This document shows positions 1-64,000 of a DNA stretch of 64,000 bases, one piece after another. Within the stretch, counting starts at the first letter, position 1. Every line of letters starts with the position of its first letter. The notes under the pieces are model-generated. The model saw only the letters and a list, made by a program, of their open reading frames with translations. It was not told where the DNA came from and searched no databases. The stretch spans positions 546,001-610,000 of the forward strand of contig NZ_CP027218.1 of NCBI RefSeq assembly GCF_004124275.1, read 5' to 3'. The translations under genes were made by a program, and so were the position numbers. The stretch comes from Pseudomonas sp. DTU12.3. GTDB taxonomy: Bacteria > Pseudomonadota > Gammaproteobacteria > Pseudomonadales > Pseudomonadaceae.

Positions 1-1
1 C

Positions 2-592
2 TTGTCGCTGGAGCTGATGGGTGACCACACCGATCTGACTGACGACATGGTGCGAGACATCGAAGACATGGACGCGATTCTCGACCAGTTCCTCGCGTTC
101 ATTCGCGATGGTCGCGACGAGTCGGTGGAAGAGGTGGATCTCAGCGATCTGGTGCGTGAGGTGGCAGCGCCGTACAACCAGAACGAAGAGAAAGTGCGCT
201 TGCGCCTGGAGCCGATCCAGCCATTCCCGCTACGCCGAGTGTCGATGAAACGCTTGCTCAACAACCTGATCGGCAATGCTTTGCACCATGCCGGCAGCGG
301 CGTTGAAGTGGCGGCCTATGTGTCAGGCGACACCAGTGCGCCTTATGTGGTGCTGAGTGTGATGGACCGGGGGGCGGGAATTGATCCTTCGGAGCTTGAG
401 GCGATTTTCAACCCGTTTACCCGCGGTGACCGTGCCCGTGGTGGCAAGGGGACCGGGTTGGGTCTGGCGATCGTGAAGCGGATTGCTTCGATGCATGGCG
501 GCAATGTCGAGTTGCGCAATCGCTCCGGCGGCGGGCTGGAGGCGCGGGTAAGGTTGCCGCTTGGGTTGATGCTGCCTCGGGATGCCGTTTAA
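2..592 (+). CDS. envZ: EnvZ/AmgS-type osmosensor histidine kinase, C-terminal part
   Basis: This is the C-terminal 196 residues of a sensor histidine kinase whose N-terminal sensor, membrane segments and probably the phospho-acceptor His lie before the window. Visible ATPase-domain boxes are the N box (NNLIGNALHH, about residue 85 of the fragment), the G1 box (DRGAGID, about 122) and the G2 box (GKGTGLGLAIV, about 148). The EFLAFIRDG-like linker and the neighbouring rimK fit the EnvZ partner of OmpR in Pseudomonas, which signals membrane and osmotic stress. The family is seen directly; the name EnvZ rests on similarity and neighbourhood. The gene is cut by the window edge, not truncated biologically. 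Confidence 0.8.
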   Translation: MSLELMGDHTDLTDDMVRDIEDMDAILDQFLAFIRDGRDESVEEVDLSDLVREVAAPYNQNEEKVRLRLEPIQPFPLRRVSMKRLLNNLIGNALHHAGSGVEVAAYVSGDTSAPYVVLSVMDRGAGIDPSELEAIFNPFTRGDRARGGKGTGLGLAIVKRIASMHGGNVELRNRSGGGLEARVRLPLGLMLPRDAV

Positions 593-620
593 GGATTGAG
601 AGTTCCGGTGGGGCTGATGG

Positions 621-717
621 CCCCTTCGCGAGCAAACCCGCTCCCACAGGGGCCGCGATGTTCACATGATTTGTGTACGACACGGACATTGTGGGAGCGG
701 GCTTGCCCGCGAAGGCG
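621..717. repeat. REP pair, GCGGGCTTGC class
   Basis: Two inverted copies of a REP sequence (TTCGCGAGCAAACCCGCTCCC near 625-645 and the complementary copy at 690-713) face each other in the gap between the kinase and rimK. The same unit recurs at 2786-2868 and 12395-12459. Such pairs are typical of fluorescent pseudomonads and are mobilised by RAYT transposases. Confidence 0.85.
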
Positions 718-745
718 GCCTCACAACCGCCACATATTTCCGGGC

Positions 746-1651
746 TTAACCTTTACCCTTGGTGCGCGTCATGTTCGGCCCACCATTCTTTTCCAGATGC
801 TCAATGATGATCCCCGCCACGTTCTTGCCGGTGGTGGTCTCGATCCCTTCCAGGCCCGGCGACGAGTTCACTTCCATCACCAATGGCCCATGATTGGAGC
901 GCAGGATATCCACACCCGCTACCGCCAGCCCCATGACCTTGGCTGCACGCAGCGCGGTCATGCGTTCTTCCGGAGTGATCTTGATCAGGCTCGCGCTGCC
1001 GCCGCGATGCAGGTTGGAACGGAACTCACCCGGCTTGGCCTGACGCTTCATCGCCGCGATCACTTTGTCGCCGACTACGAAGCAACGGATATCCGCACCG
1101 CCGGCTTCCTTGATGTATTCCTGAACCATGATGTTCTGCTTCAGGCCCATGAACGCCTCGATCACCGATTCCGCCGCCGTTGCGGTTTCACACAGCACCA
1201 CACCGATGCCCTGAGTGCCTTCCAGCACTTTGATCACCAGCGGGGCGCCGTTGACCATGTCGATCAGGTCGGGAATGTCGTCCGGCGAGTGCGCAAAACC
1301 GGTGACCGGTAGACCGATACCGCGACGCGAGAGCAATTGCAGCGAACGCAGTTTGTCCCGTGAGCGGGCAATCGCCACCGACTCGTTGAGCGGGAACACG
1401 CCCATCATTTCGAACTGGCGCAACACCGCACAACCGTAAAACGTCACCGACGCGCCAATCCGCGGGATCACCGCGTCGAAGCCTTCCAGCGGTTTGCCGC
1501 GATAGTGGATCTGCGGCTTGTGGCTGGCGATGTTCATGTAGGCGCGCAAGGTGTCGATCACTACCATTTCATGCCCGCGCTCGGTCCCGGCTTCAACCAG
1601 ACGGCGGGTGGAATACAGACGCGGGTTCCGCGACAGCACAGCGATCTTCAT
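746..1651 (-). CDS. rimK: Ribosomal protein S6 glutamate ligase RimK
   Basis: An ATP-grasp ligase of 301 residues that adds glutamates to the C-terminus of ribosomal protein S6. Length and sequence match RimK: the N-terminal preATP-grasp ([17 protein letters not shown]), the conserved [11 protein letters not shown] segment, the ATP-binding [13 protein letters not shown] loop and the C-terminal [11 protein letters not shown] metal/ATP residues are all visible. Its start overlaps the end of the upstream rimB-like gene by four bases, so the two are translationally coupled. In P. fluorescens a RimABK system alters ribosome composition and affects motility and root colonisation (family knowledge). 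Confidence 0.93.
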
Positions 1652-2286
1652 GCAACACCTGTGGAGGAGGTAGATACCGGGAACACCGGCTTGTCTTGTA
1701 CATATTTGATGCCTGGATTGACCACCAACTGGCCATCGATCAGGGCTTTGGAGCCGAGCAACAGGCGATAACGCATGGACTTGCGGCAGGCGAGTGTGAA
1801 CTCGACCGGCCAGACCCGATCACCCAGGGCCAGAGTAGTGCTGATGACGTAGCGCACCTGCGCATGGCCGTTGGAGCTTTTTATGGTTTTGCGGGTCACC
1901 AGCGGTGCTTCGCAACGGCGGTGACGCAACTGCACCACCGTGCCCAGGTGCGCGGTAAAGCGCACCCACTTTTCGCCGTCGCGTTCGAACGGTTCGATGT
2001 CGGTGGCATGCAGGCTGGAGGTGCTGGCGCCGGTGTCGATTTTCGCTCGCAGGCCAGCGACTCCCAAATCCGGGAGCGCCACCCACTCGCGCAGACCGAC
2101 AACAGTCAAATGGTCAAATGTCTTCAAAAAAATGCTCAACCGTGGCAACCGCTCAGCCCACACGGGGCCGGATTCGCGGTATTCACGCAGAATAAGGGTT
2201 AAAAGGCGACAGATATCTACAGCCCGGATTTCCGTCCCCTGAAGCAGGCGCCGGAACGCGCGCATTGTAATCCGGGACAGGGTCAT
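1648..2286 (-). CDS. rimB: RimB-like retropepsin-fold (ATP-dependent zinc protease family) protein
   Basis: The product belongs to the RimK-associated aspartic-protease-like family (Zn_protease / retropepsin-like). The signature [14 protein letters not shown] carries the putative catalytic Asp of a DTGA motif, followed by a C-terminal [10 protein letters not shown] flap-like motif. It is coupled to rimK by an ATGA overlap and is thought to modulate RimK activity. The start is uncertain: the conserved domain begins near [11 protein letters not shown], where a TTG codon at 2125-2127 could initiate; the ATG at 2286 adds about 53 basic residues, and neither start has a strong Shine-Dalgarno. The upstream extension may instead hold a separate small ORF (rimA in P. 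fluorescens), which I cannot resolve. Confidence 0.75.
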
Positions 2287-2344
2287 TCATGACATGACTG
2301 AAACGGTAGTACAGTTCATCAATATTTCAGAATGAGGAAACGCC

Positions 2345-2752
2345 ATGGCACAAAAAAGCGCAGAGGACGACAAGGTCCGTCTCGACAAGTGGCTGTGGGC
2401 AGCGCGTTTTTATAAAACCCGCGCCTTGGCCAAAGCAGCGATCGAGAGTGGCAAGGTGCATTGTCGCGGCGAGCGCTGCAAGCCTGGCAAAGAGCCACGC
2501 ATTGGCGATGAGTTCGAGATCCGCACCGGTTTTGAAGTGCGCACGGTGAAGGTCGAGGCGTTGTCGATCATGCGCCGCGGCGCGCCTGAAGCACAGGCGT
2601 TGTATTCGGAAACCGAGGTGAGTATCGCCAAGCGCGAAGCGGCTGCGGCGATGCGCAAAGCGGGTGCTTTGGGTGTGAGCACCGATGGCAAGCCGAGCAA
2701 GAAACAGCGGCGGGATTTGTTCAAGTTTCGCGGCAGCAGCAACGACGAGTGA
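2345..2752 (+). CDS. hslR: Ribosome-associated heat shock protein Hsp15
   Basis: An S4-domain RNA-binding protein of 135 residues. The S4 fold is at the N-terminus (VRLDKWLWAARFYKTRALAK, residues about 11-30) and a lysine-rich tail (GKPSKKQRRDL) ends the protein, as in Hsp15. Hsp15 binds free 50S subunits carrying a nascent peptidyl-tRNA after translation stalls. A clear AATGAGGAA ribosome-binding site precedes the ATG. It lies divergent from rimB, and with hslO downstream forms the conserved hslR/hslO/pckA neighbourhood. Confidence 0.92.
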   Translation: MAQKSAEDDKVRLDKWLWAARFYKTRALAKAAIESGKVHCRGERCKPGKEPRIGDEFEIRTGFEVRTVKVEALSIMRRGAPEAQALYSETEVSIAKREAAAAMRKAGALGVSTDGKPSKKQRRDLFKFRGSSNDE

Positions 2753-2785
2753 GAGCGAGGTTTTTGCGTTGTTTTTGCTGGCCTC

Positions 2786-2868
2786 TTCGCGAGCAAGCCC
2801 GCTCCCACATCAGACTGCATTTCAACTGAAGAAATGCGGTCTGATGTGGGAGCGGGCTTGCTCGCGAA
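2786..2868. repeat. REP pair, GCGGGCTTGC class
   Basis: Two inverted REP units (TTCGCGAGCAAGCCCGCTCC at 2786 and its complement ending at 2868) flank an imperfect inner palindrome built on ATCAGACTGCA / TGCGGTCTGAT. The element fills the gap between the convergent hslR and PAP2 genes and could act as a transcription barrier. Confidence 0.88.
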
Positions 2869-2903
2869 TCGAGGGCGTAGCCCTCGCCGAAGACAGCTCG
2901 GGC

Positions 2904-3704
2904 TCAGGCGCTACGCACCACACTCATCCGCGAAACCACCGGCAACTTGCCCAGCAGCGCGAAAACCGGCGCGGTCATCTTCAGCCAGAAGTTCGATGCG
3001 TGATAGGCAAACGGCGTGTAATAACCCCAGCCCAATGCCCACACCGCCAGCAATACGCCACCGATGTAATCGTCCTGCCCCCAATGCGCACCCGCCACCA
3101 GGCGCGGCAGCATGAACAGAACAGCCAGGCCCCAGACCGTCAGAAACTGCCCGGCCGTACGGCTGAACACGCCCATGAACAGTGCCCAGATCAGCAGCAC
3201 CGAAGCATGGTCACCGGGAAAGCTCTGGCTCGAGCGATCTTTCACTTCCCAGGTTTTTTCCAGATCCGGGAAGTAATCGCTGATGTGCACGGCACCTTCA
3301 AGCACCATTGACGGACTGCTGTGCTGCCAATCCATATGGTCGGCGAACTTGGAAAACAGTGCGCGAATCACCACCATCAACAGCAGGATCGAAAGAAAAC
3401 CGAAAAAAGCCCGGCGTACGTCAATCGCCTTGAACACCCAGTCGCCCTTGATCAGCAGGGTCAGCAGGATCAGGCCAACGACGATGTCGAACGGACGCAT
3501 ACTTGCAATTGCCCAGATGTGGAGCCATATCGGGTTGCTGGCCAGTGGTGCATTGAGTGAGCGAAACAGCCACTCGTCGAAAATCACACACAGCGAGTTG
3601 CCCGTAGGCCATAACCAGAAAGCCAGTAGCGCTAATGGCACGACGTTGCACAGAACCAGCCGGCCGAGGTTCCACCTTGATTGGAACAAACCCGGATTGT
3701 TCAT
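2904..3704 (-). CDS. PAP2-family membrane lipid phosphatase/phosphotransferase
   Basis: An integral membrane protein of 266 residues with about six hydrophobic segments and the PAP2 catalytic signatures KDRSSQSFPGDHAS and RLVAGAHWGQDD. The two His residues of these motifs are the expected phospho-enzyme and acid/base residues. Such enzymes remove or transfer phosphate on lipids such as undecaprenyl pyrophosphate, phosphatidylglycerol phosphate or lipid A on the periplasmic side. The SFPGDHA form recalls LpxT-like lipid A kinases/phosphatases, but the substrate cannot be read from sequence. It is divergent from hslO with a short shared promoter region. Confidence 0.8.
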   Translation of the reverse strand: MNNPGLFQSRWNLGRLVLCNVVPLALLAFWLWPTGNSLCVIFDEWLFRSLNAPLASNPIWLHIWAIASMRPFDIVVGLILLTLLIKGDWVFKAIDVRRAFFGFLSILLLMVVIRALFSKFADHMDWQHSSPSMVLEGAVHISDYFPDLEKTWEVKDRSSQSFPGDHASVLLIWALFMGVFSRTAGQFLTVWGLAVLFMLPRLVAGAHWGQDDYIGGVLLAVWALGWGYYTPFAYHASNFWLKMTAPVFALLGKLPVVSRMSVVRSA

Positions 3705-3809
3705 AAAATGCCTCCAATGGCTGAACAGTCAGCACCAAAAATTATGCCGAGAAGCGTAAATTTTCACGTTTTGTAACCATTTTGTCACCACATTCAGATA
3801 CCCAGACCT

Positions 3810-4712
3810 ATGACCGACCTACCGGATACCGATTTCACCCAACGCTTCATCTTTGATGACAGCGACACCCGTGGCGAACTGGTCGCGCTTGAGCGCAGCT
3901 ACGCCGAAGTCCTCGCCAAGCACCCGTACCCGGAGCCGGTTGCGCAATTGCTCGGCGAACTGATGGCGGCCGCCTCGTTGCTGGTCGGCACCCTCAAGTT
4001 CGATGGACTGCTGATTCTGCAGGCGCGTTCCGAAGGGCCGATCCCGATGCTGATGATCGAGTGCTCCAGCGACCGCGACATCCGTGGTCTGGCGCGTTAT
4101 CACGCCGATCAGATCGCGGCGGATGCGACCCTCGCCGACCTGATGCCGAACGGCGTTCTGGCCCTGACCGTCGACCCGACAGTTGGCCAGCGCTACCAAG
4201 GCATCGTCGATCTCGACGGCGAAACACTGTCCGATTGCTTCACCAACTATTTCGTCATGTCGCAACAGGTTGGCACTCGCTTCAAGCTGTTCGCTGACGG
4301 TCGTCGTGCGCGTGGCTTGCTGCTGCAACAATTGCCGGCAGACCGTTTGAAGGACGAAGAAGATCGCGCCGCCAGCTGGCAGCACATCACCGCGCTGGCC
4401 ACCACCCTGACCGCCGATGAGTTGCTCAGCCTCGACAACGAAACCGTGCTGCATCGCCTCTACCACGAAGAGCAGGTTCGTCTGTTCGATGTGCAGAAAC
4501 TGCGCTTCCGTTGCAGTTGCTCGCGGGAACGCTCCGGCAACGCGCTGGTCAGTCTCGGTCTGGAAGATGCGCAGCAATTGGTGGTCGAACACGGCGGCAA
4601 CATCGAGGTCGATTGCCAGTTCTGCAACGAGCGCTACCTGTTCGATGCCACGGATGTTGCTCAATTGTTCGCTGGCGCAGGCGTGGACACGCCGTCAGAT
4701 ACCCGGCACTAA
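3810..4712 (+). CDS. hslO: Redox-regulated chaperone Hsp33
   Basis: A holdase of 300 residues activated by oxidation. The C-terminal zinc switch is present as C235-x-C237 (FRCSCSRER) and C269-x2-C272 (CQFC), the four cysteines that release zinc and form disulfides under oxidative heat stress. The N-terminal substrate-binding region ([17 protein letters not shown]) matches the family. Start ATG 3810 lacks a strong ribosome site but fits family length (about 290-300). It precedes pckA, with a gap of about 180 bases holding a separate promoter region. Confidence 0.95.
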
Positions 4713-4804
4713 AACGGTTCAGCGCAGGTAAATTCACTGGTCAGCGACGGAATATCGCCGTTACGACGGGAGGACCCTACTCTTTTTGGGCGTTTCTGGC
4801 ATAA

Positions 4805-6436
<1,632 letters not shown>

Positions 6437-6459
6437 GATTGGTTTGTTGTGAATGAAAA

Positions 6460-6486
6460 AGCCGCCCTTCGAGGGCGGCTTTTTTG
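6460..6486 (+). terminator. Intrinsic terminator of pckA
   Basis: GC-rich hairpin (AGCCGCCC / GGGCGGCT) with a three-base loop followed by a run of T, 24 bases after the pckA stop. The A tract on its other side may let it serve the convergent hydrolase gene too. Confidence 0.92.
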
Positions 6487-6554
6487 TGGGCGTTTTTCCT
6501 GTTATGCGTCTTGTTTTGGCGTTTTCTTCAGTAACGAAGACAGTGAGTGACCTT

Positions 6555-7697
6555 TCAACGCAAATGCGCATACGCCGAAATATCCAGCACACTGGTCGCC
6601 AGACCGGTCGCCGGCGTGTAAATCGCACCTTTCACCGTCGAGAACGGCACGCCTTTGCTGCCCAGCGAAACGTAGCGCTCGCCCTTGTCCAGTTCGGTGA
6701 AGTAGGTGTAGGAAAGGTTGTGCATCAGTTTGTATTTCGCTTCGTCGCGAACGACGTTGGCGGTGAGCGTCTTCAGGTCGGCGTCGCTGAGGTTTAGCGT
6801 TTTTGTCAGAGACACGCCCCAACGTTTGAGACATGTTTCAGCGAGATGGCGGACGATGCGGCCAGGATCGACAAGCGCCTTCAAGTCGCTGCTGTTGGTC
6901 GGTACGCCGCCGCCGGCGGTAGCATTGCCGGCCAGGGTGGCGTGACGGCCGGCCATTGGATAGACAGAGGTTTTGGTGCCCGTGGCGGTTTGCGGGATCA
7001 CGCAACTGAAGCCTTTGGAGCGCTCGTCGCGGGCGTAGAAGCCGACGTATTCCTTGACGTTGCTGGCCAGCTTGACCCGCTCATCCTGAAAGTTGCCAAT
7101 TCCCGGTACCGGATCAATGGCAAAAATGTTTACCGGGATGTTTTTCAGTGCGCTGTCCTTGAACATTGCGTTGGCCAACATATGGCAACTAATGCCGCCG
7201 CGGCTCCAGCCGACCAGATTAACTTTTGTCGGAATGATGCCGTCTTTACGGAAAGTCTTGATGATTTGTTCCTGTAACTTCTGCTGGGTAACGCTACGGT
7301 CGCCGTAGTTATATTTACGCCAGAGCCAGGAGCGTTCGATTTTTACATCTTCAATAGGAATACCGGCAGCCTTCAAGCGGTTGTATTCTGCTTCTGTGAG
7401 TTGTTCGCGCTGCCAATCGCACTTGCCTTTGATGATGTTCATGGCGTGCATTACGTTTTCCTCCCAGCCTGTGCCAAACAGGGTGCCGGTCAGGCCGTAT
7501 TCCTTGGTTTTGGTAAACAGGTCGTCGGCTTGCAAGTTGCCGCTGCCAGGGCCGTCGACCACGATAAACTCGGCGTACTCACGGCCGGCATGATTCAAGG
7601 CCAGGGTCGAAACGATTTCACCGTTCCAGAAATTCCCATGGGTAGTGTCAAATTTGTTGGAGCCGGTGCCACAAAAAAATATGGTTAAAACTGTCAT
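6555..7697 (-). CDS. DUF2235-like alpha/beta hydrolase
   Basis: A 380-residue protein without signal peptide. The N-terminal IFFCGTGSNKFD recalls the FFDGTGNN opening of DUF2235 hydrolases. The nucleophile elbow is GWSRGG with Ser165. Asp in AIDPVPG (about residue 195) and a later His (AGRHATL, about 250) could complete a triad. DUF2235 proteins include type VI secretion phospholipase effectors (Tle1), but also housekeeping esterases. No vgrG, PAAR or tss gene is near, so a secreted-toxin role is only a guess. A small gene lies about 100 bases upstream on the same strand. Confidence 0.65.
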   Translation of the reverse strand: MTVLTIFFCGTGSNKFDTTHGNFWNGEIVSTLALNHAGREYAEFIVVDGPGSGNLQADDLFTKTKEYGLTGTLFGTGWEENVMHAMNIIKGKCDWQREQLTEAEYNRLKAAGIPIEDVKIERSWLWRKYNYGDRSVTQQKLQEQIIKTFRKDGIIPTKVNLVGWSRGGISCHMLANAMFKDSALKNIPVNIFAIDPVPGIGNFQDERVKLASNVKEYVGFYARDERSKGFSCVIPQTATGTKTSVYPMAGRHATLAGNATAGGGVPTNSSDLKALVDPGRIVRHLAETCLKRWGVSLTKTLNLSDADLKTLTANVVRDEAKYKLMHNLSYTYFTELDKGERYVSLGSKGVPFSTVKGAIYTPATGLATSVLDISAYAHLR

Positions 7698-7802
7698 GGT
7701 GTTGCCCTTGGTTTATATAAGAGCAAACAACTTAGTGTTATTGGGTTGAATAAATAAAGCGATGTGTTGTTTCCGGTTTTGTAGTTGTGCGGATTGTTTT
7801 GC

Positions 7803-8063
7803 TCAAGAAGGCGTTTGCTTGGCAACTTCAAGCAGGTCGCAGCCATCTTTGATCAATAAATAAAGTGCGTTGACGATGTTGGGTATGTCTTTTACGTCAG
7901 ATTGTTTGAAACACAAACAATAGAGCGTTTCCAGCAAATCACTGGCAGCGCGCAGACGCTGATCTGCAGCATCGAGCAGGTCGCCGTGGCTGGCGTGAGT
8001 GTCGATGACCAATACAGGGTTTTCGCTGTAGCAAGTCTTGAGCGGGCGATAGCGGATGATCAT
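7803..8063 (-). CDS. Small helical protein, DUF3077/DUF6124-like
   Basis: An 86-residue acidic, mostly helical protein with no signal peptide. The pattern DLLDAADQRLRAASDLLETLYCL followed by a second helix ending in YLLIKDGCDLLEVAK resembles the small DUF3077/DUF6124 family common and multicopy in Pseudomonas, of unknown function. It lies upstream of the hydrolase on the same strand; the spacing (about 105 bases, AT-rich) argues for separate transcription. It could be a partner or immunity protein, but nothing in the sequence proves this. Compare the gene at 40497-40778, of the same general pattern. Confidence 0.55.
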   Translation of the reverse strand: MIIRYRPLKTCYSENPVLVIDTHASHGDLLDAADQRLRAASDLLETLYCLCFKQSDVKDIPNIVNALYLLIKDGCDLLEVAKQTPS

Positions 8064-8365
8064 GGTGAGGCGGGTCCTTTACAAAGGCGCTCGTTCGCGC
8101 CGGTGGGGTATTTCAGCCGCGCCGGCCACTATAGAAGAGCGTTGAGCGGGCGAACAAGACCGCCGAAGTGGACAGAATTCGTAGGGGTTTTTCCGTGGTG
8201 CGGGCATTTGCCCTACGCGTATTCATGGGGTTTTTCAGGCAAAACCCCTACGCGTAAAATTTCCTACGGGTTTGTCAGGCGTTTCGCGGTAAACCTCTGT
8301 ATGGTGCGCGCCAGAATCTGTGGGACGTTTCCAAACGTCCGATACACGCTTAAAGGGAATTAGGT
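8064..8365. repeat. Intergenic region with an unclassified palindromic repeat
   Basis: This 300-base gap carries no convincing gene. At 8211-8256 it holds two copies of CCCTACGCGTA (8211-8221 and 8246-8256) around a perfect 8-bp hairpin GGGGTTTT / AAAACCCC (8227-8248), with degraded relatives of the same unit at about 8181-8195 and 8263-8300. It does not match either REP class in this window. Confidence 0.55.
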
Positions 8366-8869
8366 ATGCAATGGCTACGAATGGCCTCGATTGTGTTGCT
8401 ATGGGCCAGTGGTTGCCGCATGACGGTCGCCGCGGAAGCCGGCAATGCGCTGGTACTCAATCATCTCGACCGCACCGGTTGGCCAGAAACACTCGCCAGC
8501 CAGACCAATGTCGACACCGCCTCTCGCGCCGAAGTGTTGATGTTCGGCAAAGCCTTGCTGGCCAGCGAAGCGCTGGACGAGTCCGGGCTTGAGCAACGTT
8601 TGGGCGTTTCGCACGTACAGCTCAAATCGGTCAGGCATGTGCGTGACAATCTGTGGGATCGCTTGCTCGTCACCTATCGCCACGCCAGTCAGGACTGTGA
8701 CGGGCAGCCATTTTGTCCGCGGGTGCGCAGTGTTGCCGATCTGCGTCAGTTGTCGGCAGCATTTACCGGCGATATCAGCCCGGAACACGCGTTGTGGGCG
8801 AGCAAAAGCCTGGATGTGCATGAGCGCGTGCTCGACGAGCAACTGCGGGTGGCCGTGTTGCAACCGTGA
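8366..8869 (+). CDS. Exported protein of unknown function
   Basis: A 167-residue protein starting with a likely signal peptide (hydrophobic MASIVLLWASG, possible cleavage after TVAA near residue 23). The Cys in WASGC could make it a lipoprotein, although the surrounding residues are not a clean lipobox. The mature part is hydrophilic, with two more cysteines in DCDGQPFCP that could form a disulfide. An AAAGGGAA ribosome site precedes the ATG. I do not recognise the family. It sits alone upstream of the RecQ-family helicase. Confidence 0.6.
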   Translation: MQWLRMASIVLLWASGCRMTVAAEAGNALVLNHLDRTGWPETLASQTNVDTASRAEVLMFGKALLASEALDESGLEQRLGVSHVQLKSVRHVRDNLWDRLLVTYRHASQDCDGQPFCPRVRSVADLRQLSAAFTGDISPEHALWASKSLDVHERVLDEQLRVAVLQP

Positions 8870-9033
8870 GTCTCGTGTCGGCTCGATCGGCCTCTTGGCG
8901 AGCAGGCTCGCGGCCACCAGGGTTGGTGGATCCGCTGTATCATTGCGAATCGATTTGGCCCTGACCTTTTCTCGACTCGCTGCGATCGCCCGCTAGGCTG
9001 TTGGCATGACAGCGGTCAACGGAGTGACAGCGA

Positions 9034-10971
9034 ATGCACAACACCCTGGAACAGGTTTTTGGTTTTCCACAGTTTCGACCCGGACAAGAGGCTGCGATCA
9101 GCGCAGTGCTGGCCGGGCGTTCGGCAGCGGCGATTTTTCCGACAGGTTCCGGCAAATCGATTTGCTATCAGGTGCCGGCGCTGTTGCTGCCACACCTGAC
9201 ACTGGTGGTCTCGCCATTGTTGGCGTTGATGCAGGATCAACTGGCATTCCTGCAACGCCACGGAATTTCGGCGGGCAGCATCGATTCGGCACAGAGCCGC
9301 GAAGACGCCAATGACGTCATGGCGCGTGCCCGTTCGGGTGAGCTGAAGATCCTGATGATCTCCGTCGAGCGTTTGAAGAACGAGCGCTTCCGCAACTTTT
9401 TGCAGCAGGTACCGATCTCGTTGCTGGTAGTGGACGAGGCGCACTGTATCTCGGAGTGGGGCCATAACTTCCGCCCCGATTACTTGAAGCTGCCGGACTA
9501 CCAGCGTCAGTTCAACATCCCGCAAACCTTGTTGCTGACGGCCACGGCGACACCGAAAGTCATCGCCGACATGCAGGCCAAATTCGCCATCGCCGCCGAC
9601 GATGTGGTGACCACCGGTTTCTACCGGCCCAATCTCAATCTGCTGGTCGAGCCGGTGCGTGGTGCGGACAAGCGTCGGCGCCTGGTGGAGTGGATGGACG
9701 AGCGTCCAAACCAGCCAAGCATTGTCTACGTGACCTTGCAGAAGACCGCCGAACATATCGCCGAACACCTCGAGCGCAACGGCATTCAGGCCGAGGCTTA
9801 TCACGCCGGTTTGCCTCACGAAAAGCGCGAGGGTATCCAGAAGCGCTTTATGGCCGGGCAGTCCAATTGCATCGTCGCCACCATCGCTTTCGGCATGGGC
9901 ATCGACAAGAGCGACATCCGCAATGTGGTGCATTTCGACCTGCCCAAGTCCATCGAAAACTACAGTCAGGAAATCGGTCGCGCGGGGCGGGACGGGCAGC
10001 CATCGGACTGCCTGGTGCTGGCCAACCGTGACAGCCTCAACGTGCTGGAAAACTTCGTCTACGGCGACACACCGGAGCGCGACGGCATTCGCCATGTGCT
10101 CGAAGAATTGAAAGCGTCGGTGCCGGAAGGGCAGTGGGAGTTTTTGCTCGGACCGCTGGCGGATCAAAGCAACATTCGCTCGTTGCCGCTGAAGACCTTG
10201 CTGGTGCAGTTGGAACTACGTGGCCTGATCGCGCCGCGCTATGCGTATTACGCCGAATACCGCTTCAAATATTTGCTGGAGCCTGACGCCTTGCTTGAGC
10301 GCTTCGAAGGCGAGCGCAAGGATTTTGTCGCTGCGATCATTCAGACCTCAAGCCGCGCACGTACGTGGGCCACGGTGAGTTTCGAGGCGATGTACACGCA
10401 GTACGCGGCGGAACGCAATCGTGTGGTAAAGGCGCTGGATTACTTCCAGGAGAAGGGCTGGGTCGAGCTTGAAAGCAAGCAGATGACCGAGGTCTACAGC
10501 CTGCTGCACAGTGATTTCGACAGCGACGTCCTGAGCGCAGAGTTGCACGGTTATTTCAGCCGGCATGAGCAGGCCGAAGTTGCACGGATTCACGCGATGC
10601 TCGAGGTGTTCGCCACCGAACGTTGTCTGGGTTATCGCCTGGCCGAATACTTCGGCGACCACAACGCTCCCGAGCGCTGCGGGCATTGTTCAGTGTGTCA
10701 TGGGCATATCGCGCGATTACCGGCACCGCCCGAGTTGCCAGCGCTTGTGGGTAACAATTTCGCGGCGCTATGCAGTGATTTTATCCACAGGCATGAACAA
10801 CACACCGGCAGCGTGCCGACAGCAGAACGGTTGACGCGATTTCTATGCGGGATCAGCGTGCCGTTGTTCACCAAGCTCAAGGCGCGGACAATTTCCGGCT
10901 ATGCAGTGCTGGAAGAATACCCCTATGCCGAAGTTCGCGAGTGGTCCCGACAACACCTGCAATCCGTGTAG
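9034..10971 (+). CDS. RecQ-family ATP-dependent DNA helicase
   Basis: A superfamily 2 3'-5' DNA helicase of 645 residues. Visible motifs are motif I (FPTGSGKS, Lys41), the DEAH box (VVDEAHC, Asp134) followed by the aromatic-rich loop SEWGHNFRPDY, and motif VI (QEIGRAGRDG). The RecQ zinc-binding cysteines are C531, C549, C552 and C555. The C-terminus shows a winged-helix-like region but no clear HRDC domain, unlike canonical RecQ, so this is probably the second RecQ-like helicase found in many pseudomonads. Its stop codon lies inside a REP-type repeat starting at 10968. Confidence 0.9.
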   Translation: MHNTLEQVFGFPQFRPGQEAAISAVLAGRSAAAIFPTGSGKSICYQVPALLLPHLTLVVSPLLALMQDQLAFLQRHGISAGSIDSAQSREDANDVMARARSGELKILMISVERLKNERFRNFLQQVPISLLVVDEAHCISEWGHNFRPDYLKLPDYQRQFNIPQTLLLTATATPKVIADMQAKFAIAADDVVTTGFYRPNLNLLVEPVRGADKRRRLVEWMDERPNQPSIVYVTLQKTAEHIAEHLERNGIQAEAYHAGLPHEKREGIQKRFMAGQSNCIVATIAFGMGIDKSDIRNVVHFDLPKSIENYSQEIGRAGRDGQPSDCLVLANRDSLNVLENFVYGDTPERDGIRHVLEELKASVPEGQWEFLLGPLADQSNIRSLPLKTLLVQLELRGLIAPRYAYYAEYRFKYLLEPDALLERFEGERKDFVAAIIQTSSRARTWATVSFEAMYTQYAAERNRVVKALDYFQEKGWVELESKQMTEVYSLLHSDFDSDVLSAELHGYFSRHEQAEVARIHAMLEVFATERCLGYRLAEYFGDHNAPERCGHCSVCHGHIARLPAPPELPALVGNNFAALCSDFIHRHEQHTGSVPTAERLTRFLCGISVPLFTKLKARTISGYAVLEEYPYAEVREWSRQHLQSV

Positions 10972-11030
10972 GAGCTGCCGCAGGCTGCGATCTTTTGATC
11001 GTTGATTTTTCAATATCAAAAAATCGCAGC
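10968..11030. repeat. Degenerate REP pair, GATCGCAGCCTGCGG class
   Basis: One well-kept unit (GTAGGAGCTGCCGCAGGCTG from 10968) is followed by a decayed inverted partner (ATCAAAAAATCGCAGC). It overlaps the recQ stop codon. Confidence 0.6.
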
Positions 11031-11144
11031 ATCGCGAGTTGTATCCATCCGCTGAATGTCGATCATCACGGTAATAAACTTCAAAAACCCTGGCCGGCTG
11101 ACTATGGTTGGTGTCTGTCTTCGGATCGCCAACAAGAGAACAAC

Positions 11145-12368
11145 ATGAGCCAGACATTCGATATTCAGCAGGCTGCCGTGATCGGCGCGGGCACCATGGG
11201 CCGGGGCATCGTCATGTGCCTGGCCAACGCCGGTGTGAGCGTGCAATGGGTGGATAACAATCCACAGATGCTTGAGCAGGCACTTGTTACGGTTGCCGAC
11301 ACATATGCACACAACGTGCGGCAGGGCCGGATTGATCAGGCCGAGGCCGATGCACGTCTCGCCCGGGTGAGTGCGGCGGCGGATTATGCGGCGATTCGTG
11401 ATGTCGATCTGGTGATCGAAGCGGTGTACGAAAATCTTGAACTCAAGCAGAAAATCTTCCGCGAGCTGGATGGCTTGCTCAAGCCCGAGGCGCTGTTGGC
11501 GAGTAACACGTCAGCGCTGGATATCGATGCGATTGCTGCGGCTACCCGGCGTCCAGCGCAGGTGCTGGGCCTGCATTTCTTCAGCCCGGCGCACATCATG
11601 AAGCTGCTGGAAATCGTCCGCGGTGCGCAGACTTCGCCGGCGGCGCTGGAGGCGGCACTGACGCTCGGCCAGCGCATGGGCAAGGTCAGTGTGGTGTCGG
11701 GCAACTGTCATGGCTTTATCGGTAATCGCATGTTGCATCCGTACGTGCTGGAGGCGCGCAAGATGCTGCTCGAAGGCGCTTATCCACAGCAGGTCGATGC
11801 GGCGTTGCAGGGTTTTGGTTTCGCCATGGGGCCGTTTCGCATGTACGACGTGGTCGGCATCGATCTCGAATGGCGGGCTCGTGAGCTGGCTGGCATCGGG
11901 CAGGACGCGCCGGAGGTTCAAGTGGATAACCGATTGTGCGAGCTGGGCCGATTTGGCCAGAAGTCCGGCAACGGTTATTACCATTACGAGCCGGGCAGCC
12001 GTCAGGCTGAGCATGACCCTGAGGTCGATGCACTGGTGTTGCGCGTCAGTGAGGAGTTGGGCTTCCAGCGCCGTGAGATCGGCTCGGAGGAAATTCTCGA
12101 GCGTTGCCTGCTGGCGTTGGTCAACGAGGGGGCAAAGATTCTCCAGGAAGGCATTGCCGAGTCGGCGCATGACATCGATCTGGTGTATCTGAACGGTTAT
12201 GGCTTCCCGGCAGACAAAGGCGGGCCGATGGCCTGGGCGGATCAGCAGGGGCTGGCGGATATTCATCAGCGCTTGCTGGCGCTGGAGACGCGGCAGGGTG
12301 ATCAATGGAAACCAGCGCGGTTGATTGGCGAGCTGGCGGCGCAGGGGAAGGGTTTTGCCGATCACTGA
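11145..12368 (+). CDS. 3-hydroxyacyl-CoA dehydrogenase
   Basis: NAD-dependent oxidation of 3-hydroxyacyl-CoA to 3-ketoacyl-CoA in fatty acid or related acyl-CoA degradation. The protein has 407 residues. The Rossmann loop GAGTMG is at residues 14-19, the 3HCDH signature with the catalytic His is in LGLHFFSPAH, and a duplicated C-terminal 3HCDH domain ends in the NGYGFPADKGGPM motif, as in the dehydrogenase half of FadB-type proteins. The start at 11145 matches the family N-terminus; longer in-frame upstream sequence is not conserved in character. The next gene on the strand encodes a hotdog thioesterase. Confidence 0.9.
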   Translation: MSQTFDIQQAAVIGAGTMGRGIVMCLANAGVSVQWVDNNPQMLEQALVTVADTYAHNVRQGRIDQAEADARLARVSAAADYAAIRDVDLVIEAVYENLELKQKIFRELDGLLKPEALLASNTSALDIDAIAAATRRPAQVLGLHFFSPAHIMKLLEIVRGAQTSPAALEAALTLGQRMGKVSVVSGNCHGFIGNRMLHPYVLEARKMLLEGAYPQQVDAALQGFGFAMGPFRMYDVVGIDLEWRARELAGIGQDAPEVQVDNRLCELGRFGQKSGNGYYHYEPGSRQAEHDPEVDALVLRVSEELGFQRREIGSEEILERCLLALVNEGAKILQEGIAESAHDIDLVYLNGYGFPADKGGPMAWADQQGLADIHQRLLALETRQGDQWKPARLIGELAAQGKGFADH

Positions 12369-12394
12369 GTGATTTGGTGCCTGCGGTGACGCCA

Positions 12395-12459
12395 TCGCGA
12401 GCAAGCCCGCTCCCACACTTGAAATGCGTTCCGAATGTGGGAGCGGGCTTGCTCGCGAA
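12395..12459. repeat. REP pair, GCGGGCTTGC class
   Basis: Closely spaced inverted REP units (TCGCGAGCAAGCCCGCTCCC and its complement) between the dehydrogenase and the thioesterase, same class as 621-717 and 2786-2868. Confidence 0.87.
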
Positions 12460-12517
12460 GGTCGCGCCTCGGTTTCAAATTAGACTCGCAAAAAATACCT
12501 TCAGGGATTGCTGATCA

Positions 12518-12952
12518 ATGTCCAACCCGATGCCACAACGCACCGACTACCCGCACTTCCAGCCGATCACCACGCGCTGGCACGACAACGACGCTTACGG
12601 TCACGTCAACAACGTCACCTATTACAGCTTCTTCGACACGGCGGTGAACACCTACCTGATCCAGGTCGGTGGACTGGATATTCATGACGGTGAGGTGGTG
12701 GGTTTTGTGGTCAGTTCGGCGTGCGATTACTTTGCGTCGATCGCCTTCCCGGATCTGATCGAGATCGGCTTGCGGGTCGGCAAGCTGGGCAACAGTTCGG
12801 TGCAGTATGAGCTGGCGGTGTTCAAGGTCGGCGAAAGCGAAGCCTGTGCCGCCGGGCGATTCGTGCATGTGTTCGTTGACCGGGCGAGCAATCAGCCGGT
12901 GCCGATTCCAGGTCAATTACGGCAGGCTCTGGAGCGTCTGGTGGTGGCTTAA
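12518..12952 (+). CDS. Acyl-CoA thioesterase, hotdog fold (4HBT/YbgC type)
   Basis: Hydrolyses an acyl-CoA thioester; 144 residues, the size of single hotdog-domain enzymes. The 4HBT active-site segment is clear: WHDNDAYGHVNN, with the likely catalytic Asp25 in the D-x-D arrangement. No transmembrane segment or signal. It follows the 3-hydroxyacyl-CoA dehydrogenase, from which it is separated by a REP pair; a shared role in acyl-CoA turnover is plausible. The exact substrate is not readable. Confidence 0.85.
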   Translation: MSNPMPQRTDYPHFQPITTRWHDNDAYGHVNNVTYYSFFDTAVNTYLIQVGGLDIHDGEVVGFVVSSACDYFASIAFPDLIEIGLRVGKLGNSSVQYELAVFKVGESEACAAGRFVHVFVDRASNQPVPIPGQLRQALERLVVA

Positions 12953-12960
12953 AGCAAAAA

Positions 12961-13029
12961 AGATCGCAGCCTGCGGCAGCTCCCACATTGATTTGTGTAG
13001 GAGCTGCCACAGGCTGCGATCTTTTGATC
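12961..13029. repeat. REP pair, GATCGCAGCCTGCGG class
   Basis: Inverted units AGATCGCAGCCTGCGGCAGC and GAGCTGCCACAGGCTGCGAT in the gap between the convergent thioesterase and glycine-zipper genes. Other copies are at 13748-13817, 18575-18653 and 30217-30297. Confidence 0.88.
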
Positions 13030-13049
13030 GACCTGCCGCTAGTCAGCAA

Positions 13050-13532
13050 TCAGCGGTGGCGATAGTAGTTGTGATGCTTGCGATGGCCATAGGCGTGGCC
13101 ACGACCACGGTGGTCGTCGCGGTAGTAGCGACGGTTATCACGACCGCGATCGTAATGGCGATCATCGTCATTGCTCTTGTTGCCCATGTAGTTGCCCAGC
13201 GCACCACCGGCGCCGCCACCTGCTGCGGCGCCGATCAGGCTGCCGGTGGTGCCGCCCATGCTGCGGCCAACCACGTTACCGCCGGCTGCGCCCAATGCAC
13301 CGCCAATGGCCGCTTCGCCACGGCTGTGTTTGTTGGCGCCGACTGCGCTACCACCCGCGCCGCCCAAGGCTGCGCCAATGGTTGAACCTGTGCTGCCGCC
13401 TAAAGACTGACCGACGACCGAGCCAAGAACCCCGCCCAATGCGCCGCCCACACCTGCTTCGGTGGTGCCGCCTGCAGACGCAAAACCACTGACCAGGCCA
13501 AGGGACAACAAGAGAATCTGGGAGAACTTCAT
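13050..13532 (-). CDS. Exported glycine-zipper protein with basic, His-rich tail
   Basis: A 160-residue protein with a signal peptide (MKFSQILLLSLGLVSGFASA, cleavage near residue 20). Residues about 22-112 are repeated glycine-zipper motifs (GGxLGxxxG and variants), which usually insert in or pack against the outer membrane. The last 45 residues are rich in His, Arg, Tyr and Asp (ending HKHHNYYRHR), which may bind metal or envelope polymers. An AGAGGAG-like ribosome site precedes ATG 13532. Similar YMGG-type proteins are common in Pseudomonas without known function. Confidence 0.8.
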   Translation of the reverse strand: MKFSQILLLSLGLVSGFASAGGTTEAGVGGALGGVLGSVVGQSLGGSTGSTIGAALGGAGGSAVGANKHSRGEAAIGGALGAAGGNVVGRSMGGTTGSLIGAAAGGGAGGALGNYMGNKSNDDDRHYDRGRDNRRYYRDDHRGRGHAYGHRKHHNYYRHR

Positions 13533-13685
13533 AGAGGAGCCTCAAAGGGATGACGGCGCCGATCCTGAGGCTGTGTAACAAGTGTGACAATCGAAATCCG
13601 ACGAATAACACGACTTGTATACAATTTCGCAAGTTGCTGTTTTGTATGCGGAACTTAACCGATTTTCGCCGGTCTTTAGCTACTT

Positions 13686-13724
13686 CGGACAGGCCGCTTT
13701 TGTGAAAAAGCGGCCTTTTTTGTG
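13686..13724 (+). terminator. Hairpin with T run between genes
   Basis: AGGCCGCTTTTGTGAAAAAG... folds as AGGCCGCTTTT / AAAAAGCGGCCT and is followed by TTTTT. No gene ends just before it on the + strand, so it may end an unannotated short transcript or be a relic. No other gene is seen in 13533-13822. Confidence 0.5.
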
Positions 13725-13747
13725 GGCGTTTGTAAGGCAAAAGCGAA

Positions 13748-13817
13748 AAGATCGCAGCCTTCGGCAGCTCCTACCGGGATCGGTGCAGGAGCTGCCGAAG
13801 GCTGCGATCTTTTGATC
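13748..13817. repeat. REP pair, GATCGCAGCCTTCGG variant
   Basis: Inverted pair AAGATCGCAGCCTTCGGCAG and CTGCCGAAGGCTGCGATCTT, a T-variant of the second REP class, immediately past the stop codon of ydeP. Confidence 0.87.
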
Positions 13818-13822
13818 TTGTG

Positions 13823-16171
13823 TTAAGCCGACTTGGCCATGATCAAACCAGTCTCGCTCGCCGCTTCCAACCGAATCGCAATGAACTTCGATGTCGGCGT
13901 ATGGCTGCCATCCCCGGTGCTTTCCAACGGCACCAGCGGATTCACTTCCGGGTAGTAAGCTGCGGCTTGCCCCGCCGGAATATCAAACGCCAGCAAGGTG
14001 AAGCCTTTCACCCGACGCTCACGGCCATCGTCCCACAGCGAGACGATGTCAGCCTTCTGCCCCGGACGGAAACCCAGGCGAATGATGTCAGCCTCGTTGG
14101 CGAACAACACATCACGCTGACCTTTGACGCCACGATAGCGATCGTCCAGACCATAAATCGTCGTGTTGTACTGATCGTGGGAGCGCATCGATTGCAGGAT
14201 CAGGTCCGGCAGTTGTCCGGTGGCGCGGGTGCGTTCGTGTACCAGATCCTTGGGCAGCAGGTTTGCGCGGAAATTGGCGCGGCCCGACGGCGTGTTCCAC
14301 TTGCGTGCACCGGCGCTGTTACCGAGGTAGAAGCCGCCTGGGTTCTTGACCTTTTCGGCGAAGTCCTTGAAGCCCGGAATGGTATCGGCGATCAGCTCGC
14401 GAATGCGTCCGTAATCAGCCACCAGCCAGTTCCAGTCCACCGGTTTGCTGCCCAGTGTCGCGGCCGCGATGCCGGCGATGATCGACGGCTCCGAGCGCAT
14501 CTGGTTCGACAGCGGCTGCAACTGGCCGTTGGAGGCGTGCACCATGCTGAACGAGTCTTCGACAGTGACGGCTTGCGCGCCTTCAGTCTGGATGTCGATG
14601 TCGGTACGACCGAGGCACGGCAGGATCAGCGCGTCTTTACCGTGCGCCAGGTGGCTGCGGTTGAGCTTGGTGCTGATCTGCACGGTCAGGTCGCAATTGC
14701 TCAGTGCTTCAAACGTGCGCGGGCTGTCCGGTGTGGCCTGGGCAAAGTTGCCACCCAGACCGATGAAGACCTTGGCGCGACCTTCGGCCATCGCATGGAT
14801 CGCCTCGACCACGTTGTGGCCATTGTGGCGCGGCACCTTGAACTGGAAACGACGCTCCAGCGAATCGAGGAACGCTACCGGTGGACGCTCGTTGATGCCC
14901 ATCGTCCGGTCGCCTTGCACGTTACTGTGACCGCGCACCGGGCACAGGCCCGCGCCCGGTCTGCCGATGTTGCCGCGCAGCAACATCAGGTTGGCGATTT
15001 CCTGGATGGTCGGCACCGAATGGCGATGCTGGGTAATGCCCATTGCCCAGCACATGATCACGTTCTTGCCTTTGGCGTACATCCGCGCGGCTTGCTCGAT
15101 CTCGATCAGGGTCAGGCCGGACTGCGCGACAATCTGCTCCCACGGTGTGTCGTCGACGACGCCGAGGTACTCCAGCACATTGGCGCTGTGTTCATTGAGG
15201 AAGTCGTGATCGAACACCGCCGGCGCGCCAGCCTTCTGCGCATCGCGTTCCCATTGCAGGAGGAACTTGGCCATGCCGCGCAGCACCGCCATGTCGCCAC
15301 CGAGTGCCGGGCGGAAATACGCGGTGTTGGTCGGCTTGTCGCCGTTGGTGAGCATTTCGATCGGGTGCTGCGGGTGCTGGAAGCGCTCCAGGCCGCGTTC
15401 TTTCAGCGGATTGACGCACACCACTTGGGCGCCGCGCTTTACCGCTTCACGCAGCGGCTCAAGCATCCGCGGGTGGTTGGTGCCGGGGTTCTGGCCCCAG
15501 ACGAAAATTGCATCGGCGTGTTCGAAGTCGTCGAAGGTCACAGTGCCTTTACCGACACCAACGCTTTGCGCCAGTGCAACACCGCTGGCCTCGTGGCACA
15601 TGTTCGAGCAGTCAGGGAAGTTGTTGGTACCAAAGGCGCGGACGAACAGTTGATACAGGTACGCCGCTTCGTTGCTGGCGCGACCCGAAGTGTAAAACTC
15701 GGCCAGGTCCGGGCTAGGCAGGCTTTGCAGATGCCGGGCGATCAACGCGTAGGCATCCTCCCAACTGATCGGTTTGTAGCGATCGGTTTCGGCGTCGTAG
15801 ACCATCGGCTCGGTCAGGCGACCCTGATATTCCAGCCAGTAGTCGCTCTGCTCCAGCAGCGAGGTCACGCTGTGCTTGGCAAAGAACTTGGCATCGACGC
15901 GGCGCTTGGTCGCTTCCCAGTTCACCGCTTTCGCGCCGTTTTCGCAGAACTTGACCATACCGCTTTCCGGCGAGTCGCCCCACGCGCAACCCGGGCAGTC
16001 GAAGCCGCCGTTCTGGTTGGTCTTGAGCATCATGCGCAGGTTTTTCAGGGCGTTGTCGCTGGTCAACCAGGCCTGGGCCACACTGATCAGGGCACCCCAG
16101 CCGCCGGCGGCGCCTTTGTAAGGCTTGTAGCGCGGGACAGGTTTCTGGTCGGCTTGATGATGTTGGCTCAC
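13823..16171 (-). CDS. FdhF/YdeP-family molybdopterin oxidoreductase
   Basis: A 782-residue molybdopterin-guanine-dinucleotide enzyme of the DMSO-reductase superfamily, YdeP branch. Visible: the N-terminal CPGCAWGD (residues about 58-65; YdeP proteins have a reduced set of Fe-S cysteines compared with formate dehydrogenase H), the cofactor-binding TSGRASNEAAY region, and SNMCHEASG. It begins with GTG 16171, overlapping the fdhD stop by four bases, which argues for co-translation. The physiological substrate of YdeP is not established; in enteric bacteria ydeP is tied to acid resistance. Formate dehydrogenase activity should not be assumed. Confidence 0.87.
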   Translation of the reverse strand: MSQHHQADQKPVPRYKPYKGAAGGWGALISVAQAWLTSDNALKNLRMMLKTNQNGGFDCPGCAWGDSPESGMVKFCENGAKAVNWEATKRRVDAKFFAKHSVTSLLEQSDYWLEYQGRLTEPMVYDAETDRYKPISWEDAYALIARHLQSLPSPDLAEFYTSGRASNEAAYLYQLFVRAFGTNNFPDCSNMCHEASGVALAQSVGVGKGTVTFDDFEHADAIFVWGQNPGTNHPRMLEPLREAVKRGAQVVCVNPLKERGLERFQHPQHPIEMLTNGDKPTNTAYFRPALGGDMAVLRGMAKFLLQWERDAQKAGAPAVFDHDFLNEHSANVLEYLGVVDDTPWEQIVAQSGLTLIEIEQAARMYAKGKNVIMCWAMGITQHRHSVPTIQEIANLMLLRGNIGRPGAGLCPVRGHSNVQGDRTMGINERPPVAFLDSLERRFQFKVPRHNGHNVVEAIHAMAEGRAKVFIGLGGNFAQATPDSPRTFEALSNCDLTVQISTKLNRSHLAHGKDALILPCLGRTDIDIQTEGAQAVTVEDSFSMVHASNGQLQPLSNQMRSEPSIIAGIAAATLGSKPVDWNWLVADYGRIRELIADTIPGFKDFAEKVKNPGGFYLGNSAGARKWNTPSGRANFRANLLPKDLVHERTRATGQLPDLILQSMRSHDQYNTTIYGLDDRYRGVKGQRDVLFANEADIIRLGFRPGQKADIVSLWDDGRERRVKGFTLLAFDIPAGQAAAYYPEVNPLVPLESTGDGSHTPTSKFIAIRLEAASETGLIMAKSA

Positions 16172-17007
16172 GCTTGATTCTCCATCGCGGGGCTATACAC
16201 CCGCGGCGCACTTTTCTGCGGCAGGTGGATGAGATTGAGGTTGTGTCGCCGGGCCCATTGCACGGCAAGGCCCGTGGGCGCAGACAGGCTGACCAGGGTC
16301 TGGATGCCGGCGCGCAGGACTTTCTGGATCAATTCGAGACTGCAACGGCTGGTGACAATCGCCAGTCCGCCTTCTGTGGATATCTTTTGCCGGATCAGCC
16401 CGCCGATCAGTTTGTCGAGGGCGTTGTGCCGGCCGATGTCTTCGCGCCCGAGCAGCAACTCGCCGCTGGCATCCATGAACACTGCTGCATGCACCGCGCC
16501 GCAATGCTGTCCCAAAGGCTGAAACGCGCCGATGCGCTGGCGCAAACCGTCCAGCCATGCGATCGGTGGCAACGGCGCGCCGGGCAATACCTTGAGGTCG
16601 GGCAACGCCTGCTCGACCGCTTCAACACCGCACAGTCCGCAACCGCTGGTGCCCGCCAGTTGCCGGCGCTGCTGCTTGAGGTTCCAGAAGGCGCGATTGG
16701 CGATGGTCACTTGTGCGTATTGCGCAGAACCGGCGCCAGTCAATTGCAGGTCATAAATGTCGGTAGCGTCGATGATGATGCCGCTGCCGAGGCTGAAGCC
16801 GACGATGAAGTCTTCAAGGTCGGTCGGCGTCACCAGCATCACTGCCTGACTGATGCCGTTGTAGGCAATCGCCAACGCGACTTCCTCGGCCAGCGCGGTG
16901 CTGGCCGATTCTTCTCGGGGTAGATCGCTGTAACTGTAAGTCTGGCTGGCGGCTGGCGCGGGCGTTTCGAGTGCAGGCGCCGCGCAGGCTGGGCGCTTGG
17001 CGTTCAT
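16168..17007 (-). CDS. fdhD: Formate dehydrogenase accessory sulfurtransferase FdhD
   Basis: Transfers sulfur from IscS to the molybdenum cofactor of FDH-type enzymes before insertion. The product has 279 residues and carries the essential Cys pair in TSGCGLCGVE (about residue 122-128), plus the conserved EDIGRHNALDK segment. Its position directly ahead of ydeP, with a four-base overlap, indicates it matures the YdeP-type oxidoreductase. A perfect palindrome at 17078-17091 upstream is a candidate operator for the neighbouring LysR protein. Confidence 0.93.
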   Translation of the reverse strand: MNAKRPACAAPALETPAPAASQTYSYSDLPREESASTALAEEVALAIAYNGISQAVMLVTPTDLEDFIVGFSLGSGIIIDATDIYDLQLTGAGSAQYAQVTIANRAFWNLKQQRRQLAGTSGCGLCGVEAVEQALPDLKVLPGAPLPPIAWLDGLRQRIGAFQPLGQHCGAVHAAVFMDASGELLLGREDIGRHNALDKLIGGLIRQKISTEGGLAIVTSRCSLELIQKVLRAGIQTLVSLSAPTGLAVQWARRHNLNLIHLPQKSAPRVYSPAMENQA

Positions 17008-17077
17008 GGCATCACCGACGGATTGATCAACGTTAAGACTAGGCGCGGCAAGATGTCGCGTCTAATCGCTACTGTCG

Positions 17078-17091
17078 ATCTATCGATAGAT
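17078..17091. promoter_or_regulatory. Palindromic LysR-type operator candidate upstream of fdhD
   Basis: ATCTATCGATAGAT is a perfect 14-bp palindrome with the ATC-N8-GAT form of LysR-family boxes. It lies between the lysR stop and the fdhD start, about 70 bases before the fdhD ATG. Binding is an inference. Confidence 0.4.
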
Positions 17092-17099
17092 GCCGTCGA

Positions 17100-17987
17100 T
17101 CAAGAAGCCATTGGCGATTCCCGATACAACGCGAAACAGGCCTCGGCCAACGCTGAACGCGGGGCGCCGCGACGCATGATCAAGCCAAGCGGGGCGAGGG
17201 TCCGGGCGTTTTCGAGCGGTTGCAGGCGTAGGTGATCGGTGAGTTTTTCCAGGCCGCCGTCGAGCGGCATGATCGCGCAGCAAAAGCCGCCGTGCACAGC
17301 TTGTAACAATTGATGGACGGCATCGGTTTGCAGCAACGGCTGCGGGCTCAGGCCACGGCTGTGGAAGTTATGGTCGATGGACTGCCGAAAATGCATGCCG
17401 CTGGTGAGCATGCCCAGCGGCAGTTCAATCAGCGATTCCCAGCTCAATGGCGCCTCGCCGAAGGTAAAGGTGCGCTGGTCGTAGAGCAGGCCCATGCGCG
17501 TTTCGCTGAAGGCCAGCGATTCGAAGCGTTCGTTATCCAGGCGATCCAGATAGGACACGCCAAGGTCGATGCGGTTGTTCGCCAGGTGCTCAAGAATTTG
17601 CTCGGAGCTTAGTGCCGACATTTCGAAACGCAGGTTCGGGTGCGCGGCATGCAGGCGTTGCATCAGTGGCAGTGGATCGAAGCTCGACAGCGGCACCACG
17701 CCCAGCCGCAGCGTGCCGATGAGGTTACCGCGACAGGCCGCGGCTTCCGCGTGCAAGCCGTCATAGGCAGCCATCACCGACCGTGCCCACGCCAGCACGC
17801 GTTCGCCCGGCGCGGTAAAACCTTCGAAGCGCTGGCCACGGTTGACCAGTGGCAGGTCGAGCTCTTCTTCGAGATTGCGCAGGCGCATCGACAGGGTTGG
17901 CTGAGTGATGTGGCAACGCGCGGCGGCCTGGCCGAAGTGGCGGGTTTCGTCGAGGGCGATGAGGAATTTCAGCTGCTTGATGTCCAT
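17100..17987 (-). CDS. LysR-family transcriptional regulator
   Basis: A 295-residue regulator. The N-terminal winged helix-turn-helix (MDIKQLKFLIALDETRHFGQ, then AAARCHITQPTLSMRLRNLE) is followed by a periplasmic-binding-like effector domain from about residue 90. It is upstream of and in tandem with fdhD-ydeP, 92 bases apart, and the same trio is found together in other pseudomonads, so regulation of the fdhD-ydeP pair is the simplest reading. The effector is unknown. Confidence 0.88.
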   Translation of the reverse strand: MDIKQLKFLIALDETRHFGQAAARCHITQPTLSMRLRNLEEELDLPLVNRGQRFEGFTAPGERVLAWARSVMAAYDGLHAEAAACRGNLIGTLRLGVVPLSSFDPLPLMQRLHAAHPNLRFEMSALSSEQILEHLANNRIDLGVSYLDRLDNERFESLAFSETRMGLLYDQRTFTFGEAPLSWESLIELPLGMLTSGMHFRQSIDHNFHSRGLSPQPLLQTDAVHQLLQAVHGGFCCAIMPLDGGLEKLTDHLRLQPLENARTLAPLGLIMRRGAPRSALAEACFALYRESPMAS

Positions 17988-18125
17988 CTTCGCTCCGAAG
18001 GGTTGTTGGCGGGTGGGCGATTCTACCGCTTGGGCGGGGACAGGGTCATTGGTCGGCTTGGAACCGGGTTTGTCCGCGGTGGTCTAGGCTTGGACGTCTG
18101 GAACCCAAATCAAGGAGTGTGCACC

Positions 18126-18566
18126 ATGAGTCTTTTGAGCTTTGTGAAAGAAGCCGGTGAAAAACTGATCGACCTGCTGACCCCGGGCAACGCCAATGCC
18201 AGTGAGCAGTTGAAGGATCACATCAGCAAGGTCGGGCTGGGCAATCCGAATGTGCAGGCGACCGTCGACGGTGACAAGGTCACTGTGACCGGTGAAGTGG
18301 CGAGTCAGGAAGAGAAAGAGAAGATTCTGCTGGCGGTGGGCAACATTGCCGGTGTTGGCAGTGTGGATGATCAGATCACCGTAAGCGGGCCGGTTGTCAC
18401 TGCCGCGCAATTTGTCGTGGTCAAGTCGGGCGACACCCTCAGCGCGATTTCTCTGCGCGTGTACGGCGACGCCAACAAGTATCAGAAAATCTTCGAAGCC
18501 AACAAACCACTGCTCAAGGATGTGAACAAAATCTATCCAGGCCAGACACTGCGTATCCCTGAATAA
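18126..18566 (+). CDS. kbp: BON-LysM protein, Kbp (YgaU) family
   Basis: A 146-residue protein with a BON domain (about residues 25-90) and a C-terminal LysM domain (VVKSGDTLSAISLRVYGDANKYQ... to the end). This is the domain pair and length of E. coli Kbp/YgaU, a cytoplasmic potassium-binding protein important at high K+. No signal peptide is seen, consistent with a cytoplasmic location despite the LysM. Start ATG 18126 follows CAAGGAGTG; longer in-frame upstream sequence runs antisense through the LysR gene and is not credible. Confidence 0.9.
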   Translation: MSLLSFVKEAGEKLIDLLTPGNANASEQLKDHISKVGLGNPNVQATVDGDKVTVTGEVASQEEKEKILLAVGNIAGVGSVDDQITVSGPVVTAAQFVVVKSGDTLSAISLRVYGDANKYQKIFEANKPLLKDVNKIYPGQTLRIPE

Positions 18567-18574
18567 ACCGCCCT

Positions 18575-18653
18575 GTAGGAGTTGCCGCAGGCTGCGATCT
18601 TTTGATCTCGCGTTTTGAAGATCAAAAGATCGCAGCCTGCGGCAGCTCCTACA
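18575..18653. repeat. REP pair, GATCGCAGCCTGCGG class
   Basis: Units TAGGAGTTGCCGCAGGCTGC and GATCGCAGCCTGCGGCAGCT, joined through a short inner palindrome (GATCTCGCG...GAAGATC), between convergent kbp and yrfG. Confidence 0.88.
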
Positions 18654-18658
18654 GAGGA

Positions 18659-19321
18659 TCAGAGGTTGGCGATCAGGTTCCGGTAATCCTCGACGGCGGC
18701 AAACTCGGCGGTGTCCTTCGGTCCCTTGCGACTGTCCGGCTCCTTTACCGCCAATAAGTGCGCTACGCCAAAATCCCGCGCACTGCGCAGAATCGGCAAG
18801 GTGTCGTCGATGAACAGGCTACGCGCCGGATCAAAGCCGATGTCCGCCTGCAAGGCATCCCAGAACTGCGGGTTCTCTTTCGGGTAGCCGTAATCGTGGG
18901 AGCTGATCAGCCGCTCGAAATACGGCGCCAGTTCAATTCGCTCAAGCTTCAGTGACAGCGAATCGCGATGCGCATTGGTGATCATGATCACCCGCTTGCC
19001 AGCGCGCCTGAGCGCTTCCAGAAAAGTATCGGCATCCGGACGCAAGGCAATCAGGTGCGCGGTTTCCTGTTTCAACTCGCGTACCGACAGCTTCAACTCG
19101 GCGCTCCAGAAATCCAGGCAGTACCACTGCAACTGGCCGGCATGGCGCTCGAACAGCGGCTGCAATTCCATCTCGGCCATGGCCCGGCTCACCCCGTGCA
19201 GCTCGGCGTAGCGCTGGGGCAGGTGTTCCAGCCAGAAATGATTGTCGAAGTGCAGATCCAGCAGCGTGCCGTCCATGTCGAGCAGAACGGTATCGATGTC
19301 GGACCACGGTAATGAAGGCAT
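18659..19321 (-). CDS. yrfG: GMP/IMP nucleotidase, HAD superfamily
   Basis: A 220-residue HAD phosphatase matching YrfG, a 5'-nucleotidase acting on GMP and IMP. Motif I is LLDMDGTLLDL with nucleophile Asp near residue 15, motif II is MITNAH (Thr/Asn), and motif IV is FIDDTLPI. It is divergent from nudE and the two genes share a short promoter region of about 90 bases; nucleotide clean-up is a common theme of yrfG, nudE and cysQ. Confidence 0.9.
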   Translation of the reverse strand: MPSLPWSDIDTVLLDMDGTLLDLHFDNHFWLEHLPQRYAELHGVSRAMAEMELQPLFERHAGQLQWYCLDFWSAELKLSVRELKQETAHLIALRPDADTFLEALRRAGKRVIMITNAHRDSLSLKLERIELAPYFERLISSHDYGYPKENPQFWDALQADIGFDPARSLFIDDTLPILRSARDFGVAHLLAVKEPDSRKGPKDTAEFAAVEDYRNLIANL

Positions 19322-19409
19322 GGCAACGTCTCGAGCGGTAGAAAGATATCCGACGTAAACAATCGGGAAAGCCGCGTTATAGTAGCGCGTTCACGCCAAG
19401 GAGCTTTGC

Positions 19410-19976
19410 ATGCGCCAGAAACCCACCGTACTTGCCCGCGAGATCGTCGCCACCAGTCGCCTGTTTTGCGTCGAAGAACTCAAGCTGCGTTTTTCCAATG
19501 GCGTGGAGCGCACCTACGAGCGTCTGGTTGGCAAGGGCGCGGGTTATGGCGCGGTGATGATCGTGGCGATGCTCGACGCCGAACACGCGGTGTTGATTGA
19601 GGAGTATTGCGGCGGCACCGACGAATACGAATTGTCTCTGCCCAAAGGCTTGATCGAGCCAGGTGAAGACGTGCTGGCGGCAGCCGAGCGTGAACTCAAA
19701 GAAGAGGCCGGGTTTGGCGCGCGCCAATTGGAACATCTGACCGAGCTGTCGCTGTCGCCCGGTTACATGAGCCAGAAAATTCAGGTGGTGTTGGCCACGG
19801 ATTTGTACGAGGAGCGGCTGGAGGGCGACGAGCCTGAGCCGATGCGGGTCGACAAGATCAACCTGCGTGACCTGTCGACGCTGGCGCAGAACCCGCAATT
19901 CTCCGAGGGCCGCGCACTGGCGGCACTGTATCTGACCCGTGACCTGCTGAGCCAGCGTGGGTTCTTCCCGTCATGA
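19410..19976 (+). CDS. nudE: ADP compounds hydrolase NudE
   Basis: A Nudix hydrolase of 188 residues that cleaves ADP-ribose, Ap3A and NADH-type compounds. The Nudix box is complete: G-x5-E-x7-REL-x-EEAGF, with AERELKEEAGF visible near residues 92-102. The ribosome site AAGGAGC sits 7 bases before the ATG. Its stop overlaps the start of cysQ by four bases (ATGA), so the two are co-translated. Confidence 0.92.
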   Translation: MRQKPTVLAREIVATSRLFCVEELKLRFSNGVERTYERLVGKGAGYGAVMIVAMLDAEHAVLIEEYCGGTDEYELSLPKGLIEPGEDVLAAAERELKEEAGFGARQLEHLTELSLSPGYMSQKIQVVLATDLYEERLEGDEPEPMRVDKINLRDLSTLAQNPQFSEGRALAALYLTRDLLSQRGFFPS

Positions 19977-20815
19977 GTGAGATGCCGATGAGTTTTCCCC
20001 ATCCGTTGATGACGCCAGTGGTTGAACTGGCATTGCAGGCTGGCGAGGCGATCCTGCCGTTCTGGCGCGCTGGCGTTGAAGTCACGGCCAAGGCCGATGA
20101 CTCGCCGGTGACCGCAGCGGATCTGGCCGCGCACCACGTTATCGTTGCGGGGCTGACGGCGCTGGACCCGAGCATTCCGGTGTTGTCCGAAGAAGACGCC
20201 AACATTGCGCAGAGCGTACGTGCCGGTTGGCAGCGCTGGTGGCTGGTCGATCCGCTGGATGGCACCAAGGAGTTCATCAGCGGCAGTGAAGAATTCACCG
20301 TCAACATTGCGTTGATCGAGAATGGACGCGTGGTGTTTGGTGTGGTGTCGATGCCGACCAATGGTCGTTACTACGTCGGCGGGGCCGGACTTGGCGCCTG
20401 GCGTTGTGACCAGGGCGGCACGCCGGTTGCGATTCAGGTGCGTGATGTACCGGGGCCGGGTGAGGCGTTCACCGTGGTTGCCAGCCGTCGGCATTCCAGC
20501 CCTGAACAAGAGCGCCTGCTGGCCGGGTTGAGTGCCAGCCTGGGCGAATTGCAGTTGGCGAACATTGGCAGCTCGCTGAAGTTTTGCCTGTTGGCGGAAG
20601 GCGCGGCGGATTGTTATCCGCGACTGGCGCCGACTTCGCAGTGGGACACGGCGGCGGCGCAAGGCGTGCTGGAAGGGGCGGGCGGTGAGGTGCTGGATTT
20701 GCGCGGTGAGGCGTTCTGCTATCCGGCGCGGGAATCGTTGCTGAACGAGTTCTTTTTGGCGCTGCCGGCGAAGGCGGCGTGGCGGGAAAGGTTGTTGGCG
20801 TTGGCCCGGGGTTAA
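19973..20815 (+). CDS. cysQ: 3'(2'),5'-bisphosphate nucleotidase CysQ
   Basis: Removes the 3' phosphate of PAP/PAPS produced in sulfate assimilation. The 280-residue product carries the inositol-monophosphatase-fold metal sites: the EED of VLSEEDAN, the DPLDGTKEF motif (residues about 92-100), and WDTAAAQGVLE near the C-terminus. Start ATG 19973 overlaps nudE; a second ATG at 19982 and a third at 19988 are possible starts too. Confidence 0.93.
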   Translation: MSEMPMSFPHPLMTPVVELALQAGEAILPFWRAGVEVTAKADDSPVTAADLAAHHVIVAGLTALDPSIPVLSEEDANIAQSVRAGWQRWWLVDPLDGTKEFISGSEEFTVNIALIENGRVVFGVVSMPTNGRYYVGGAGLGAWRCDQGGTPVAIQVRDVPGPGEAFTVVASRRHSSPEQERLLAGLSASLGELQLANIGSSLKFCLLAEGAADCYPRLAPTSQWDTAAAQGVLEGAGGEVLDLRGEAFCYPARESLLNEFFLALPAKAAWRERLLALARG

Positions 20816-20832
20816 GTGGGCTGATCGGCAAT

Positions 20833-21006
20833 CGCCCTCACCCCAGCCCTCTCCCCCAAGAGAGGGAACCGACCGAGGGATATTGGAAAGCAGCGTTGAC
20901 CTGGTCGAGGTTTGCTGAATCCATAATCGCTGCGACTTTCAGGTCGATGTACAACGCAAGCCACCTCAGTCCCCTGTCCCTCGGGGAGAGGGCTAGGGTG
21001 AGGGGG
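20833..21006. repeat. Long inverted repeat, CCCTCACCCCAGCCCTCTCCC type
   Basis: Left arm near 20833-20856 (CCCTCACCCCAGCCCTCTCC) and right arm near 20982-21006 (GGGAGAGGGCTAGGGTGAGG) form an inverted repeat around about 125 bases of spacer. This motif is a widespread dispersed repeat in gammaproteobacteria. No gene is seen between the arms. Confidence 0.75.
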
Positions 21007-21015
21007 TGTTGATCT

Positions 21016-21471
21016 TCAGCGGTGCAAAACGTACTGCCCGGTAAATGTCACGGCGTCTTCTTCGCTGCCCTGATTGACGATCCGCGTATCGAGCGTCAAC
21101 CGCGCCCGCCCATAACGCTGATACATCGCCAGAAACTTCTTCCACGCCTTCGCTTCAGGCGCCGGACAAATCGCCACGGCATCGCCGGTCACCGGCAGTG
21201 GATAACTGATCTGCCCTTCCTGAATCACAATGTGCCCGTCGGTGATGCCTTCTTCTTTCAGACGCAAATGCAACCAGCCCCAACCGGCCAGTACCGCGCC
21301 GCAGTAAAGGCTGCCGCCGAACATGGTGCTCTTGTGATTGACGTTGCGATCCAGCGGCAAATACAGGCTCAGCTGTTGTTCCCGCCAGTCGAGCACCTTG
21401 AGGCCCATGTCCCGGGTCAGGGGGATGTCGTGATGCAGGACCGATTCTAGATAGGCGCTGTTGTTGCTCAT
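21016..21471 (-). CDS. Thioesterase-like protein with YiiD C-terminal domain
   Basis: A 151-residue single hotdog-fold protein of the YiiD_C thioesterase family. The helix-and-loop segment NHKSTMFGGSLYCGAVLAG matches the conserved region where the family keeps its active site. No acetyltransferase domain is attached, unlike E. coli YiiD (FabY). Start ATG 21471 overlaps the dctD stop by four bases, so it is read as the last gene of a dctB-dctD transcript, though a role in C4-dicarboxylate sensing is not implied. Confidence 0.75.
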   Translation of the reverse strand: MSNNSAYLESVLHHDIPLTRDMGLKVLDWREQQLSLYLPLDRNVNHKSTMFGGSLYCGAVLAGWGWLHLRLKEEGITDGHIVIQEGQISYPLPVTGDAVAICPAPEAKAWKKFLAMYQRYGRARLTLDTRIVNQGSEEDAVTFTGQYVLHR

Positions 21472-22853
21472 TCGTTCTCGTCCCCGTGACTGCTGTCGCC
21501 GAAATTCAGGCCGTGCTTGCGCAGTTTGTCGTGCAGGGTCTTGCGCGGTACACCCAAGGCTTCGGCGAGGCTGCGCACCGAGCTGTGTGAGCGCGCCAGT
21601 TCGGCGGCGATCAATGACTTCTCGAAGTTTTCCACTTGCTCGCTGAGCCCGCCGTTAATGACTTGGACAGTGGTCACGCCGCTGCCTTCGACGCCATTGT
21701 TGTCCAGCGCCAACTCCAGACCGAGAGCGAAACGTTCGGCAGCATTTTGCAATTCGCGTACGTTGCCGGGCCAGGTGTGCCGCAGCAGCAAGGCGCGCTG
21801 TGCCGGTTGCAGTTCATGCGGCGGCAAACCGTGGCGGGCACTGGCTTCATCGGCGTAATGCTGGAACAGCAGCAGCGCATCTTCGCCACGTTCACGCAGC
21901 GGCGGAATGCGCAGCGGCGCGACATTGAGACGGTAATACAAGTCAGCGCGGAAACGTCCCTGATCGGCGGCTTGGCGCAGGTCTTCCTTGGTCGCGGCGA
22001 TGACGCGGATGTCCAGCGGGATCAGCTGATTGCCGCCCAAGCGTTCGACCACGCGTTCTTGCAGCATGCGCAGCAATTTCACCTGCACATCCATGCTCAT
22101 GCTCTCGATTTCATCGAGAAACAATGTGCCGCCGTTGGCGAATTCGAATTTGCCGATCCGGCGTTTCTGCGCGCCGGTGAACGCGCCGGGCTCATGGCCG
22201 AACAGTTCGCTTTCCACCACCGACTCGGCCAGTGCGCCGGCGTTGATCGCCACGAACGGGCCGTTACGCCGGCTCGACAGATCATGCAGCGCGCGGGCGA
22301 CGACCTCTTTGCCGGCCCCGGTTTCGCCGAGGATCAGCACGTCAGCCTTGGTCGCCGCCAGCGCGCCGATCTGCTCGCGCAGGCGCAGCATCGGCGCTGA
22401 ATGGCCGACCAGTCGCGCGCTCAGTTCGTTGCGATCACTCAAGGCCAGGCGCAGGCTGCGGTTATCCAATACCAATCGGCGCAAGGCCAGCGCGCGGCGC
22501 ACGCTGTCGAGCAGTGCATCGCTGGCGAACGGTTTTTCGAGAAAGTCATAAGCACCGGCACGCATCGCCTGCACTGCCAGCGGCACGTCGCCATGGCCGG
22601 TGATCAGCAGCACCGGCAGCTCGGGATCCTGGGCATGCAATTCACTCAGCAATTCCAGGCCATCCATACCCGGCATGCGGATGTCGCTGACCACCACGCC
22701 CGGCCAGTCACGCTCAAGTTGTGCGGCCAGACCCTTGGCTTCGGACAGCGGCAATATTTTCAGGCCGGCCAGATCCAGCGTCTGGCCGAGGGCCTGACGC
22801 AGGTGCGGATCGTCGTCGATCAACACCACCTGAATGCGATTGTCGATGGTCAT
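21468..22853 (-). CDS. dctD: Sigma-54-dependent response regulator DctD
   Basis: A 461-residue NtrC-type activator that turns on C4-dicarboxylate transport genes. Domains: receiver (about 8-120, phosphorylated Asp in VVVSDIRMPGMDG), AAA+ central domain (about 150-375) with Walker A GETGAGKE and the sigma-54-contacting GAFTGAQ loop, and a Fis-type helix-turn-helix at the C-terminus (SVRSLAEALGVPRKTLHDKL). It overlaps dctB by four bases. Its usual target dctA is not in this window. Confidence 0.92.
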   Translation of the reverse strand: MTIDNRIQVVLIDDDPHLRQALGQTLDLAGLKILPLSEAKGLAAQLERDWPGVVVSDIRMPGMDGLELLSELHAQDPELPVLLITGHGDVPLAVQAMRAGAYDFLEKPFASDALLDSVRRALALRRLVLDNRSLRLALSDRNELSARLVGHSAPMLRLREQIGALAATKADVLILGETGAGKEVVARALHDLSSRRNGPFVAINAGALAESVVESELFGHEPGAFTGAQKRRIGKFEFANGGTLFLDEIESMSMDVQVKLLRMLQERVVERLGGNQLIPLDIRVIAATKEDLRQAADQGRFRADLYYRLNVAPLRIPPLRERGEDALLLFQHYADEASARHGLPPHELQPAQRALLLRHTWPGNVRELQNAAERFALGLELALDNNGVEGSGVTTVQVINGGLSEQVENFEKSLIAAELARSHSSVRSLAEALGVPRKTLHDKLRKHGLNFGDSSHGDENE

Positions 22854-24658
22854 GCACTTCGATCCTCGGACGGTTGCAGGCTGACCCCGGGCGCACCGGC
22901 GCGCAGCCGCAGGGTAATCAAGGCGCCGCCTTGCTTGTGGTTGGCGAACGACAGTTCACCGCCGAAGGCGCGCATCAGCGTTTCACAGATCGCCAGCCCC
23001 AGACCGAGGCCCTGGGTGCGGGTCTTGGTGGTGTAGAAGGGCTCGCTGGCGCGGCCGAGGGCTTCCATGCAAAACCCCGGGCCGTTATCGCGAATGTACA
23101 GATTGACGCCCTCGGTGGTGGATTCGGCACTCAGCCAGAGTTTGCGCGGCGGGCCTTTCTCGGTCAGCGCATCGAGAGCGTTGGCCAGCAGATTGCCGAG
23201 CACCTGGCGCAGGCGGGTTTCGCCGGCCTCGACCCATAGAGTGGCGGCCGGCAGGTCGCGAATCAGCTCGACTTCCATGCTGCGCCGACGTTTGGCCAGC
23301 AGCGCCAGGGCATCGTCGAGTGCCGGTTGCAGGGCGACGCTTTCCGGGGCATGGCGATCGCGGCGGGCAAAGGCGCGCAGGTGGGCGATGATCGAGGCCA
23401 TGCGCCCGGTCAGTTCGCTGATCAGCTTGAGATTGCCGCGCGCATCGTCGGTGCGCTGATGATCGAGCAATACTTCGGCGTTCTCGGCGTAACTGCGGAT
23501 TGCCGCCAGCGGCTGATTGAGTTCGTGGCTGATGCTCGCCGACATCGTCCCCAGTGCCGACAGTTTGCCGGCCTGGACCAGGTCATCCTGAGCGCGGACA
23601 AGCTCTTGCTGCGCCTGCTCGCGTTCGAGCACTTCCTGCTTCAAGCGGCGGTTGAGGCCTTCAAGATCGCTGGTGCGTTCGGCGACCCGGCCTTCCAGTT
23701 CACGGCGCGCCTTGGCTTCAAACGCGATGCGCTCCAGATAGTGGCGGCGGCGCTGCATCATCAGGCCGAGCAACAGCATTACCACCAGCAACGCCGCGCC
23801 GCCGATGGCGACCACCGTGCGCACCGGGCGGTCGATCAGGGTGCGCGGGGCGAGAATGCTGACGCTCCAGCCGGTTTCGGCGATGTCGTGGGTCTGGATC
23901 AGCCACGCAGTTGGGCTGAGGTTCAGTGGCCGTGGCTCACGGGTCGGGTAAGGCTGGATCGCGGTGATGGCCGAGCGTTCGCTATCGCTCAACACACGGG
24001 TGGAGCGAAAGCGCCATTCCGGGCGCGAGGTGAGAATGACCACGCCGTTGTGGTCGGTCACCAGCAGTTGTTCCGGGGTTTTGCCCCACAGGCTTTCGGT
24101 ATGGTCGAGGTCGACCTTGATCACCAGCACGCCGATGATCTTTTCGCCATTGCGCACGGCGGCGGCGAAGAAGTAACCGCGTTTGGCCGACGTGGTGCCA
24201 AGCCCGAAAAAGCGCCCGAGGCGACCGGCCATGGCTTCGCTGAAATACGGGCGGAAGGAAAAGTTACGGCCGACGAAACTGTCGTGCTTGTCCCAGTTCG
24301 ACGCGGCCAGCGTTTGCCCGCTGGTGTCCATCAGGTACATGACTTCGGCGCCGGTCTGCGCGGCGATGTTCTTCAGCAGGCGATTGGCGTTGCCTTGGGT
24401 CACGCCATCGTCAGGCGCGCCGAGCACCGCACGCAGGGCCGGCAGGTCGCCAAGAATTTGCGGCAGCACTTCGTAGCGGTGCAGGGTGCCCAGCAGGTTG
24501 GCGACATAGAGGTCGAGGGTCTGGCGATTCTGCCCGGCCAGTTCGCTGCGGTAATAGCGCTCGGCCAGATGCTCCAGCGGCCATAGCAGCGGCGCCAGAC
24601 ACAGGGCCAGCAGGGCGAGACTGCGCCAGCGGGGCCTGCGGGGAAGGGTTGGTTTCAT
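22850..24658 (-). CDS. dctB: C4-dicarboxylate sensor histidine kinase DctB
   Basis: A 602-residue membrane kinase paired with DctD. A first hydrophobic segment (about 12-30) and a second (about 280-305, VVAIGGAALLVVMLLLGLM) bracket a periplasmic double-Cache sensor region that binds succinate, fumarate or malate. A coiled coil follows (about 330-370), then the phospho-acceptor His378 in SISHELNQPLAAIR, and the ATPase domain with DNGPGF and GLGLGLAIC boxes. Start ATG 24658 has only a short gap to the convergently oriented promoter region of the window's rmlC. Confidence 0.92.
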   Translation of the reverse strand: MKPTLPRRPRWRSLALLALCLAPLLWPLEHLAERYYRSELAGQNRQTLDLYVANLLGTLHRYEVLPQILGDLPALRAVLGAPDDGVTQGNANRLLKNIAAQTGAEVMYLMDTSGQTLAASNWDKHDSFVGRNFSFRPYFSEAMAGRLGRFFGLGTTSAKRGYFFAAAVRNGEKIIGVLVIKVDLDHTESLWGKTPEQLLVTDHNGVVILTSRPEWRFRSTRVLSDSERSAITAIQPYPTREPRPLNLSPTAWLIQTHDIAETGWSVSILAPRTLIDRPVRTVVAIGGAALLVVMLLLGLMMQRRRHYLERIAFEAKARRELEGRVAERTSDLEGLNRRLKQEVLEREQAQQELVRAQDDLVQAGKLSALGTMSASISHELNQPLAAIRSYAENAEVLLDHQRTDDARGNLKLISELTGRMASIIAHLRAFARRDRHAPESVALQPALDDALALLAKRRRSMEVELIRDLPAATLWVEAGETRLRQVLGNLLANALDALTEKGPPRKLWLSAESTTEGVNLYIRDNGPGFCMEALGRASEPFYTTKTRTQGLGLGLAICETLMRAFGGELSFANHKQGGALITLRLRAGAPGVSLQPSEDRSA

Positions 24659-24700
24659 AAGCCGGATGCGCCTGTAGGGACAGGCGCATTATGCCTAGGC

Positions 24701-25246
24701 TCAGGCGAAGACGTCAGCGTCCTTGAACAGCGCTGCAGCCTGATCCTTGGCGGATAGCTTTGGCGCCTCGTCCAGCTGCCAGTCGATGCCCAGATCCGGA
24801 TCGTCCCAGCGAATGCTGCGCTCCGCCGACGGCGTGTAGTAATCAGTGGTTTTGTAGAGGAATTCGGCGAATTCGCTCAGCACCACGAAACCGTGGGCGA
24901 AGCCTTCCGGTACCCACAATTGACGGTGGTTTTCCGCCGACAGGCGCACCGCCACCCATTTGCCGAAATGCGGCGAGCTACGACGAATGTCCACGGCAAC
25001 ATCAAGCACTTCGCCTACAGTCACGCGGACCAGTTTGCCCTGAGTGTTTTCCAGTTGGTAATGCAGGCCACGCAGCACGCCTTTTTGCGAGCGCGAATGG
25101 TTGTCTTGCACGAATTGCGTATCCAGGCCGGTCGCGTCCTGAAATGCCTTGGCATTGAAACTCTCGTAGAAGAAACCGCGCTCGTCACCGAAAACCTTGG
25201 GCTCGATAATCAGAACGCCGGGCAGATCGGTGGTGATTACATTCAT
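24701..25246 (-). CDS. rmlC: dTDP-4-dehydrorhamnose 3,5-epimerase
   Basis: Cupin-fold epimerase of the dTDP-L-rhamnose pathway, 181 residues, the usual length. The catalytic His62 (VLRGLHYQ) and Tyr131 (EFLYKTTDYY) are in place, as is the WVPEGFAHGF core strand. Start ATG 25246 follows a GGAAAT-like site; an in-frame extension of the reading frame to 25933 runs antisense under the next gene and is rejected. The rmlBDA genes that normally accompany it are absent here, so it must work with copies elsewhere. Confidence 0.94.
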   Translation of the reverse strand: MNVITTDLPGVLIIEPKVFGDERGFFYESFNAKAFQDATGLDTQFVQDNHSRSQKGVLRGLHYQLENTQGKLVRVTVGEVLDVAVDIRRSSPHFGKWVAVRLSAENHRQLWVPEGFAHGFVVLSEFAEFLYKTTDYYTPSAERSIRWDDPDLGIDWQLDEAPKLSAKDQAAALFKDADVFA

Positions 25247-25414
25247 GAGGATTTCCAAAGATAAGTGTGAATAGCCGACATTCTTGCGCAAAGTGCCGGA
25301 GGGCGCGAGTGTTCGAATGTAAATAGCGGCTACCCGTGTCACGACGGTTAGGGGTTGCGCATCCTTGGAAGCAATGGCGATATAGGCGCCTAATAAAATT
25401 TCAGGGGTCGTTTC

Positions 25415-28327
25415 ATGCCGCTCGCCACGTTGATTCATCGCGCCAGTTTGCCCAGCCCGCAGGTCTCCCAGGAGCAGGCGCTGCAATGGCTGGCAGAACA
25501 TTACGGGCTCAGCGGCACCCTGCAAGCGCTTGGCAGCCAGCAGGACCTCAATTACCGCGTCGACAGTGCCCGCGGACGTTTTGTGCTGAAAATCTGCCGC
25601 GGCGATTACGCCCTGGTTGAGTTGCAAGCCCAACACGCCGGGCTCAAATATCTGGCTGAGCATGCCCATGTGCCCGTGCCTCGGGTGATTGCGGCCAACA
25701 ATGGTCAGGACCTGTTGTCGCTGCAAGCGGGCGGCGAAGCGGTGCATGTGCGCCTGCTCGATTACATCGAAGGCCAGCCGCTGACCGATCTCGATCATCT
25801 GGGCGAGGAAGTGGTGGCCGGGTTTGGCCGGCTCTGCGGCGAAATGGATCTGGCACTGGCGGGTTTCGACCACCCGGGCCTTGAGCGCACGTTGCAGTGG
25901 GATGCTCGGCATGCCAGCGCGTTGATCCGCCATTTATTGCCGGTGATCAAGGACGAACGGCAGCGCTTGTTGATCGCTGATGTCGCCGAACAGGCCGAGC
26001 GTCGTTTGCAGCCATTGCTGGACAGACTGCCGGTACAGGCGATCCACATGGACGTTACCGATGACAACGCCGTTTGGGCGCGTGACGCCCAGCGCCACTG
26101 GCAACTGCAAGGCGTGATCGATTTCGGCGATCTGGTGCGCACATGGCGCATCACCGATCTGTCGGTCACCTGCGCGGCGTTGCTGCATCACGCCGCTGGC
26201 GATCCCTTTGTCATCCTGCCGGCAGTGCGGGCTTATCACGCGGTCAATCCGTTGCAGCACGAAGAGTTGCAGGCATTGTGGCCATTGATCGTGGCGCGTG
26301 CGGCGGTGTTGGTGCTCAGTGGCGAGCAGCAGGTCAGCATCGACCCGAACAATACGTACAGCCGCGACAACCTCAGCCACGAGTGGGAAATATTCCGCGT
26401 CGCTGCGTCGGTGCCTTTGGCGCTGATGGAGGCAGCGATTCTTACCGCTGTCGGTCAGACCTTGCCGGCGATCAATGGCGCAGGTTTTGCGCCGTTGTTA
26501 CCGAGTCTGGTCGGACGTGAGTTTGCGCTGATCGACCTCGGCGTATTGAGTCCACATTTCGAGGCGGGCAACTGGGAGCAGGAGGGCATTGATCAGCGTC
26601 TGCTGACGGAAGCCGCAGCGGCGCATGGTTTGGCGGCGAGTCGCTATGGTCAGTATCGTTTGTCGCGTACCCGGCCCGATTGCGCCGATGAGCCGGACAC
26701 CTTTCCACTGCACGTTGAAATGCGCGTGCCCAACGGCACTGCCGTGGAAGCGCCGTTTGCCGGTGTGCTGCATCTGGCGGCGGACGGCGCGGTGCAACTG
26801 GATGGGCCGCAGCTGAGCGTTTGTCTGCGCGGCGTGACACCTTCGCTGCACGCTGGCGCAGCGCTGGTCAAAGGTCAGGTGCTGGGCGCGGTCAGCGGAC
26901 CGCTGATCGTGCAATTGAGCCGAGGCGCGCAACTGCATGCGCCGCTGTTTTGCACACCAACCCAGGCGCCGGCGTGGCAGGCTTTGTGTCCTTCGCCGGC
27001 AGTGTTACTGGGGCTGGCCTGTGATGCCGAACCGGAGCTGGATGCACAGACCCTGCTGGAACGTCGCGACGCCAGTTTCGCCCGCACGCAAAAACACTAT
27101 TACGTCGATCCGCCGCGCATCGAACGGGGCTGGCGCAATCATCTGATCGACATGCAGGGGCGTTCGTACCTCGACATGCTCAACAACGTCGCGGTGCTCG
27201 GTCACGGTCATCCGCGCATGGCCGCGGTTGCCGCACGTCAGTGGTCGCTGCTCAACACCAACTCGCGGTTCAACTATGCGGCAGTCGCCGAGTTCTCCGA
27301 GCGCTTGCTGAAACTGGCGCCGAAGGGCATGGATCGGGTGTTCCTGGTCAACAGTGGCAGCGAGGCCAATGATCTGGCGATCCGCTTGGCCTGGGCCTAC
27401 AGCGGCGGCCGCGACATGCTCAGCGTGCTTGAGGCCTATCACGGCTGGACCGTCGGCGCTGACGCGGTCTCGACCTCGATTGCCGATAACCCGAAAGCCC
27501 TGGAAAGCCGCCCGGACTGGGTGCATCCGGTGACCGCGCCGAATATTTATCGCGGTCAATTCCGTGGCCAGGATTCAGCACCGGACTACGTGCGCAGTGT
27601 TGAACATCAACTGCAGAAAATCGCTGAGCAGAAACGCCAACTGGCGGGTTTCATCTGTGAACCGGTGTACGGCAATGCCGGTGGCATTTCCCTGCCGCCG
27701 AATTATCTGAAGCAGGTCTACGCGCTGGTGCGTGCACAGGGCGGCGTGTGCATCGCCGATGAAGTGCAGGTGGGCTACGGGCGCATGGGCAAGTTCTTTT
27801 GGGGTTTTGAGGATCAAGGCGTGGTGCCGGACATCATCACCATGGCCAAAGGCATGGGCAACGGCCAGCCGCTCGGCGCGGTGATCACGCGTCGGGAAAT
27901 CGCCGAAGCGTTGGAGGCCGAGGGTTATTTCTTCTCCTCGGCGGGCGGTAGTCCGGTGAGCTGCCAGATCGGCATGGCGGTGCTCGACGTCATGGCGGAA
28001 GAAAAGCTCTGGGAGAACGCGCAAGTGATCGGTGGCCACTTCAAGGCGCGGCTCGAAGCGTTGATCGATAAACATCCGCTGGTGGGCGCGGTGCATGGGT
28101 CCGGCTTCTATCTGGGGCTGGAATTGATCCGCGACCGCGAAACACTCGAACCGGCGACCGAGGAAACCGCGCTGCTGTGTGATCGCCTGCGTGAACTGGG
28201 AATCTTCATGCAGCCGACCGGCGATGACCTGAACATTCTGAAGATTAAGCCACCGATGGTGACGTCGCGGCGCAGTGTCGATTTCTTTGTCGATATGCTT
28301 GATCGGGTGCTTGAAGAGGGTCTCTAG
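25415..28327 (+). CDS. Three-domain protein: APH-type kinase, M23-like domain, class III aminotransferase
   Basis: A 970-residue fusion. Residues about 1-340 form an aminoglycoside-phosphotransferase-type kinase: the Brenner-like AIHMDVTDDNAV holds the catalytic Asp and Asn, and VIDFGD the metal Asp. Residues about 420-540 resemble a peptidase M23 / lipoyl-like beta domain without an obvious full zinc site. Residues about 570-970 are a class III PLP aminotransferase with Lys812 in MAKGMGNGQPLG as the Schiff-base residue. In animals the two ends correspond to hydroxylysine kinase and a phospho-lyase acting on its product, so kinase plus lyase on a small amino alcohol or amino acid is plausible. 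Substrate unknown. Confidence 0.85.
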   Translation: MPLATLIHRASLPSPQVSQEQALQWLAEHYGLSGTLQALGSQQDLNYRVDSARGRFVLKICRGDYALVELQAQHAGLKYLAEHAHVPVPRVIAANNGQDLLSLQAGGEAVHVRLLDYIEGQPLTDLDHLGEEVVAGFGRLCGEMDLALAGFDHPGLERTLQWDARHASALIRHLLPVIKDERQRLLIADVAEQAERRLQPLLDRLPVQAIHMDVTDDNAVWARDAQRHWQLQGVIDFGDLVRTWRITDLSVTCAALLHHAAGDPFVILPAVRAYHAVNPLQHEELQALWPLIVARAAVLVLSGEQQVSIDPNNTYSRDNLSHEWEIFRVAASVPLALMEAAILTAVGQTLPAINGAGFAPLLPSLVGREFALIDLGVLSPHFEAGNWEQEGIDQRLLTEAAAAHGLAASRYGQYRLSRTRPDCADEPDTFPLHVEMRVPNGTAVEAPFAGVLHLAADGAVQLDGPQLSVCLRGVTPSLHAGAALVKGQVLGAVSGPLIVQLSRGAQLHAPLFCTPTQAPAWQALCPSPAVLLGLACDAEPELDAQTLLERRDASFARTQKHYYVDPPRIERGWRNHLIDMQGRSYLDMLNNVAVLGHGHPRMAAVAARQWSLLNTNSRFNYAAVAEFSERLLKLAPKGMDRVFLVNSGSEANDLAIRLAWAYSGGRDMLSVLEAYHGWTVGADAVSTSIADNPKALESRPDWVHPVTAPNIYRGQFRGQDSAPDYVRSVEHQLQKIAEQKRQLAGFICEPVYGNAGGISLPPNYLKQVYALVRAQGGVCIADEVQVGYGRMGKFFWGFEDQGVVPDIITMAKGMGNGQPLGAVITRREIAEALEAEGYFFSSAGGSPVSCQIGMAVLDVMAEEKLWENAQVIGGHFKARLEALIDKHPLVGAVHGSGFYLGLELIRDRETLEPATEETALLCDRLRELGIFMQPTGDDLNILKIKPPMVTSRRSVDFFVDMLDRVLEEGL

Positions 28328-28344
28328 TCATCCGCAAATCCCCT

Positions 28345-28432
28345 GTAGGAGCGAGCCTGCTCGCGAAAGCGTCGGTTCAGTCAGCACTGCTTTTGAATGA
28401 GAAACCGCTTCGCGAGCAGGCTCGCTCCCACA
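28345..28432. repeat. REP pair, GAGCCTGCTCGCGAA variant
   Basis: Inverted units GTAGGAGCGAGCCTGCTCGC and TTCGCGAGCAGGCTCGCTCC, a close relative of the first REP class, between the fusion gene and aguA. Confidence 0.87.
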
Positions 28433-28586
28433 TTTGAATTCGTGCGAGTAGTTCGATTTGTATCGGGTTTAATTAAGAATTTTTAGACGGAATACATTTT
28501 TTGCGATTCTAAATACGATATTTATCGGTTATAAAGTCGCCATCGCTTTTAAAAGCCTTCGACAGTTCCCAGGAGTCCTGATCCCC

Positions 28587-29693
28587 ATGACCACTTTGAA
28601 AAGTACCCCGCGCGCCGATGGCTTCCACATGCCGGCGGAGTGGGCGCCGCAGACTCAGACCTGGATGATCTGGCCCGAGCGCCCGGACAACTGGCGTCTG
28701 GGTGGCAAACCGGCACAAGCCGCCCACGCCGCAGTGGCGAAGGCCATCGCCCGTTTCGAACCGGTCACCGTGGCAGTGTCCGCCGGCCAGTACGAAAACG
28801 CCCGCGCGCGTCTCGACGTGCCAAATATCCGCGTGGTCGAGATGTCCAGCGATGACGCCTGGGTGCGCGACAGCGGCCCGACGTTCGTCATCAACAACAG
28901 TGGCGAAGTGCGCGGTGTGAACTGGGACTTCAACGCCTGGGGCGGTTTTGACGGCGGCCTGTATTCGCCGTGGAACCGGGATTCGCAGGTCGGCGGCAAG
29001 ATCCTCGAGATCGAGCGCAACTCGCGTTACCGCACTGAAGGTTTTGTGCTGGAGGGCGGTTCGATTCACGTCGATGGCGAAGGCACGCTGATCACCACCG
29101 AAGAGTGCCTGCTCAACCGCAATCGCAACCCGCATCTGGGCCGCGAAGAAATCGAAGCGGTGCTCAGCGCCAATCTCGCTGTGGATAAAATCATCTGGCT
29201 GCCCGATGGTCTGTTCAACGACGAAACCGATGGCCATGTGGATAACTTCTGCTGCTACGTGCGCCCGGGCGAAGTGCTGCTGGCGTGGACCGACGATCCG
29301 CAGGATCCGAACTACCCGCGCTGCCAGGCGGCAATGCACGTGCTGCAAAGCAGCACCGACGCCAAGGGGCGCCCGTTCACGGTGCACAAGATGCCGATTC
29401 CAGGGCCGCTGTACGCGACCGAAGAAGAGTGCGCCGGTGTCGATCCGGTCGACGGTACGCAAGAGCGCAATCCGTCTGTGCGCCTGGCCGGTTCCTACGT
29501 GAACTTCCTGATCGTCAACGGCGGCATCATCGCGCCAAGTTTCGATGATCCAATGGACGCGCCGGCAAAAGAGATTCTGCAGAACCTGTTCCCGCAGCAC
29601 GAAGTGGTGATGGTGCCGGGCCGCGAACTGTTACTCGGTGGCGGCAATATCCACTGCCTTACCCAGCAGCAACCCGCGCCGCACAAAGAGTGA
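28587..29693 (+). CDS. aguA: Agmatine deiminase
   Basis: Converts agmatine to N-carbamoylputrescine plus ammonia. 368 residues, the length of the P. aeruginosa enzyme. The catalytic nucleophile is Cys357 in [11 protein letters not shown], with the guanidinium-fold acid residues in [10 protein letters not shown] and the His in [15 protein letters not shown] ribosome site precedes the ATG. The usual next step, aguB (N-carbamoylputrescine amidohydrolase), is not adjacent; it must be elsewhere. An intrinsic terminator follows at 29766-29791. Confidence 0.95.
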
Positions 29694-29765
29694 GGCGAGA
29701 CGTAACAGCTTGAGTTGATTCATAAATCGGTCAGGCAATGTTTAGCTCGCTAAGCATCAACACAG

Positions 29766-29797
29766 GCCCGCAGCCCGTCAGGACTGCGGGCTTCTTT
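29766..29797 (+). terminator. Intrinsic terminator of aguA
   Basis: Hairpin GCCCGCAG / CTGCGGGC with a ten-base loop followed by TTCTTTG, 73 bases past the aguA stop. Confidence 0.85.
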
Positions 29798-29939
29798 GTA
29801 TCCACTTGTCGACAACTGAGAAACATTGGCATAGCTCTTGTATCCATCACCCGTGCACTAGGGAGGGAGGAGAACTTCAACAGTTCTGTCATAAACCTTG
29901 GATAACTTAGCCGCTCACGTACGGGGAGAGAGCGCTGAA

Positions 29940-30152
29940 ATGAACGCCGAAGTGAACGTAGTCAGCGAGCGGACGTTGCACCCCATGGCCGTAAACGGCG
30001 AATCGCTGCAGATTGTCGCGCACTGGTTGAAGTCCAATGGAACGCGTCAGATCAGGGAACCTGATCCGCGCCGGATGATGATCGAGCGATACCCCGCTGA
30101 CCTGTTCAGCGAGGCCGAACTGGAAGCGTTGTGGGCTGTGATGGAAGGATAA
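29940..30152 (+). CDS. Small cytoplasmic protein of unknown function
   Basis: A 70-residue protein starting at ATG 29940 behind the ACGGGGAGAGAG ribosome site; an in-frame start at 29898 would add 14 residues but has no ribosome site. It has no signal or membrane segment, one likely helix at each end (ESLQIVAHWLKSN and EAELEALWAVME), and the string RYPADLFSEAELEALW. I do not recognise a family. It is bounded by the aguA terminator and a REP pair, so it is a single-gene unit. Confidence 0.6.
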   Translation: MNAEVNVVSERTLHPMAVNGESLQIVAHWLKSNGTRQIREPDPRRMMIERYPADLFSEAELEALWAVMEG

Positions 30153-30216
30153 GAACAACAACAGGGATTGGTAAAAGCGCTGCCGGGATGGCGGCGCTTT
30201 TTTATGCACGAAAGAA

Positions 30217-30297
30217 AAGATCGCAGCCTGCGGCAGCTCCTACGGGGAATCACACATTCCAATGTAGGAGCTGCCGCAGGCTGCGATCTTTTGATCT
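30217..30297. repeat. REP pair, GATCGCAGCCTGCGG class
   Basis: Inverted units AAGATCGCAGCCTGCGGCAG and CTGCCGCAGGCTGCGATCTT between the small gene and the convergent TonB receptor. A short GCGCTG / GGCGCT hairpin with T run at about 30176-30204 may end the small gene's transcript. Confidence 0.88.
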
Positions 30298-30303
30298 TGT
30301 TTC

Positions 30304-32409
30304 TTAGAAGCTATAAGTTCCGGTCATCACAACGCTGCGCGGTGCCCCCGGCTGAATCTGATACTGGCTGGTCGCCGATGCGTAATAGTCACGATCGGTG
30401 ATGTTGTTCAGCGCCGCACGCAAATCCCAATCCTTCATGCGGTAACCCACCAGCGCATCCCAACGGCCATAACCCGGCAATACGGTGGTGTTGGCATTGT
30501 CGGCGTAACGCTGGCCGACCAGGGTCAGACCGGTTTCGCCATACCAGCCCATCTCCGGTTTCCAGGTCAGGAACAGGCTGGCGTTGTGCTTGGCGACGTT
30601 GTTGATGCGTTTGCCTTCGAGGCCGTTGTTGTCCTTCTCGATGGTGGCGTCCTGCACGCCGACGCCACCGCGGACGTACCAGTTACCGACGATGTTGCCG
30701 GTGGCCGTCAACTCGATCCCGCGTGAGCGTTGCAGACCGGACATTACCGTCAGGGTCGGGTCGTTAGGATCGCTGGTGCGGCGGTTGTACAGTTCCAGGT
30801 CGTAGATCGCCAGCGTGGTACTCAGGCGATCGTCGAGCCAATCGCTCTTCACGCCGATTTCTTTCTGCTTGGTCAGCTCGGGGCTGAGGTCGTTGCTGTT
30901 GCCGGCCGCTCCCGGCGTGATGCCGATCAGACCGCCGCCCACTGGCGAAAAGGTCTTCGACCACGAGGCGTAGAACGAGTGATTCTGCAGCGGCGTCCAG
31001 ACCAGACCGACGCGCGGGCTGGTGCTGTGGCTGTCGCGATCTTCGGAAATGTTGCGCAGCTTGTTGGTCGACTCGATATCGAAGGTGTCGTAGCGCAGAC
31101 CGCCGAGCAGTTGCCATTGATCGTTCAGGCGCAGTTGATCCTGCACGTACACCGCGCGGCTTTCGACTTCCGTGTGGCTGTTGCTGGAGACTTGCATGCT
31201 GCCGGTATGGCGCAGGTCGCGGTTGGGGCTGTAGAGGTCGAGCGACGGTACGGGACGTGCGCCAGGCGTTCTGCCGGTGGCGGCGTTGTACAGCGTTGGA
31301 TCGCGGCGCTGGCTGCCGGTTTCGACGCCGGTAAGCAGGCGATGCTCAAGACCGAACGTATCGAAACTGCCTTCCAGTTCGAGGTTGTTGTAGATATTGC
31401 GGGTGGTCAGATCCTGCTGCCAGTGCTGACGCGTGACCTTGTTGGTTTTACTGTCGAAACCGGTCAGGTAAGTGTTATCGAAATCACTGTCGAGCTTGAA
31501 CACCCCGAGGGTCTGGCGCAGTTGCCAGCTGTCATTGATTTCGTAGGTGAGTCTGGAGCGCAGCGATTGCGTCTTGTCATCGATGAAGTCGTGATCGTTG
31601 CCGTAGGTGGTGTCGCGACCGACATCGGCGGGACGCCCGTTGACCCCGGGAATCCCGCGATCCGGCGTGCGGTTGTAGCGGCTGTATTCGTACTGCACCA
31701 ACCAGTTCAGGTCGGGTGTCAGTTGCCAGCTCATCGACGGCGCGAACAGTTGGCGATTGCCGCTGACGCCGTCGCGGAAACTGTTTTCATCCATGTTGCC
31801 CATGTTCAGGCGCAGGCTGAGGTTGTCGCTCGGGTCGGTGCTGAGGTCAGCGTAAAGGCTGCGCAAATCTTCGCTGCCACCCTGCGCTTCGATGGTCGAG
31901 CGGCGGCCGAATTCCGGCATCTTACTGACGCGGTTGACGATCCCGCCCTGACTGCCACGGCCGTACAACACGGCGGCGGGGCCTTTGAGGACTTCGACGC
32001 GTTCGATGTTGTGCAGGTCGCGCTTGTATTGGCTGTCGTCGCGAATGCCGTCCAGATAGAAGTCGTTGCTGGCATCGAAGCCGCGAATGCGCAGGCTGTC
32101 GAAACGGGTGTCGGCGCTGCTGCTGACGTTGGGCATACCACTCAAGGCATCGCCGATATCGTTGGTGCCATAGCTGGCGACGTTTGCGGTCTTGATCGAA
32201 TCGATCGCCTGCGGCACATAGCGCACCGGCGTGGAGGTGCGGGTTGCGGTGGTGCTGGCCTTGACGCGCGGATCATCGGCTTGCGCTTCGGCGTTGATCG
32301 CGGTGGCAGGTAATTCAGTTGCCGAATAGGCAAAACCGCTGGACAGAAAGGCAGACAGCCCAAGGGTGACGGGCGTAAGACGGAACGGGGCAGGCATTGA
32401 AAAGCGCAT
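30304..32409 (-). CDS. TonB-dependent siderophore receptor
   Basis: An outer-membrane receptor of 701 residues. A signal peptide (to about residue 29, FSSGFAYSA) is followed by the plug domain (about 60-170, with IRGFDASNDFYLDGIRDD and the VEVLKGPAAVLYGRGSQGG signature) and a 22-strand barrel ending in Phe (VVMTGTYSF), as outer-membrane insertion requires. There is no N-terminal FecR-type signalling domain and no sigma/anti-sigma pair next to it, so it is a transducer-free receptor. It resembles catecholate or hydroxamate receptors; the ligand is not determinable. A weak Fur-box-like sequence lies upstream at 32443-32462. Confidence 0.9.
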   Translation of the reverse strand: MRFSMPAPFRLTPVTLGLSAFLSSGFAYSATELPATAINAEAQADDPRVKASTTATRTSTPVRYVPQAIDSIKTANVASYGTNDIGDALSGMPNVSSSADTRFDSLRIRGFDASNDFYLDGIRDDSQYKRDLHNIERVEVLKGPAAVLYGRGSQGGIVNRVSKMPEFGRRSTIEAQGGSEDLRSLYADLSTDPSDNLSLRLNMGNMDENSFRDGVSGNRQLFAPSMSWQLTPDLNWLVQYEYSRYNRTPDRGIPGVNGRPADVGRDTTYGNDHDFIDDKTQSLRSRLTYEINDSWQLRQTLGVFKLDSDFDNTYLTGFDSKTNKVTRQHWQQDLTTRNIYNNLELEGSFDTFGLEHRLLTGVETGSQRRDPTLYNAATGRTPGARPVPSLDLYSPNRDLRHTGSMQVSSNSHTEVESRAVYVQDQLRLNDQWQLLGGLRYDTFDIESTNKLRNISEDRDSHSTSPRVGLVWTPLQNHSFYASWSKTFSPVGGGLIGITPGAAGNSNDLSPELTKQKEIGVKSDWLDDRLSTTLAIYDLELYNRRTSDPNDPTLTVMSGLQRSRGIELTATGNIVGNWYVRGGVGVQDATIEKDNNGLEGKRINNVAKHNASLFLTWKPEMGWYGETGLTLVGQRYADNANTTVLPGYGRWDALVGYRMKDWDLRAALNNITDRDYYASATSQYQIQPGAPRSVVMTGTYSF

Positions 32410-32442
32410 CCGAAAGGGTAGGGGAATTCGAGCGCGCGAATG

Positions 32443-32462
32443 GTAATGCTTTGCATTTGCTT
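32443..32462 (-). promoter_or_regulatory. Weak Fur-box-like sequence upstream of the TonB receptor
   Basis: GGTAATGCTTTGCATTTGC, about 35-50 bases upstream of the receptor start, keeps part of the GATAATGATAATCATTATC pattern (about 11 of 19). Iron control is expected for this family; the site itself is marginal. Confidence 0.3.
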
Positions 32463-32651
32463 CCGTAATTTATTCTTGAGAAGTTCCCCGGGTTCATTGT
32501 TTCAATTTATGTCGAGATCGATACAAATGGCGTTGTCGGCCATTCGACCGGTTCAAGCAACAGACTGAAAGTCATTCTGGCGTTTTTCCGCAACGCCTCG
32601 GGGTTTAGTCTGCTGGCATCGAGTTTTTCTACTTTCTTGCCGGTATTTCTG

Positions 32652-33329
32652 ATGATCCTTCACTACATTTACGACCCATTGTGCGGCTGGTGCTACGGCG
32701 CCAAACCGCTGGTTCAAGCGGCGCAGCAAGTGATGCAGGTCATCGCGCATGCGGGGGGCATGATGAGCGGTGCCAATCGCCAGAACGTTTCGGCGCAGCT
32801 GCGCAGTTATGTAATCCCGCATGATCGGCGCATCGCTGAATACACCGGGCAGCCTTTCGGCGAGGCCTACTTTGAAGGCTTGCTGCGCGATCACTCGGCG
32901 GTATTTGATTCGACGCCGCCGATTGCCGCCGTCATGGCGGCGGATCACATCGATGGGCGTGGTCTTGAATTGCTTGGGCATGTGCAGACGGCGCACTACC
33001 TGGAAGGGCGACGGATTGCTGATGAATCGGTACTGCTGGATCTCGCCGTGCGGATGGGTTACGCCGTCGAAAGCTTTCAGGCTGCGCTCAGTTCCGTGGA
33101 TACCGAGCAGCATGTAAAAGCCAGTCGTGCGCTGTTGGCTCAACTGGGCGGACAAGGTTTTCCAACATTTGCGCTGGAAGACAACGGTCAGTTCACGCTG
33201 GTGGATATCAGTCCATGGCTGGGCAAACCGCAGGCGTTTGCCGACTGGTTGAACCAGGCGCTCACAGCCGAAGAAACCGGGGAAGGGGCTGTATTTTGTG
33301 GCACCGACGGCTGCGCCGATGTTCGCTGA
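32652..33329 (+). CDS. DsbA-family thioredoxin-fold protein
   Basis: A 225-residue cytoplasmic thioredoxin-fold oxidoreductase of the DsbA/FrnE type: the redox-site segment DPLCGWCYGAKPL carries a C-x2-C pair (CGWC), and the helical insertion domain and cis-Pro loop region (GGQGFPTFAL) follow. No signal peptide, so it is not a periplasmic DsbA. A further Cys pair, FCGTDGCADVR, ends the protein. The start at ATG 32652 places the redox motif at the usual distance from the N-terminus; an ATG five codons upstream is also possible. Substrate unknown. Confidence 0.82.
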   Translation: MILHYIYDPLCGWCYGAKPLVQAAQQVMQVIAHAGGMMSGANRQNVSAQLRSYVIPHDRRIAEYTGQPFGEAYFEGLLRDHSAVFDSTPPIAAVMAADHIDGRGLELLGHVQTAHYLEGRRIADESVLLDLAVRMGYAVESFQAALSSVDTEQHVKASRALLAQLGGQGFPTFALEDNGQFTLVDISPWLGKPQAFADWLNQALTAEETGEGAVFCGTDGCADVR

Positions 33330-33421
33330 AATCACTGGCTGACGGCATTTCCGGGCAAGCCGATATCGCAAAAATTACATTTCTTAGACGATTTTTACCT
33401 ATTTAAAGACGATTCTTGAAA

Positions 33422-33451
33422 TTGACACATTATTGAGGGCGCGGCTACGAT
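33422..33451 (+). promoter_or_regulatory. Sigma-70 promoter in the porin leader
   Basis: TTGACA (33422-33427), an 18-base spacer and TACGAT (33446-33451). Both hexamers are close to consensus. Transcription would start near 33458 and meet the hairpin at 33499-33536 after about 75-80 bases. Confidence 0.6.
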
Positions 33452-33498
33452 TCGGCCCAACGCCTGTGGCCAACCGCCATGACTCAAAAAAATGAAAG

Positions 33499-33536
33499 GG
33501 CTCGCCAAAGTCTGGCTTTGGCGAGCCGTTTTATTT
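33499..33536 (+). terminator. Strong intrinsic terminator/attenuator before the porin gene
   Basis: Perfect 12-bp stem GGCTCGCCAAAG / CTTTGGCGAGCC (33499-33510 / 33516-33527) with loop TCTGG, followed by GTTTTATTT. It lies 80 bases upstream of the porin start and downstream of a good promoter, so it may attenuate porin transcription or end a short RNA; it could also be the far terminator of the DsbA-family gene. Confidence 0.85.
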
Positions 33537-33615
33537 CGGGGTGAAAAGAAGAGTGCAAAAGCGCCGTTTCAGCCGTTCGACACAGCGCGTTTCAACCCGT
33601 AATAAGGAAAACAAA

Positions 33616-34902
33616 ATGTTGAACAAGCGGATCAGTCTGATCGCATTGGGGATGTTGAGCGCTACTCAGGCCATGGCTAACGACCAGGCCGAGTCCAAGG
33701 GTTTTGTCGAAGACAGCAGCCTCAAAGTGCTGCTGCGCAATGCCTACATCAATCGTGACTACAAAGACGGCAACGCCGACAAGTCGGAATGGGGCCAAGC
33801 GGCCATCGGTACGTTCTCGTCCGGTTTCACTCAAGGCACCATCGGTGTCGGTGTTGACGCATTCGGTCTGTATGCATTGAACCTGGAGCGTAGCGAAGAT
33901 CGCAGCGGTGCCGGTGGTATCGACTTCTTCAAGCGTGGCGACAGCGGCAAGCCGGCCAATGACCTGTCCAAGGGCGGCGCGGCGGTCAAGTTCCGTCTGT
34001 CCAGCACCACCCTGACTTACGGTGACCAGATGCCGGCCCTGCCGGTGCTGAACTACGACAACTCGCGTCTGCTGCCGGAAAGCTACACCGGTACCTTGAT
34101 CACTTCCAAAGAGATCAAAGACCTCGTATTGAACGCCGGTCGTTTCACTGCCGAATCGCGCAAGAGCGCTGAAGGCCGTGACAGCGGTGGTCTGAAGTCG
34201 ATCAACGTGTTGGGCGGTAGCTACCAGTTCACCGAACACTTCAAGGGCGCGCTGTACGCTTCCGACGTTGAAGACGTGCTGAAGAAGCAATACGTAAACG
34301 CCAACTACGTGTACCCGATCGACAAGGATCAGTCGCTGACTCTGGACTTCAACGGCTACCGCACCAAGCTGGACAATTCCTATGTCCGCGAAAGCGGTGC
34401 GACCGGTGATGACAACAAGATCTGGAGCCTGGCAGCCACTTTCGCCACTGGCCCGCACTCGTTCACCGTGGCGCATCAGCGCTCCACCGGCGACAGCAAC
34501 CTGGGTTACGCCTACGGCGGCTACCAGAAAGAACAAGGTCGTGTCGGCGACGGTGGCAACACCATCTACCTGGCCAACTCCTACTGGTCCGACTTCAACG
34601 CTGAAGACGAACGCAGCTGGCAGCTGGGCTACGGCCTCGACTTCGGCGCCTTCGGCGTACCGGGTCTGAGCTACAACTTCGCTTACGTGCGTGGCGACAA
34701 CATCACCACCTCTACCAGCGAAGGTGGCACCGAGCGCGAGATCTTCAACCAGTTCAAATACGTCGTGCAGTCTGGCCCGGCCAAAGACCTCAGCGTGAAA
34801 CTGCGCAGCTCGATCCTGCGCGTGTCGCAGAAGTCCAGCGAGTACAACGTCAGCGGCAACGAGCTGCGTGTATTCGTCGATTACCCGATCAACATTTTCT
34901 GA
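33616..34902 (+). CDS. oprE: OprD-family outer-membrane porin, OprE-like
   Basis: A 428-residue porin of the OprD family. Signal peptide (MLNKRISLIALGMLSATQAMA, cleavage near 21) then an 18-strand barrel; the mature part starts FVEDSSLKVLLRNAYINRDY, the typical OprD-family opening, and ends in Phe. The sequence is closest in character to OprE, described as anaerobically induced in P. aeruginosa, where oprE also neighbours aguA. A purine- and A-rich AATAAGGAAAACAAA run precedes the ATG and could bind Hfq/Crc. Upstream leader holds a promoter and terminator (33422-33536). The exact substrate is not known. Confidence 0.88.
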   Translation: MLNKRISLIALGMLSATQAMANDQAESKGFVEDSSLKVLLRNAYINRDYKDGNADKSEWGQAAIGTFSSGFTQGTIGVGVDAFGLYALNLERSEDRSGAGGIDFFKRGDSGKPANDLSKGGAAVKFRLSSTTLTYGDQMPALPVLNYDNSRLLPESYTGTLITSKEIKDLVLNAGRFTAESRKSAEGRDSGGLKSINVLGGSYQFTEHFKGALYASDVEDVLKKQYVNANYVYPIDKDQSLTLDFNGYRTKLDNSYVRESGATGDDNKIWSLAATFATGPHSFTVAHQRSTGDSNLGYAYGGYQKEQGRVGDGGNTIYLANSYWSDFNAEDERSWQLGYGLDFGAFGVPGLSYNFAYVRGDNITTSTSEGGTEREIFNQFKYVVQSGPAKDLSVKLRSSILRVSQKSSEYNVSGNELRVFVDYPINIF

Positions 34903-34932
34903 TGATCGATCGAGTGTAAGAAACATGAGAAA

Positions 34933-34960
34933 AACCCCGACAGGTTCGGGGTTTTTTTTT
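34933..34960 (+). terminator. Intrinsic terminator of the porin gene
   Basis: Stem AACCCCGA / TCGGGGTT with loop CAGGT-like and a tail of nine T residues, about 30 bases past the porin stop. Confidence 0.92.
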
Positions 34961-35094
34961 GACGGTTTTTTTGATGAAAACCCCAAAAAACCCGTGTTTT
35001 TGTCATGTAAAAGTTGTTTTTGAGCTGCTGTAAACGCCGTTTCAAACAATGCTTCAAATGCCTGAAATTCTTTCTCATGGACGCAAATTCTCCA

Positions 35095-35108
35095 CCTAAT
35101 AGATTAGG
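35095..35108. promoter_or_regulatory. Inverted repeat upstream of the dioxygenase operon
   Basis: CCTAAT-AG-ATTAGG is a perfect 14-bp palindrome lying 27 bases before the dioxygenase start. It could be an operator for the cluster's LysR protein or another regulator, which is untested. Confidence 0.35.
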
Positions 35109-35135
35109 CCGCTCAACGCAGCGGAGAATTTGGTA

Positions 35136-35882
35136 ATGATCGTTTTGAACAGAGAAGTGGGCGAATCGCTACGGCGCGACAAATATGTCAACGTCCAGGG
35201 TGGTGACTTCAATCTCTACGGTCATTTTGCCGACTTCGTCAGACTGACCAAAAGTTGGGAAAACATGGAGCCTGACAGCTACTACGGTCAGGCCGAAGCC
35301 GGCATGCGTTACCGTCGTTACAGCGACTTCGAGTACAACCCGAAAACCCGCGAGCTGACGCAACTCGAGCATCGCGCGTACGTGCAATCGAAAGAGAACA
35401 ACGCCTACGTTGGTGGCCTGGTACGACACTTCCAGGACTTCTCCGATGAAGTGATCACGTCGCCGGTGATGCGCAGCCTGATCGACACCGATTTCGAAGT
35501 GTACAAAAGCGTGCTGCCGGAAGAGCTGCACGATGAAATCTGGCAGTGCCAGATCCATCAGATCCGCATCGAGATCAAACCGGGCAAGCAACTGGAAATC
35601 ACCCCTGAAGGCATTCATTGCGACGGTTACCCGTTCAGCGGTGTGCACTTCTGGGGCCGTAACAATGTCGACGGTGCGGAGAGTCGTCTGTACGACATCC
35701 ACGAGCATCAACTGGCGTCGACCACTTACCAGGAAATTCTCGACACCACCTACTTTCTCGATCGCGACATGCGCCACTACGTGACGCCAGCGCGCAACAC
35801 CCACACCCATGCCATGGCGTATCGGCAGATTCTGGCGATTTCCTTCTCGCGGCCCGGGACCGCTTTCGACATTGTTCGCTAA
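35136..35882 (+). CDS. 2OG-Fe(II) dioxygenase, amino acid hydroxylase type (BsmA/IDO family)
   Basis: A 248-residue iron/2-oxoglutarate oxygenase of the family that includes the L-isoleucine 4-hydroxylase of Bacillus and BsmA. The metal-binding residues are His161-x-Asp163 (GIHCDG) and distal His214 (MRHYVTPA). Shared family strings are LHQIR-like (CQIHQIRIE), WLHKDD-like (EGIHCDGYPFSGVHFW) and the end RQILAISFS. ATG 35136 with GCGGAG ribosome site is preferred over TTG 35130. It is followed, with overlaps, by a GNAT acetyltransferase and AzlC/AzlD, suggesting a hydroxylated amino acid is made, acetylated and exported. Confidence 0.8.
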   Translation: MIVLNREVGESLRRDKYVNVQGGDFNLYGHFADFVRLTKSWENMEPDSYYGQAEAGMRYRRYSDFEYNPKTRELTQLEHRAYVQSKENNAYVGGLVRHFQDFSDEVITSPVMRSLIDTDFEVYKSVLPEELHDEIWQCQIHQIRIEIKPGKQLEITPEGIHCDGYPFSGVHFWGRNNVDGAESRLYDIHEHQLASTTYQEILDTTYFLDRDMRHYVTPARNTHTHAMAYRQILAISFSRPGTAFDIVR

Positions 35883-36339
35883 TCAGATCACCCCAATCGA
35901 TGGCGTCGAATGCTCGACGCCAGTGGTGCTGCGACGCGCCACGGCCAAGGATGCGCAGCGCATGGAGCGCTTCTTCCGCCAGTTCGACGAAGTGTCCTTC
36001 TGCGAATGGCAGGATGCCAAATGCCTGCGCGGCGTGTTGATCCAGAAAACCACCACGTCGTATCTCGCCTTCGACGTCGCTGGCGAAATCGTCGGTGCGG
36101 TACTCGGCGGCATGCTCGGCAGCCGGGGCACGATCAATCATCTGGCGGTCAGCCCGCGCTATCGCAGTCAGGGCGTCGGCCAGCGTCTGGTGGAAGCAGC
36201 TTCGTCCGACATGAAGCGTGTCGGCGTGTTGCGGATGTTTCTGTTCGTCGACGATGCTAACCTCGCGGGCAAGCGTTTTTGGACTGCCCAGGGTTTTTGC
36301 GAGCCCCATGGCGAACGGACATTTGAGAGGGATCTATGA
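35872..36339 (+). CDS. GNAT-family N-acetyltransferase
   Basis: A 155-residue acetyltransferase. The acetyl-CoA binding loop is visible (INHLAVSPRYRSQGVGQRLVEAA) with the R/Q-x-x-G-x-G/A motif at SQGVGQ. I chose TTG 35872, which overlaps the stop of the dioxygenase gene by 11 bases, because the conserved domain starts soon after (PVVLRRATAKDAQRM); a longer ORF from 35809 would overlap the dioxygenase by more than 70 bases. It overlaps azlC by four bases. Acetyl acceptor unknown; the context suggests an amino acid. Confidence 0.75.
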   Translation: MFANQITPIDGVECSTPVVLRRATAKDAQRMERFFRQFDEVSFCEWQDAKCLRGVLIQKTTTSYLAFDVAGEIVGAVLGGMLGSRGTINHLAVSPRYRSQGVGQRLVEAASSDMKRVGVLRMFLFVDDANLAGKRFWTAQGFCEPHGERTFERDL

Positions 36340-37052
36340 ATGAAACGTCCGGCAGTGCGCCGTTGATGGTCAACCATCAGCCGTCGCGCACGTTTGCCGA
36401 AGCCAGCCCGGTGGTCGCCGGGTACTTCACGGTGTCATTCGTGTTCGGGCTGATGGCCGTCAACGCCGGGTTGCCGATGTGGCTGCCGGTGGCGATGTGC
36501 TTGTTCGTCTATGCCGGCGCTTCGCAATTCGCTGCGCTGGCGCTGATCTCCAGCGGTGCCTCGCTGACCACCATTGTGCTGACCACGTTCCTGATCAACG
36601 CGCGACACATGTTGATGTCGGTTTACATGGCCAAGGCCCTGCGCGCACTCGGTTTGAGCCGCATGGAGCGCTGGTGCTACGCCGGTGGCCTGACTGACGA
36701 ATCCTTCGCTTTTCACAGTGTGAAACTCGGTACTGGCGCGCCGGTCAATGTGCGTTATCTGATCGGCTTCAACCTGTTCTGCCACACCTCGTGGGTGCTC
36801 GGTGGTTTGCTCGGCGCGGTCTGCGCGCAATATGCCGCGCACCTGATCAAATATCAGCTCGACTATGCACTGACGGCAATGATGCTCTACGTGCTGGTGT
36901 CGCTGTGCAACACCCGCAACAAACTCATCGCCGCTGCGGCAGCGGTGCTGTGCATGGGCGCGCTGAGCCTGGTTGGCAGCTCGCCGTTCAATGTGTTTAT
37001 CGCCACGTTTGTGGGCTGCGGAGTGGGTGTATGCCTGACCAAACGTTCCTGA
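36336..37052 (+). CDS. azlC: AzlC-family branched-chain amino acid exporter subunit
   Basis: A 238-residue integral membrane protein with about five hydrophobic segments and the AzlC signatures PVVAGYFTVSFVFGLMAV and the Ser/Ala-rich AGASQFAALALISSGAS followed by NARHMLMSVYMA. With AzlD it forms a branched-chain amino acid exporter (azlCD / YgaZH type). Its start overlaps the GNAT stop; its end overlaps azlD by 22 bases. Confidence 0.92.
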   Translation: MNETSGSAPLMVNHQPSRTFAEASPVVAGYFTVSFVFGLMAVNAGLPMWLPVAMCLFVYAGASQFAALALISSGASLTTIVLTTFLINARHMLMSVYMAKALRALGLSRMERWCYAGGLTDESFAFHSVKLGTGAPVNVRYLIGFNLFCHTSWVLGGLLGAVCAQYAAHLIKYQLDYALTAMMLYVLVSLCNTRNKLIAAAAAVLCMGALSLVGSSPFNVFIATFVGCGVGVCLTKRS

Positions 37053-37348
37053 TTCTGGTAGTTGCGCTGATGATGGCCGTGACCTTCCTGCCACGCGCCT
37101 TGCCCCTGCAAGTGAATACCGAGCACTGGCCGCCGTTTATCGCGCGGGCGCTGGAATACTTGCCGGTGGCGATCGTCGCTGCGATCAGCCTGACTCCCTT
37201 GTTGATCAAGGATCAGCACATACAGCTCGACCGCCCGGAATTCTATGCAGCCATTCCGACGTTGTTATGTGCGTATTTCAGCAAAAACCTCTTTCTCAGT
37301 GTGGCGGTTGGGACGGCTGCGTACATTGCGCTCGGCTCGTTCATGTAA
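37031..37348 (+). CDS. azlD: AzlD-family membrane protein
   Basis: The small partner of AzlC: 105 residues, four hydrophobic segments, with the typical TFLPRALPL motif near the N-terminus and the YLPVAIVAAI helix. Start ATG 37031 lies inside azlC. Its last 84 bases overlap the end of the opposite-strand LysR gene, an unusual tail-to-tail overlap. Confidence 0.92.
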   Translation: MPDQTFLILVVALMMAVTFLPRALPLQVNTEHWPPFIARALEYLPVAIVAAISLTPLLIKDQHIQLDRPEFYAAIPTLLCAYFSKNLFLSVAVGTAAYIALGSFM

Positions 37349-38191
37349 CGGCAAATCGACGACATCACTGAGTGCCTGCCGCGACAAATCCGAGTTGTTC
37401 ACCGCCAGGCGCACTTCGAGAAAATCCTCGAAACCGGGAAAAATCGTCAGGCCGTTTTTCTGCGCAGCCTCACGCGAGACCATGCCGACCGCGTCCATCT
37501 GCGTGATCAACGACAACGTCAATGTTTCACTGCACGAATAGACCATGCGCTGACCGTTCTCGTGATTGCCAAGCCCTGCGTCGAGAAAACGCAAAAAGCT
37601 GTGGGAATACGGACAATCTTCCGCAGGACGTACCTGAAACTTGTTGCCCAGCAACGTCAGTGGATCGTTCACTTGGCCGCAATGCGCACCGACCACCTGC
37701 ACCTGCACGTCCGGCAAAACGATGCTCGGCAAACCCGGCCGTTGCGGCCCGATCAGCACCGCTAGGTCAAAGTCTTCGTTCTTCAGCTTGCTGAGGTTTT
37801 CCATCGACTCGGCGTAGCTGAATTCCATCTGATAATCGGGAAACACCTCGATCAGGCGCCCGATCATTCGCCGGTTGAAGTCAGGCGACAACGTGTTGTT
37901 CAGCGCAACCTTCAACGTCCGCTGGCCCGGCACCTTCAGCGCCTCGACCTTTTCTTCCATCTGTCGCGTGGCAATCAGCACTTTGTCCATATAAGGCGTG
38001 AGCTCGGTGCCTTGCGGCGTCAGCGTCAGCCCTTTGTTGGAACGTCGAAACAAGCGGAAACCGAACTGCTCTTCGACCTTGTTCAACTGCGCGGCCAGCG
38101 CCTGCACAGTCAGGCACGAATGCTCGGCTGCGGCCGACAAAGAGCCGGTCTGCACGATGCGCATGAGGTTGCGTAAGGTTCTGCTATCCAT
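37265..38191 (-). CDS. LysR-family transcriptional regulator convergent to azlCD
   Basis: A 308-residue LysR protein: N-terminal helix-turn-helix (TLRNLMRIVQTGSLSAAAEH, then LTVQALAAQLNKVEEQFG) and a C-terminal effector domain. The sequence at the start resembles NAC/Cbl-type regulators only loosely. It is convergent with azlD and overlaps it by 84 bases at the 3' ends, so antisense RNA from either gene could affect the other. Control of the dioxygenase-GNAT-azlCD operon is likely from location but not shown. Confidence 0.85.
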   Translation of the reverse strand: MDSRTLRNLMRIVQTGSLSAAAEHSCLTVQALAAQLNKVEEQFGFRLFRRSNKGLTLTPQGTELTPYMDKVLIATRQMEEKVEALKVPGQRTLKVALNNTLSPDFNRRMIGRLIEVFPDYQMEFSYAESMENLSKLKNEDFDLAVLIGPQRPGLPSIVLPDVQVQVVGAHCGQVNDPLTLLGNKFQVRPAEDCPYSHSFLRFLDAGLGNHENGQRMVYSCSETLTLSLITQMDAVGMVSREAAQKNGLTIFPGFEDFLEVRLAVNNSDLSRQALSDVVDLPLHERAERNVRSRPNRHTEKEVFAEIRT

Positions 38192-38661
38192 GGGTAATGC
38201 CCTCTAAAGTGGGCTGGGTATTGTTGTTTACGAGACCGCCGGTCCGGCGGCCATATGCTGGGTATATTCCTGCACCTGAGCATAGTTGTCGCGGGTTTAG
38301 TAGCGAATTGATGTCCCTGCCGATGGCTGGAAGCTGACACAGGATCGGGGTTTTTGGGGGGATGGGGGTGATGGGGGTCAAAAAAAGTGCGTGGTTTTGG
38401 TGCGTGGGGCGATTTTTTTCGAAGAGAAACAGCTTACATCTTCCGAGGTTATTGCCTGCGTCATGCGCAGATACGTCTCAGGCAAAGTAACGATTTAGCT
38501 GATAGCGCCTACCTGTCAAAGGAGTTGAAATGGATGTCTGGCATGCAAGCCATGGCGGTGGATAACCACCTATCAACTTCGCGTTGACCGACGAAGATCC
38601 CTCCGACCACAATGTAGAGGTAGCGCTGATGTAGCTACAAAATCACGATGAGGTAATTGAG
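38192..38661. other. Intergenic region with a G-quadruplex motif and a TA operator
   Basis: This 470-base gap shows no convincing gene; a 66-codon ORF at 38387-38587 has no ribosome site or recognisable content. It does hold a four-tract G-quadruplex candidate on the + strand (G runs at 38347-38350, 38356-38361, 38364-38368 and 38373-38377) about 155 bases upstream of the LysR start. The text near 38456-38590 may be a decayed remnant of an older gene. Confidence 0.6.
38630..38639. promoter_or_regulatory. Palindrome before dinJ-like antitoxin
   Basis: TGTAGCTACA, a perfect 10-bp palindrome 22 bases before the antitoxin ATG, preceded by a related TGTAGAGGTAGC. Relb/DinJ antitoxins repress their own promoters through such sites. 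Confidence 0.45.
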
Positions 38662-38952
38662 ATGGCTGCACTACTGAAAACTACCGATGTGCGCTGCCGC
38701 ATTGATGAGGATTTGAAAGCGCGTGCCACTGAAGTCTTAAACGCTTGCGGGCTGAGCATTAGCGACGCCATGCGACTTTTTCTGCGGCAGGTTGTTGCCA
38801 CTCAGGGGCTTCCCTTCGAGGTGCGAGTTCCATCAGAGAAAACGGCCCGCGCAATGATGGAAGCACGAGAAATCCGTCAGCGTTTCGACTCGATAGACGA
38901 CATGCTGAGGACTGCTGATGGCGAAACCGGAGAAAACGCAAAAACGCGCTGA
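38662..38952 (+). CDS. dinJ: RelB/DinJ-family antitoxin
   Basis: A 96-residue antitoxin. The ribbon-helix-helix DNA-binding domain is the N-terminal part (TDVRCRIDEDLKARATEVLN, then GLSISDAMRLFLRQVV), which is characteristic of DinJ; the C-terminal third (about 60-96) wraps the toxin. A GATGAGGTAATTGAG ribosome region precedes the ATG. The gene overlaps the downstream toxin by 35 bases, giving tight coupling. Confidence 0.9.
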   Translation: MAALLKTTDVRCRIDEDLKARATEVLNACGLSISDAMRLFLRQVVATQGLPFEVRVPSEKTARAMMEAREIRQRFDSIDDMLRTADGETGENAKTR

Positions 38953-39232
38953 TCGGCCTAAACAGTGTGCACAGACTTCTGAATTCAAGAAGTCTTGGAA
39001 TCGTTATAACCGTGCCGGAAGGCGAGACATGAACGACGTCCGGAATGTGATGGCGATGTTGTTCTTGGGGCAGCAACTACCGGCAGAATATCTGGATCAT
39101 GCGCTGACTGGAGATTGGTCTGGATTCCGCGAGTGTCATATCGGTGGCGATTTTCTGATGATTTACGAGAACACACGCCCAGACCTGATCACGTTTGTGG
39201 ATTTAGGGAGCCATTCAGAATTGTTTAAATAA
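38918..39232 (+). CDS. yafQ: YafQ-family mRNA interferase toxin
   Basis: A 104-residue RelE-superfamily toxin cutting mRNA at the ribosome. YafQ-like features are the FKKSWNRYNRAGR basic helix, LPAEYLDHALTGDWSGFRECHI, with the conserved His/Asp and the final FVDLGSHSELFK that carries the His catalytic residue. Start codon ATG 38918 lies inside the antitoxin; a shorter start near 38960 would match E. coli YafQ length (about 92). A terminator follows at 39246-39266. Confidence 0.9.
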   Translation: MAKPEKTQKRADRPKQCAQTSEFKKSWNRYNRAGRRDMNDVRNVMAMLFLGQQLPAEYLDHALTGDWSGFRECHIGGDFLMIYENTRPDLITFVDLGSHSELFK

Positions 39233-39245
39233 CGCAGAAATACAT

Positions 39246-39266
39246 AAGCCGGCTCAACTCCGGCTT
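39246..39266 (+). terminator. Hairpin terminator after yafQ
   Basis: AAGCCGG / CCGGCTT stem with a seven-base loop followed by a T-poor tail (CTGTGCGTTT); a weak intrinsic terminator. Confidence 0.6.
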
Positions 39267-39368
39267 CTGTGCGTTTGATCATTACGATCGTTCGTTTGTG
39301 TATCAAAACTCTAAAAAATTACAGTTATGTACTAGTCTTCAGCTAAGACAAAAAATCAGGAGGCGTCT

Positions 39369-39776
39369 ATGCCTACCTCATCTCCAGCCCTCACCCCACG
39401 CGAACAACTCGACGCCCCCGAAGCCGGTCGCGTCGCGCTGAAGTTCTTCTTTAACCTCATGGAGCGCTGGGGCTGCAGCGCCGAGCAGCAACGCACATTG
39501 CTCGGTGGCGTCGGCAACACCACCTTCTACAAATACAAACACCTGCCGAACATACGTCTGCCTAACGATACCCTTGAGCGCATCTCTTATCTGATGGGTA
39601 TTCACAAGGCGTTGAGCATCATCTTCAGCAACAGCCGTGAGCGCGCGTACACATGGGTCAGTAGTCCGAACACCGCGGCGCCGTTCAATGGGCAAACGGC
39701 GCTCGATTACATGCTCGCCGGACGCGTGGTCGATATCGCCGATGTGCGTCGCTACCTCGATGGGGTGCGCGGTTGA
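39369..39776 (+). CDS. Xre/MbcA/ParS-type antitoxin of a RES-Xre module
   Basis: A 135-residue antitoxin. Residues about 14-75 form a Xre-like helix-turn-helix and the C-terminal part (FSNSRERAYTWVSSPNTAAPFNGQTALDYMLAGR) is the DUF2384 toxin-binding domain of MbcA/Xre antitoxins. A AGGAGGCGT ribosome site precedes ATG 39369. It is followed by a RES-domain toxin with a four-base overlap. The upstream AT-rich stretch (39270-39368) with GATCATTACGATCGTTCG repeats is the likely operator. Confidence 0.88.
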   Translation: MPTSSPALTPREQLDAPEAGRVALKFFFNLMERWGCSAEQQRTLLGGVGNTTFYKYKHLPNIRLPNDTLERISYLMGIHKALSIIFSNSRERAYTWVSSPNTAAPFNGQTALDYMLAGRVVDIADVRRYLDGVRG

Positions 39777-40453
39777 AGGTGCCAGAGATGGTTGATGTGA
39801 CGTGGCCGAGAGCCTATCGGATCGTCAACAGCAGTTTCCCGCCGATTGCGTTATTCGAAGACGTGCTCGATCCCGAAGACCTGGAAGTTGCCTACGCGAT
39901 TGAAGCGCTGACCAATGATCGCCTGATCGAACAGGCTGGCGTTCTCGCCCGAGTGCGACCTGAAGATCGACTCTCCGGCCCCGGCTCGACTCCGGTGATG
40001 GCTGCGTTTACCCACATCGGCAAACGCAGTCGTTTCTGCGATGGTACCTTCGGCGTTTACTACGCTGCGAGCAGTCAGGCTGCTGCCATCGCCGAGACCT
40101 GTTATCACCAGGAACGATTTCTTGCGGCGACCCAAGAAGCGGATCTTGAATTGACCATGCGGACTTACGTTAATCGGGTGGTTAAACCGCTGCACGATAT
40201 CCGCCACGATCACCCCGAGCTGCACAATCCGGATCCTGAGGCTTATGGGCCGTCTCAGCTATTCGCCCGGCAACTGCGCGAAACCGAGTCGTGGGGACTG
40301 CTCTATAACAGTGTTCGTTTGCCGGGGCATGAATGCGTCGCCGCGTTTCGACCGCCAACCGTTTCGATTCCGAAGCAGGGTAAGCATTTGCGCTATGTGT
40401 GGAGCGCGAGTCAGCAGAAGATTTCGTTTGTGCTTGAGATCAGTCAGGTCTGA
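39773..40453 (+). CDS. RES-domain NAD+-phosphorylase toxin
   Basis: A 226-residue RES toxin that degrades NAD+ and stops growth. Family landmarks are the YRIVNSSFPPIALFED opening, RFCDGTFGVYYAASSQAAAIAETCYH containing the Arg/Glu/Ser core that gives the family its name, and WGLLYNSVRLPGHECVAAFRPP. TTG 39773 overlaps the antitoxin stop; GTG 39779 and ATG 39788 are alternative starts. A hairpin at 40464-40483 follows and is shared with the convergent small gene. Confidence 0.9.
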   Translation: MKVPEMVDVTWPRAYRIVNSSFPPIALFEDVLDPEDLEVAYAIEALTNDRLIEQAGVLARVRPEDRLSGPGSTPVMAAFTHIGKRSRFCDGTFGVYYAASSQAAAIAETCYHQERFLAATQEADLELTMRTYVNRVVKPLHDIRHDHPELHNPDPEAYGPSQLFARQLRETESWGLLYNSVRLPGHECVAAFRPPTVSIPKQGKHLRYVWSASQQKISFVLEISQV

Positions 40454-40463
40454 AACGCAAAAA

Positions 40464-40490
40464 GCCCTCGCATCAGCGAGGGCCTTACAA
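40464..40490. terminator. Bidirectional terminator between RES toxin and convergent small gene
   Basis: GCCCTCGC / GCGAGGGC stem with ATCA loop, flanked by A run on one side and TT on the other. Confidence 0.7.
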
Positions 40491-40496
40491 CGGTGG

Positions 40497-40778
40497 TTAC
40501 ATCAACGGCTTGTCCGGCGGCGCATCCATCACTTTCACCACATCATCGATCAGCGCCTTGCTCAATTCCTGCAGATACTGCGAGGCATAAGCATGAAGAT
40601 CAGGATCGCGCCCGACTGAAGAGTCCGCAGTGAGCAATCGTGAGATGTGAAGCAAGTGGGATGCGTGGGAAAGGGCGGCTTGCACCGGCACACCACGGTT
40701 GGTGCGGAACATCGCTTGATTGGATTGAAATGAAAAGTGGGTGAGGCCGAGTGTTTTCAGATCTTGAGAATGGGTCAT
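40497..40778 (-). CDS. Small DUF3077/DUF6124-like protein under a C4-like leader
   Basis: A 93-residue protein of the small DUF3077/DUF6124 style found in several copies in Pseudomonas genomes and of unknown role: a first helix (PVQAALSHASHLLHISRLLTA) and a second (DLHAYASQYLQELSKALIDDVVKVM). No signal or membrane segment. Its start codon overlaps, by ATGA, the stop of a 24-codon leader ORF (40775-40849), so translation is coupled. The long leader upstream folds like phage C4 antisense RNA, see 40918-41092. The gene lies between two toxin-antitoxin pairs. Confidence 0.7.
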   Translation of the reverse strand: MTHSQDLKTLGLTHFSFQSNQAMFRTNRGVPVQAALSHASHLLHISRLLTADSSVGRDPDLHAYASQYLQELSKALIDDVVKVMDAPPDKPLM

Positions 40779-40849
40779 TTTGCTTCACCTGCAGTTCCAG
40801 TAGGGCGGCGTGAAGTGACCGGGGTTGCTGACGGATCAATGGCTTTCAT
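40775..40849 (-). CDS. 24-codon leader ORF, icd-like
   Basis: Too short for ordinary gene calling: ATG 40849, 24 codons (MKAIDPSATPVTSRRP...), stop overlapping the ATG of the next gene. A good Shine-Dalgarno, GGGAG at 40857-40861, lies 7 bases upstream. The Shine-Dalgarno is inside GAUACAGGGA, which is complementary over 10 pairs to a segment of the upstream structured RNA. This is the same design as phage P1 icd-ant: a short coupled leader ORF whose ribosome site is the target of an antisense RNA. Confidence 0.6.
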   Translation of the reverse strand: MKAIDPSATPVTSRRPTGTAGEAK

Positions 40850-40874
40850 TTGTGAACTCCCTGTATCAAATGAG

Positions 40875-40911
40875 AGCTGCCAATTCGTTATCAGACGAAT
40901 GGGTGGCAGCT
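40875..40911 (-). promoter_or_regulatory. Hairpin between the antisense RNA and its target
   Basis: AGCTGCCA-ATTCGT / ACGAAT-GGG-TGGCAGCT: a 14-bp stem with a GGG bulge and TATCAG loop. It includes the target site a' (40876-40886), so folding of this hairpin would compete with antisense pairing. Confidence 0.6.
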
Positions 40912-40917
40912 ATGCGC

Positions 40918-41092
40918 GGGCTGATAAACCGGAGATACAGGAACCCGGCAGACCCGAAGGTCTCCCACGCACAGCCGCCATTGCACGGTAATGCAGACAC
41001 AAAAAATGCGCCGGCAAACGTGAGTTGGGGCGCTGGTGCGCCTGTATCTTACGCGGGTTATCAGGCCCGGTCGCTGAATTGGCAGCGACGGG
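40918..41092 (-). ncRNA. C4-like structured antisense RNA in the leader of the small gene
   Basis: Read on the - strand. Hairpin I, CGCTG...CAGCG at 41071-41088, has loop and flank GCUGCCAAUUC (rc of 41076-41086), which is complementary over 11 bases to GAAUUGGCAGC just before the leader ORF (rc of 40876-40886). A closing stem pairs GGGCCUGAUAA and GAUACAGG (41041-41068) with CCUGUAUC and UUAUCAGCCC (40918-40941). Inside are hairpins GCGCC/GGCGC, UGCA/UGCA and AGACC-UUCG-GGUCU. The UUCCUGUAUC segment can pair instead with the leader Shine-Dalgarno. Two separated antisense segments against adjacent target sites is the C4 pattern. Ends are approximate. Confidence 0.6.
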
Positions 41093-41233
41093 TTTGACGG
41101 TAGCTTGGGGATTAGCAGGCGCGCAATCGTGGCCAGTAATGGCTTTGCCTGGCTTCTCGTTACAGCAGATTTCTCAGGATTTCCCGCTACATATTTCGTC
41201 GCATTTTCCTGGAAAACGTTTATCGTTTGTTTA

Positions 41234-41248
41234 TACGGCATGGCCGTA
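41234..41248. promoter_or_regulatory. Inverted repeat before RelE-like toxin gene
   Basis: TACGGC-ATG-GCCGTA, 15 bp, 12 bases upstream of the toxin start; a likely autoregulatory operator of this toxin-antitoxin pair. Confidence 0.45.
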
Positions 41249-41259
41249 CAGTGCGATCC

Positions 41260-41577
41260 ATGTATACAATTATCGAAACGGACATTTTCAAGCGTTATGC
41301 CGAAGCCATATGGGATGAGGGTGAGCGCGATGAATTCATAAATTGGCTTGCTGCAAATCCGTTGAATGGTGATGTCGTGCCTGGCAGTGGTGGTATGCGC
41401 AAGGTGCGCTGGACTCGTAGCTGCATGGGTAAACGAGGCGGCGCACGTGTCATTTATTACAATGCGCTTTCTGAAGGCTCGATCTGGTTACTCATTGCCT
41501 ATACCAAGGCAAAGTTTGACGATTTGCCCTTAGCCTTCCTTAAGCAACTGAAGGAGGAAATCAGCGATGGTCGATGA
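41260..41577 (+). CDS. RelE/HigB-family toxin
   Basis: A 105-residue toxin of the RelE superfamily: the KRYAEAIWDEGERDEFINWL helix, GDVVPGSGGMRKVRWTRSCMGKRGGARVIYY core and SIWLLIAYTKAKFDDL match the HigB-like/NadS-partner family. The start ATG 41260 gives the family length; an upstream ATG at 41227 is less likely as it precedes the operator. Overlaps its antitoxin by 11 bases. Toxin-first order is typical of higBA-type systems. Confidence 0.87.
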   Translation: MYTIIETDIFKRYAEAIWDEGERDEFINWLAANPLNGDVVPGSGGMRKVRWTRSCMGKRGGARVIYYNALSEGSIWLLIAYTKAKFDDLPLAFLKQLKEEISDGR

Positions 41578-41851
41578 ACTGGAGCAATTCCAGCAGGACT
41601 TGCTGGAATCTGTACGTCAGATGAAGGCTGGAAAGGCTGCGCGCGTGACTCAAGTGCCGCTATCTGCGGCAGCAGAAGCGCGTGCCAAAGTGGGCGTTTC
41701 TCAAAGTGCGTTTGCCAAACTAATCGGTGTGAGTCTGCGGACTTTGCAGGATTGGGAGCAGGGGCGTAGGCAGCCGACGGGTGCAGCGCAGACTCTCTTG
41801 CGTGTTGCAAGTCAGCATCCTGAGGCATTGCGGGATTTGTATCCTGCCTGA
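41567..41851 (+). CDS. Helix-turn-helix antitoxin, HigA/NadS type
   Basis: A 94-residue XRE-family antitoxin: HTH visible as VGVSQSAFAKLIGVSLRTLQDWEQGRR (residues about 41-68), typical of NadS/HigA repressors with the conserved ending that contacts the toxin. An AAGGAGGAA ribosome site lies inside the toxin gene before ATG 41567. It is followed by a hairpin terminator and then tRNA-Thr. Confidence 0.9.
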   Translation: MVDELEQFQQDLLESVRQMKAGKAARVTQVPLSAAAEARAKVGVSQSAFAKLIGVSLRTLQDWEQGRRQPTGAAQTLLRVASQHPEALRDLYPA

Positions 41852-41890
41852 TCCTCGTTTGGGGCTCTTCTTGGCTGACTCAGAAACAAC

Positions 41891-41920
41891 AAAGCCCCTG
41901 CATTTCTGCAGGGGCTTCGT
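41891..41920. terminator. Terminator between antitoxin and tRNA-Thr
   Basis: AGCCCCTGCA / TGCAGGGGCT stem with a TTTC loop, T tract on the + side (TTCGTTTT) and TTTGTTGTTT on the - side, so it can end both convergent transcripts. Confidence 0.85.
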
Positions 41921-41926
41921 TTTGTA

Positions 41927-42002
<76 letters not shown>

Positions 42003-42077
42003 GTGTGGGCGACGATTATAGCGACTGGATAATTTCTGTAAACCCCTGAATTCAGACTATTTTTGCATCTCTGCAAA

Positions 42078-42914
42078 TCAGGCCCTGCGCAGTACATTCC
42101 GCAGCGTTTGCACTGCCCGCACGGTGCGGCTGTTTTGCAAGGCAAACAGTTGCGCTTCGGCCTGTTCGGCGCGGTGCAGAGCGTCGGCGAGTTGTTGTGC
42201 GGTGTCGAGTTCGTTGGGGCTTAGTGGATGGGCGAGGGCGTGGCCCTGGCACAGTTGGAAGTTGTCGAGGTTGCACGGTGGGATGTCGAATGCGGGTTTG
42301 AGGCTCAGGTGTTCGTCGGCGAGGAACCAGGTGTTGAGGCCGTCGAACAGGATCGACTGATAGCCGGCATCGGTGACCAGGTGTTCCCACGTGTGGTCGC
42401 GTTGCCATGGGGTTTCGATGACGATGATCCATGGGCGGAAGCGGCTGAAGTCCATGCCGCGCAGGACGGTTTCTTCGTGGCCTTCGACGTCGATCTTCAA
42501 AAAATGGATTGGCCGATCGGCAGCATATTGTTCGCAAATCGAAGTCAGGGTGCGGGCTTTGACGGTGAGGCTGCGCACGTCCATCCCGAGGTCTTTGCGT
42601 TGCTGGGCGACGGCGGGGTCGGCGGTGGAGAGGCCGGTGCCGGGAATTCCGTAGAAGGTCATTTCGCCGGGCTGGTCGCTGGCGACGCACTGTACGGTCG
42701 CGTCGCGTGGTCGCGCTTGGCACAGTGCGTCGTAGTAATTTTGCATCGGTTCGACGTTTACGCCGTGCCAGCCGTGATCGTAGAAGGCTCTGGTGACCGA
42801 GTCGTGGCTCGGGTCGTTGGCGCCGACGTCGATGTAGAAACCGTGTTCAAACTGCTTGAGTGCGCGCCACAGGCGAACATCTTCAAAGTTCTGCGCGTAA
42901 GAAATAAACGTCAC
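42078..42914 (-). CDS. FkbM-family SAM-dependent methyltransferase
   Basis: A 278-residue methyltransferase. SAM-binding motif I is GFYIDVGANDPSHDS (near residue 25) and the catalytic-region FLKIDVEGHEETVLRGM is the FkbM signature. A glutamine/alanine-rich C-terminal coil (about 225-270, EQAEAQLFALQ) follows. GTG 42914 with an AGGAAG ribosome site is chosen; a longer in-frame start at 43004 adds unlikely sequence. These enzymes methylate sugar or small-molecule hydroxyls; substrate unknown. The 3' end approaches tRNA-Thr. Confidence 0.85.
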   Translation of the reverse strand: MTFISYAQNFEDVRLWRALKQFEHGFYIDVGANDPSHDSVTRAFYDHGWHGVNVEPMQNYYDALCQARPRDATVQCVASDQPGEMTFYGIPGTGLSTADPAVAQQRKDLGMDVRSLTVKARTLTSICEQYAADRPIHFLKIDVEGHEETVLRGMDFSRFRPWIIVIETPWQRDHTWEHLVTDAGYQSILFDGLNTWFLADEHLSLKPAFDIPPCNLDNFQLCQGHALAHPLSPNELDTAQQLADALHRAEQAEAQLFALQNSRTVRAVQTLRNVLRRA

Positions 42915-43257
42915 GGTCGCTTCCTGTCGGTCTGATTTTTCTTGTTCGTGTGTGCCTGTCGGCGCGTTGTGCCCCTGTATAGCAAGGCTGGCAGGAGGCC
43001 GCAATTATTCACTCGGCGAGGGCTTTATTCGGCGGTTATGTCGTTTTGATTGGCAGCTTATGCACAACGGCGAGGGTCAAGGACTGGTTTGGACGAGATT
43101 TTGTGAACGCATTCTCATTTTGTTCGCAAATCCCTGTTTTACAGGTTTTTTATTCATGTGAACAAAAAATGACCAGCAGTGTTAAGTGGTCGAAACAGGC
43201 GTGGATATTGGATCCACGGAAAAACCATCAACAGAGTTATCCACAGGTGGTCGAGAA
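42915..43257. other. Intergenic region with two DnaA-box-like sites
   Basis: This 343-base gap between two - strand genes holds no credible ORF and is AT-richer than its neighbours. It contains TTATGCACA (43058-43066) and TTATCCACA (43238-43246), both matching the DnaA consensus TTATNCACA; a third copy in reverse lies at 43485-43493 inside the next gene. No AT-rich unwinding element or oriC partner genes are near. Confidence 0.5.
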
Positions 43258-44493
43258 TTATTGACGCTCGGCCAGCAGGAGCAAATTACGTGGAGTCAGC
43301 GGCGCAGCGCAAAAGGTGCCGAGTCGTACGAGGTATCCCTGCTCGACGAGGAAAAGTGCCCGATCCAGATTCAGCCAAAGCTCCAATGGTCGTCGGAAAA
43401 CTCCGCGGAGCAATTCGAGGTTGCGAACTGCGGCCAAACGCTGCCAACCGGCGGTCTCTATCTCATCCCAGTTTTGCGAACCGATTGTGGATAACTCTTT
43501 GAGCGCGGCCAGATCGCGGCAGTAATCGGCAAAGGGTTTCTCCAGCCAGGCGCTGGGCAACGATGGCGTCGGCAAGTACTCGTCGACACCGCGCACCTGC
43601 CGTTGCAGCAAGTCGAAGGCCAGGCGACGAGCCATCGAGATGTCACGTTGACGTCGGACGCGTGCACCAGCGGTGACGGTTTCGCTCATCGGCAGCGCCA
43701 GATCTTCCAGCGATAGACGTAGGAGGGTTCCCGATCCGGCCGAGGACAATGGCTGATATTCGTGGCTGGTGGTGCGGTTGTAGCAGCAAGGAGCGATCGC
43801 CATGTGTTGGCAACCGACAGCGCTGGCCAGTTGCATCAAGCGTACATGCAGGTCACCGCAAGCGTGGAGGGCGACGGGCGTGTGAGCAGCGCTCAATACG
43901 GTTGAGGCGTCAGCCGCCAACACGTCCTGTTCTACATGCAGGGCGTGTAAATGATGACGCTGACTCAATGCCTGGCCGCTGGCGACCAATGCCGGATCGT
44001 ACTCAACGCAAGTCAGCTGTTGCCCGGCGGCCAGTAACCGCCGTCCCAGGTGTCCTTTGCCAGAGCACCAGTCCAGCCAATGTGTTGGCTGCGCAGCAAA
44101 GGACAAACGACTGGCGAATGCTTCGATCTGCAGCCATTTACGCCCCGGTACATCGACATTCAAGCGATGCCCCGCAGATTCCAGCGCATGGCCCGGCAAC
44201 TCACCGACCGCACTCAGCTCAGCCGACAACGCCGCCAACGAAGCAAACGGCTCCGGCGCATCAACAAGATCAGCCGGTTGGTTGTGAGCGTTTTCCGCGT
44301 CTTCCAGCGACCTCCCGCGTAACCACAAGGCCAGTTCCGGGTAGGAAGCTTCCCAGGCAAGCGAAAGATGTGTGAACGGTCGAGGTTTCCACAGCGCCTG
44401 ATGCGTTGTGAGAAAAACATCCAGCGCGGTGAAGCGGGCGAGTAAGTCCTCGCCCGTCAGCACGTGGGAAGAATCAACGCCCTTGGCAGGCAT
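43258..44493 (-). CDS. SAM-dependent methyltransferase, GSTCD-like (Methyltransf_32)
   Basis: A 411-residue protein with a methyltransferase fold near residues 125-240: THWLDWCSGKGHLGRRLL is motif I with a Rossmann glycine run, and HACGDLHVRLMQLA then IAPCCYN follow, typical of a family distantly related to human GSTCD and to rRNA or small-molecule methyltransferases. The start ATG 44493 overlaps the upstream permease gene by 20 bases, so it is co-transcribed with the ABC transporter, although a functional link is unclear. Confidence 0.72.
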   Translation of the reverse strand: MPAKGVDSSHVLTGEDLLARFTALDVFLTTHQALWKPRPFTHLSLAWEASYPELALWLRGRSLEDAENAHNQPADLVDAPEPFASLAALSAELSAVGELPGHALESAGHRLNVDVPGRKWLQIEAFASRLSFAAQPTHWLDWCSGKGHLGRRLLAAGQQLTCVEYDPALVASGQALSQRHHLHALHVEQDVLAADASTVLSAAHTPVALHACGDLHVRLMQLASAVGCQHMAIAPCCYNRTTSHEYQPLSSAGSGTLLRLSLEDLALPMSETVTAGARVRRQRDISMARRLAFDLLQRQVRGVDEYLPTPSLPSAWLEKPFADYCRDLAALKELSTIGSQNWDEIETAGWQRLAAVRNLELLRGVFRRPLELWLNLDRALFLVEQGYLVRLGTFCAAPLTPRNLLLLAERQ

Positions 44494-45163
44494 CGACGCG
44501 CAGCCAGCGCTCCAGCAGCTTGAAGCCGCGCACCAGCACGTATGCCATCAACAGATAGAACATGCCTGCCGCGAAGAAAATCTCCACCGGCAGATAGGTG
44601 CGGGCAATGATCGTGCGCGCCATGCCGGTCAGTTCCAGCAAGGTGACGGTGCTGGCCAAGGCGCTGGCCTTGAGCATCAGGATCACTTCGTTGCTGTAGG
44701 CCGGCAGGCCGATGCGCGCGGCACGCGGAAGGATGATGTAGAACATCGCCTTGGGTTTGGACATGCCCAAGGCCCGCGCCGCTTCGATCTCGCCCGGAGG
44801 AATCGCCTGAATCGCCCCGCGCAGAATCTCGGCAATGTACGCCGCCGTGTGCAGGGTCATGGTCACAGTCGCGCACCAGAACGGATCGCGCAGGTATGGC
44901 CACAACGCGCTTTCACGCACCGCGTCGAACTGCGCCAGGCCGTAATAAACCAGGAACAGTTGAACCAGCAATGGCGTGCCACGGAAAAAGAAGATGTAGG
45001 CGTAGGGCAACGAGCGCACGTACCACAGCTTCGAGGAGCGGGCGATGCCCAGCGGAATTGCCAGCAGCAGACCGGCAATCACCGCGATGGCCACCAGTTC
45101 CAGGGTCAGGGTCGCGCCCTGTGCCAGTTTCGGCAGCCACTTGATGATGACTTCCCAGTTCAT
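44474..45163 (-). CDS. hisM: HisM-type basic amino acid ABC permease
   Basis: A 229-residue inner-membrane permease with five predicted helices. The EAA loop is visible as EIEAARALGMSKPKAMFYIILPRAARIGLP. In this family HisM pairs with HisQ to form the histidine/lysine/arginine/ornithine import channel. Start ATG 45163 overlaps the HisQ stop by one base. Symbols hisM/hisQ/hisJ/hisP follow the E. coli family; the actual substrate could be arginine or ornithine. Confidence 0.85.
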   Translation of the reverse strand: MNWEVIIKWLPKLAQGATLTLELVAIAVIAGLLLAIPLGIARSSKLWYVRSLPYAYIFFFRGTPLLVQLFLVYYGLAQFDAVRESALWPYLRDPFWCATVTMTLHTAAYIAEILRGAIQAIPPGEIEAARALGMSKPKAMFYIILPRAARIGLPAYSNEVILMLKASALASTVTLLELTGMARTIIARTYLPVEIFFAAGMFYLLMAYVLVRGFKLLERWLRVDACQGR

Positions 45164-45855
45164 TAAGCGCTCCTCGCAAAGCCGCGGGCGGCGCGTTTTT
45201 CCAGAAAGTGCATGCCAGACATCGCCAGCACGGTCAGGCCCAGGTACATGATCGCGGCGACCATATAAAAGGTGAACGGTTGTTTCGACACGGTTACGCC
45301 GATTTGCGCGTGACGCATGATTTCTTCAAGACCGATTACCGAGACCAGTGCGGTGTCTTTCATCAGGATCATGAACAGATTGCCCAGGCCGGGCAGGGCG
45401 ATACGCCACATCTGCGGCATGATCAGCCGGGTGAAGATCCGCCATTTCGACAGGCCCAGGGCTTCGCCGGCCTCACGGTGGCCTTTGGGAATGGCGAGGA
45501 TCGCACCACGAAACACTTCCGTGGCGTAGGCGCCGAAACACAGGCCCAAGGCGATCACACCGGCAGCGAAGGCATTGAGTTGCAGGTCGGGGTTGCCGAA
45601 GTACTCACCGAGGGCGCGCATCAGGTTGACCGTACCGAAGTAGATCAACAGCACCCAGAGCAATTCCGGAACGCCACGTACCAGCGTCGAATAAGTGCCG
45701 CCAAGCCATTGCAGCGGCTTGTACGGGGAAGTCTTGGCCAAGGCGCCGAGCAGACCGAGCACCAGTCCCAGGCATAGGGCCGTAAGGGCCAGTTGGACGG
45801 TCATCAGCGCGCCGGCGGCGAGGGCCGGGCCGAATCCGTAGAGGTCGATAATCAT
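45163..45855 (-). CDS. hisQ: HisQ-type basic amino acid ABC permease
   Basis: A 230-residue permease partner of HisM with the EAA loop REAGEALGLSKWRIFTRLIMPQMWRIALP and five hydrophobic segments. It lies 79 bases after the binding-protein gene and is coupled to hisM. Five-helix length and order P-J-Q-M of this operon matches the Pseudomonas amino acid transporters. Confidence 0.87.
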   Translation of the reverse strand: MIIDLYGFGPALAAGALMTVQLALTALCLGLVLGLLGALAKTSPYKPLQWLGGTYSTLVRGVPELLWVLLIYFGTVNLMRALGEYFGNPDLQLNAFAAGVIALGLCFGAYATEVFRGAILAIPKGHREAGEALGLSKWRIFTRLIMPQMWRIALPGLGNLFMILMKDTALVSVIGLEEIMRHAQIGVTVSKQPFTFYMVAAIMYLGLTVLAMSGMHFLEKRAARGFARSA

Positions 45856-45933
45856 GGGGTTCTGTTCAAATTGCGGCAGGCAAAGTCGGGAGCCGGCGCC
45901 GTTGCATCAAGGCGCCAGTCCCACAGGTCAGGA

Positions 45934-46683
45934 TCAGTAGATGCTGAACGGGAAGTACTTGTCGTTGATCTTCTTGTAGGTACCGTCGGCGACGATTTCC
46001 TTCAGAGCGGCGTTCAACTTCTCACGCAGTGGATCGCCTTTACGCACAGCGATGCCGATCTTGTCGCTTTCTACGACCGGATCACCCTTGAACTCGTAGT
46101 TCTTGCCGGCGTCGCTTTTCAGCCAGTCATAGTTGGCGTACTTGTCCGCGAGGATCGCGTCGACACGACCGGAAGTCAGGTCGAGGTAGGCGTTTTCCTG
46201 GGTGTCGTAGAGGCTGACTTTGATGTCATCGGCGTAGGTGTCTTCCAGCCAGGTACCGGCCAGAGTGGCGCGCTGAGTACCGATGGTCTTGCCTTTCAGC
46301 GAGTCCTTGTCGGTTTTGAAGTCGACGTTTTTCGGTGCGATGAACTGCAGCTTGTTCGAGTAGTACGGGTCGGTGAAGTCGACCGCGCCTTTGCGCTCTT
46401 CGGTGATCGACAGCGAGGAGATCAGGAAGTCGAACTTCTTCGCGTTCAGGGCCGGAATGATGCCGTCCCAGTCGGAAGTGACCACGGTGCACTCGACTTT
46501 CATCTTCGCGCAGAGGGCGTCGCCGATGTCTTTGTCGAAGCCGACCACGTTGCCGCTGGCGTCTTTGTTGTTGAACGGCGGGTAAGCCGCTTCGATGCCC
46601 ATCTTCAGGGTTTCAGCCATGGCACCGGCGCTGAACGCGAGGGTGACGGCGGCGGCCAGGAAGACCTTTTTAAAATTCTGCAT
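45934..46683 (-). CDS. hisJ: HisJ/ArgT-type periplasmic basic amino acid binding protein
   Basis: A 249-residue solute-binding protein with a signal peptide (MQNFKKVFLAAAVTLAFSAGAMA, cleavage near residue 23). The two-lobed family pattern is plain: MGIEAAYPPFNNKD, VGFDKDIGDALC, the hinge DFLISSLSITEERKGAVDFTDPY, and RVDAILADKYANYDWL. It supplies the HisQMP importer. The gene for the ATPase is upstream by 13 bases. Confidence 0.92.
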   Translation of the reverse strand: MQNFKKVFLAAAVTLAFSAGAMAETLKMGIEAAYPPFNNKDASGNVVGFDKDIGDALCAKMKVECTVVTSDWDGIIPALNAKKFDFLISSLSITEERKGAVDFTDPYYSNKLQFIAPKNVDFKTDKDSLKGKTIGTQRATLAGTWLEDTYADDIKVSLYDTQENAYLDLTSGRVDAILADKYANYDWLKSDAGKNYEFKGDPVVESDKIGIAVRKGDPLREKLNAALKEIVADGTYKKINDKYFPFSIY

Positions 46684-46696
46684 GCATGTTGCTCCG

Positions 46697-47470
46697 TTAG
46701 CGGTTGCTGGACATGAATTGTTTGCAGCGCGCCGAAAGCGGGTTTTCGAACACCTGCTGAGGCGATCCTTGCTCTTCTATCAGGCCTTGGTGAAGGAACA
46801 CCACTTCGCTGGAGACCTGACGGGCAAAACCCATTTCGTGGGTCACGAGCAGCATGGTGCGGCCTTCTTCGGCCAATGCGCGGATGACACTAAGTACTTC
46901 CTGAACCATTTCCGGGTCAAGCGCGGAGGTGGGCTCGTCGAACAGGATCACCTTCGGCTGCATCGCCAGCGTGCGGGCAATCGCCGCGCGTTGTTGCTGG
47001 CCACCGGACAATTGCGCCGGATAGGCGTGGCGCTTGTCGGCGATGCCGACCTTGGCCAGCAGCGCTTCGGCGACTTCGATGGCTTCGGCCTTGCTCTGGC
47101 CGAGCACGCGACGCGGCGCCTCGATGATGTTGTCGAGGATGCTCATGTGCGGCCACAGATTAAAGTTTTGAAACACAAAACCAATCTCGGAGCGCAGGCG
47201 GTTGATCTGTTTGCCGTCGGCGGCAACCAGTTCGCCATTCTTGGCGGCCTTGAGCTTGAGTTCTTCACCGGCCACGAGGATCTGGCCCTGGTGCGGGTTT
47301 TCCAGCAGGTTGATGCAACGCAGGAACGTGGACTTGCCGGAACCGGAGGAACCGAGGATCGAGATCACATCGCCGTCGCGGGCGGTCAGCGAGATGCCTT
47401 TGAGCACCTCAAGCTGTCCGTAGCGTTTGTGCAGGTTGCGAATTTCAAGCGCGGGCGTGGCCTCAGCCAT
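46697..47470 (-). CDS. hisP: HisP-type basic amino acid ABC transporter ATPase
   Basis: The 257-residue ATPase that powers HisQM. Walker A GSSGSGKST (about 40-48), the Q-loop, signature LSGGQQQR, Walker B ILFDEPTSALD and the switch His in VTHEMGF are all seen. It is the first gene of a five-gene - strand unit (hisP-hisJ-hisQ-hisM and the methyltransferase). No clear regulator site was seen in the 553-base gap upstream. Confidence 0.95.
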   Translation of the reverse strand: MAEATPALEIRNLHKRYGQLEVLKGISLTARDGDVISILGSSGSGKSTFLRCINLLENPHQGQILVAGEELKLKAAKNGELVAADGKQINRLRSEIGFVFQNFNLWPHMSILDNIIEAPRRVLGQSKAEAIEVAEALLAKVGIADKRHAYPAQLSGGQQQRAAIARTLAMQPKVILFDEPTSALDPEMVQEVLSVIRALAEEGRTMLLVTHEMGFARQVSSEVVFLHQGLIEEQGSPQQVFENPLSARCKQFMSSNR

Positions 47471-48023
47471 GTGCGTTCCTCATATATGTTGCGCTCCAGC
47501 TGTTGGATGGCCTTCCTGGCGAGGCGGCCAAGCTAGCATAGCGTTTCAATGGCAGCCAACAGCGCTGCGAGCGGTAAACGGGTGGCGTGTGGCAGGTTGT
47601 CGCATCGGCACAGCAGACTGTCGCCCCATCAACAACCGAACGGGTGTTTGATCGTGCAAACCCGGGGTGTCTCGTAAAAAAAGGCGCGATGTTGCCAGCT
47701 TTGGCGGGGTGTTGGAAGCGCTATCCGGCCGAACGTACACGATTCGCCCTTTTATTGTGCATCCCACACTTTTTCAGTGTGTTTCTGGTGCGCTGATTTG
47801 TCTTGAAAGTGAGTCGCAGGGTAACGTTCTGGCGAATAGCCATTAATCTCAAGGACTTGCGATGACCGTCCGGTCGCGCTCAAAGCCGCGATTCAGAAGA
47901 CTTTGAAACATTTTGGCGCATTTATTGCGTGCAGAATCCGGAACGCCCTGTTGGTTTCTTTTTACGAGAAAGAACACACCAGGCAGGACGGACTGAATCG
48001 CTTTCCTCGCAAAGGTAGTTTCG
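47471..48023. other. Long divergent intergenic region with a sigma-54-type site
   Basis: A 553-base gap between hisP (-) and the permease (+), with no credible ORF. It contains a sigma-54-type site at 47914-47929 and a hairpin-like CACACTTTTTCAGTGTG near 47766. A further imperfect palindrome GGGTGTTTG...CAAACCC lies near 47643. The size suggests several operators or a small RNA, but none is proved. Confidence 0.5.
47914..47929 (+). promoter_or_regulatory. Sigma-54-type promoter upstream of the permease
   Basis: TGGCGCATTTATTGCG keeps GG and GC with the correct spacing of the TGGCAC-N5-TTGCW consensus, 95 bases upstream of the permease start. Two of the less invariant positions differ, so this is only a candidate. 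Confidence 0.4.
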
Positions 48024-49415
48024 ATGAGCAGTACCCCAAGCTCCAATGGCCTTGAACAAGGGCTCAAACCGCGTCATGTGACCATGTTGTCGATCGCCGG
48101 TGTGATCGGCGCCGGTCTGTTCGTTGGCTCCGGCCACGCCATCGCTGCCGCCGGCCCTGCCGTGCTGCTGGCTTATGCCGCCGCCGGTACCCTGGTGGTG
48201 TTGGTGATGCGCATGCTCGGCGAAATGGCTGTTGCCTCGCCGGACACCGGTTCGTTCTCGACTTACGCCGACCGTGCCATCGGGCACTGGGCCGGTTTCA
48301 CCATCGGCTGGTTGTACTGGTGGTTCTGGGTGTTGGTGATTCCGCTGGAAGCCAATGCCGCCGCGACCATCCTCCACGCTTGGTTCCCGGGCGTAGGCAT
48401 TTGGGCTTTCGCGCTGATCATCACCATGTTGCTCACGGTCACCAACCTGTTCAGCGTGAAGAATTACGGCGAGTTCGAATTCTGGTTTGCGCTGATTAAA
48501 GTGCTGGCGATCATCGGCTTTATCGGCCTTGGTCTTGCGGCCATTTTCGGCTTTCTGCCGAACAGCCAGGTCAGCGGTGTGTCGCACCTTTTCGACAGCG
48601 GCGGCTTCCTGCCAAACGGCATGGGCGCGGTACTGGGTGCAATCCTGACCACCATGTTCTCCTTCATGGGTACCGAGATCGTGACCATCGCGGCCGCGGA
48701 ATCGAAAAACCCGGGCAAGCAAATCTCCAAAGCAACCAACTCGGTGATCTGGCGGATCGGCTTGTTCTACCTCGTGTCGATCTTCATCGTTGTGGCCCTG
48801 GTGCCTTGGAACGATCCTACGCTGGCCAACCTCGGTTCCTACCAGACCGTGCTTGAGCGCATGGGCATTCCTAACGCGAAAATGATCGTCGACATCGTGG
48901 TGCTGGTCGCGGTAACCAGCTGCCTGAATTCGGCGCTATACACCTCGTCGCGCATGCTCTTCTCCCTCGGCAAACGTGGCGATGCCCCGGCCATGTCGAC
49001 CCGCACCAATAAAAGCGGCACGCCTTACTGGGCGGTGATGCTGTCGACCGGCGCAGCGTTCCTCTGCACTTTCGCCAACTACGTGGCCCCGGCTGCGGTG
49101 TTCGAATTCCTGCTGGCCAGCTCCGGCGCCATTGCCCTGCTGGTTTACCTGGTAATCGCCTTTTCGCAATTGCGCATGCGCAAACAACGCGTGGCGCGCG
49201 GCGAGAAAATCGAATTCAGCATGTGGCTGTTCCCGGGCCTGACCTACGCGGTGATCATCTTCATCGTCGCGGCCCTGACCATCATGCTGTTCCAGGAAGC
49301 GCATCGCGTGGAGATTCTCGCGACTGGCCTGCTGAGCCTGATGGTGGTGGCTGCCGGTTTGCTGGTGGCACGCCGTCGCAAGCTGGAAAAACGTGGCGCG
49401 GTGGTGTTGAACTGA
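48024..49415 (+). CDS. gabP: GabP-like amino acid permease (APC superfamily)
   Basis: A 463-residue transporter with 12 hydrophobic segments. The APC/AAT-family opening GLKPRHVTMLSIAGVIGAGLFVGSGHAIA is present, as is the Glu-rich first cytoplasmic loop (RMLGEMAVASPDTGSFSTYA). The sequence is closest to GABA permeases (GabP), but other small-amino-acid substrates are possible. The gene follows a long leader with a sigma-54-type site. It ends just before a terminator hairpin that is one of two exact copies (see 49433-49481). Confidence 0.85.
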   Translation: MSSTPSSNGLEQGLKPRHVTMLSIAGVIGAGLFVGSGHAIAAAGPAVLLAYAAAGTLVVLVMRMLGEMAVASPDTGSFSTYADRAIGHWAGFTIGWLYWWFWVLVIPLEANAAATILHAWFPGVGIWAFALIITMLLTVTNLFSVKNYGEFEFWFALIKVLAIIGFIGLGLAAIFGFLPNSQVSGVSHLFDSGGFLPNGMGAVLGAILTTMFSFMGTEIVTIAAAESKNPGKQISKATNSVIWRIGLFYLVSIFIVVALVPWNDPTLANLGSYQTVLERMGIPNAKMIVDIVVLVAVTSCLNSALYTSSRMLFSLGKRGDAPAMSTRTNKSGTPYWAVMLSTGAAFLCTFANYVAPAAVFEFLLASSGAIALLVYLVIAFSQLRMRKQRVARGEKIEFSMWLFPGLTYAVIIFIVAALTIMLFQEAHRVEILATGLLSLMVVAAGLLVARRRKLEKRGAVVLN

Positions 49416-49432
49416 TCCGCAACGCGTAATGC

Positions 49433-49481
49433 AAAACGGCCGCTGTCAGTGATGACGAGCGGCCGTTTTTGTTTGTGAGCG
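49433..49481. repeat. 49-bp direct repeat, copy 1 (contains the permease terminator)
   Basis: Perfect copy of the sequence at 50235-50283. It holds a strong terminator hairpin, AACGGCCGCT / AGCGGCCGTT with a long loop, followed by TTTTTGTTT. The two copies flank the vapBC cassette. Confidence 0.95.
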
Positions 49482-49485
49482 CTGC

Positions 49486-49893
49486 TCAAACGGGATGAAC
49501 CCAATCCTCAATACGCAATCCGGAAACACGTTCAAATTCCCGCACATTGTTCGTGACTACGATAAGTCCAAGCGACCGCGCGTGGCCTGCGATCATTTGG
49601 TCGTACGGCCCAATCGGTGTTCCAGCTTTCGCCAGTTCAGACCGGATCATACCGGTCTGTGCTGCGGCGTCATTGTCGAAAGGCAAGACCTCCAATCGCG
49701 CAACGAATCCTTCGACAATCGCTAGATTCTTTTCAGGGGACGCCGACTTTTCAGCGCCGTAAATAAGCTCCATAAGCGTGATAGCGCTGATGCACAACTG
49801 CCCGGAATGTTGATTGAAGGCCTCCCGGACAATTTGTGGTTTGTTTTTGATGGTGAAGATGCAGATGTTGGTATCCAGCATGTATTTGATCAT
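49486..49893 (-). CDS. vapC: VapC-family PIN-domain ribonuclease toxin
   Basis: A 135-residue PIN-domain toxin; it cuts tRNA or rRNA in known VapC proteins. Acidic active-site residues are Asp7 (MLDTNICIF), Glu (MELIYGAE, near 42) and the Asp of GPYDQMIAGHA (near 99). Typical VapC length. Start at 49893 overlaps the antitoxin stop by one base. The cassette lies between 49-bp direct repeats. Confidence 0.93.
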   Translation of the reverse strand: MIKYMLDTNICIFTIKNKPQIVREAFNQHSGQLCISAITLMELIYGAEKSASPEKNLAIVEGFVARLEVLPFDNDAAAQTGMIRSELAKAGTPIGPYDQMIAGHARSLGLIVVTNNVREFERVSGLRIEDWVHPV

Positions 49894-50123
49894 CAGAACG
49901 ACTCGCGCTCCTGATCAGCAGGTTGCTCACGGTCAGCCATGAAATCAGGTGTGACGCTGTCGCCATCAAACCAGCTATCCCAGCTTTCTCCAGCAGGCGT
50001 AATGACGCGTGTTCTGCCAATCGCGATGACTTCCACTCGTTTAACGTCGCCGGGCATCGCAACTGCCTTTGGCAGTCGAACTGCCTGACTTCTATTGCTC
50101 ATGAAAATTGTGGTCTGTTCCAT
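49893..50123 (-). CDS. vapB: VapB-family antitoxin
   Basis: A 76-residue antitoxin. The N-terminal AbrB/SpoVT-type DNA-binding domain reads FMSNRSQAVRLPKAVAMPGDVKRVEV, then the acidic C-terminal third wraps VapC. It is first in the operon and its stop overlaps vapC by one base. A promoter and direct-repeat operator lie upstream at 50159-50195. Confidence 0.92.
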   Translation of the reverse strand: MEQTTIFMSNRSQAVRLPKAVAMPGDVKRVEVIAIGRTRVITPAGESWDSWFDGDSVTPDFMADREQPADQERESF

Positions 50124-50158
50124 ATTTGACCTCCAAGGTCTGCTCCTGCGATGAGCTC

Positions 50159-50195
50159 AGGATAGGCTGCGCTTGGGATATGTCAATGGGATATA
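50159..50195 (-). promoter_or_regulatory. vapBC promoter and operator repeats
   Basis: On the - strand TTGACA (rc of 50181-50186), 16 bases, TATCCT (rc of 50159-50164). Overlapping the -35 are two GGGATAT repeats (50175-50181 and 50188-50194) spaced 13 bases start to start, suited to VapBC autoregulation. Confidence 0.55.
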
Positions 50196-50234
50196 CATTG
50201 TCATCGGACAAAGGGTGACCAAGCCATCCAAACA

Positions 50235-50283
50235 AAAACGGCCGCTGTCAGTGATGACGAGCGGCCGTTTTTGTTTGTGAGCG
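50235..50283. repeat. 49-bp direct repeat, copy 2
   Basis: Exact duplicate of 49433-49481, the second copy bordering the vapBC cassette and acting as a hairpin ahead of the next gene. Confidence 0.95.
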
Positions 50284-50287
50284 GGGT

Positions 50288-50740
50288 TTATTCGCTCTTG
50301 TCTTCCTGCGCTTCCACCGACTTGCCATAAGCATCCAGCGCAACCCCGAAATCGGTGATGAACTGTGGCTCGCTCAGCCAGGCCTGGGCTTCTTCGATCG
50401 TTACGCCTTCAGCCCACATGCGGTAGTCGATCAACATGTCGGCGGCCAAGTGGGTGGCGGCCATGCCTTCGTCATCGGCGTTTTCCATGTCCAGCAGTTC
50501 TGGATGATCAACGATGACGAACGCGAGTTCGCGCAGTAGGGTCAGCAGCATTTCGTTGCGGCTGATGGCTTCGGCGTCGCGCATCTTGCTGAACATCGCC
50601 AGGGTGTATTCAGGGATCGGCTCGGCGAGGTGGTCGAGGTCTTCGTCCTGCTCCAGCGGCTTGCGGCCGACCATACGGATTTGCTTGGCTTTGGCCTTGG
50701 CGCGCTTGGCGCGTTTCTGTTGCTTGTTCAGGGATGCCAT
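50288..50740 (-). CDS. Protein of unknown function with lysine-rich N-terminus, paralogue of the next gene
   Basis: A 150-residue protein with a strongly basic start (MASLNKQQKRAKRAKAKAKQ) and an acidic, helical remainder (DMENADDEGMAATHLAADMLIDYRMWA; AQAWLSEPQFITDF). The N-terminus and overall layout match the adjacent gene, so the two are tandem duplicates. I do not recognise a family name I can defend. It sits next to the VapBC insertion. Confidence 0.7.
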   Translation of the reverse strand: MASLNKQQKRAKRAKAKAKQIRMVGRKPLEQDEDLDHLAEPIPEYTLAMFSKMRDAEAISRNEMLLTLLRELAFVIVDHPELLDMENADDEGMAATHLAADMLIDYRMWAEGVTIEEAQAWLSEPQFITDFGVALDAYGKSVEAQEDKSE

Positions 50741-50746
50741 GGGAGT

Positions 50747-51160
50747 TCAGTTCTTCTGTTGGGTGTTTGCGGCGATCGCGTCGGACGCCGCCACATAGTC
50801 GGCCTGGAAGGCCGGTGATTCGATCCACGCCAGCGCGCCGGCCTCGTCGGTTTCCTGCGACCACTGGCGATACTCGATCAGGGCGGCGAGGATGAAATCC
50901 ATTGCGCCCTCTTCGCCTTCCTGCTCATAGACCAGTTCCAGCAGCGGATCTTCGAGGAACGCAGTGCACAGGGCTTGCTGGCTGATCTTTTCGGCGTCGA
51001 TCATTTTCTTGAACAGCTCGGTCAGATCCACCGACTCGAAGTCGATACGATCGTCGTTCGGGTCCAGTTCGACCGGCGCTTCGGCGCGTTTGGTGCGGTT
51101 CTGCTTGGCCTTGGCTTTGGCCCGGGTGGCGCGTTTCTGCTGCTTGTTGGCGGAGGCCAT
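50747..51160 (-). CDS. Paralogue of the preceding gene, unknown function
   Basis: A 137-residue protein starting MASANKQQKRATRAKAKAKQ, with the same build as the 50288 gene: lysine-rich first 25 residues then acidic helices (AEKISQQALCTAFLEDP; EYRQWSQETDEAGALAWIESPAFQADY). ATG 51160 is preferred over a longer in-frame start because it aligns with the paralogue start and has a GGAACACATC-like leader. Gap of only six bases between the two suggests one transcript. Confidence 0.7.
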   Translation of the reverse strand: MASANKQQKRATRAKAKAKQNRTKRAEAPVELDPNDDRIDFESVDLTELFKKMIDAEKISQQALCTAFLEDPLLELVYEQEGEEGAMDFILAALIEYRQWSQETDEAGALAWIESPAFQADYVAASDAIAANTQQKN

Positions 51161-51189
51161 GATGTGTTCCGTCGTGCGTTGATTGGGGC

Positions 51190-52164
51190 TTAGCTGCGCG
51201 GGACTTGCCGCCCGGGTGTGTCGGGGGCCAGTGCGCCGGTTTGCAGCCAGGTCAGAGCGATGGGCCATAGTGTGGCTTGGTATGCGCTGCGAAAAAAGGC
51301 GAAATGTCCGACTTGTTGTTCGCCAATGTCCTGTGGGGCGATGCGCAGGTGGGTTTTTTGCGCATTGCTGAAGTAGCCGAGCAGGCGTTCGATGGCCGCA
51401 ATCGTGCCGTAGGGATCATCGCTGATGCTGATGGCGAGGGTTTGTGCGCCGACGTTGGCGAAGGGCAGGGCGCCGGTTTTTTCCAGCAATGCGCGACCGC
51501 TGGGGCGCTGTTCATAACGCGCGGCAGGCGTGCTCCAGTCACGCACGACGCCGCTTGGCGTGTCTTCCAGCCAGCCGAGACGCTTTCCGGGAAAATAGCC
51601 GCAGAGCAGCGTCAGCAACGGCATCAGCAAATGCCATTTGCCGAACATCCGCCAGCGCTGTTCGGGGGCGTAATCGCGCCAGTAAGCGAACTGCGCACCG
51701 ACGGTGACCAACCGTCGGATAACTCGCCCGGACTCACCCAGTCCCGCCGCACAACCGCCAAAGCTGTGACCGACCACATCAATCGGCTGCCCGGGAAACT
51801 GCCGTTGCGCCCGCTTGAGCATCGCTTCGAAATCCAGGGCGCCCCAATCTGTCCATGACGCGTCCAGCCCTTTGATCGAGGCGGATCGCGATTCGCCAAT
51901 GCCGCGATAGTCATAGGTGATCACGTCGAAGCCATTGGCGAACAGATAAGCCGCGAATCGCCCGTAGTGGCGGCAGCGCACAGACGTCGCAGCGTTGATG
52001 ATGACCACCGCACGCAGGGGATCGGGCAACGCATGGCGCCAGATGAAACCACCCAGGACAAAACCGTCGGCGGCGGCTTCCTTGAAGGGTTCACCTGACA
52101 TGGCCTTCAGAGTCGCTGACCTTGACGGCATATCCTGCATAGCGGGCGTGTCCTGATAGCTCAT
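51190..52164 (-). CDS. Alpha/beta-fold hydrolase
   Basis: A 324-residue hydrolase. The nucleophile elbow is GHSFGG (VVGHSFGGCAAG), with an Asp in ISDDPYG and a His in QVGHFAFF positioned for a triad. No signal peptide. Related proteins are annotated as esterases or lipases; substrate unknown. An ATG at 52164 gives full domain length, preceded by AAGGTCGAGTGCG. It follows the paralogue pair by 29 bases on the same strand. Confidence 0.78.
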   Translation of the reverse strand: MSYQDTPAMQDMPSRSATLKAMSGEPFKEAAADGFVLGGFIWRHALPDPLRAVVIINAATSVRCRHYGRFAAYLFANGFDVITYDYRGIGESRSASIKGLDASWTDWGALDFEAMLKRAQRQFPGQPIDVVGHSFGGCAAGLGESGRVIRRLVTVGAQFAYWRDYAPEQRWRMFGKWHLLMPLLTLLCGYFPGKRLGWLEDTPSGVVRDWSTPAARYEQRPSGRALLEKTGALPFANVGAQTLAISISDDPYGTIAAIERLLGYFSNAQKTHLRIAPQDIGEQQVGHFAFFRSAYQATLWPIALTWLQTGALAPDTPGRQVPRS

Positions 52165-52232
52165 CGCACTCGACCTTGGCGGTTAAGCTGCCAACGATAG
52201 CCGCAGTGCCGCGCCGCAACAAACCACAGATT

Positions 52233-53315
52233 TTATTCAGTGGATTCAGTCAGCAGGCGTTCCTCGATCAAGGCCTGTTCGCGATTGAGTTCTGCGCGCA
52301 ACTCTTCCTCACTCGGCAAGATCGTCTTGTAGCTGCTGGCGAACAGTTGCTCGTTGCCCTTGAGCATCGAGTAGCGCGCCACCGACTCGCTGCTCTCCGC
52401 GCACAGAATGATCCCGACGGTCGGCTGGTCGCCCTCGCTGCGCATGAGTTCGTCGTACATGCGCACATACATGTCCATCTGCCCGACATCGCGGGCGCTG
52501 AGCTTGCCGCGTTTAAGGTCAATGATCACAAAGCATTTGAGCAGGTAGTTGTAGAACACCAGATCGATGTACAGATCGACGCCGTCGGTACTGATGCGTT
52601 GTTGGCGGGCGACGAAGGAAAAGCCTTTGCCCAGTTCGAGCAAAAATCCCTGCAGGTGGTCGATGAGGGCTTGTTCGAGACTGCTTTCCCTGACCTTGCC
52701 GGCTGAGGGCAGGCCGAGAAACTCGAGCATGACCGGGTCGCGAATGAACTCGCGCGGGCTGCATTTCAGCGCTTCGATATTGGTGGTGGCTTCTTCGATC
52801 ACATCGGCTTTGTCTCGACTCATGAGGAGTCGCTCGTAGTAGAGCGTGAGAATCTGGCGATCGAGGGCGCGGCTTGACCAGTTCAGTGTGGCGGATTCTT
52901 CCATGTACCAATGGCGCGCTTTTTCGCTTTCGACCCGCAGTAGCCGGCGATAGTGGGTCCAGCTCAATTCAGGACGCAGTGCGTCTCGAATTGGAAATTT
53001 TTGATAAAACAGGCGCATCTTCCACAAATTGGTTTCATCAAAGCCTTTCCCGAACTGTCCAGTCAGATCCTTCGCCAGCAGGCCAATCAGCCGTTTGCCA
53101 TAGCCAGCACGCTGGGCACCCTGTTGCTCAAACTCGACGATATGCCTGCCAATCTGCCAATCTGCCAATCTGCCAATCTGCCAGCAGGTCTGCACTTGAA
53201 TCGTATCAACCGCGCGCAGCACTTTTTGCCGCGCCTGACGAATCAATTCGCCGAGCTCCCCCAGCAATGAATCAATTTTCGGGTCTTGCGTATCAGCAGG
53301 TTTCAGCTGGTTCAT
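52233..53315 (-). CDS. DUF1016 / YhcG-type PD-(D/E)XK nuclease
   Basis: A 360-residue YhcG-family protein: N-terminal helical DUF1016N domain (about 1-190) and C-terminal PD-(D/E)XK nuclease domain with the catalytic stretch DLYIDLVFYN then FVIIDLKRGK. I start at ATG 53315; the reading frame extends to 53495 but without family sequence. Residues about 45-60 contain WQIGRLADWQIGRH: the normal WQIGRH is duplicated because of an 8-bp tandem repeat (CCAATCTG, 53149-53180), so the protein has an extra 8 residues in that helix. DUF1016 proteins occur in restriction-linked and retron/defence loci. Confidence 0.85.
   Translation of the reverse strand: MNQLKPADTQDPKIDSLLGELGELIRQARQKVLRAVDTIQVQTCWQIGRLADWQIGRHIVEFEQQGAQRAGYGKRLIGLLAKDLTGQFGKGFDETNLWKMRLFYQKFPIRDALRPELSWTHYRRLLRVESEKARHWYMEESATLNWSSRALDRQILTLYYERLLMSRDKADVIEEATTNIEALKCSPREFIRDPVMLEFLGLPSAGKVRESSLEQALIDHLQGFLLELGKGFSFVARQQRISTDGVDLYIDLVFYNYLLKCFVIIDLKRGKLSARDVGQMDMYVRMYDELMRSEGDQPTVGIILCAESSESVARYSMLKGNEQLFASSYKTILPSEEELRAELNREQALIEERLLTESTE
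53146..53183. repeat. Octanucleotide tandem repeat, 4.75 copies
   Basis: CCAATCTG repeated four times in full at 53149-53180, plus partial units at both ends, inside the coding region of the DUF1016 nuclease. Any change of copy number other than a multiple of three would shift the frame. Confidence 0.97.
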
Positions 53316-53574
53316 CGGGACTTCCGCGTCATTGGGAACAGACGTAAAAGCATGCCAAGAGTCGCCGTTTGCGTATGTCGGGACAGACGGCAAAGTTCGC
53401 AGGAAGCAGCGATGGGTGTTGCAGGACGTTGCCGATGAAAGACGCAATTGACGGTATTGGTCTGTAGTCCATTTCGTACACCCGCCAACTTCCAATCAAT
53501 CTAAAACGCGACCCCATTTGCAAAATCTAAAAGGAGTAACGGTTGGGCTCTGCCAGAGCCCGGGAGTCGTGATC

Positions 53575-54024
53575 ATGAAACGCGTTCCAACCTTCATGCT
53601 GCCCGTCGCCGCTGTAATTGCCTTGATGTGTGCGGGGATGTTGCAGGCAGCCAGTCTTGAGCCGATCGACAATGCGGGCGTGCAAGTTCAGCAGCAACAA
53701 CAGAACGGTGTCAGTTATCTGTCCGGCGGGATCGGCGAAGATGAGTCCAGAGCCATCCAGCAAACCACCGGCTACAACTTGCACATGACGTTTTCCATCG
53801 GAGTGGAGAACAAATACATTCCCGATGTAGATGTGGTTATCGCAAAAGCCCAGGGTCAGCCCGTTCTCAATCTGACGCAGGCCGGGCCGTTGGTTTACGT
53901 GCAACTGCCGCCGGGAAAATACACCGTGCAAGCTACACGCAATGGCGTAACCCGCCACGACACGACCGATGTTGGCAGCGGCGCGGCACGCAATCTGGTG
54001 TTTCATTGGGATGGCGAGCAATAG
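53575..54024 (+). CDS. Exported protein with carboxypeptidase-regulatory-like fold
   Basis: A 149-residue protein. ATG 53575 starts a signal peptide (MKRVPTFMLPVAAVIALMCAGMLQAA, cleavage near residue 26). The mature part is rich in beta strands and ends with PLVYVQLPPGKYTVQATRNGVTR, a pattern of carboxypeptidase-D regulatory-like or transthyretin-like domains seen in many periplasmic Pseudomonas proteins. An upstream in-frame ATG at 53518 is rejected because it would bury the signal peptide. Function unknown. Confidence 0.7.
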   Translation: MKRVPTFMLPVAAVIALMCAGMLQAASLEPIDNAGVQVQQQQQNGVSYLSGGIGEDESRAIQQTTGYNLHMTFSIGVENKYIPDVDVVIAKAQGQPVLNLTQAGPLVYVQLPPGKYTVQATRNGVTRHDTTDVGSGAARNLVFHWDGEQ

Positions 54025-54104
54025 CGATATTGCAGTCGCAGCAGATCTGGACACGGTCTTGCTGCCAGTCGAATACGTCAACACCCTCTGAATGCCGCCC
54101 TTGC

Positions 54105-54452
54105 CTAGCGCTTTGTGCGCTTGCCTTTGGGGCTGTTCACTGGCTCCTGCACCTTGCGATAAATCCAAAGCCCGAACAGCCCCATCACCAGCATGAACAC
54201 GGTGCCGATGCTTTGCTTGATGAACTCCGCCCTGAACTGGCGAGGTTGCAGGGCCAAGGTGTAGGTGCTGCGCGGGCCGCGATTATTGGTAGTGATCGAG
54301 CCGGTGATCCAGCTGTCGACCAGCATCCAGATCGATGTGCCAATGGCGAAGGCGATCAGCACGGCAACGAGCACGGTCAGCCAGTAAGTCATGCGGCTTG
54401 GCCGATACGGCGGCGGATGGGGCAGGGGCACGCGGGTTCGTTTCTGGTTCAT
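54105..54452 (-). CDS. Small two-helix inner-membrane protein
   Basis: A 115-residue protein with two hydrophobic segments, residues about 22-46 (YWLTVLVAVLIAFAIGTSIWML) and 82-100 (GTVFMLVMGLFGLWIY), and basic tails at both ends (KGKRTKR). It follows the MocR gene on the same strand after 21 bases and could be read with the operon. No family recognised. Confidence 0.65.
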   Translation of the reverse strand: MNQKRTRVPLPHPPPYRPSRMTYWLTVLVAVLIAFAIGTSIWMLVDSWITGSITTNNRGPRSTYTLALQPRQFRAEFIKQSIGTVFMLVMGLFGLWIYRKVQEPVNSPKGKRTKR

Positions 54453-54473
54453 CGCAGGATTAACCGTCTTCCG

Positions 54474-55952
54474 CTAGGGAAGCACTGGTTCCTCGCGAGA
54501 GTCCGCCAGTTTCAGCCGCACATTCGAGGGTCCTGCGGCGACGTGCGCGCATTCGGCAATCACTTGCAAAATTTGCATCACCCCCGGTGACAGCGTGGTA
54601 CCCAGGCAGATGCGCAGACCGGTGGAGGGCTGCCCATCGGCGAAAAAGATCCCGCTGCCGGCCACGTGGCAACCGCGTTCACTGGCCAGCCGTTCGAGTG
54701 CTGGCATGTCCGTATGCGCGGGTAACTTGATCCAGTGGATGAATCCTCCGCGCGGCGGCACGTAGACCGTTCCGAAGGGAAACTCAGTGCGTACCAGCGT
54801 TTCGACAAAGTTCGCCAGCGACGACAGTTGCGAGCGTAGCCGCGCGCAATGCTCCTCCATATAGCCGCGCCCGATGAACTCGTTGAGGACATTTTGCGCG
54901 AGGCTGGAAACGGCCAGATTGCGCGAGAACATTTGCGCAAGAATCGCCTCGCGGTATCTGCCGGCGACGCACCAGCCGACGCGGTAACCCGGCGCGACCG
55001 TTTTCGAAAATGATGAGCAGTAAATCGTCTGCCCGCTGCTGTCGTAGCTTTTGATCGCGCGCGGACGTTCTCCCTCAGGTACCAGATCGAAGAAAATATC
55101 GTCCTCGATAATCGGCACATCCGCTTCGCGAGCAATCTGTGAAAGTCTGGCCCGGGTCTCATCCGGCATGATGAAGCCACGGGGATTCTGCAGGGTGGGA
55201 TTGAGAAAAATCACCGAGACTTTTTTCTGCTTCAGGGCTTCTTCGAGGTGATCGACGTCGATGCCCAGTTCGCCGTGGGTGCGAATCGGCAAGGCGCGCA
55301 TGCCCAGCCGTTCGATGGTCTGCAGGATGCCGTAGTAGGTCGGCGTCTCGATAGCTACCGTCGAGCCCTTGGTCGCGACGGCTTCGAGTGCCAGTTCAAG
55401 CGCGACAGTGTCGCCCGAGGTCACGAGGATATCGTCCGGGCCGCAGACGACCCCGCGCGTCAGCATCAGCCCGGCAATGCGCCGACGTAGTGCTGGAAGA
55501 CCGGGCGGTGCCACCAGACCGGTCAGCGAGTTGTCGGCCTTGCCGGCCATTACCGAAAGGCATTTGTTCAATAACACGTGCGGCGTCAGATCGCTGTGCA
55601 GCACCGCTGAACTCAATGATGCAGTGGTGCGCGACGCTGCTTGGGAGAGCATCGCGACCACGGCGTGATTGACGTTGACGGTGACACTGGAGAAGTCGAA
55701 ACCGTTGGCCGGTTTGGCTTTACCGGCTGTGGAAACGAAATAGCCGACGCGCGGGATGGTGGAAACATAGGCATCGGCTTCCAGGTCAGCCAGTGCACGC
55801 TGGACGGTGGTGATGCTGGTTTCAAACATTCGGGCCAGGGACCGAATCGATGGAAGCTTGGACTCAGCTGCCCATTCACCACTTTCGATCTGACGAATAA
55901 TCCAGTCCTTGACGATTCGCCAGCGCTTGTCCGGTAGATCAAACCTGTCCAT
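54474..55952 (-). CDS. MocR-type regulator (GntR HTH fused to aminotransferase domain)
   Basis: A 492-residue transcription regulator. Residues about 10-75 are a GntR winged helix (WIIRQIESGEWAAESKLPSIRSLARMF), then a class I aminotransferase-like domain (about 130-480) with PLP lysine Lys317 in SSFSKTVAPG. MocR proteins sense PLP or amino acid/amine ligands and usually control the adjacent genes. Here it is the last gene of the sbn-like operon, 29 bases past the permease, so it probably regulates the operon in response to a pathway intermediate or PLP. Confidence 0.88.
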   Translation of the reverse strand: MDRFDLPDKRWRIVKDWIIRQIESGEWAAESKLPSIRSLARMFETSITTVQRALADLEADAYVSTIPRVGYFVSTAGKAKPANGFDFSSVTVNVNHAVVAMLSQAASRTTASLSSAVLHSDLTPHVLLNKCLSVMAGKADNSLTGLVAPPGLPALRRRIAGLMLTRGVVCGPDDILVTSGDTVALELALEAVATKGSTVAIETPTYYGILQTIERLGMRALPIRTHGELGIDVDHLEEALKQKKVSVIFLNPTLQNPRGFIMPDETRARLSQIAREADVPIIEDDIFFDLVPEGERPRAIKSYDSSGQTIYCSSFSKTVAPGYRVGWCVAGRYREAILAQMFSRNLAVSSLAQNVLNEFIGRGYMEEHCARLRSQLSSLANFVETLVRTEFPFGTVYVPPRGGFIHWIKLPAHTDMPALERLASERGCHVAGSGIFFADGQPSTGLRICLGTTLSPGVMQILQVIAECAHVAAGPSNVRLKLADSREEPVLP

Positions 55953-55981
55953 AAGTTCTCTTGGTCATTCCTGGAAACAAT

Positions 55982-57406
55982 TCAGAGAAAATAGAGTAAA
56001 ACCATCCCCGTTGCAGCAACAATGACGATGTTCAGGGCAACCAGGCCGAAAGCGAATCGAATCAGGCCGTTTTCTTCATGCCGGTTGGCGCCCGCCAGCC
56101 CGGTGATCAGCGACAGAATCGATAACGACCCCAGCGCACCATGCCCGGCCGCACTGTTGACCATCGCGGCCAGCCATGGCCCGTGCTCGCTGGTCAGTGC
56201 CGCAATCGACGGCATGACGAGGGTGTTGCCGCCGACGTTGGAGCCGGTGACATAACCGGCAATCCCCGCCAGCAAAGCAATCGTCGGCGCCAGGGAAATC
56301 CCCGACAACGATTGCAGAGTGCGTTGCGCCTCGACCAGAAATCCGGCGTTGACCATCACCTGCGACAGCAGCAGAAACAGGAAAATCGTCGTGACTGGAA
56401 ACTTCGCCCGGTTGAACAGTGCGCGCCATGGGAAACCTGTGGGCGTGGCTTGTCTGACGGCCATCAGCAAGGTGACGATCAGCAACGCCAGGCCCGGGGA
56501 CGCCAGAGGCTTCCACGAAACATGCTCGCCCTTGATGATCCACAGCGCATCCCAGCCCGACAGCACAAACAGCCCGCGCGACGCAACGATGACGCCCAGC
56601 AAGGCCAGATACGGCCACGCCGCGCTCGGCCAGCGCACCAGTTTTTTGCGCTGCGAAAAGGAAATGCCGAGGCCGACGCAGGCCACGGCAAGGCCGGCCA
56701 GCACGCCGGACACTTCCGGCCCGATCCACAGGTTGATCGAAAATAGCACGGCGATGAACAACGCGGTTACCACCATCAGCCAGAGCCACGGAGCCACGGT
56801 GCGGATCCCGGCTTGCCACAAAGCGATGGCGGCCAGGCAGAGGAACACCGGGGCGCTGATCAGCGCCGAGTGGCTGCCGAGTGTTTCCGCCGGCAAATGC
56901 GCCAGCAACGCACCGATCACCGTCGCCAGGCCCAACGTGCCCCACGGCATGATGACCATGCCGGCGAGGGCGATTTTCATCCCCGACTGACGGGTGAACA
57001 GGCCCATCAACAGCGGCACTGTCGCAATCAGCGAGACGCCAAAACCGGTCATCGCTTCAAGCAGCGGCGCGAGGCCGAGGACGATGAAGATGACTTGAGC
57101 CGGCGGTGTCCAGCCGAGCTCCTTGACCCAGGCGCCGATGGCCTGAGGTGCGCCACCGCGTTCAACCAATATGACGAACGCCAGCCCCGGCACGATCACG
57201 CAGGCGGTGCTGAGAAACAGGATCGTGGTGTCCTGAAAAATGGCCGTGGTGATCGCTGCCGACACCGGTCCGGCAGCGCCCAGTGCCCATAACAGGAACA
57301 CCAGCGCCACGCCCGCCAGCGCGGCTTGTACCGGTGGCCGGCGGACGATGAGTATCAGCGCGATCACCAGGCCGATCGGCGACATTTGCAACAAGAGCGA
57401 AGTCAT
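55982..57406 (-). CDS. L-lactate permease-family membrane transporter
   Basis: A 474-residue membrane protein with about 12 hydrophobic segments. The family signatures VSLIATVPLLMGLF and the C-terminal GSNVGGNTLVMPS with AGHGALGSLS match the LctP lactate permease family. The gene lies in the diaminopropionate operon, so it may move a pathway product or precursor, not lactate. Direction of transport is unknown. It is 18 bases upstream of a GST stop. Confidence 0.85.
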   Translation of the reverse strand: MTSLLLQMSPIGLVIALILIVRRPPVQAALAGVALVFLLWALGAAGPVSAAITTAIFQDTTILFLSTACVIVPGLAFVILVERGGAPQAIGAWVKELGWTPPAQVIFIVLGLAPLLEAMTGFGVSLIATVPLLMGLFTRQSGMKIALAGMVIMPWGTLGLATVIGALLAHLPAETLGSHSALISAPVFLCLAAIALWQAGIRTVAPWLWLMVVTALFIAVLFSINLWIGPEVSGVLAGLAVACVGLGISFSQRKKLVRWPSAAWPYLALLGVIVASRGLFVLSGWDALWIIKGEHVSWKPLASPGLALLIVTLLMAVRQATPTGFPWRALFNRAKFPVTTIFLFLLLSQVMVNAGFLVEAQRTLQSLSGISLAPTIALLAGIAGYVTGSNVGGNTLVMPSIAALTSEHGPWLAAMVNSAAGHGALGSLSILSLITGLAGANRHEENGLIRFAFGLVALNIVIVAATGMVLLYFL

Positions 57407-57423
57407 ACACAGTTTTCCTTAAC

Positions 57424-58038
57424 TTAATCGTGAGTCTGCCCGCTGTACTCGGTCGCCCGCATGGACGCACGCTCACAAAAAGTCTGATACCACTCGGTCA
57501 GGCGCTGCTGCGCGGAAAAATCCGACAGCTCGCGAAAGGCAATCCAGTCGAGTGCGGTCGCCAAGGCGATGTGGCCGATGGTGATCGGGCCATTGAGGTC
57601 GACGTGCTCTTCGATGAAGCGGTAGGCCTCTTTGAGTTTGTAGGCCTGGCCATCGGCGTAGGCCGGATAGCGCAAGGCCTCCGGGCGACGCTCGACTTCC
57701 CAGCGCAGCTTGATGCCGACATCGCACATGCCCTGGGCCAACGCCTGCAGACGCAGAGCCTTGTAGCGCTCGGGGCCGCTTGGCGGGATGAATTTCGACC
57801 CTTGGCTCAGGTCGTCGAGGTATTCACAAATCACGATGGAGTCGAACAGTGCCGTCTCGTCGGGGAGGATCAGTACCGGGACCTTGCCCAAGGGGTTGGC
57901 CTGGTAGATCACTGCGTTTGGCGAGGTCGGGCTGGTCTCGTGATGTATCACCTCAAGGTCCGCAGCGATCCCGAGTTCATGAGCGAGCACCAGCACCTTG
58001 CGGGCATAAGGCGAATGCGTCTGGTAGAAAAGTTTCAT
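57424..58038 (-). CDS. Glutathione S-transferase
   Basis: A 204-residue GST: N-terminal thioredoxin fold (MKLFYQTHSPYARKVLVLAHELG) with the Ser/Cys-region SPYARKV typical of beta or zeta-class GSTs, and an all-helical C-terminus. In a biosynthetic operon a GST may add or remove glutathione, isomerise, or reduce an intermediate. Its start overlaps the FAD enzyme stop by four bases, placing it within the operon. Confidence 0.85.
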   Translation of the reverse strand: MKLFYQTHSPYARKVLVLAHELGIAADLEVIHHETSPTSPNAVIYQANPLGKVPVLILPDETALFDSIVICEYLDDLSQGSKFIPPSGPERYKALRLQALAQGMCDVGIKLRWEVERRPEALRYPAYADGQAYKLKEAYRFIEEHVDLNGPITIGHIALATALDWIAFRELSDFSAQQRLTEWYQTFCERASMRATEYSGQTHD

Positions 58039-59825
58039 GCTGGAGTACCTGCCTCAAGGATTGCGGTGGCCGCTCGATGTGCGTCCATGAACAGACGCGA
58101 AGGCGCGCCGGCCGAAGTGACGTAGTGGTTGTAGTAGCAGGAGCCTTCGGCAAGCGGGCCGAGTACCCAAATGTTGCGTACCGGTTCACCCTGACTTGAT
58201 TTTGGATGGCAGGCAGCGTCGACATCGATGCCGTCGATGCCCGGTTCATCGGTGCGCGGGCGGATGAAACCGAGGCGGGCCAGATCGCGTACCGGCGCGC
58301 AATCGCTGTTGCTCACCCCGCTGCCCTGGACATAGCCGGCGACCCGGCGGTAATGCGCGGTCGCGGGTTGTGTGCCCGGCTTGAGAAACGTCAGCAGACC
58401 GGCGTCACACAGTGCGAGCAGGTCGGCGTGACGCTCCTTCTGCGGGCCGGCGACCAAGCGGTTGATCGCCTTGTGCCAACGGCCATAGAACTGCCGGTGC
58501 GAAGCCTCGGTCAGCCCGTCGAAATCGACGGCTTGACGCAGCCGGTCGCGCAGATCGCGCCAGACTTCAATGGCTGCCTTGATCGCCGATTCACCGCGTC
58601 CAAGCCGCGCCTCGTGCAAGTCGGCTTCGAGCGCGTGATAGATCCACGAGTGATAGTTGTGCGGCGTCACGCTGTCGGGCAGTGCATGCCAGATCAGCGC
58701 CTGCGGATTAATCGAACCGGCGCTCCCTTCGTGTTCGCTCAGCAGCGCTTCGCAAGCGGCTATGCCGGCGCTTCCCGGGACGCTGACAGCCCTGAGGCGG
58801 TCGAGTACTTCGCGATGGTGTTCGGGCTTTGATTTGGCGTGCAGGACGGCGACAGCGGCGGCACGCATCTCCAGCAGCATGATCGGCAGAATGTCGTGCT
58901 CGAAGTCCAGTTGACGGTTCTTTGCATGCACGCGCAGGTCCTCGATCCGCGCACTCGTCAGAAGTACCGCCTGATGTCGGGCAAAATCGATCAGGCCGTT
59001 GGGCCGGGTGCGAAATGGCAGCCCGTCGCGTGACTGAATGTAGATCACCGGCTCTTGGCCAGAAGGGTGATACACGTGACTGGCGTCTGCCATCTGTTTG
59101 TACTGGCCGCCCCGGCCGGCGGTCAGCGCCGCCAAGGTATCCATCGCGCCAAGGCCGAGGCCTTCGATCAGCACGGTTTCGCCCGGCTCGATGCTGGCGA
59201 GGCTGCCGGGCAACGGATAGACGTCTTCGACGCGGTCTGGGTCGGCGGGGCGCACACGGCCTGTATGGCCGACGGTCAGGATCAGTCGATCGACGGTCGC
59301 CGACGTACCAGAGGCAGTGCGCAACACGTATTGATGGCCTTCAAGGGCCTCCACCGCCGTAACGGCTTGATGGTGCAGGTGCACGCTGACCCAGTGCGGC
59401 GCCGTCGCGAGGATTTGCTCGAAGGCGTCCGCCAGATAAGCGCCGAGCAAGTGTCGCGGGAGGAAATCCTGCGGCTCGACGTCTCGTCCCTCTTGGGCCA
59501 GCAGGCCACTCTCGGGATCGACCTTGATGCGCTGCTGCAGGCACCAGGCGAGGAAGTCCGGACCCGGCCGCTCGCGCGCATCCTGCAGATTTCCCAGCGC
59601 GGGCACATCAGGGAACACACCCAGTTGTCCGGCAACGGTATTGAGCAGCAGGTAATCGGGTTGATCCGGCCAGTGCGCGCCGCTGCCGAATACATTGGGA
59701 TCAAAAATGTCGATGATCACCGGCTGATCCGGGCGCTCTTCGGCGAGGCTCAGCAGGCGTTCGAAAATCGACAGCCCGCGTGACCCACAGCCGACCAGGC
59801 CGATATGCAGAGGAGCCATCACCAT
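58035..59825 (-). CDS. FAD/NAD(P)-binding oxidoreductase, NAD_binding_9 type
   Basis: A 596-residue enzyme. The N-terminal FAD motif is IGLVGCGSRGLSIFERLL (GxGxxG form with G-C-G-S-R-G), and a second motif ILTVGHTGRV and a C-terminal WVLGPLAEGSCYYNHYV follow. It belongs to the uncharacterised FAD-NAD(P)-binding family (pfam NAD_binding_9), which includes proteins near siderophore and nonribosomal peptide genes. A hydroxylation or oxidation of the amine or acyl side of diaminopropionate is one option. An in-frame ATG two codons in, at 59819, is an alternative start. Confidence 0.75.
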   Translation of the reverse strand: MVMAPLHIGLVGCGSRGLSIFERLLSLAEERPDQPVIIDIFDPNVFGSGAHWPDQPDYLLLNTVAGQLGVFPDVPALGNLQDARERPGPDFLAWCLQQRIKVDPESGLLAQEGRDVEPQDFLPRHLLGAYLADAFEQILATAPHWVSVHLHHQAVTAVEALEGHQYVLRTASGTSATVDRLILTVGHTGRVRPADPDRVEDVYPLPGSLASIEPGETVLIEGLGLGAMDTLAALTAGRGGQYKQMADASHVYHPSGQEPVIYIQSRDGLPFRTRPNGLIDFARHQAVLLTSARIEDLRVHAKNRQLDFEHDILPIMLLEMRAAAVAVLHAKSKPEHHREVLDRLRAVSVPGSAGIAACEALLSEHEGSAGSINPQALIWHALPDSVTPHNYHSWIYHALEADLHEARLGRGESAIKAAIEVWRDLRDRLRQAVDFDGLTEASHRQFYGRWHKAINRLVAGPQKERHADLLALCDAGLLTFLKPGTQPATAHYRRVAGYVQGSGVSNSDCAPVRDLARLGFIRPRTDEPGIDGIDVDAACHPKSSQGEPVRNIWVLGPLAEGSCYYNHYVTSAGAPSRLFMDAHRAATAILEAGTPA

Positions 59826-60850
59826 CTGCGCTCCTCCCCGAAGAAGGATGGAATGGCGACAGCCGAGCCTTCGTTGACCGCGATGTCATGAATCATCCGG
59901 CCGATCGCCAGATCGAGAATGCCCATGCCGAACGGCGAATAGATCAACGGCTTGTCGCGACTTACCTGCAGGTCGCCGCGAATCAACTGCGCGACGGTGC
60001 CGGTGACGAAATCACGATGACCGTATTTCTGTTCCGCCAGATGTGGCGAGGTATTGGCTTTCAGGCAATGGGTGATGTCATCGAAGTAGTTGTAACTTTC
60101 CTCGATGATCTCCGCGCCGATATCCCGTAGCGAGATGTTCAGCACGATCTGCCCCGGGCGGAATGTGCCTTTGCCGTTGACGTAGGGTTCGCCGGCGCTG
60201 GTGGCGAAAACCACGACGTCAGCGCTCAGTGCCTGTTCCAGTGAAACCTGTTGTACATCCGGCAAGCCGAGTTGTTCACCGAATGCCACCAGCGCCTGAG
60301 CCGAGTCAGCGTTGAGATCGTGGATTTCAACGCGGTCGAACGACCAGTCATCACTGAAGAACGTCTCGAGTATATTGCGTGCAATCACGCCGCCGCCAAT
60401 GATCGAAAGCCGCGGTGCGCGCTTGTTCCGGCCGTTCAGCCACCAGGCGCCGAGCACTGCGGACGCGGCAGTTCTGACCGCACTGATCAGCGCGCCTTCG
60501 AGCAGCGCGTACGGATATCCGGTGTCCGGATCGTTAAGAATCAGCACCGCAGACGCGCGCGGGATTCCCGACTTGATGTTGTCCGGATAACTGGCAATCC
60601 ACTTGATCCCGGAGACTGACTGATCGCCTTCGCTGTCGATGATCGCCGCCGGCAAGGCAATGATCCGGTTCGCCGGCTGTTCCGGGAAACGCAGGAAGTA
60701 GCTGTCGGGGTTAACGGTTTCGCCACGTTCGTGGGTCAGGTAGGTCTGGGCAACGATCTCGATGGCTTCCTGACGAAGTTCGTCGAGGATGTTCTTGATG
60801 GCGGCGCCAGGAATCACGTGGAATGGTCGAAGCAATGATTGTGTGGTCAT
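59819..60850 (-). CDS. sbnB: SbnB-type N-((2S)-2-amino-2-carboxyethyl)-L-glutamate dehydrogenase
   Basis: An ornithine-cyclodeaminase-fold NAD enzyme of 343 residues. In siderophore pathways SbnB oxidatively cleaves N-(1-amino-1-carboxy-2-ethyl)-glutamate to L-2,3-diaminopropionate and 2-oxoglutarate. Visible family traits are VGAFGNARN-like RLSIIGGGVIARNILETFF (NAD loop), and EGALISAVRTAASAVLGA. It follows sbnA by six bases and overlaps the FAD gene by seven. The pairing of the two is the defining signature of L-Dap synthesis. Confidence 0.87.
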   Translation of the reverse strand: MTTQSLLRPFHVIPGAAIKNILDELRQEAIEIVAQTYLTHERGETVNPDSYFLRFPEQPANRIIALPAAIIDSEGDQSVSGIKWIASYPDNIKSGIPRASAVLILNDPDTGYPYALLEGALISAVRTAASAVLGAWWLNGRNKRAPRLSIIGGGVIARNILETFFSDDWSFDRVEIHDLNADSAQALVAFGEQLGLPDVQQVSLEQALSADVVVFATSAGEPYVNGKGTFRPGQIVLNISLRDIGAEIIEESYNYFDDITHCLKANTSPHLAEQKYGHRDFVTGTVAQLIRGDLQVSRDKPLIYSPFGMGILDLAIGRMIHDIAVNEGSAVAIPSFFGEERRW

Positions 60851-60856
60851 GAGGGA

Positions 60857-61831
60857 TTACGCCGAAAGTGCCAGAGCGATTTCTGGAAAGAGGGGTTGCA
60901 ATGCTGATGCGCCGATGCGCTGGGTGACCCAGTCGTCGGAGTAGATGGTTTCGAGGTAGCGCTCACCCATGTCCGGTGAAATCGCCACCACCACATCGTC
61001 GGGACGGATGTGGTGCGCCCATTGCTGAACACCGGCCAGGACCGTGCCGGTGGAGCCACCGAAAAGCAGGCCGTAGCGTTGCGCCAGCCAGCGGCAGACC
61101 TTGATCGTCTGCTCCTCCGGGATGGACAGGAAATCGTGGATGCCGGCCGGTTCGAAGATTTCCGGACGACGGCTGGTGCCCAGCCCCGGAATATGGCGCG
61201 TACCACCTGGCAAACCGAAAGTGACCGAGCCGACGGTATCGACGGCGATGACTTTGGTGTGTGGGTGATGTTCGGCGAAGTAGTTCTTGCAGCCCATCAG
61301 CGTGCCGGTAGTGCCAGCGCCGACGAAGAGGTAGTCGACGTGTGGAAACTTGTGGGCAATGGACTTGGCCGTGGCCTGGTAGTGCGCCAGCGGGTTGACC
61401 GGGTTCTTGTATTGATTGAGCCAGATGTAGTCGGCGTTGTCGGCGACCAGTTGCTCGATCAGACGAATCCGCGAGTTCAGGTACCCGCCGTTTTCGTCGC
61501 GCTGATCAACCATGAGCATTTCGGCACCGAGGGCGTGCATCAGCTTTCTGTTCGGCGCAGAAATATTCGGATCGATCACGCAGACAAACTTGTAGCCCTT
61601 GGCGGCGCAGACCATGGCCAGCGCCACGCCGAGGTTGCCTGATGACGATTCGATCAGGCGGGTATTGCGGCTGATCAATCCGCGACCTTCCAGGTCGGAG
61701 ATGATCGCGTGAGCGGTTTTGAGCTTGATGGATCCGGCAGGATTCAGTCCTTCGATCTTCAATTGAATCTTTGCGCTGCAAAGATCCTCGATCTGCACAT
61801 AACTATCTTCATTGATAAGTTGTTTGATCAT
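60857..61831 (-). CDS. sbnA: SbnA-type 2,3-diaminopropionate synthase (PLP, cysteine-synthase fold)
   Basis: A PLP enzyme of the cysteine synthase fold (324 residues) that couples O-phosphoserine and glutamate to N-(1-amino-1-carboxy-2-ethyl)-glutamate in Dap synthesis. Schiff-base lysine lies in GSIKLKTA (residues 34-41), the PLP-binding SSSGNLGVAL and the GTTGTLMGC loop are present. It is the first gene of the six-gene operon. The upstream region 61832-62210 has no recognised regulator site. Confidence 0.87.
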   Translation of the reverse strand: MIKQLINEDSYVQIEDLCSAKIQLKIEGLNPAGSIKLKTAHAIISDLEGRGLISRNTRLIESSSGNLGVALAMVCAAKGYKFVCVIDPNISAPNRKLMHALGAEMLMVDQRDENGGYLNSRIRLIEQLVADNADYIWLNQYKNPVNPLAHYQATAKSIAHKFPHVDYLFVGAGTTGTLMGCKNYFAEHHPHTKVIAVDTVGSVTFGLPGGTRHIPGLGTSRRPEIFEPAGIHDFLSIPEEQTIKVCRWLAQRYGLLFGGSTGTVLAGVQQWAHHIRPDDVVVAISPDMGERYLETIYSDDWVTQRIGASALQPLFPEIALALSA

Positions 61832-62213
61832 ACGTCGTCCGTTTCGCTCGTTTATGCCGGGCGCAATCAGTCGCCAGCATCAGTCCTGGGGTGTTTGAAA
61901 AGCAGTGGTTGCCGTTCGCCCGTTTGGGTGGTTTTTGGATTTTTTAACTGGACGGGAGGTGACCTTGCGGTGGACGCCGATCTATTAAAAAAATCAGTTT
62001 TGCGCTCTGGTGCCGGAAGACATCCAGAGGGTGTTGGCGCGCAAGGTAGAGCCAGAAAGTGGTTCGCCAGGGCTGAGGAAATACTGGCGATTTTCCCGGC
62101 GCAGGGAGAGATACAGATTTTCGGTTTTTTCCAGTACACCCGATGGCGACGGGGTCTGAGGAGGAGGGCGTGGCGGGGGATTGCAGCGGATGATCAAATC
62201 GCAGGCATAAAAA
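61832..62213. other. Intergenic region between sbnA and tRNA-Phe
   Basis: No convincing gene: short ORFs on both strands lack ribosome sites and recognisable content. It contains the promoter region of the sbnA operon, which I could not define. The segment 61850-62010 includes an inverted-looking GGTGACC-rich stretch but no clear operator. Confidence 0.45.
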
Positions 62214-62239
62214 AACCCTGAATCTTGCGATTCAGGGTT
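62214..62239 (-). terminator. Terminator of tRNA-Phe transcript
   Basis: AACCCTGAATC / GATTCAGGGTT stem, four-base loop, then T run on the - strand, immediately downstream of the tRNA 3' end. Confidence 0.9.
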
Positions 62240-62248
62240 TTCGGTATT

Positions 62249-62324
62249 TGGTGCCCAGAGACGGAATCGAACCGCCGACACGGGGATTTTCAATCCCCTG
62301 CTCTACCGACTGAGCTATCTGGGC
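62249..62324 (-). tRNA. tRNA-Phe (GAA)
   Basis: A 76-base tRNA on the - strand from GCCCAGATAGCTCAGTCGG to an encoded CCA. Anticodon stem-loop GGGGA-TTGAAAA-TCCCC with anticodon GAA; T-arm GGTTCGATTCC. The sbnA operon lies directly past its 3' end. Confidence 0.97.
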
Positions 62325-62428
62325 AACGGGGCGCATTAAAAGGGTTTTTCGGATTTACGTCAACGACTTTTTTAAAATTTCTTAAATTAATTCCGTCGCT
62401 TACGATCCGACCCCCGATTTTGCGGGGT

Positions 62429-62701
62429 TTACTCTGCAGGCGGAACGTAGCCTTCGGCTTGAGCGTATTCCTCACCGGAGAAGTACTTGTCCATTTCGCC
62501 CTGAAGAAATTTGCGATCTTCGGCGTTCATCATGTTCAGACGCTTTTCGTTGATCAACAGCGTCTGATGTTTCTGCCAGTCGGCCCAGGCCTTGGCGGAG
62601 ACGTGGTCAAAAATGTCCTGACCTTTGGCGCCCGGGTACGGAGGGCGTTCCAGGGCTGGCAGTTCTTCTTTGTACTTGCGGCACATTACGGTGCGGGTCA
62701 T
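62429..62701 (-). CDS. yggX: Fe(2+)-trafficking protein YggX
   Basis: A 90-residue protein with the YggX signature [18 protein letters not shown] near the N-terminus (the conserved Cys at residue 7) and [20 protein letters not shown]. It protects Fe-S proteins from oxidative damage and is coupled to mutY, whose 4Fe-4S product it may support; start overlaps the mutY stop by four bases. Confidence 0.96.
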
Positions 62702-63765
62702 GGCGACTCTCCTGCATTCAAGACGGCGGCCGCGCGTTCGAGCAAGGTTTTGACCGGGGCGGCGAGGCCCAGGCGCGGCGGGGTGGCGAGGTTATACCAG
62801 AGCCAGTCGGCCTCGGCCACGTGATGGGCGGCCTCCTGTACCTGAACCAGCCAGGGTTCGATGGACAGCTGGAAATGGCTGAACGTGTGGACAAGGTTCG
62901 GCAGCGCCTGCTGCTCGCCCATGGTCAGCGAGTGCTGGTCGGCGAGATGTTGCAGGTCGTCGAGGCCATCGAGTTCCGGCAGGCTCCACAAGCCGCCCCA
63001 CAAACCGCTCGAGGGGCGACGGTAAAGCAGAATCGCGCCGTCGCCGTTGGCCAGCATCGGCATCAGCGTGCGCTTCTGCGGAATGGCTTTGCGCGGCTTG
63101 GGGATCGGGTAGCGGGTTTCGAGGCCGAGCATGTGCGCCTCGCAGCCACGCTCCAGCGGACACAGCAGGCAACTCGGCTTGCTGCGCGTGCAGAGCGTGG
63201 CGCCGAGATCCATCATCGCCTGGGTGTAGGCGTTGACCCGATCATGCGGCGTAAAGCGCTCAGCGTTGGCCCACAGTTGTTTGGCGACCTTTGGCTCGCC
63301 GGGATAGCCCTCTTGCGCGGTAAAGCGCGCCAGCACGCGTTTGACGTTGCCGTCGAGGATCGGTGCGCGCAGGCCCATGCTGATGCTGGCGATTGCGCCC
63401 GCAGTGGAGAGGCCGATGCCCGGCAGATCGGTAAGCTTTTCGACGTCACGCGGAAACTCGCCACCGTACTGGCTGACGACGATCTTCGCGGTCTTTTGCA
63501 GATTGCGCGCGCGGGTGTAGTAACCGAGGCCGGTCCACAGGTGCAGCACTTCGTCTTCCGGGGCTTCGGCCAGCGCTTCGACCGTCGGCAGTGCGGCCAT
63601 GAAACGGTCGAAGTAATTCAGCACGGTGCTGACTTGAGTCTGCTGCAACATGATCTCCGACACCCACACCCGATACGGGTTGATGTCCTGCTGCCAAGGC
63701 AAATCATGGCGGCCATGGCGGTCGAACCACTCCAGCACCGCCGTGGAAAACTGCTCCGCTCTCAT
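62698..63765 (-). CDS. mutY: A/G-specific adenine glycosylase MutY
   Basis: Removes adenine opposite 8-oxoguanine. 355 residues. Helix-hairpin-helix [15 protein letters not shown], the catalytic Asp of the LDGNVKRV segment, and the 4Fe-4S cluster pattern [17 protein letters not shown] (C-x6-C-x2-C-x5-C) are all present. A C-terminal Nudix-like domain (about 230-340) recognises 8-oxoG. Start ATG 63765 overlaps the upstream AsmA-like stop by four bases. Confidence 0.97.
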
Positions 63766-64000
63766 CGCTTGAACAGCCCCTTCAATGCGTTTTTCAGTTC
63801 CGGGCTGACTTTGTCACCCAGTTTTTCGTCGATCTTCTCGCTGAGCTTGTTGCCGGCCATTTTGGTCGCGACCTGGCCGAGGCGATCATTGTCGACACGG
63901 CAGGCCTTGGCGCCGAGTTCCAGCGGGCCTCGGCAGCGTAACGGCCACTCGATGCCGACGAACTTGTCGCCGACCTGGCAGGCCGGATCCGGAATGGCGC
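63762..64000 (-). CDS. AsmA-family protein, C-terminal part
   Basis: The last 79 codons of an AsmA-like outer-membrane-biogenesis protein, running out of the window. The readable end includes FVGIEWPLRCRGPLE, a Cys-containing C-terminal motif of Pseudomonas AsmA proteins, and KLGDKVSPELKNALKGLF. AsmA proteins assist envelope lipid homeostasis. Its stop TGA overlaps the mutY start, and the gene order AsmA-mutY-yggX fits the Pseudomonas backbone. Confidence 0.8.
   Translation of the reverse strand, partial: AIPDPACQVGDKFVGIEWPLRCRGPLELGAKACRVDNDRLGQVATKMAGNKLSEKIDEKLGDKVSPELKNALKGLFKR

Follow-up and report, generated by a model that had tools for sequence, protein, structure and literature searches.

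The window, the 64,000-nucleotide (nt) stretch of the Pseudomonas sp. DTU12.3 chromosome analysed here, very probably carries on its - strand a chromosomal C4 antisense RNA module, arranged as a1/b1, C4 and a2/b2, ahead of a leader ORF that overlaps a DUF3077 gene by four bases, with C4 predicted to block translation of both. The parts that can be read directly from the sequence are a match to the C4 family, pairing of the C4 segments a′ and b′ with the sites a2 and b2 near the leader start, a copy of these sites upstream (a1/b1) and an ATGA junction between leader and gene; from these we infer silencing, RNase P processing and a role for the protein. C4 is a phage RNA, and in P1 and P7 a single C4 guards a single antirepressor. 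The window module is not a one-off, being one of 26 C4 loci in its own genome.

Organization of the C4 module

The first-pass annotation had described a C4-like RNA with a C(UUCG)G loop in a structured transcript, followed by a 24-codon leader with a Shine-Dalgarno sequence and a 93-codon gene sharing an ATGA with it. Our analysis bears out this description: the C4 family match lies well above its curated cut-off (Table 1) and has P1-like geometry, the loop sits within that match, a Shine-Dalgarno-like AGGGAG precedes the leader ATG, and the 318-nt region folds better than shuffled sequences (z -3.2, 1 of 100 shuffles as good), as does the part from C4 to the leader (z -5.4, 0 of 200 shuffles as good). 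The window match to the c4-a1b1 family (Rfam RF03163) ends 1.1 bits below the cut-off. A strict sigma-70 scan at the window locus returned no promoter site. A TTG-type hexamer, a spacer of 17 or 18 nt and a TAnnnT hexamer stand 32–37 nt before the first hairpin in 20 of the 26 own-genome copies, including the window copy; no such promoter-like pair was found in the remaining copies (L018, L020, L023, L026, L033 and L034).

Table 1 Features of the C4 module and its flanks, in window coordinates
Feature	Position	Strand	Evidence or remark
Promoter-like TTGCGC (41121–41126), 18-nt spacer, TACCGT (41097–41102)	41097–41126	-	Directly ahead of the a1b1 hairpins
c4-a1b1 element, two hairpins	41050–41103	-	Rfam RF03163, 45.6 bits, cut-off 46.7
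a1 site CTGATAA, complement of C4 a′	41058–41064	-	Changes with a′ in 13 of 13 loci
b1 site AGATACAGG, complement of C4 b′	41041–41049	-	100% of cells paired, 13 loci
C4 antisense RNA	40899–40985	-	Rfam RF01695, 83.9 bits, curated cut-off 45
b′ loop of C4, TTCCTGTATC	40934–40943	-	Complementarity script
a′ segment of C4, TTATCAG	40921–40927	-	Complementarity script and 13-locus alignment
C4 3′ strand AGCTGCCA, alternative partner of 40875–40882	40904–40911	-	Fold and alignment
a2 site CTGATAA	40888–40894	-	Complementarity script
TGGCAGCT, complement of the C4 3′ strand; alternative hairpin with a2 in its loop	40875–40882	-	
b2 site GATACAGGGA, over the leader Shine-Dalgarno region	40858–40867	-	
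Leader ORF of 24 codons in the icd position, stop overlapping the next ATG (ATGA)	40775–40849	-	
DUF3077 gene of 93 codons	40497–40778	-	Pfam PF11275, 79.8 bits, cut-off 21
Intrinsic-terminator-like hairpin 3′ of the DUF3077 gene	40461–40486	-	1 in region against 0.6 expected (shuffles)
Xre/RES toxin–antitoxin pair	39369–40453	+	Clear
Antitoxin on the other flank of the module	41567–41851	+	Clear
Partner of that antitoxin	41227–41577		RelE, 12.1 bits, below cut-off 27

We propose that a single transcript would begin just before a1/b1. Excision by RNase P, known from P1 and expected to leave a C4 RNA of about 77 nt, would likewise release the window C4 from this transcript. The excised RNA would bind a2 and b2, covering the ribosome site of the leader; as ribosomes that finish the leader would restart at the DUF3077 ATG, a silenced leader would silence DUF3077 too. 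When a1/b1 holds C4, the RNA would be unable to fold or act, and in this bound state the a2 hairpin would sequester the C4 3′ strand, leaving the leader site open. The leader would then be a two-state switch, with a1/b1 as its anti-C4 arm.

Control could instead follow the mode of isrK–orf45–anrP, in which a short, terminated a1b1 RNA would turn translation on and shut-off by C4 would not be the main control. The interval between a1b1 and C4 holds a U6 run (41001–41006) after a GC-rich stretch, the Rfam isrK model (RF01394) matches 41001–41089 at 42.2 bits, and the Salmonella system likewise has a variable coupled short ORF and two structures, as given in the accessible parts of a study (PMC4825925) and a review. 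However, the isrK match remains under its cut-off of 50, a terminator scan found none at the U6 run, and that position holds only U4 in 2 of the 13 aligned loci (see below), so that we regard this mode as unlikely.

Target pairings and their covariation

A script that looks for contiguous complementarity between the a′/b′ segment of C4 and the C4 flanks pairs a′ with both a2 and a1, and b′ with b2 and, over a 9-nt stretch, with b1 (Table 1). Run on P1 as a control, the same script recovers the four annotated C4 sites (a1, b1, a2 and b2) to within one base. The b′/b2 duplex formed by the C4 segment UUCCUGUAUC comprises ten pairs, one of them G–U, exactly as had been proposed for the second of two antisense contacts.

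For covariation we aligned the window locus with 12 of the 17 C4-bearing loci among 20 fetched DUF3077 loci. Five of the 17 (L079, L082, L085, L086 and L087) were judged too divergent and left out of this 13-locus alignment, and C4 over the cut-off is absent from three of the 20 (L073, L083 and L084). At the third position of a′, six loci have A and seven have C, and a1 and a2 carry the matching base (T or G) in 13 of 13; C–G is thus replaced by A–U at a′/a2 in six of the 13, and in the same loci at a′/a1. The covariation scores are equalled by 1 of 500 shuffles for a′/a2 and by 0 of 500 for a′/a1, and they reflect a single column, as one a′/a2 pair alone varies among these loci. Because L072 and L075, apparently close relatives, differ at all three places (a′, a1 and a2), the change probably arose more than once, or modules recombined. 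The two checks that the first-pass annotation had proposed, an Rfam scan and a search for covariation, thus gave a strong C4 match and concerted change in every aligned locus.

The specificity of pairing extends to 101 C4 loci in four sets: 26 from the own genome, 30 from the genus (high-scoring C4s, one per genome, which seem biased to prophages and satellites), 17 beside DUF3077 and 28 from the class. In every set, and for every one of the four pairings, none of 5000 permutations reaches the observed self-complementarity; for the 26 own-genome C4s, 0 of 20000 permutations reach it in any of the four pairings. The b′/b2 contact is weak or not the best for several own-genome C4s (L015, L030 and L033).

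The other antisense contact proposed earlier joined GCUGCCAAUUC (41076–41086) to 40876–40886. It does form 11 of 11 pairs in the window but is poorly conserved, and we reject it as the first specificity segment. Across the 13 loci one pair is lost in eight, another in three and two more in one each, which leaves 90.9% of cells paired without compensating change. GCUGCCAAUUC belongs to the first a1b1 hairpin, outside C4, and the GGCAGC half of 40876–40886 is equally explained by the C4 3′ strand, with 8 pairs and 96.2% of cells paired in the 13 loci. Judged by complementarity and alignment, the true specificity pair is a′ (40921–40927) with a2 (40888–40894).

The leader ORF and its predicted coupling to the second gene

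At the window locus a short ORF lying under a2/b2 overlaps the second gene by ATGA, the arrangement of a P1-type c4–icd–ant module, and its icd-like leader is not peculiar to this locus, since coupled leaders recur in related, genus, class and viral loci. When coupling is taken to mean an ATG–ATGA overlap in which the first ORF stands at roughly +50 counted from C4 and the second spans 60 codons or more, a manual count gives 8 of the 13 related DUF3077 loci, 12 of the 30 genus loci and 9 of the 28 class loci; looser tallies of 11, 16 and 12 for the same three sets include GTG, TTG and short second ORFs. Among the other related loci of the 13, one leader ORF continues beyond the start of DUF3077, another is joined to it in frame and three stop short of its ATG, which speaks against coupling as a general rule.

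In viral contigs, an intervening leader of 24 to 39 codons is present in nine of the 17 C4 loci examined, all of them DUF3077 loci, and absent from the other eight. All nine overlap the DUF3077 start by ATGA and terminate in GG plus two residues, and the remainder of the peptide varies widely, which fits coupling and not a conserved peptide.

A second class of leader encodes a conserved peptide of about 52 codons. In seven loci (L039, L041, L048, L051, L055, L058 and L060) C4 is followed by this peptide and then by a protein of 94–95 codons; the one such protein tested has no Pfam match at E ≤ 1, and by eye its pattern seems to resemble DUF3077. Searching phage records by tblastn, we found the peptide in phiAH14b (E 5e-6) and Phipami28 (E 0.2), in both of which C4 lies directly before it.

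Predicted folds of the leader

The predicted minimum-energy fold of the full 318-nt leader (-121.6 kcal/mol) pairs a1 and b1 with a′ and b′ and places the C4 3′ strand (40904–40911) on 40875–40882 at all eight positions; a2 lies in a loop with six of its seven bases unpaired, and eight of the ten b2 bases are unpaired. This structure is a single minimum-energy prediction with an ensemble frequency of 0.0002. Folded on its own, C4 with the part downstream is predicted to adopt the C4 fold. The alternative pairing of the 3′ strand reaches the script threshold in all 17 loci of the DUF3077 set, in 22 of the 30 from the genus, in 25 of the 28 from the class and in 12 of the 26 from the own genome, with 12.5–14.6% of simple shuffles reaching it as well (for the own-genome loci, at score 16, 12 of 26 compares with 14% of simple shuffles). 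It is weak in P1.

The DUF3077 gene and its neighbours

The product of the second gene had been called DUF3077/DUF6124-like. It matches DUF3077 in Pfam and not DUF6124, which we reject as its family; some related proteins (P0162 and P0170) carry both labels, and a comparison of the two profiles gives E 0.014 and a probability of 3%. The earlier statement that the controlled gene is not an antirepressor holds, in that the protein belongs to DUF3077 and its two PHROGs matches are both to families of unknown function. Control of this gene by C4 is what the order and pairing of the parts suggest.

The first-pass annotation had also placed the module between two toxin–antitoxin pairs. The Xre/RES pair and the antitoxin on the opposite flank are clear, but the putative partner of the latter is a sub-cut-off RelE match (Table 1). 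Also in this region, a RelB/YafQ pair (38662–39232) adjoins the Xre/RES pair beside the C4 module. Such surroundings, and the fit of a tightly silenced small protein, raise the idea of a type I toxin–antitoxin-like pair in which the DUF3077 protein would be harmful and C4 its RNA antitoxin. The window protein, however, has no defence-library match at E ≤ 0.01 and no outstanding match in a fold search, and C4 seems to lie on the same transcript as the gene, neither opposed to it nor separate, all of which makes such a pair quite improbable.

In the surrounding 24 kb, 18 ORFs of at least 240 codons were listed and ten were tested against Pfam. Six are a TonB receptor, a LysR protein, two methyltransferases, an amino-acid permease and a hydrolase; four have no match, and no phage structural family occurs among the ten. 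Elsewhere in the window, 13432–13808 matches the Rfam sRNA P34 at 155.4 bits.

C4 copies in the own genome

Rfam RF01695 gives 26 matches above its cut-off in the own genome, and the a1b1 family also gives 26 at E ≤ 0.001, 11 of them above the cut-off. A DUF6124 domain follows within 400 nt on the same strand for 21 of the 26 C4s; one further C4 has its DUF6124 domain 1445 nt away, split by an insertion with transposase-like sequence between, and one is the DUF3077 locus of the window, so that 23 of 26 lead into DUF6124 or DUF3077 genes. The small ORFs that follow the other three have no Pfam match above the cut-off. Conversely, 21 of the 27 DUF6124 matches in this genome have a C4 within 400 nt; by position, the other six are three tandem second copies, one split by an insertion, one with a1b1 and no C4, and one alone.

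Each of the 26 C4s has a b′ loop of its own, and their a′ heptamers come in 18 versions. When the scores on a2 and b2 are added, 20 C4s rank their own target strictly first among the 26, and for the remaining six at least one other target does equally well or better. As the pairing letters differ from copy to copy, we predict that the modules of a genome are for the most part isolated from each other.

Individual loci show further arrangements. In L018:1-3801 a transposase-like sequence lies inside the DUF6124 gene just 3′ of an intact C4. A DUF6124 match in L035:1-4501 has a1b1 but lacks a neighbouring C4, which would fit loss of C4. The own-genome locus L037:1-4501 has a1b1, without a C4 over the cut-off, ahead of a Bro-N antirepressor-like gene, and the sequence after a1b1 is partly C4-like by eye.

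Distribution across genomes

At E ≤ 0.001, 92 of 99 Pseudomonas genomes contain C4, 91 of them with a match above the cut-off, and DUF6124 and DUF3077 occur in 78 and 76 of the 99, respectively. The number of C4s tracks the combined number of DUF6124 and DUF3077 matches (Spearman 0.94 over 99 genomes), a strong association and not proof, in which the genomes are related, so that events are not independent, a gene matched by both models may be taken twice, and C4 was scored on up to 39 candidates per genome, the eight genomes at this number having at least 39. Neither family is present in any of the seven C4-free Pseudomonas genomes, and the number of C4s ranges from 0 to 4 in the 20 genomes that lack both. 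Of 369 genomes sampled across the class, 24 have C4 and 1 has DUF6124; the own genome is included in both counts.

Other C4 contexts were also seen. A gammaproteobacterial genome of 1.5 Mb has a tandem array of four C4 matches within 1.4 kb of one contig (G359:C9:1700-3092). In five Pseudomonas loci (L046, L047, L049, L050 and L053) C4 directly precedes, without a leader, an antirepressor-like gene, the classical target; this naming follows one member of the group that was tested, in part, against PHROGs.

Modules in viral contigs and in prophage-like and satellite-like records

Related modules are present in prophage-like contigs and in the satellite-like phage record phiAH14b. Searching viral contigs yielded 53 loci, of which 18 (13 DUF3077 and 5 DUF6124) were scanned for C4; all except L136 have a C4 just upstream of the DUF3077 or DUF6124 gene. 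Two viral contigs, L160 and L156, have two C4s about 350 nt apart (at about 3514–3603 and 3867–3955) before one DUF6124 gene, and L160 has an apparent tape-measure gene nearby, named by reading.

With C4 being a phage RNA and so frequent ahead of the same families in viral loci and in a satellite-like record, the window module could be a relic of prophage or satellite immunity in which C4 survives by recency and regulates nothing at present. We consider this very unlikely: the six identified flank ORFs are ordinary metabolic, transport and regulatory genes with no phage structural family among the ten tested, 12 further related loci retain the element, with a′, a1 and a2 changing in concert, and the DUF3077 gene in the window is intact.

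The exact 28-base a′/b′ core of the window C4 recurs in eight viral contigs, all of which are among those that yielded DUF3077 relatives. One of the viral loci, L133, is prophage-like and also encodes repressor-like and integrase-like proteins (names by reading), and the window C4 scores on the a2/b2 of L133 equally to the C4 of L133 itself. The shared core and this score make silencing in trans between chromosome and prophage possible. The main function of the chromosomal C4 could then be immunity, silencing like modules on an incoming prophage or satellite, with the local DUF3077 gene secondary; the C4s of P1 and P7 determine heteroimmunity, according to the available portion of a review. 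Yet several of the core-carrying contigs have the module near a contig end, so that host flank is possible, L133 alone of the 17 viral loci compared matches both a′ and b′ of the window C4, and the local a2/b2 is a full match, compatible with local control. We therefore hold immunity in trans to be possible but doubtful as the main function, and local control of the leader and DUF3077 remains our preferred reading.

More broadly, and as a tentative proposal that we would not yet call probable, Pseudomonas genomes may run C4 circuits in parallel by the dozen, every one of them bearing a distinct two-part address, and so keep a family of small helical proteins silent one copy at a time. The addresses would constitute an immunity code shared with prophages and satellites, and every leader would work in cis as a switch, with a1/b1 disarming C4 and so allowing synthesis of the protein. 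If true, a resident module would silence an incoming one of the same address and tolerate one of a different address. With the C4 device in 26 chromosomal copies, mostly matched to two families almost without literature, the DUF6124 and DUF3077 genes gain a first testable regulator; the copies also provide, within a single cell, a naturally occurring collection of antisense RNAs with different addresses, and they link chromosomal genes to prophage and satellite immunity.

Comparison with known systems

The P1 immI region (c4–icd–ant1/ant2) has the same order as the window module, namely a1, b1, C4, a2, b2, a short ORF and a second gene. There, icd and ant1 share a 4-nt ATGA as the leader and DUF3077 do here, and a′ and b′ are located by the same script rule. 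Counted from the end of C4, the spacing is nearly identical: a2 begins at +1 in P1 and at +5 in the window module, b2 at +30 and +32, and the first ATG at +48 and +50, respectively. The two differ in that the second gene of P1 is the ant antirepressor and that of the window module a DUF3077 gene, in that icd has 73 codons and the window leader 24, and in that the window module lies on a chromosome, where the flank ORFs tested include no phage structural gene.

In the Gifsy-1 isrK–orf45–anrP system of a Salmonella prophage, the available text of PMC4825925 describes a related 5′ element, a coupled short ORF and two alternative leader structures, so that the last two features together have a tested precedent; the orf45 sequence is variable, as stated in the accessible part of a review. 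The window module differs from it in its sub-cut-off isrK match, in having no terminator called at the U run and in a gene that is not an antirepressor. The phage records phiAH14b and Phipami28, satellite-like on our reading of their gene order, resemble the window module: after C4 comes the ORF of a leader-type peptide, which runs into the next gene with an overlap of 4 nt and 8 nt, respectively. In phiAH14b, unlike the window module with its single DUF3077 gene and terminator-like hairpin, the operon extends to a topoisomerase-primase gene.

C4 has been placed in Proteobacteria and phages by Weinberg and colleagues (PMC2864571, as available in part), and the part of PMC4603805 available to us reports C4 and isrK as one transcriptional unit in Burkholderia cenocepacia. 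The one paper found to name DUF3077 (PMC9630843) lists such a gene among the mutations of evolved P. putida. A search of open-licence literature, covering main texts without supplements, returned no paper tying C4 to DUF6124 or DUF3077, and no report of C4 expansion with these two families.

The closest parallel to the copy number seen here is in Acinetobacter baumannii, whose Group 1 C4-like sRNAs have many chromosomal copies, a variable a′ region and an RNA-seq pattern of processing; the available sections of that report (PMC5320573) mention no linked target family, whereas most copies here own an a2/b2 and a DUF6124 or DUF3077 gene. The kind of RNA is already known, and so, from the same sections, is multicopy chromosomal C4. 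What appears new is a self-addressed C4 paired with most DUF6124 and DUF3077 members in this genome and spread over the genus.
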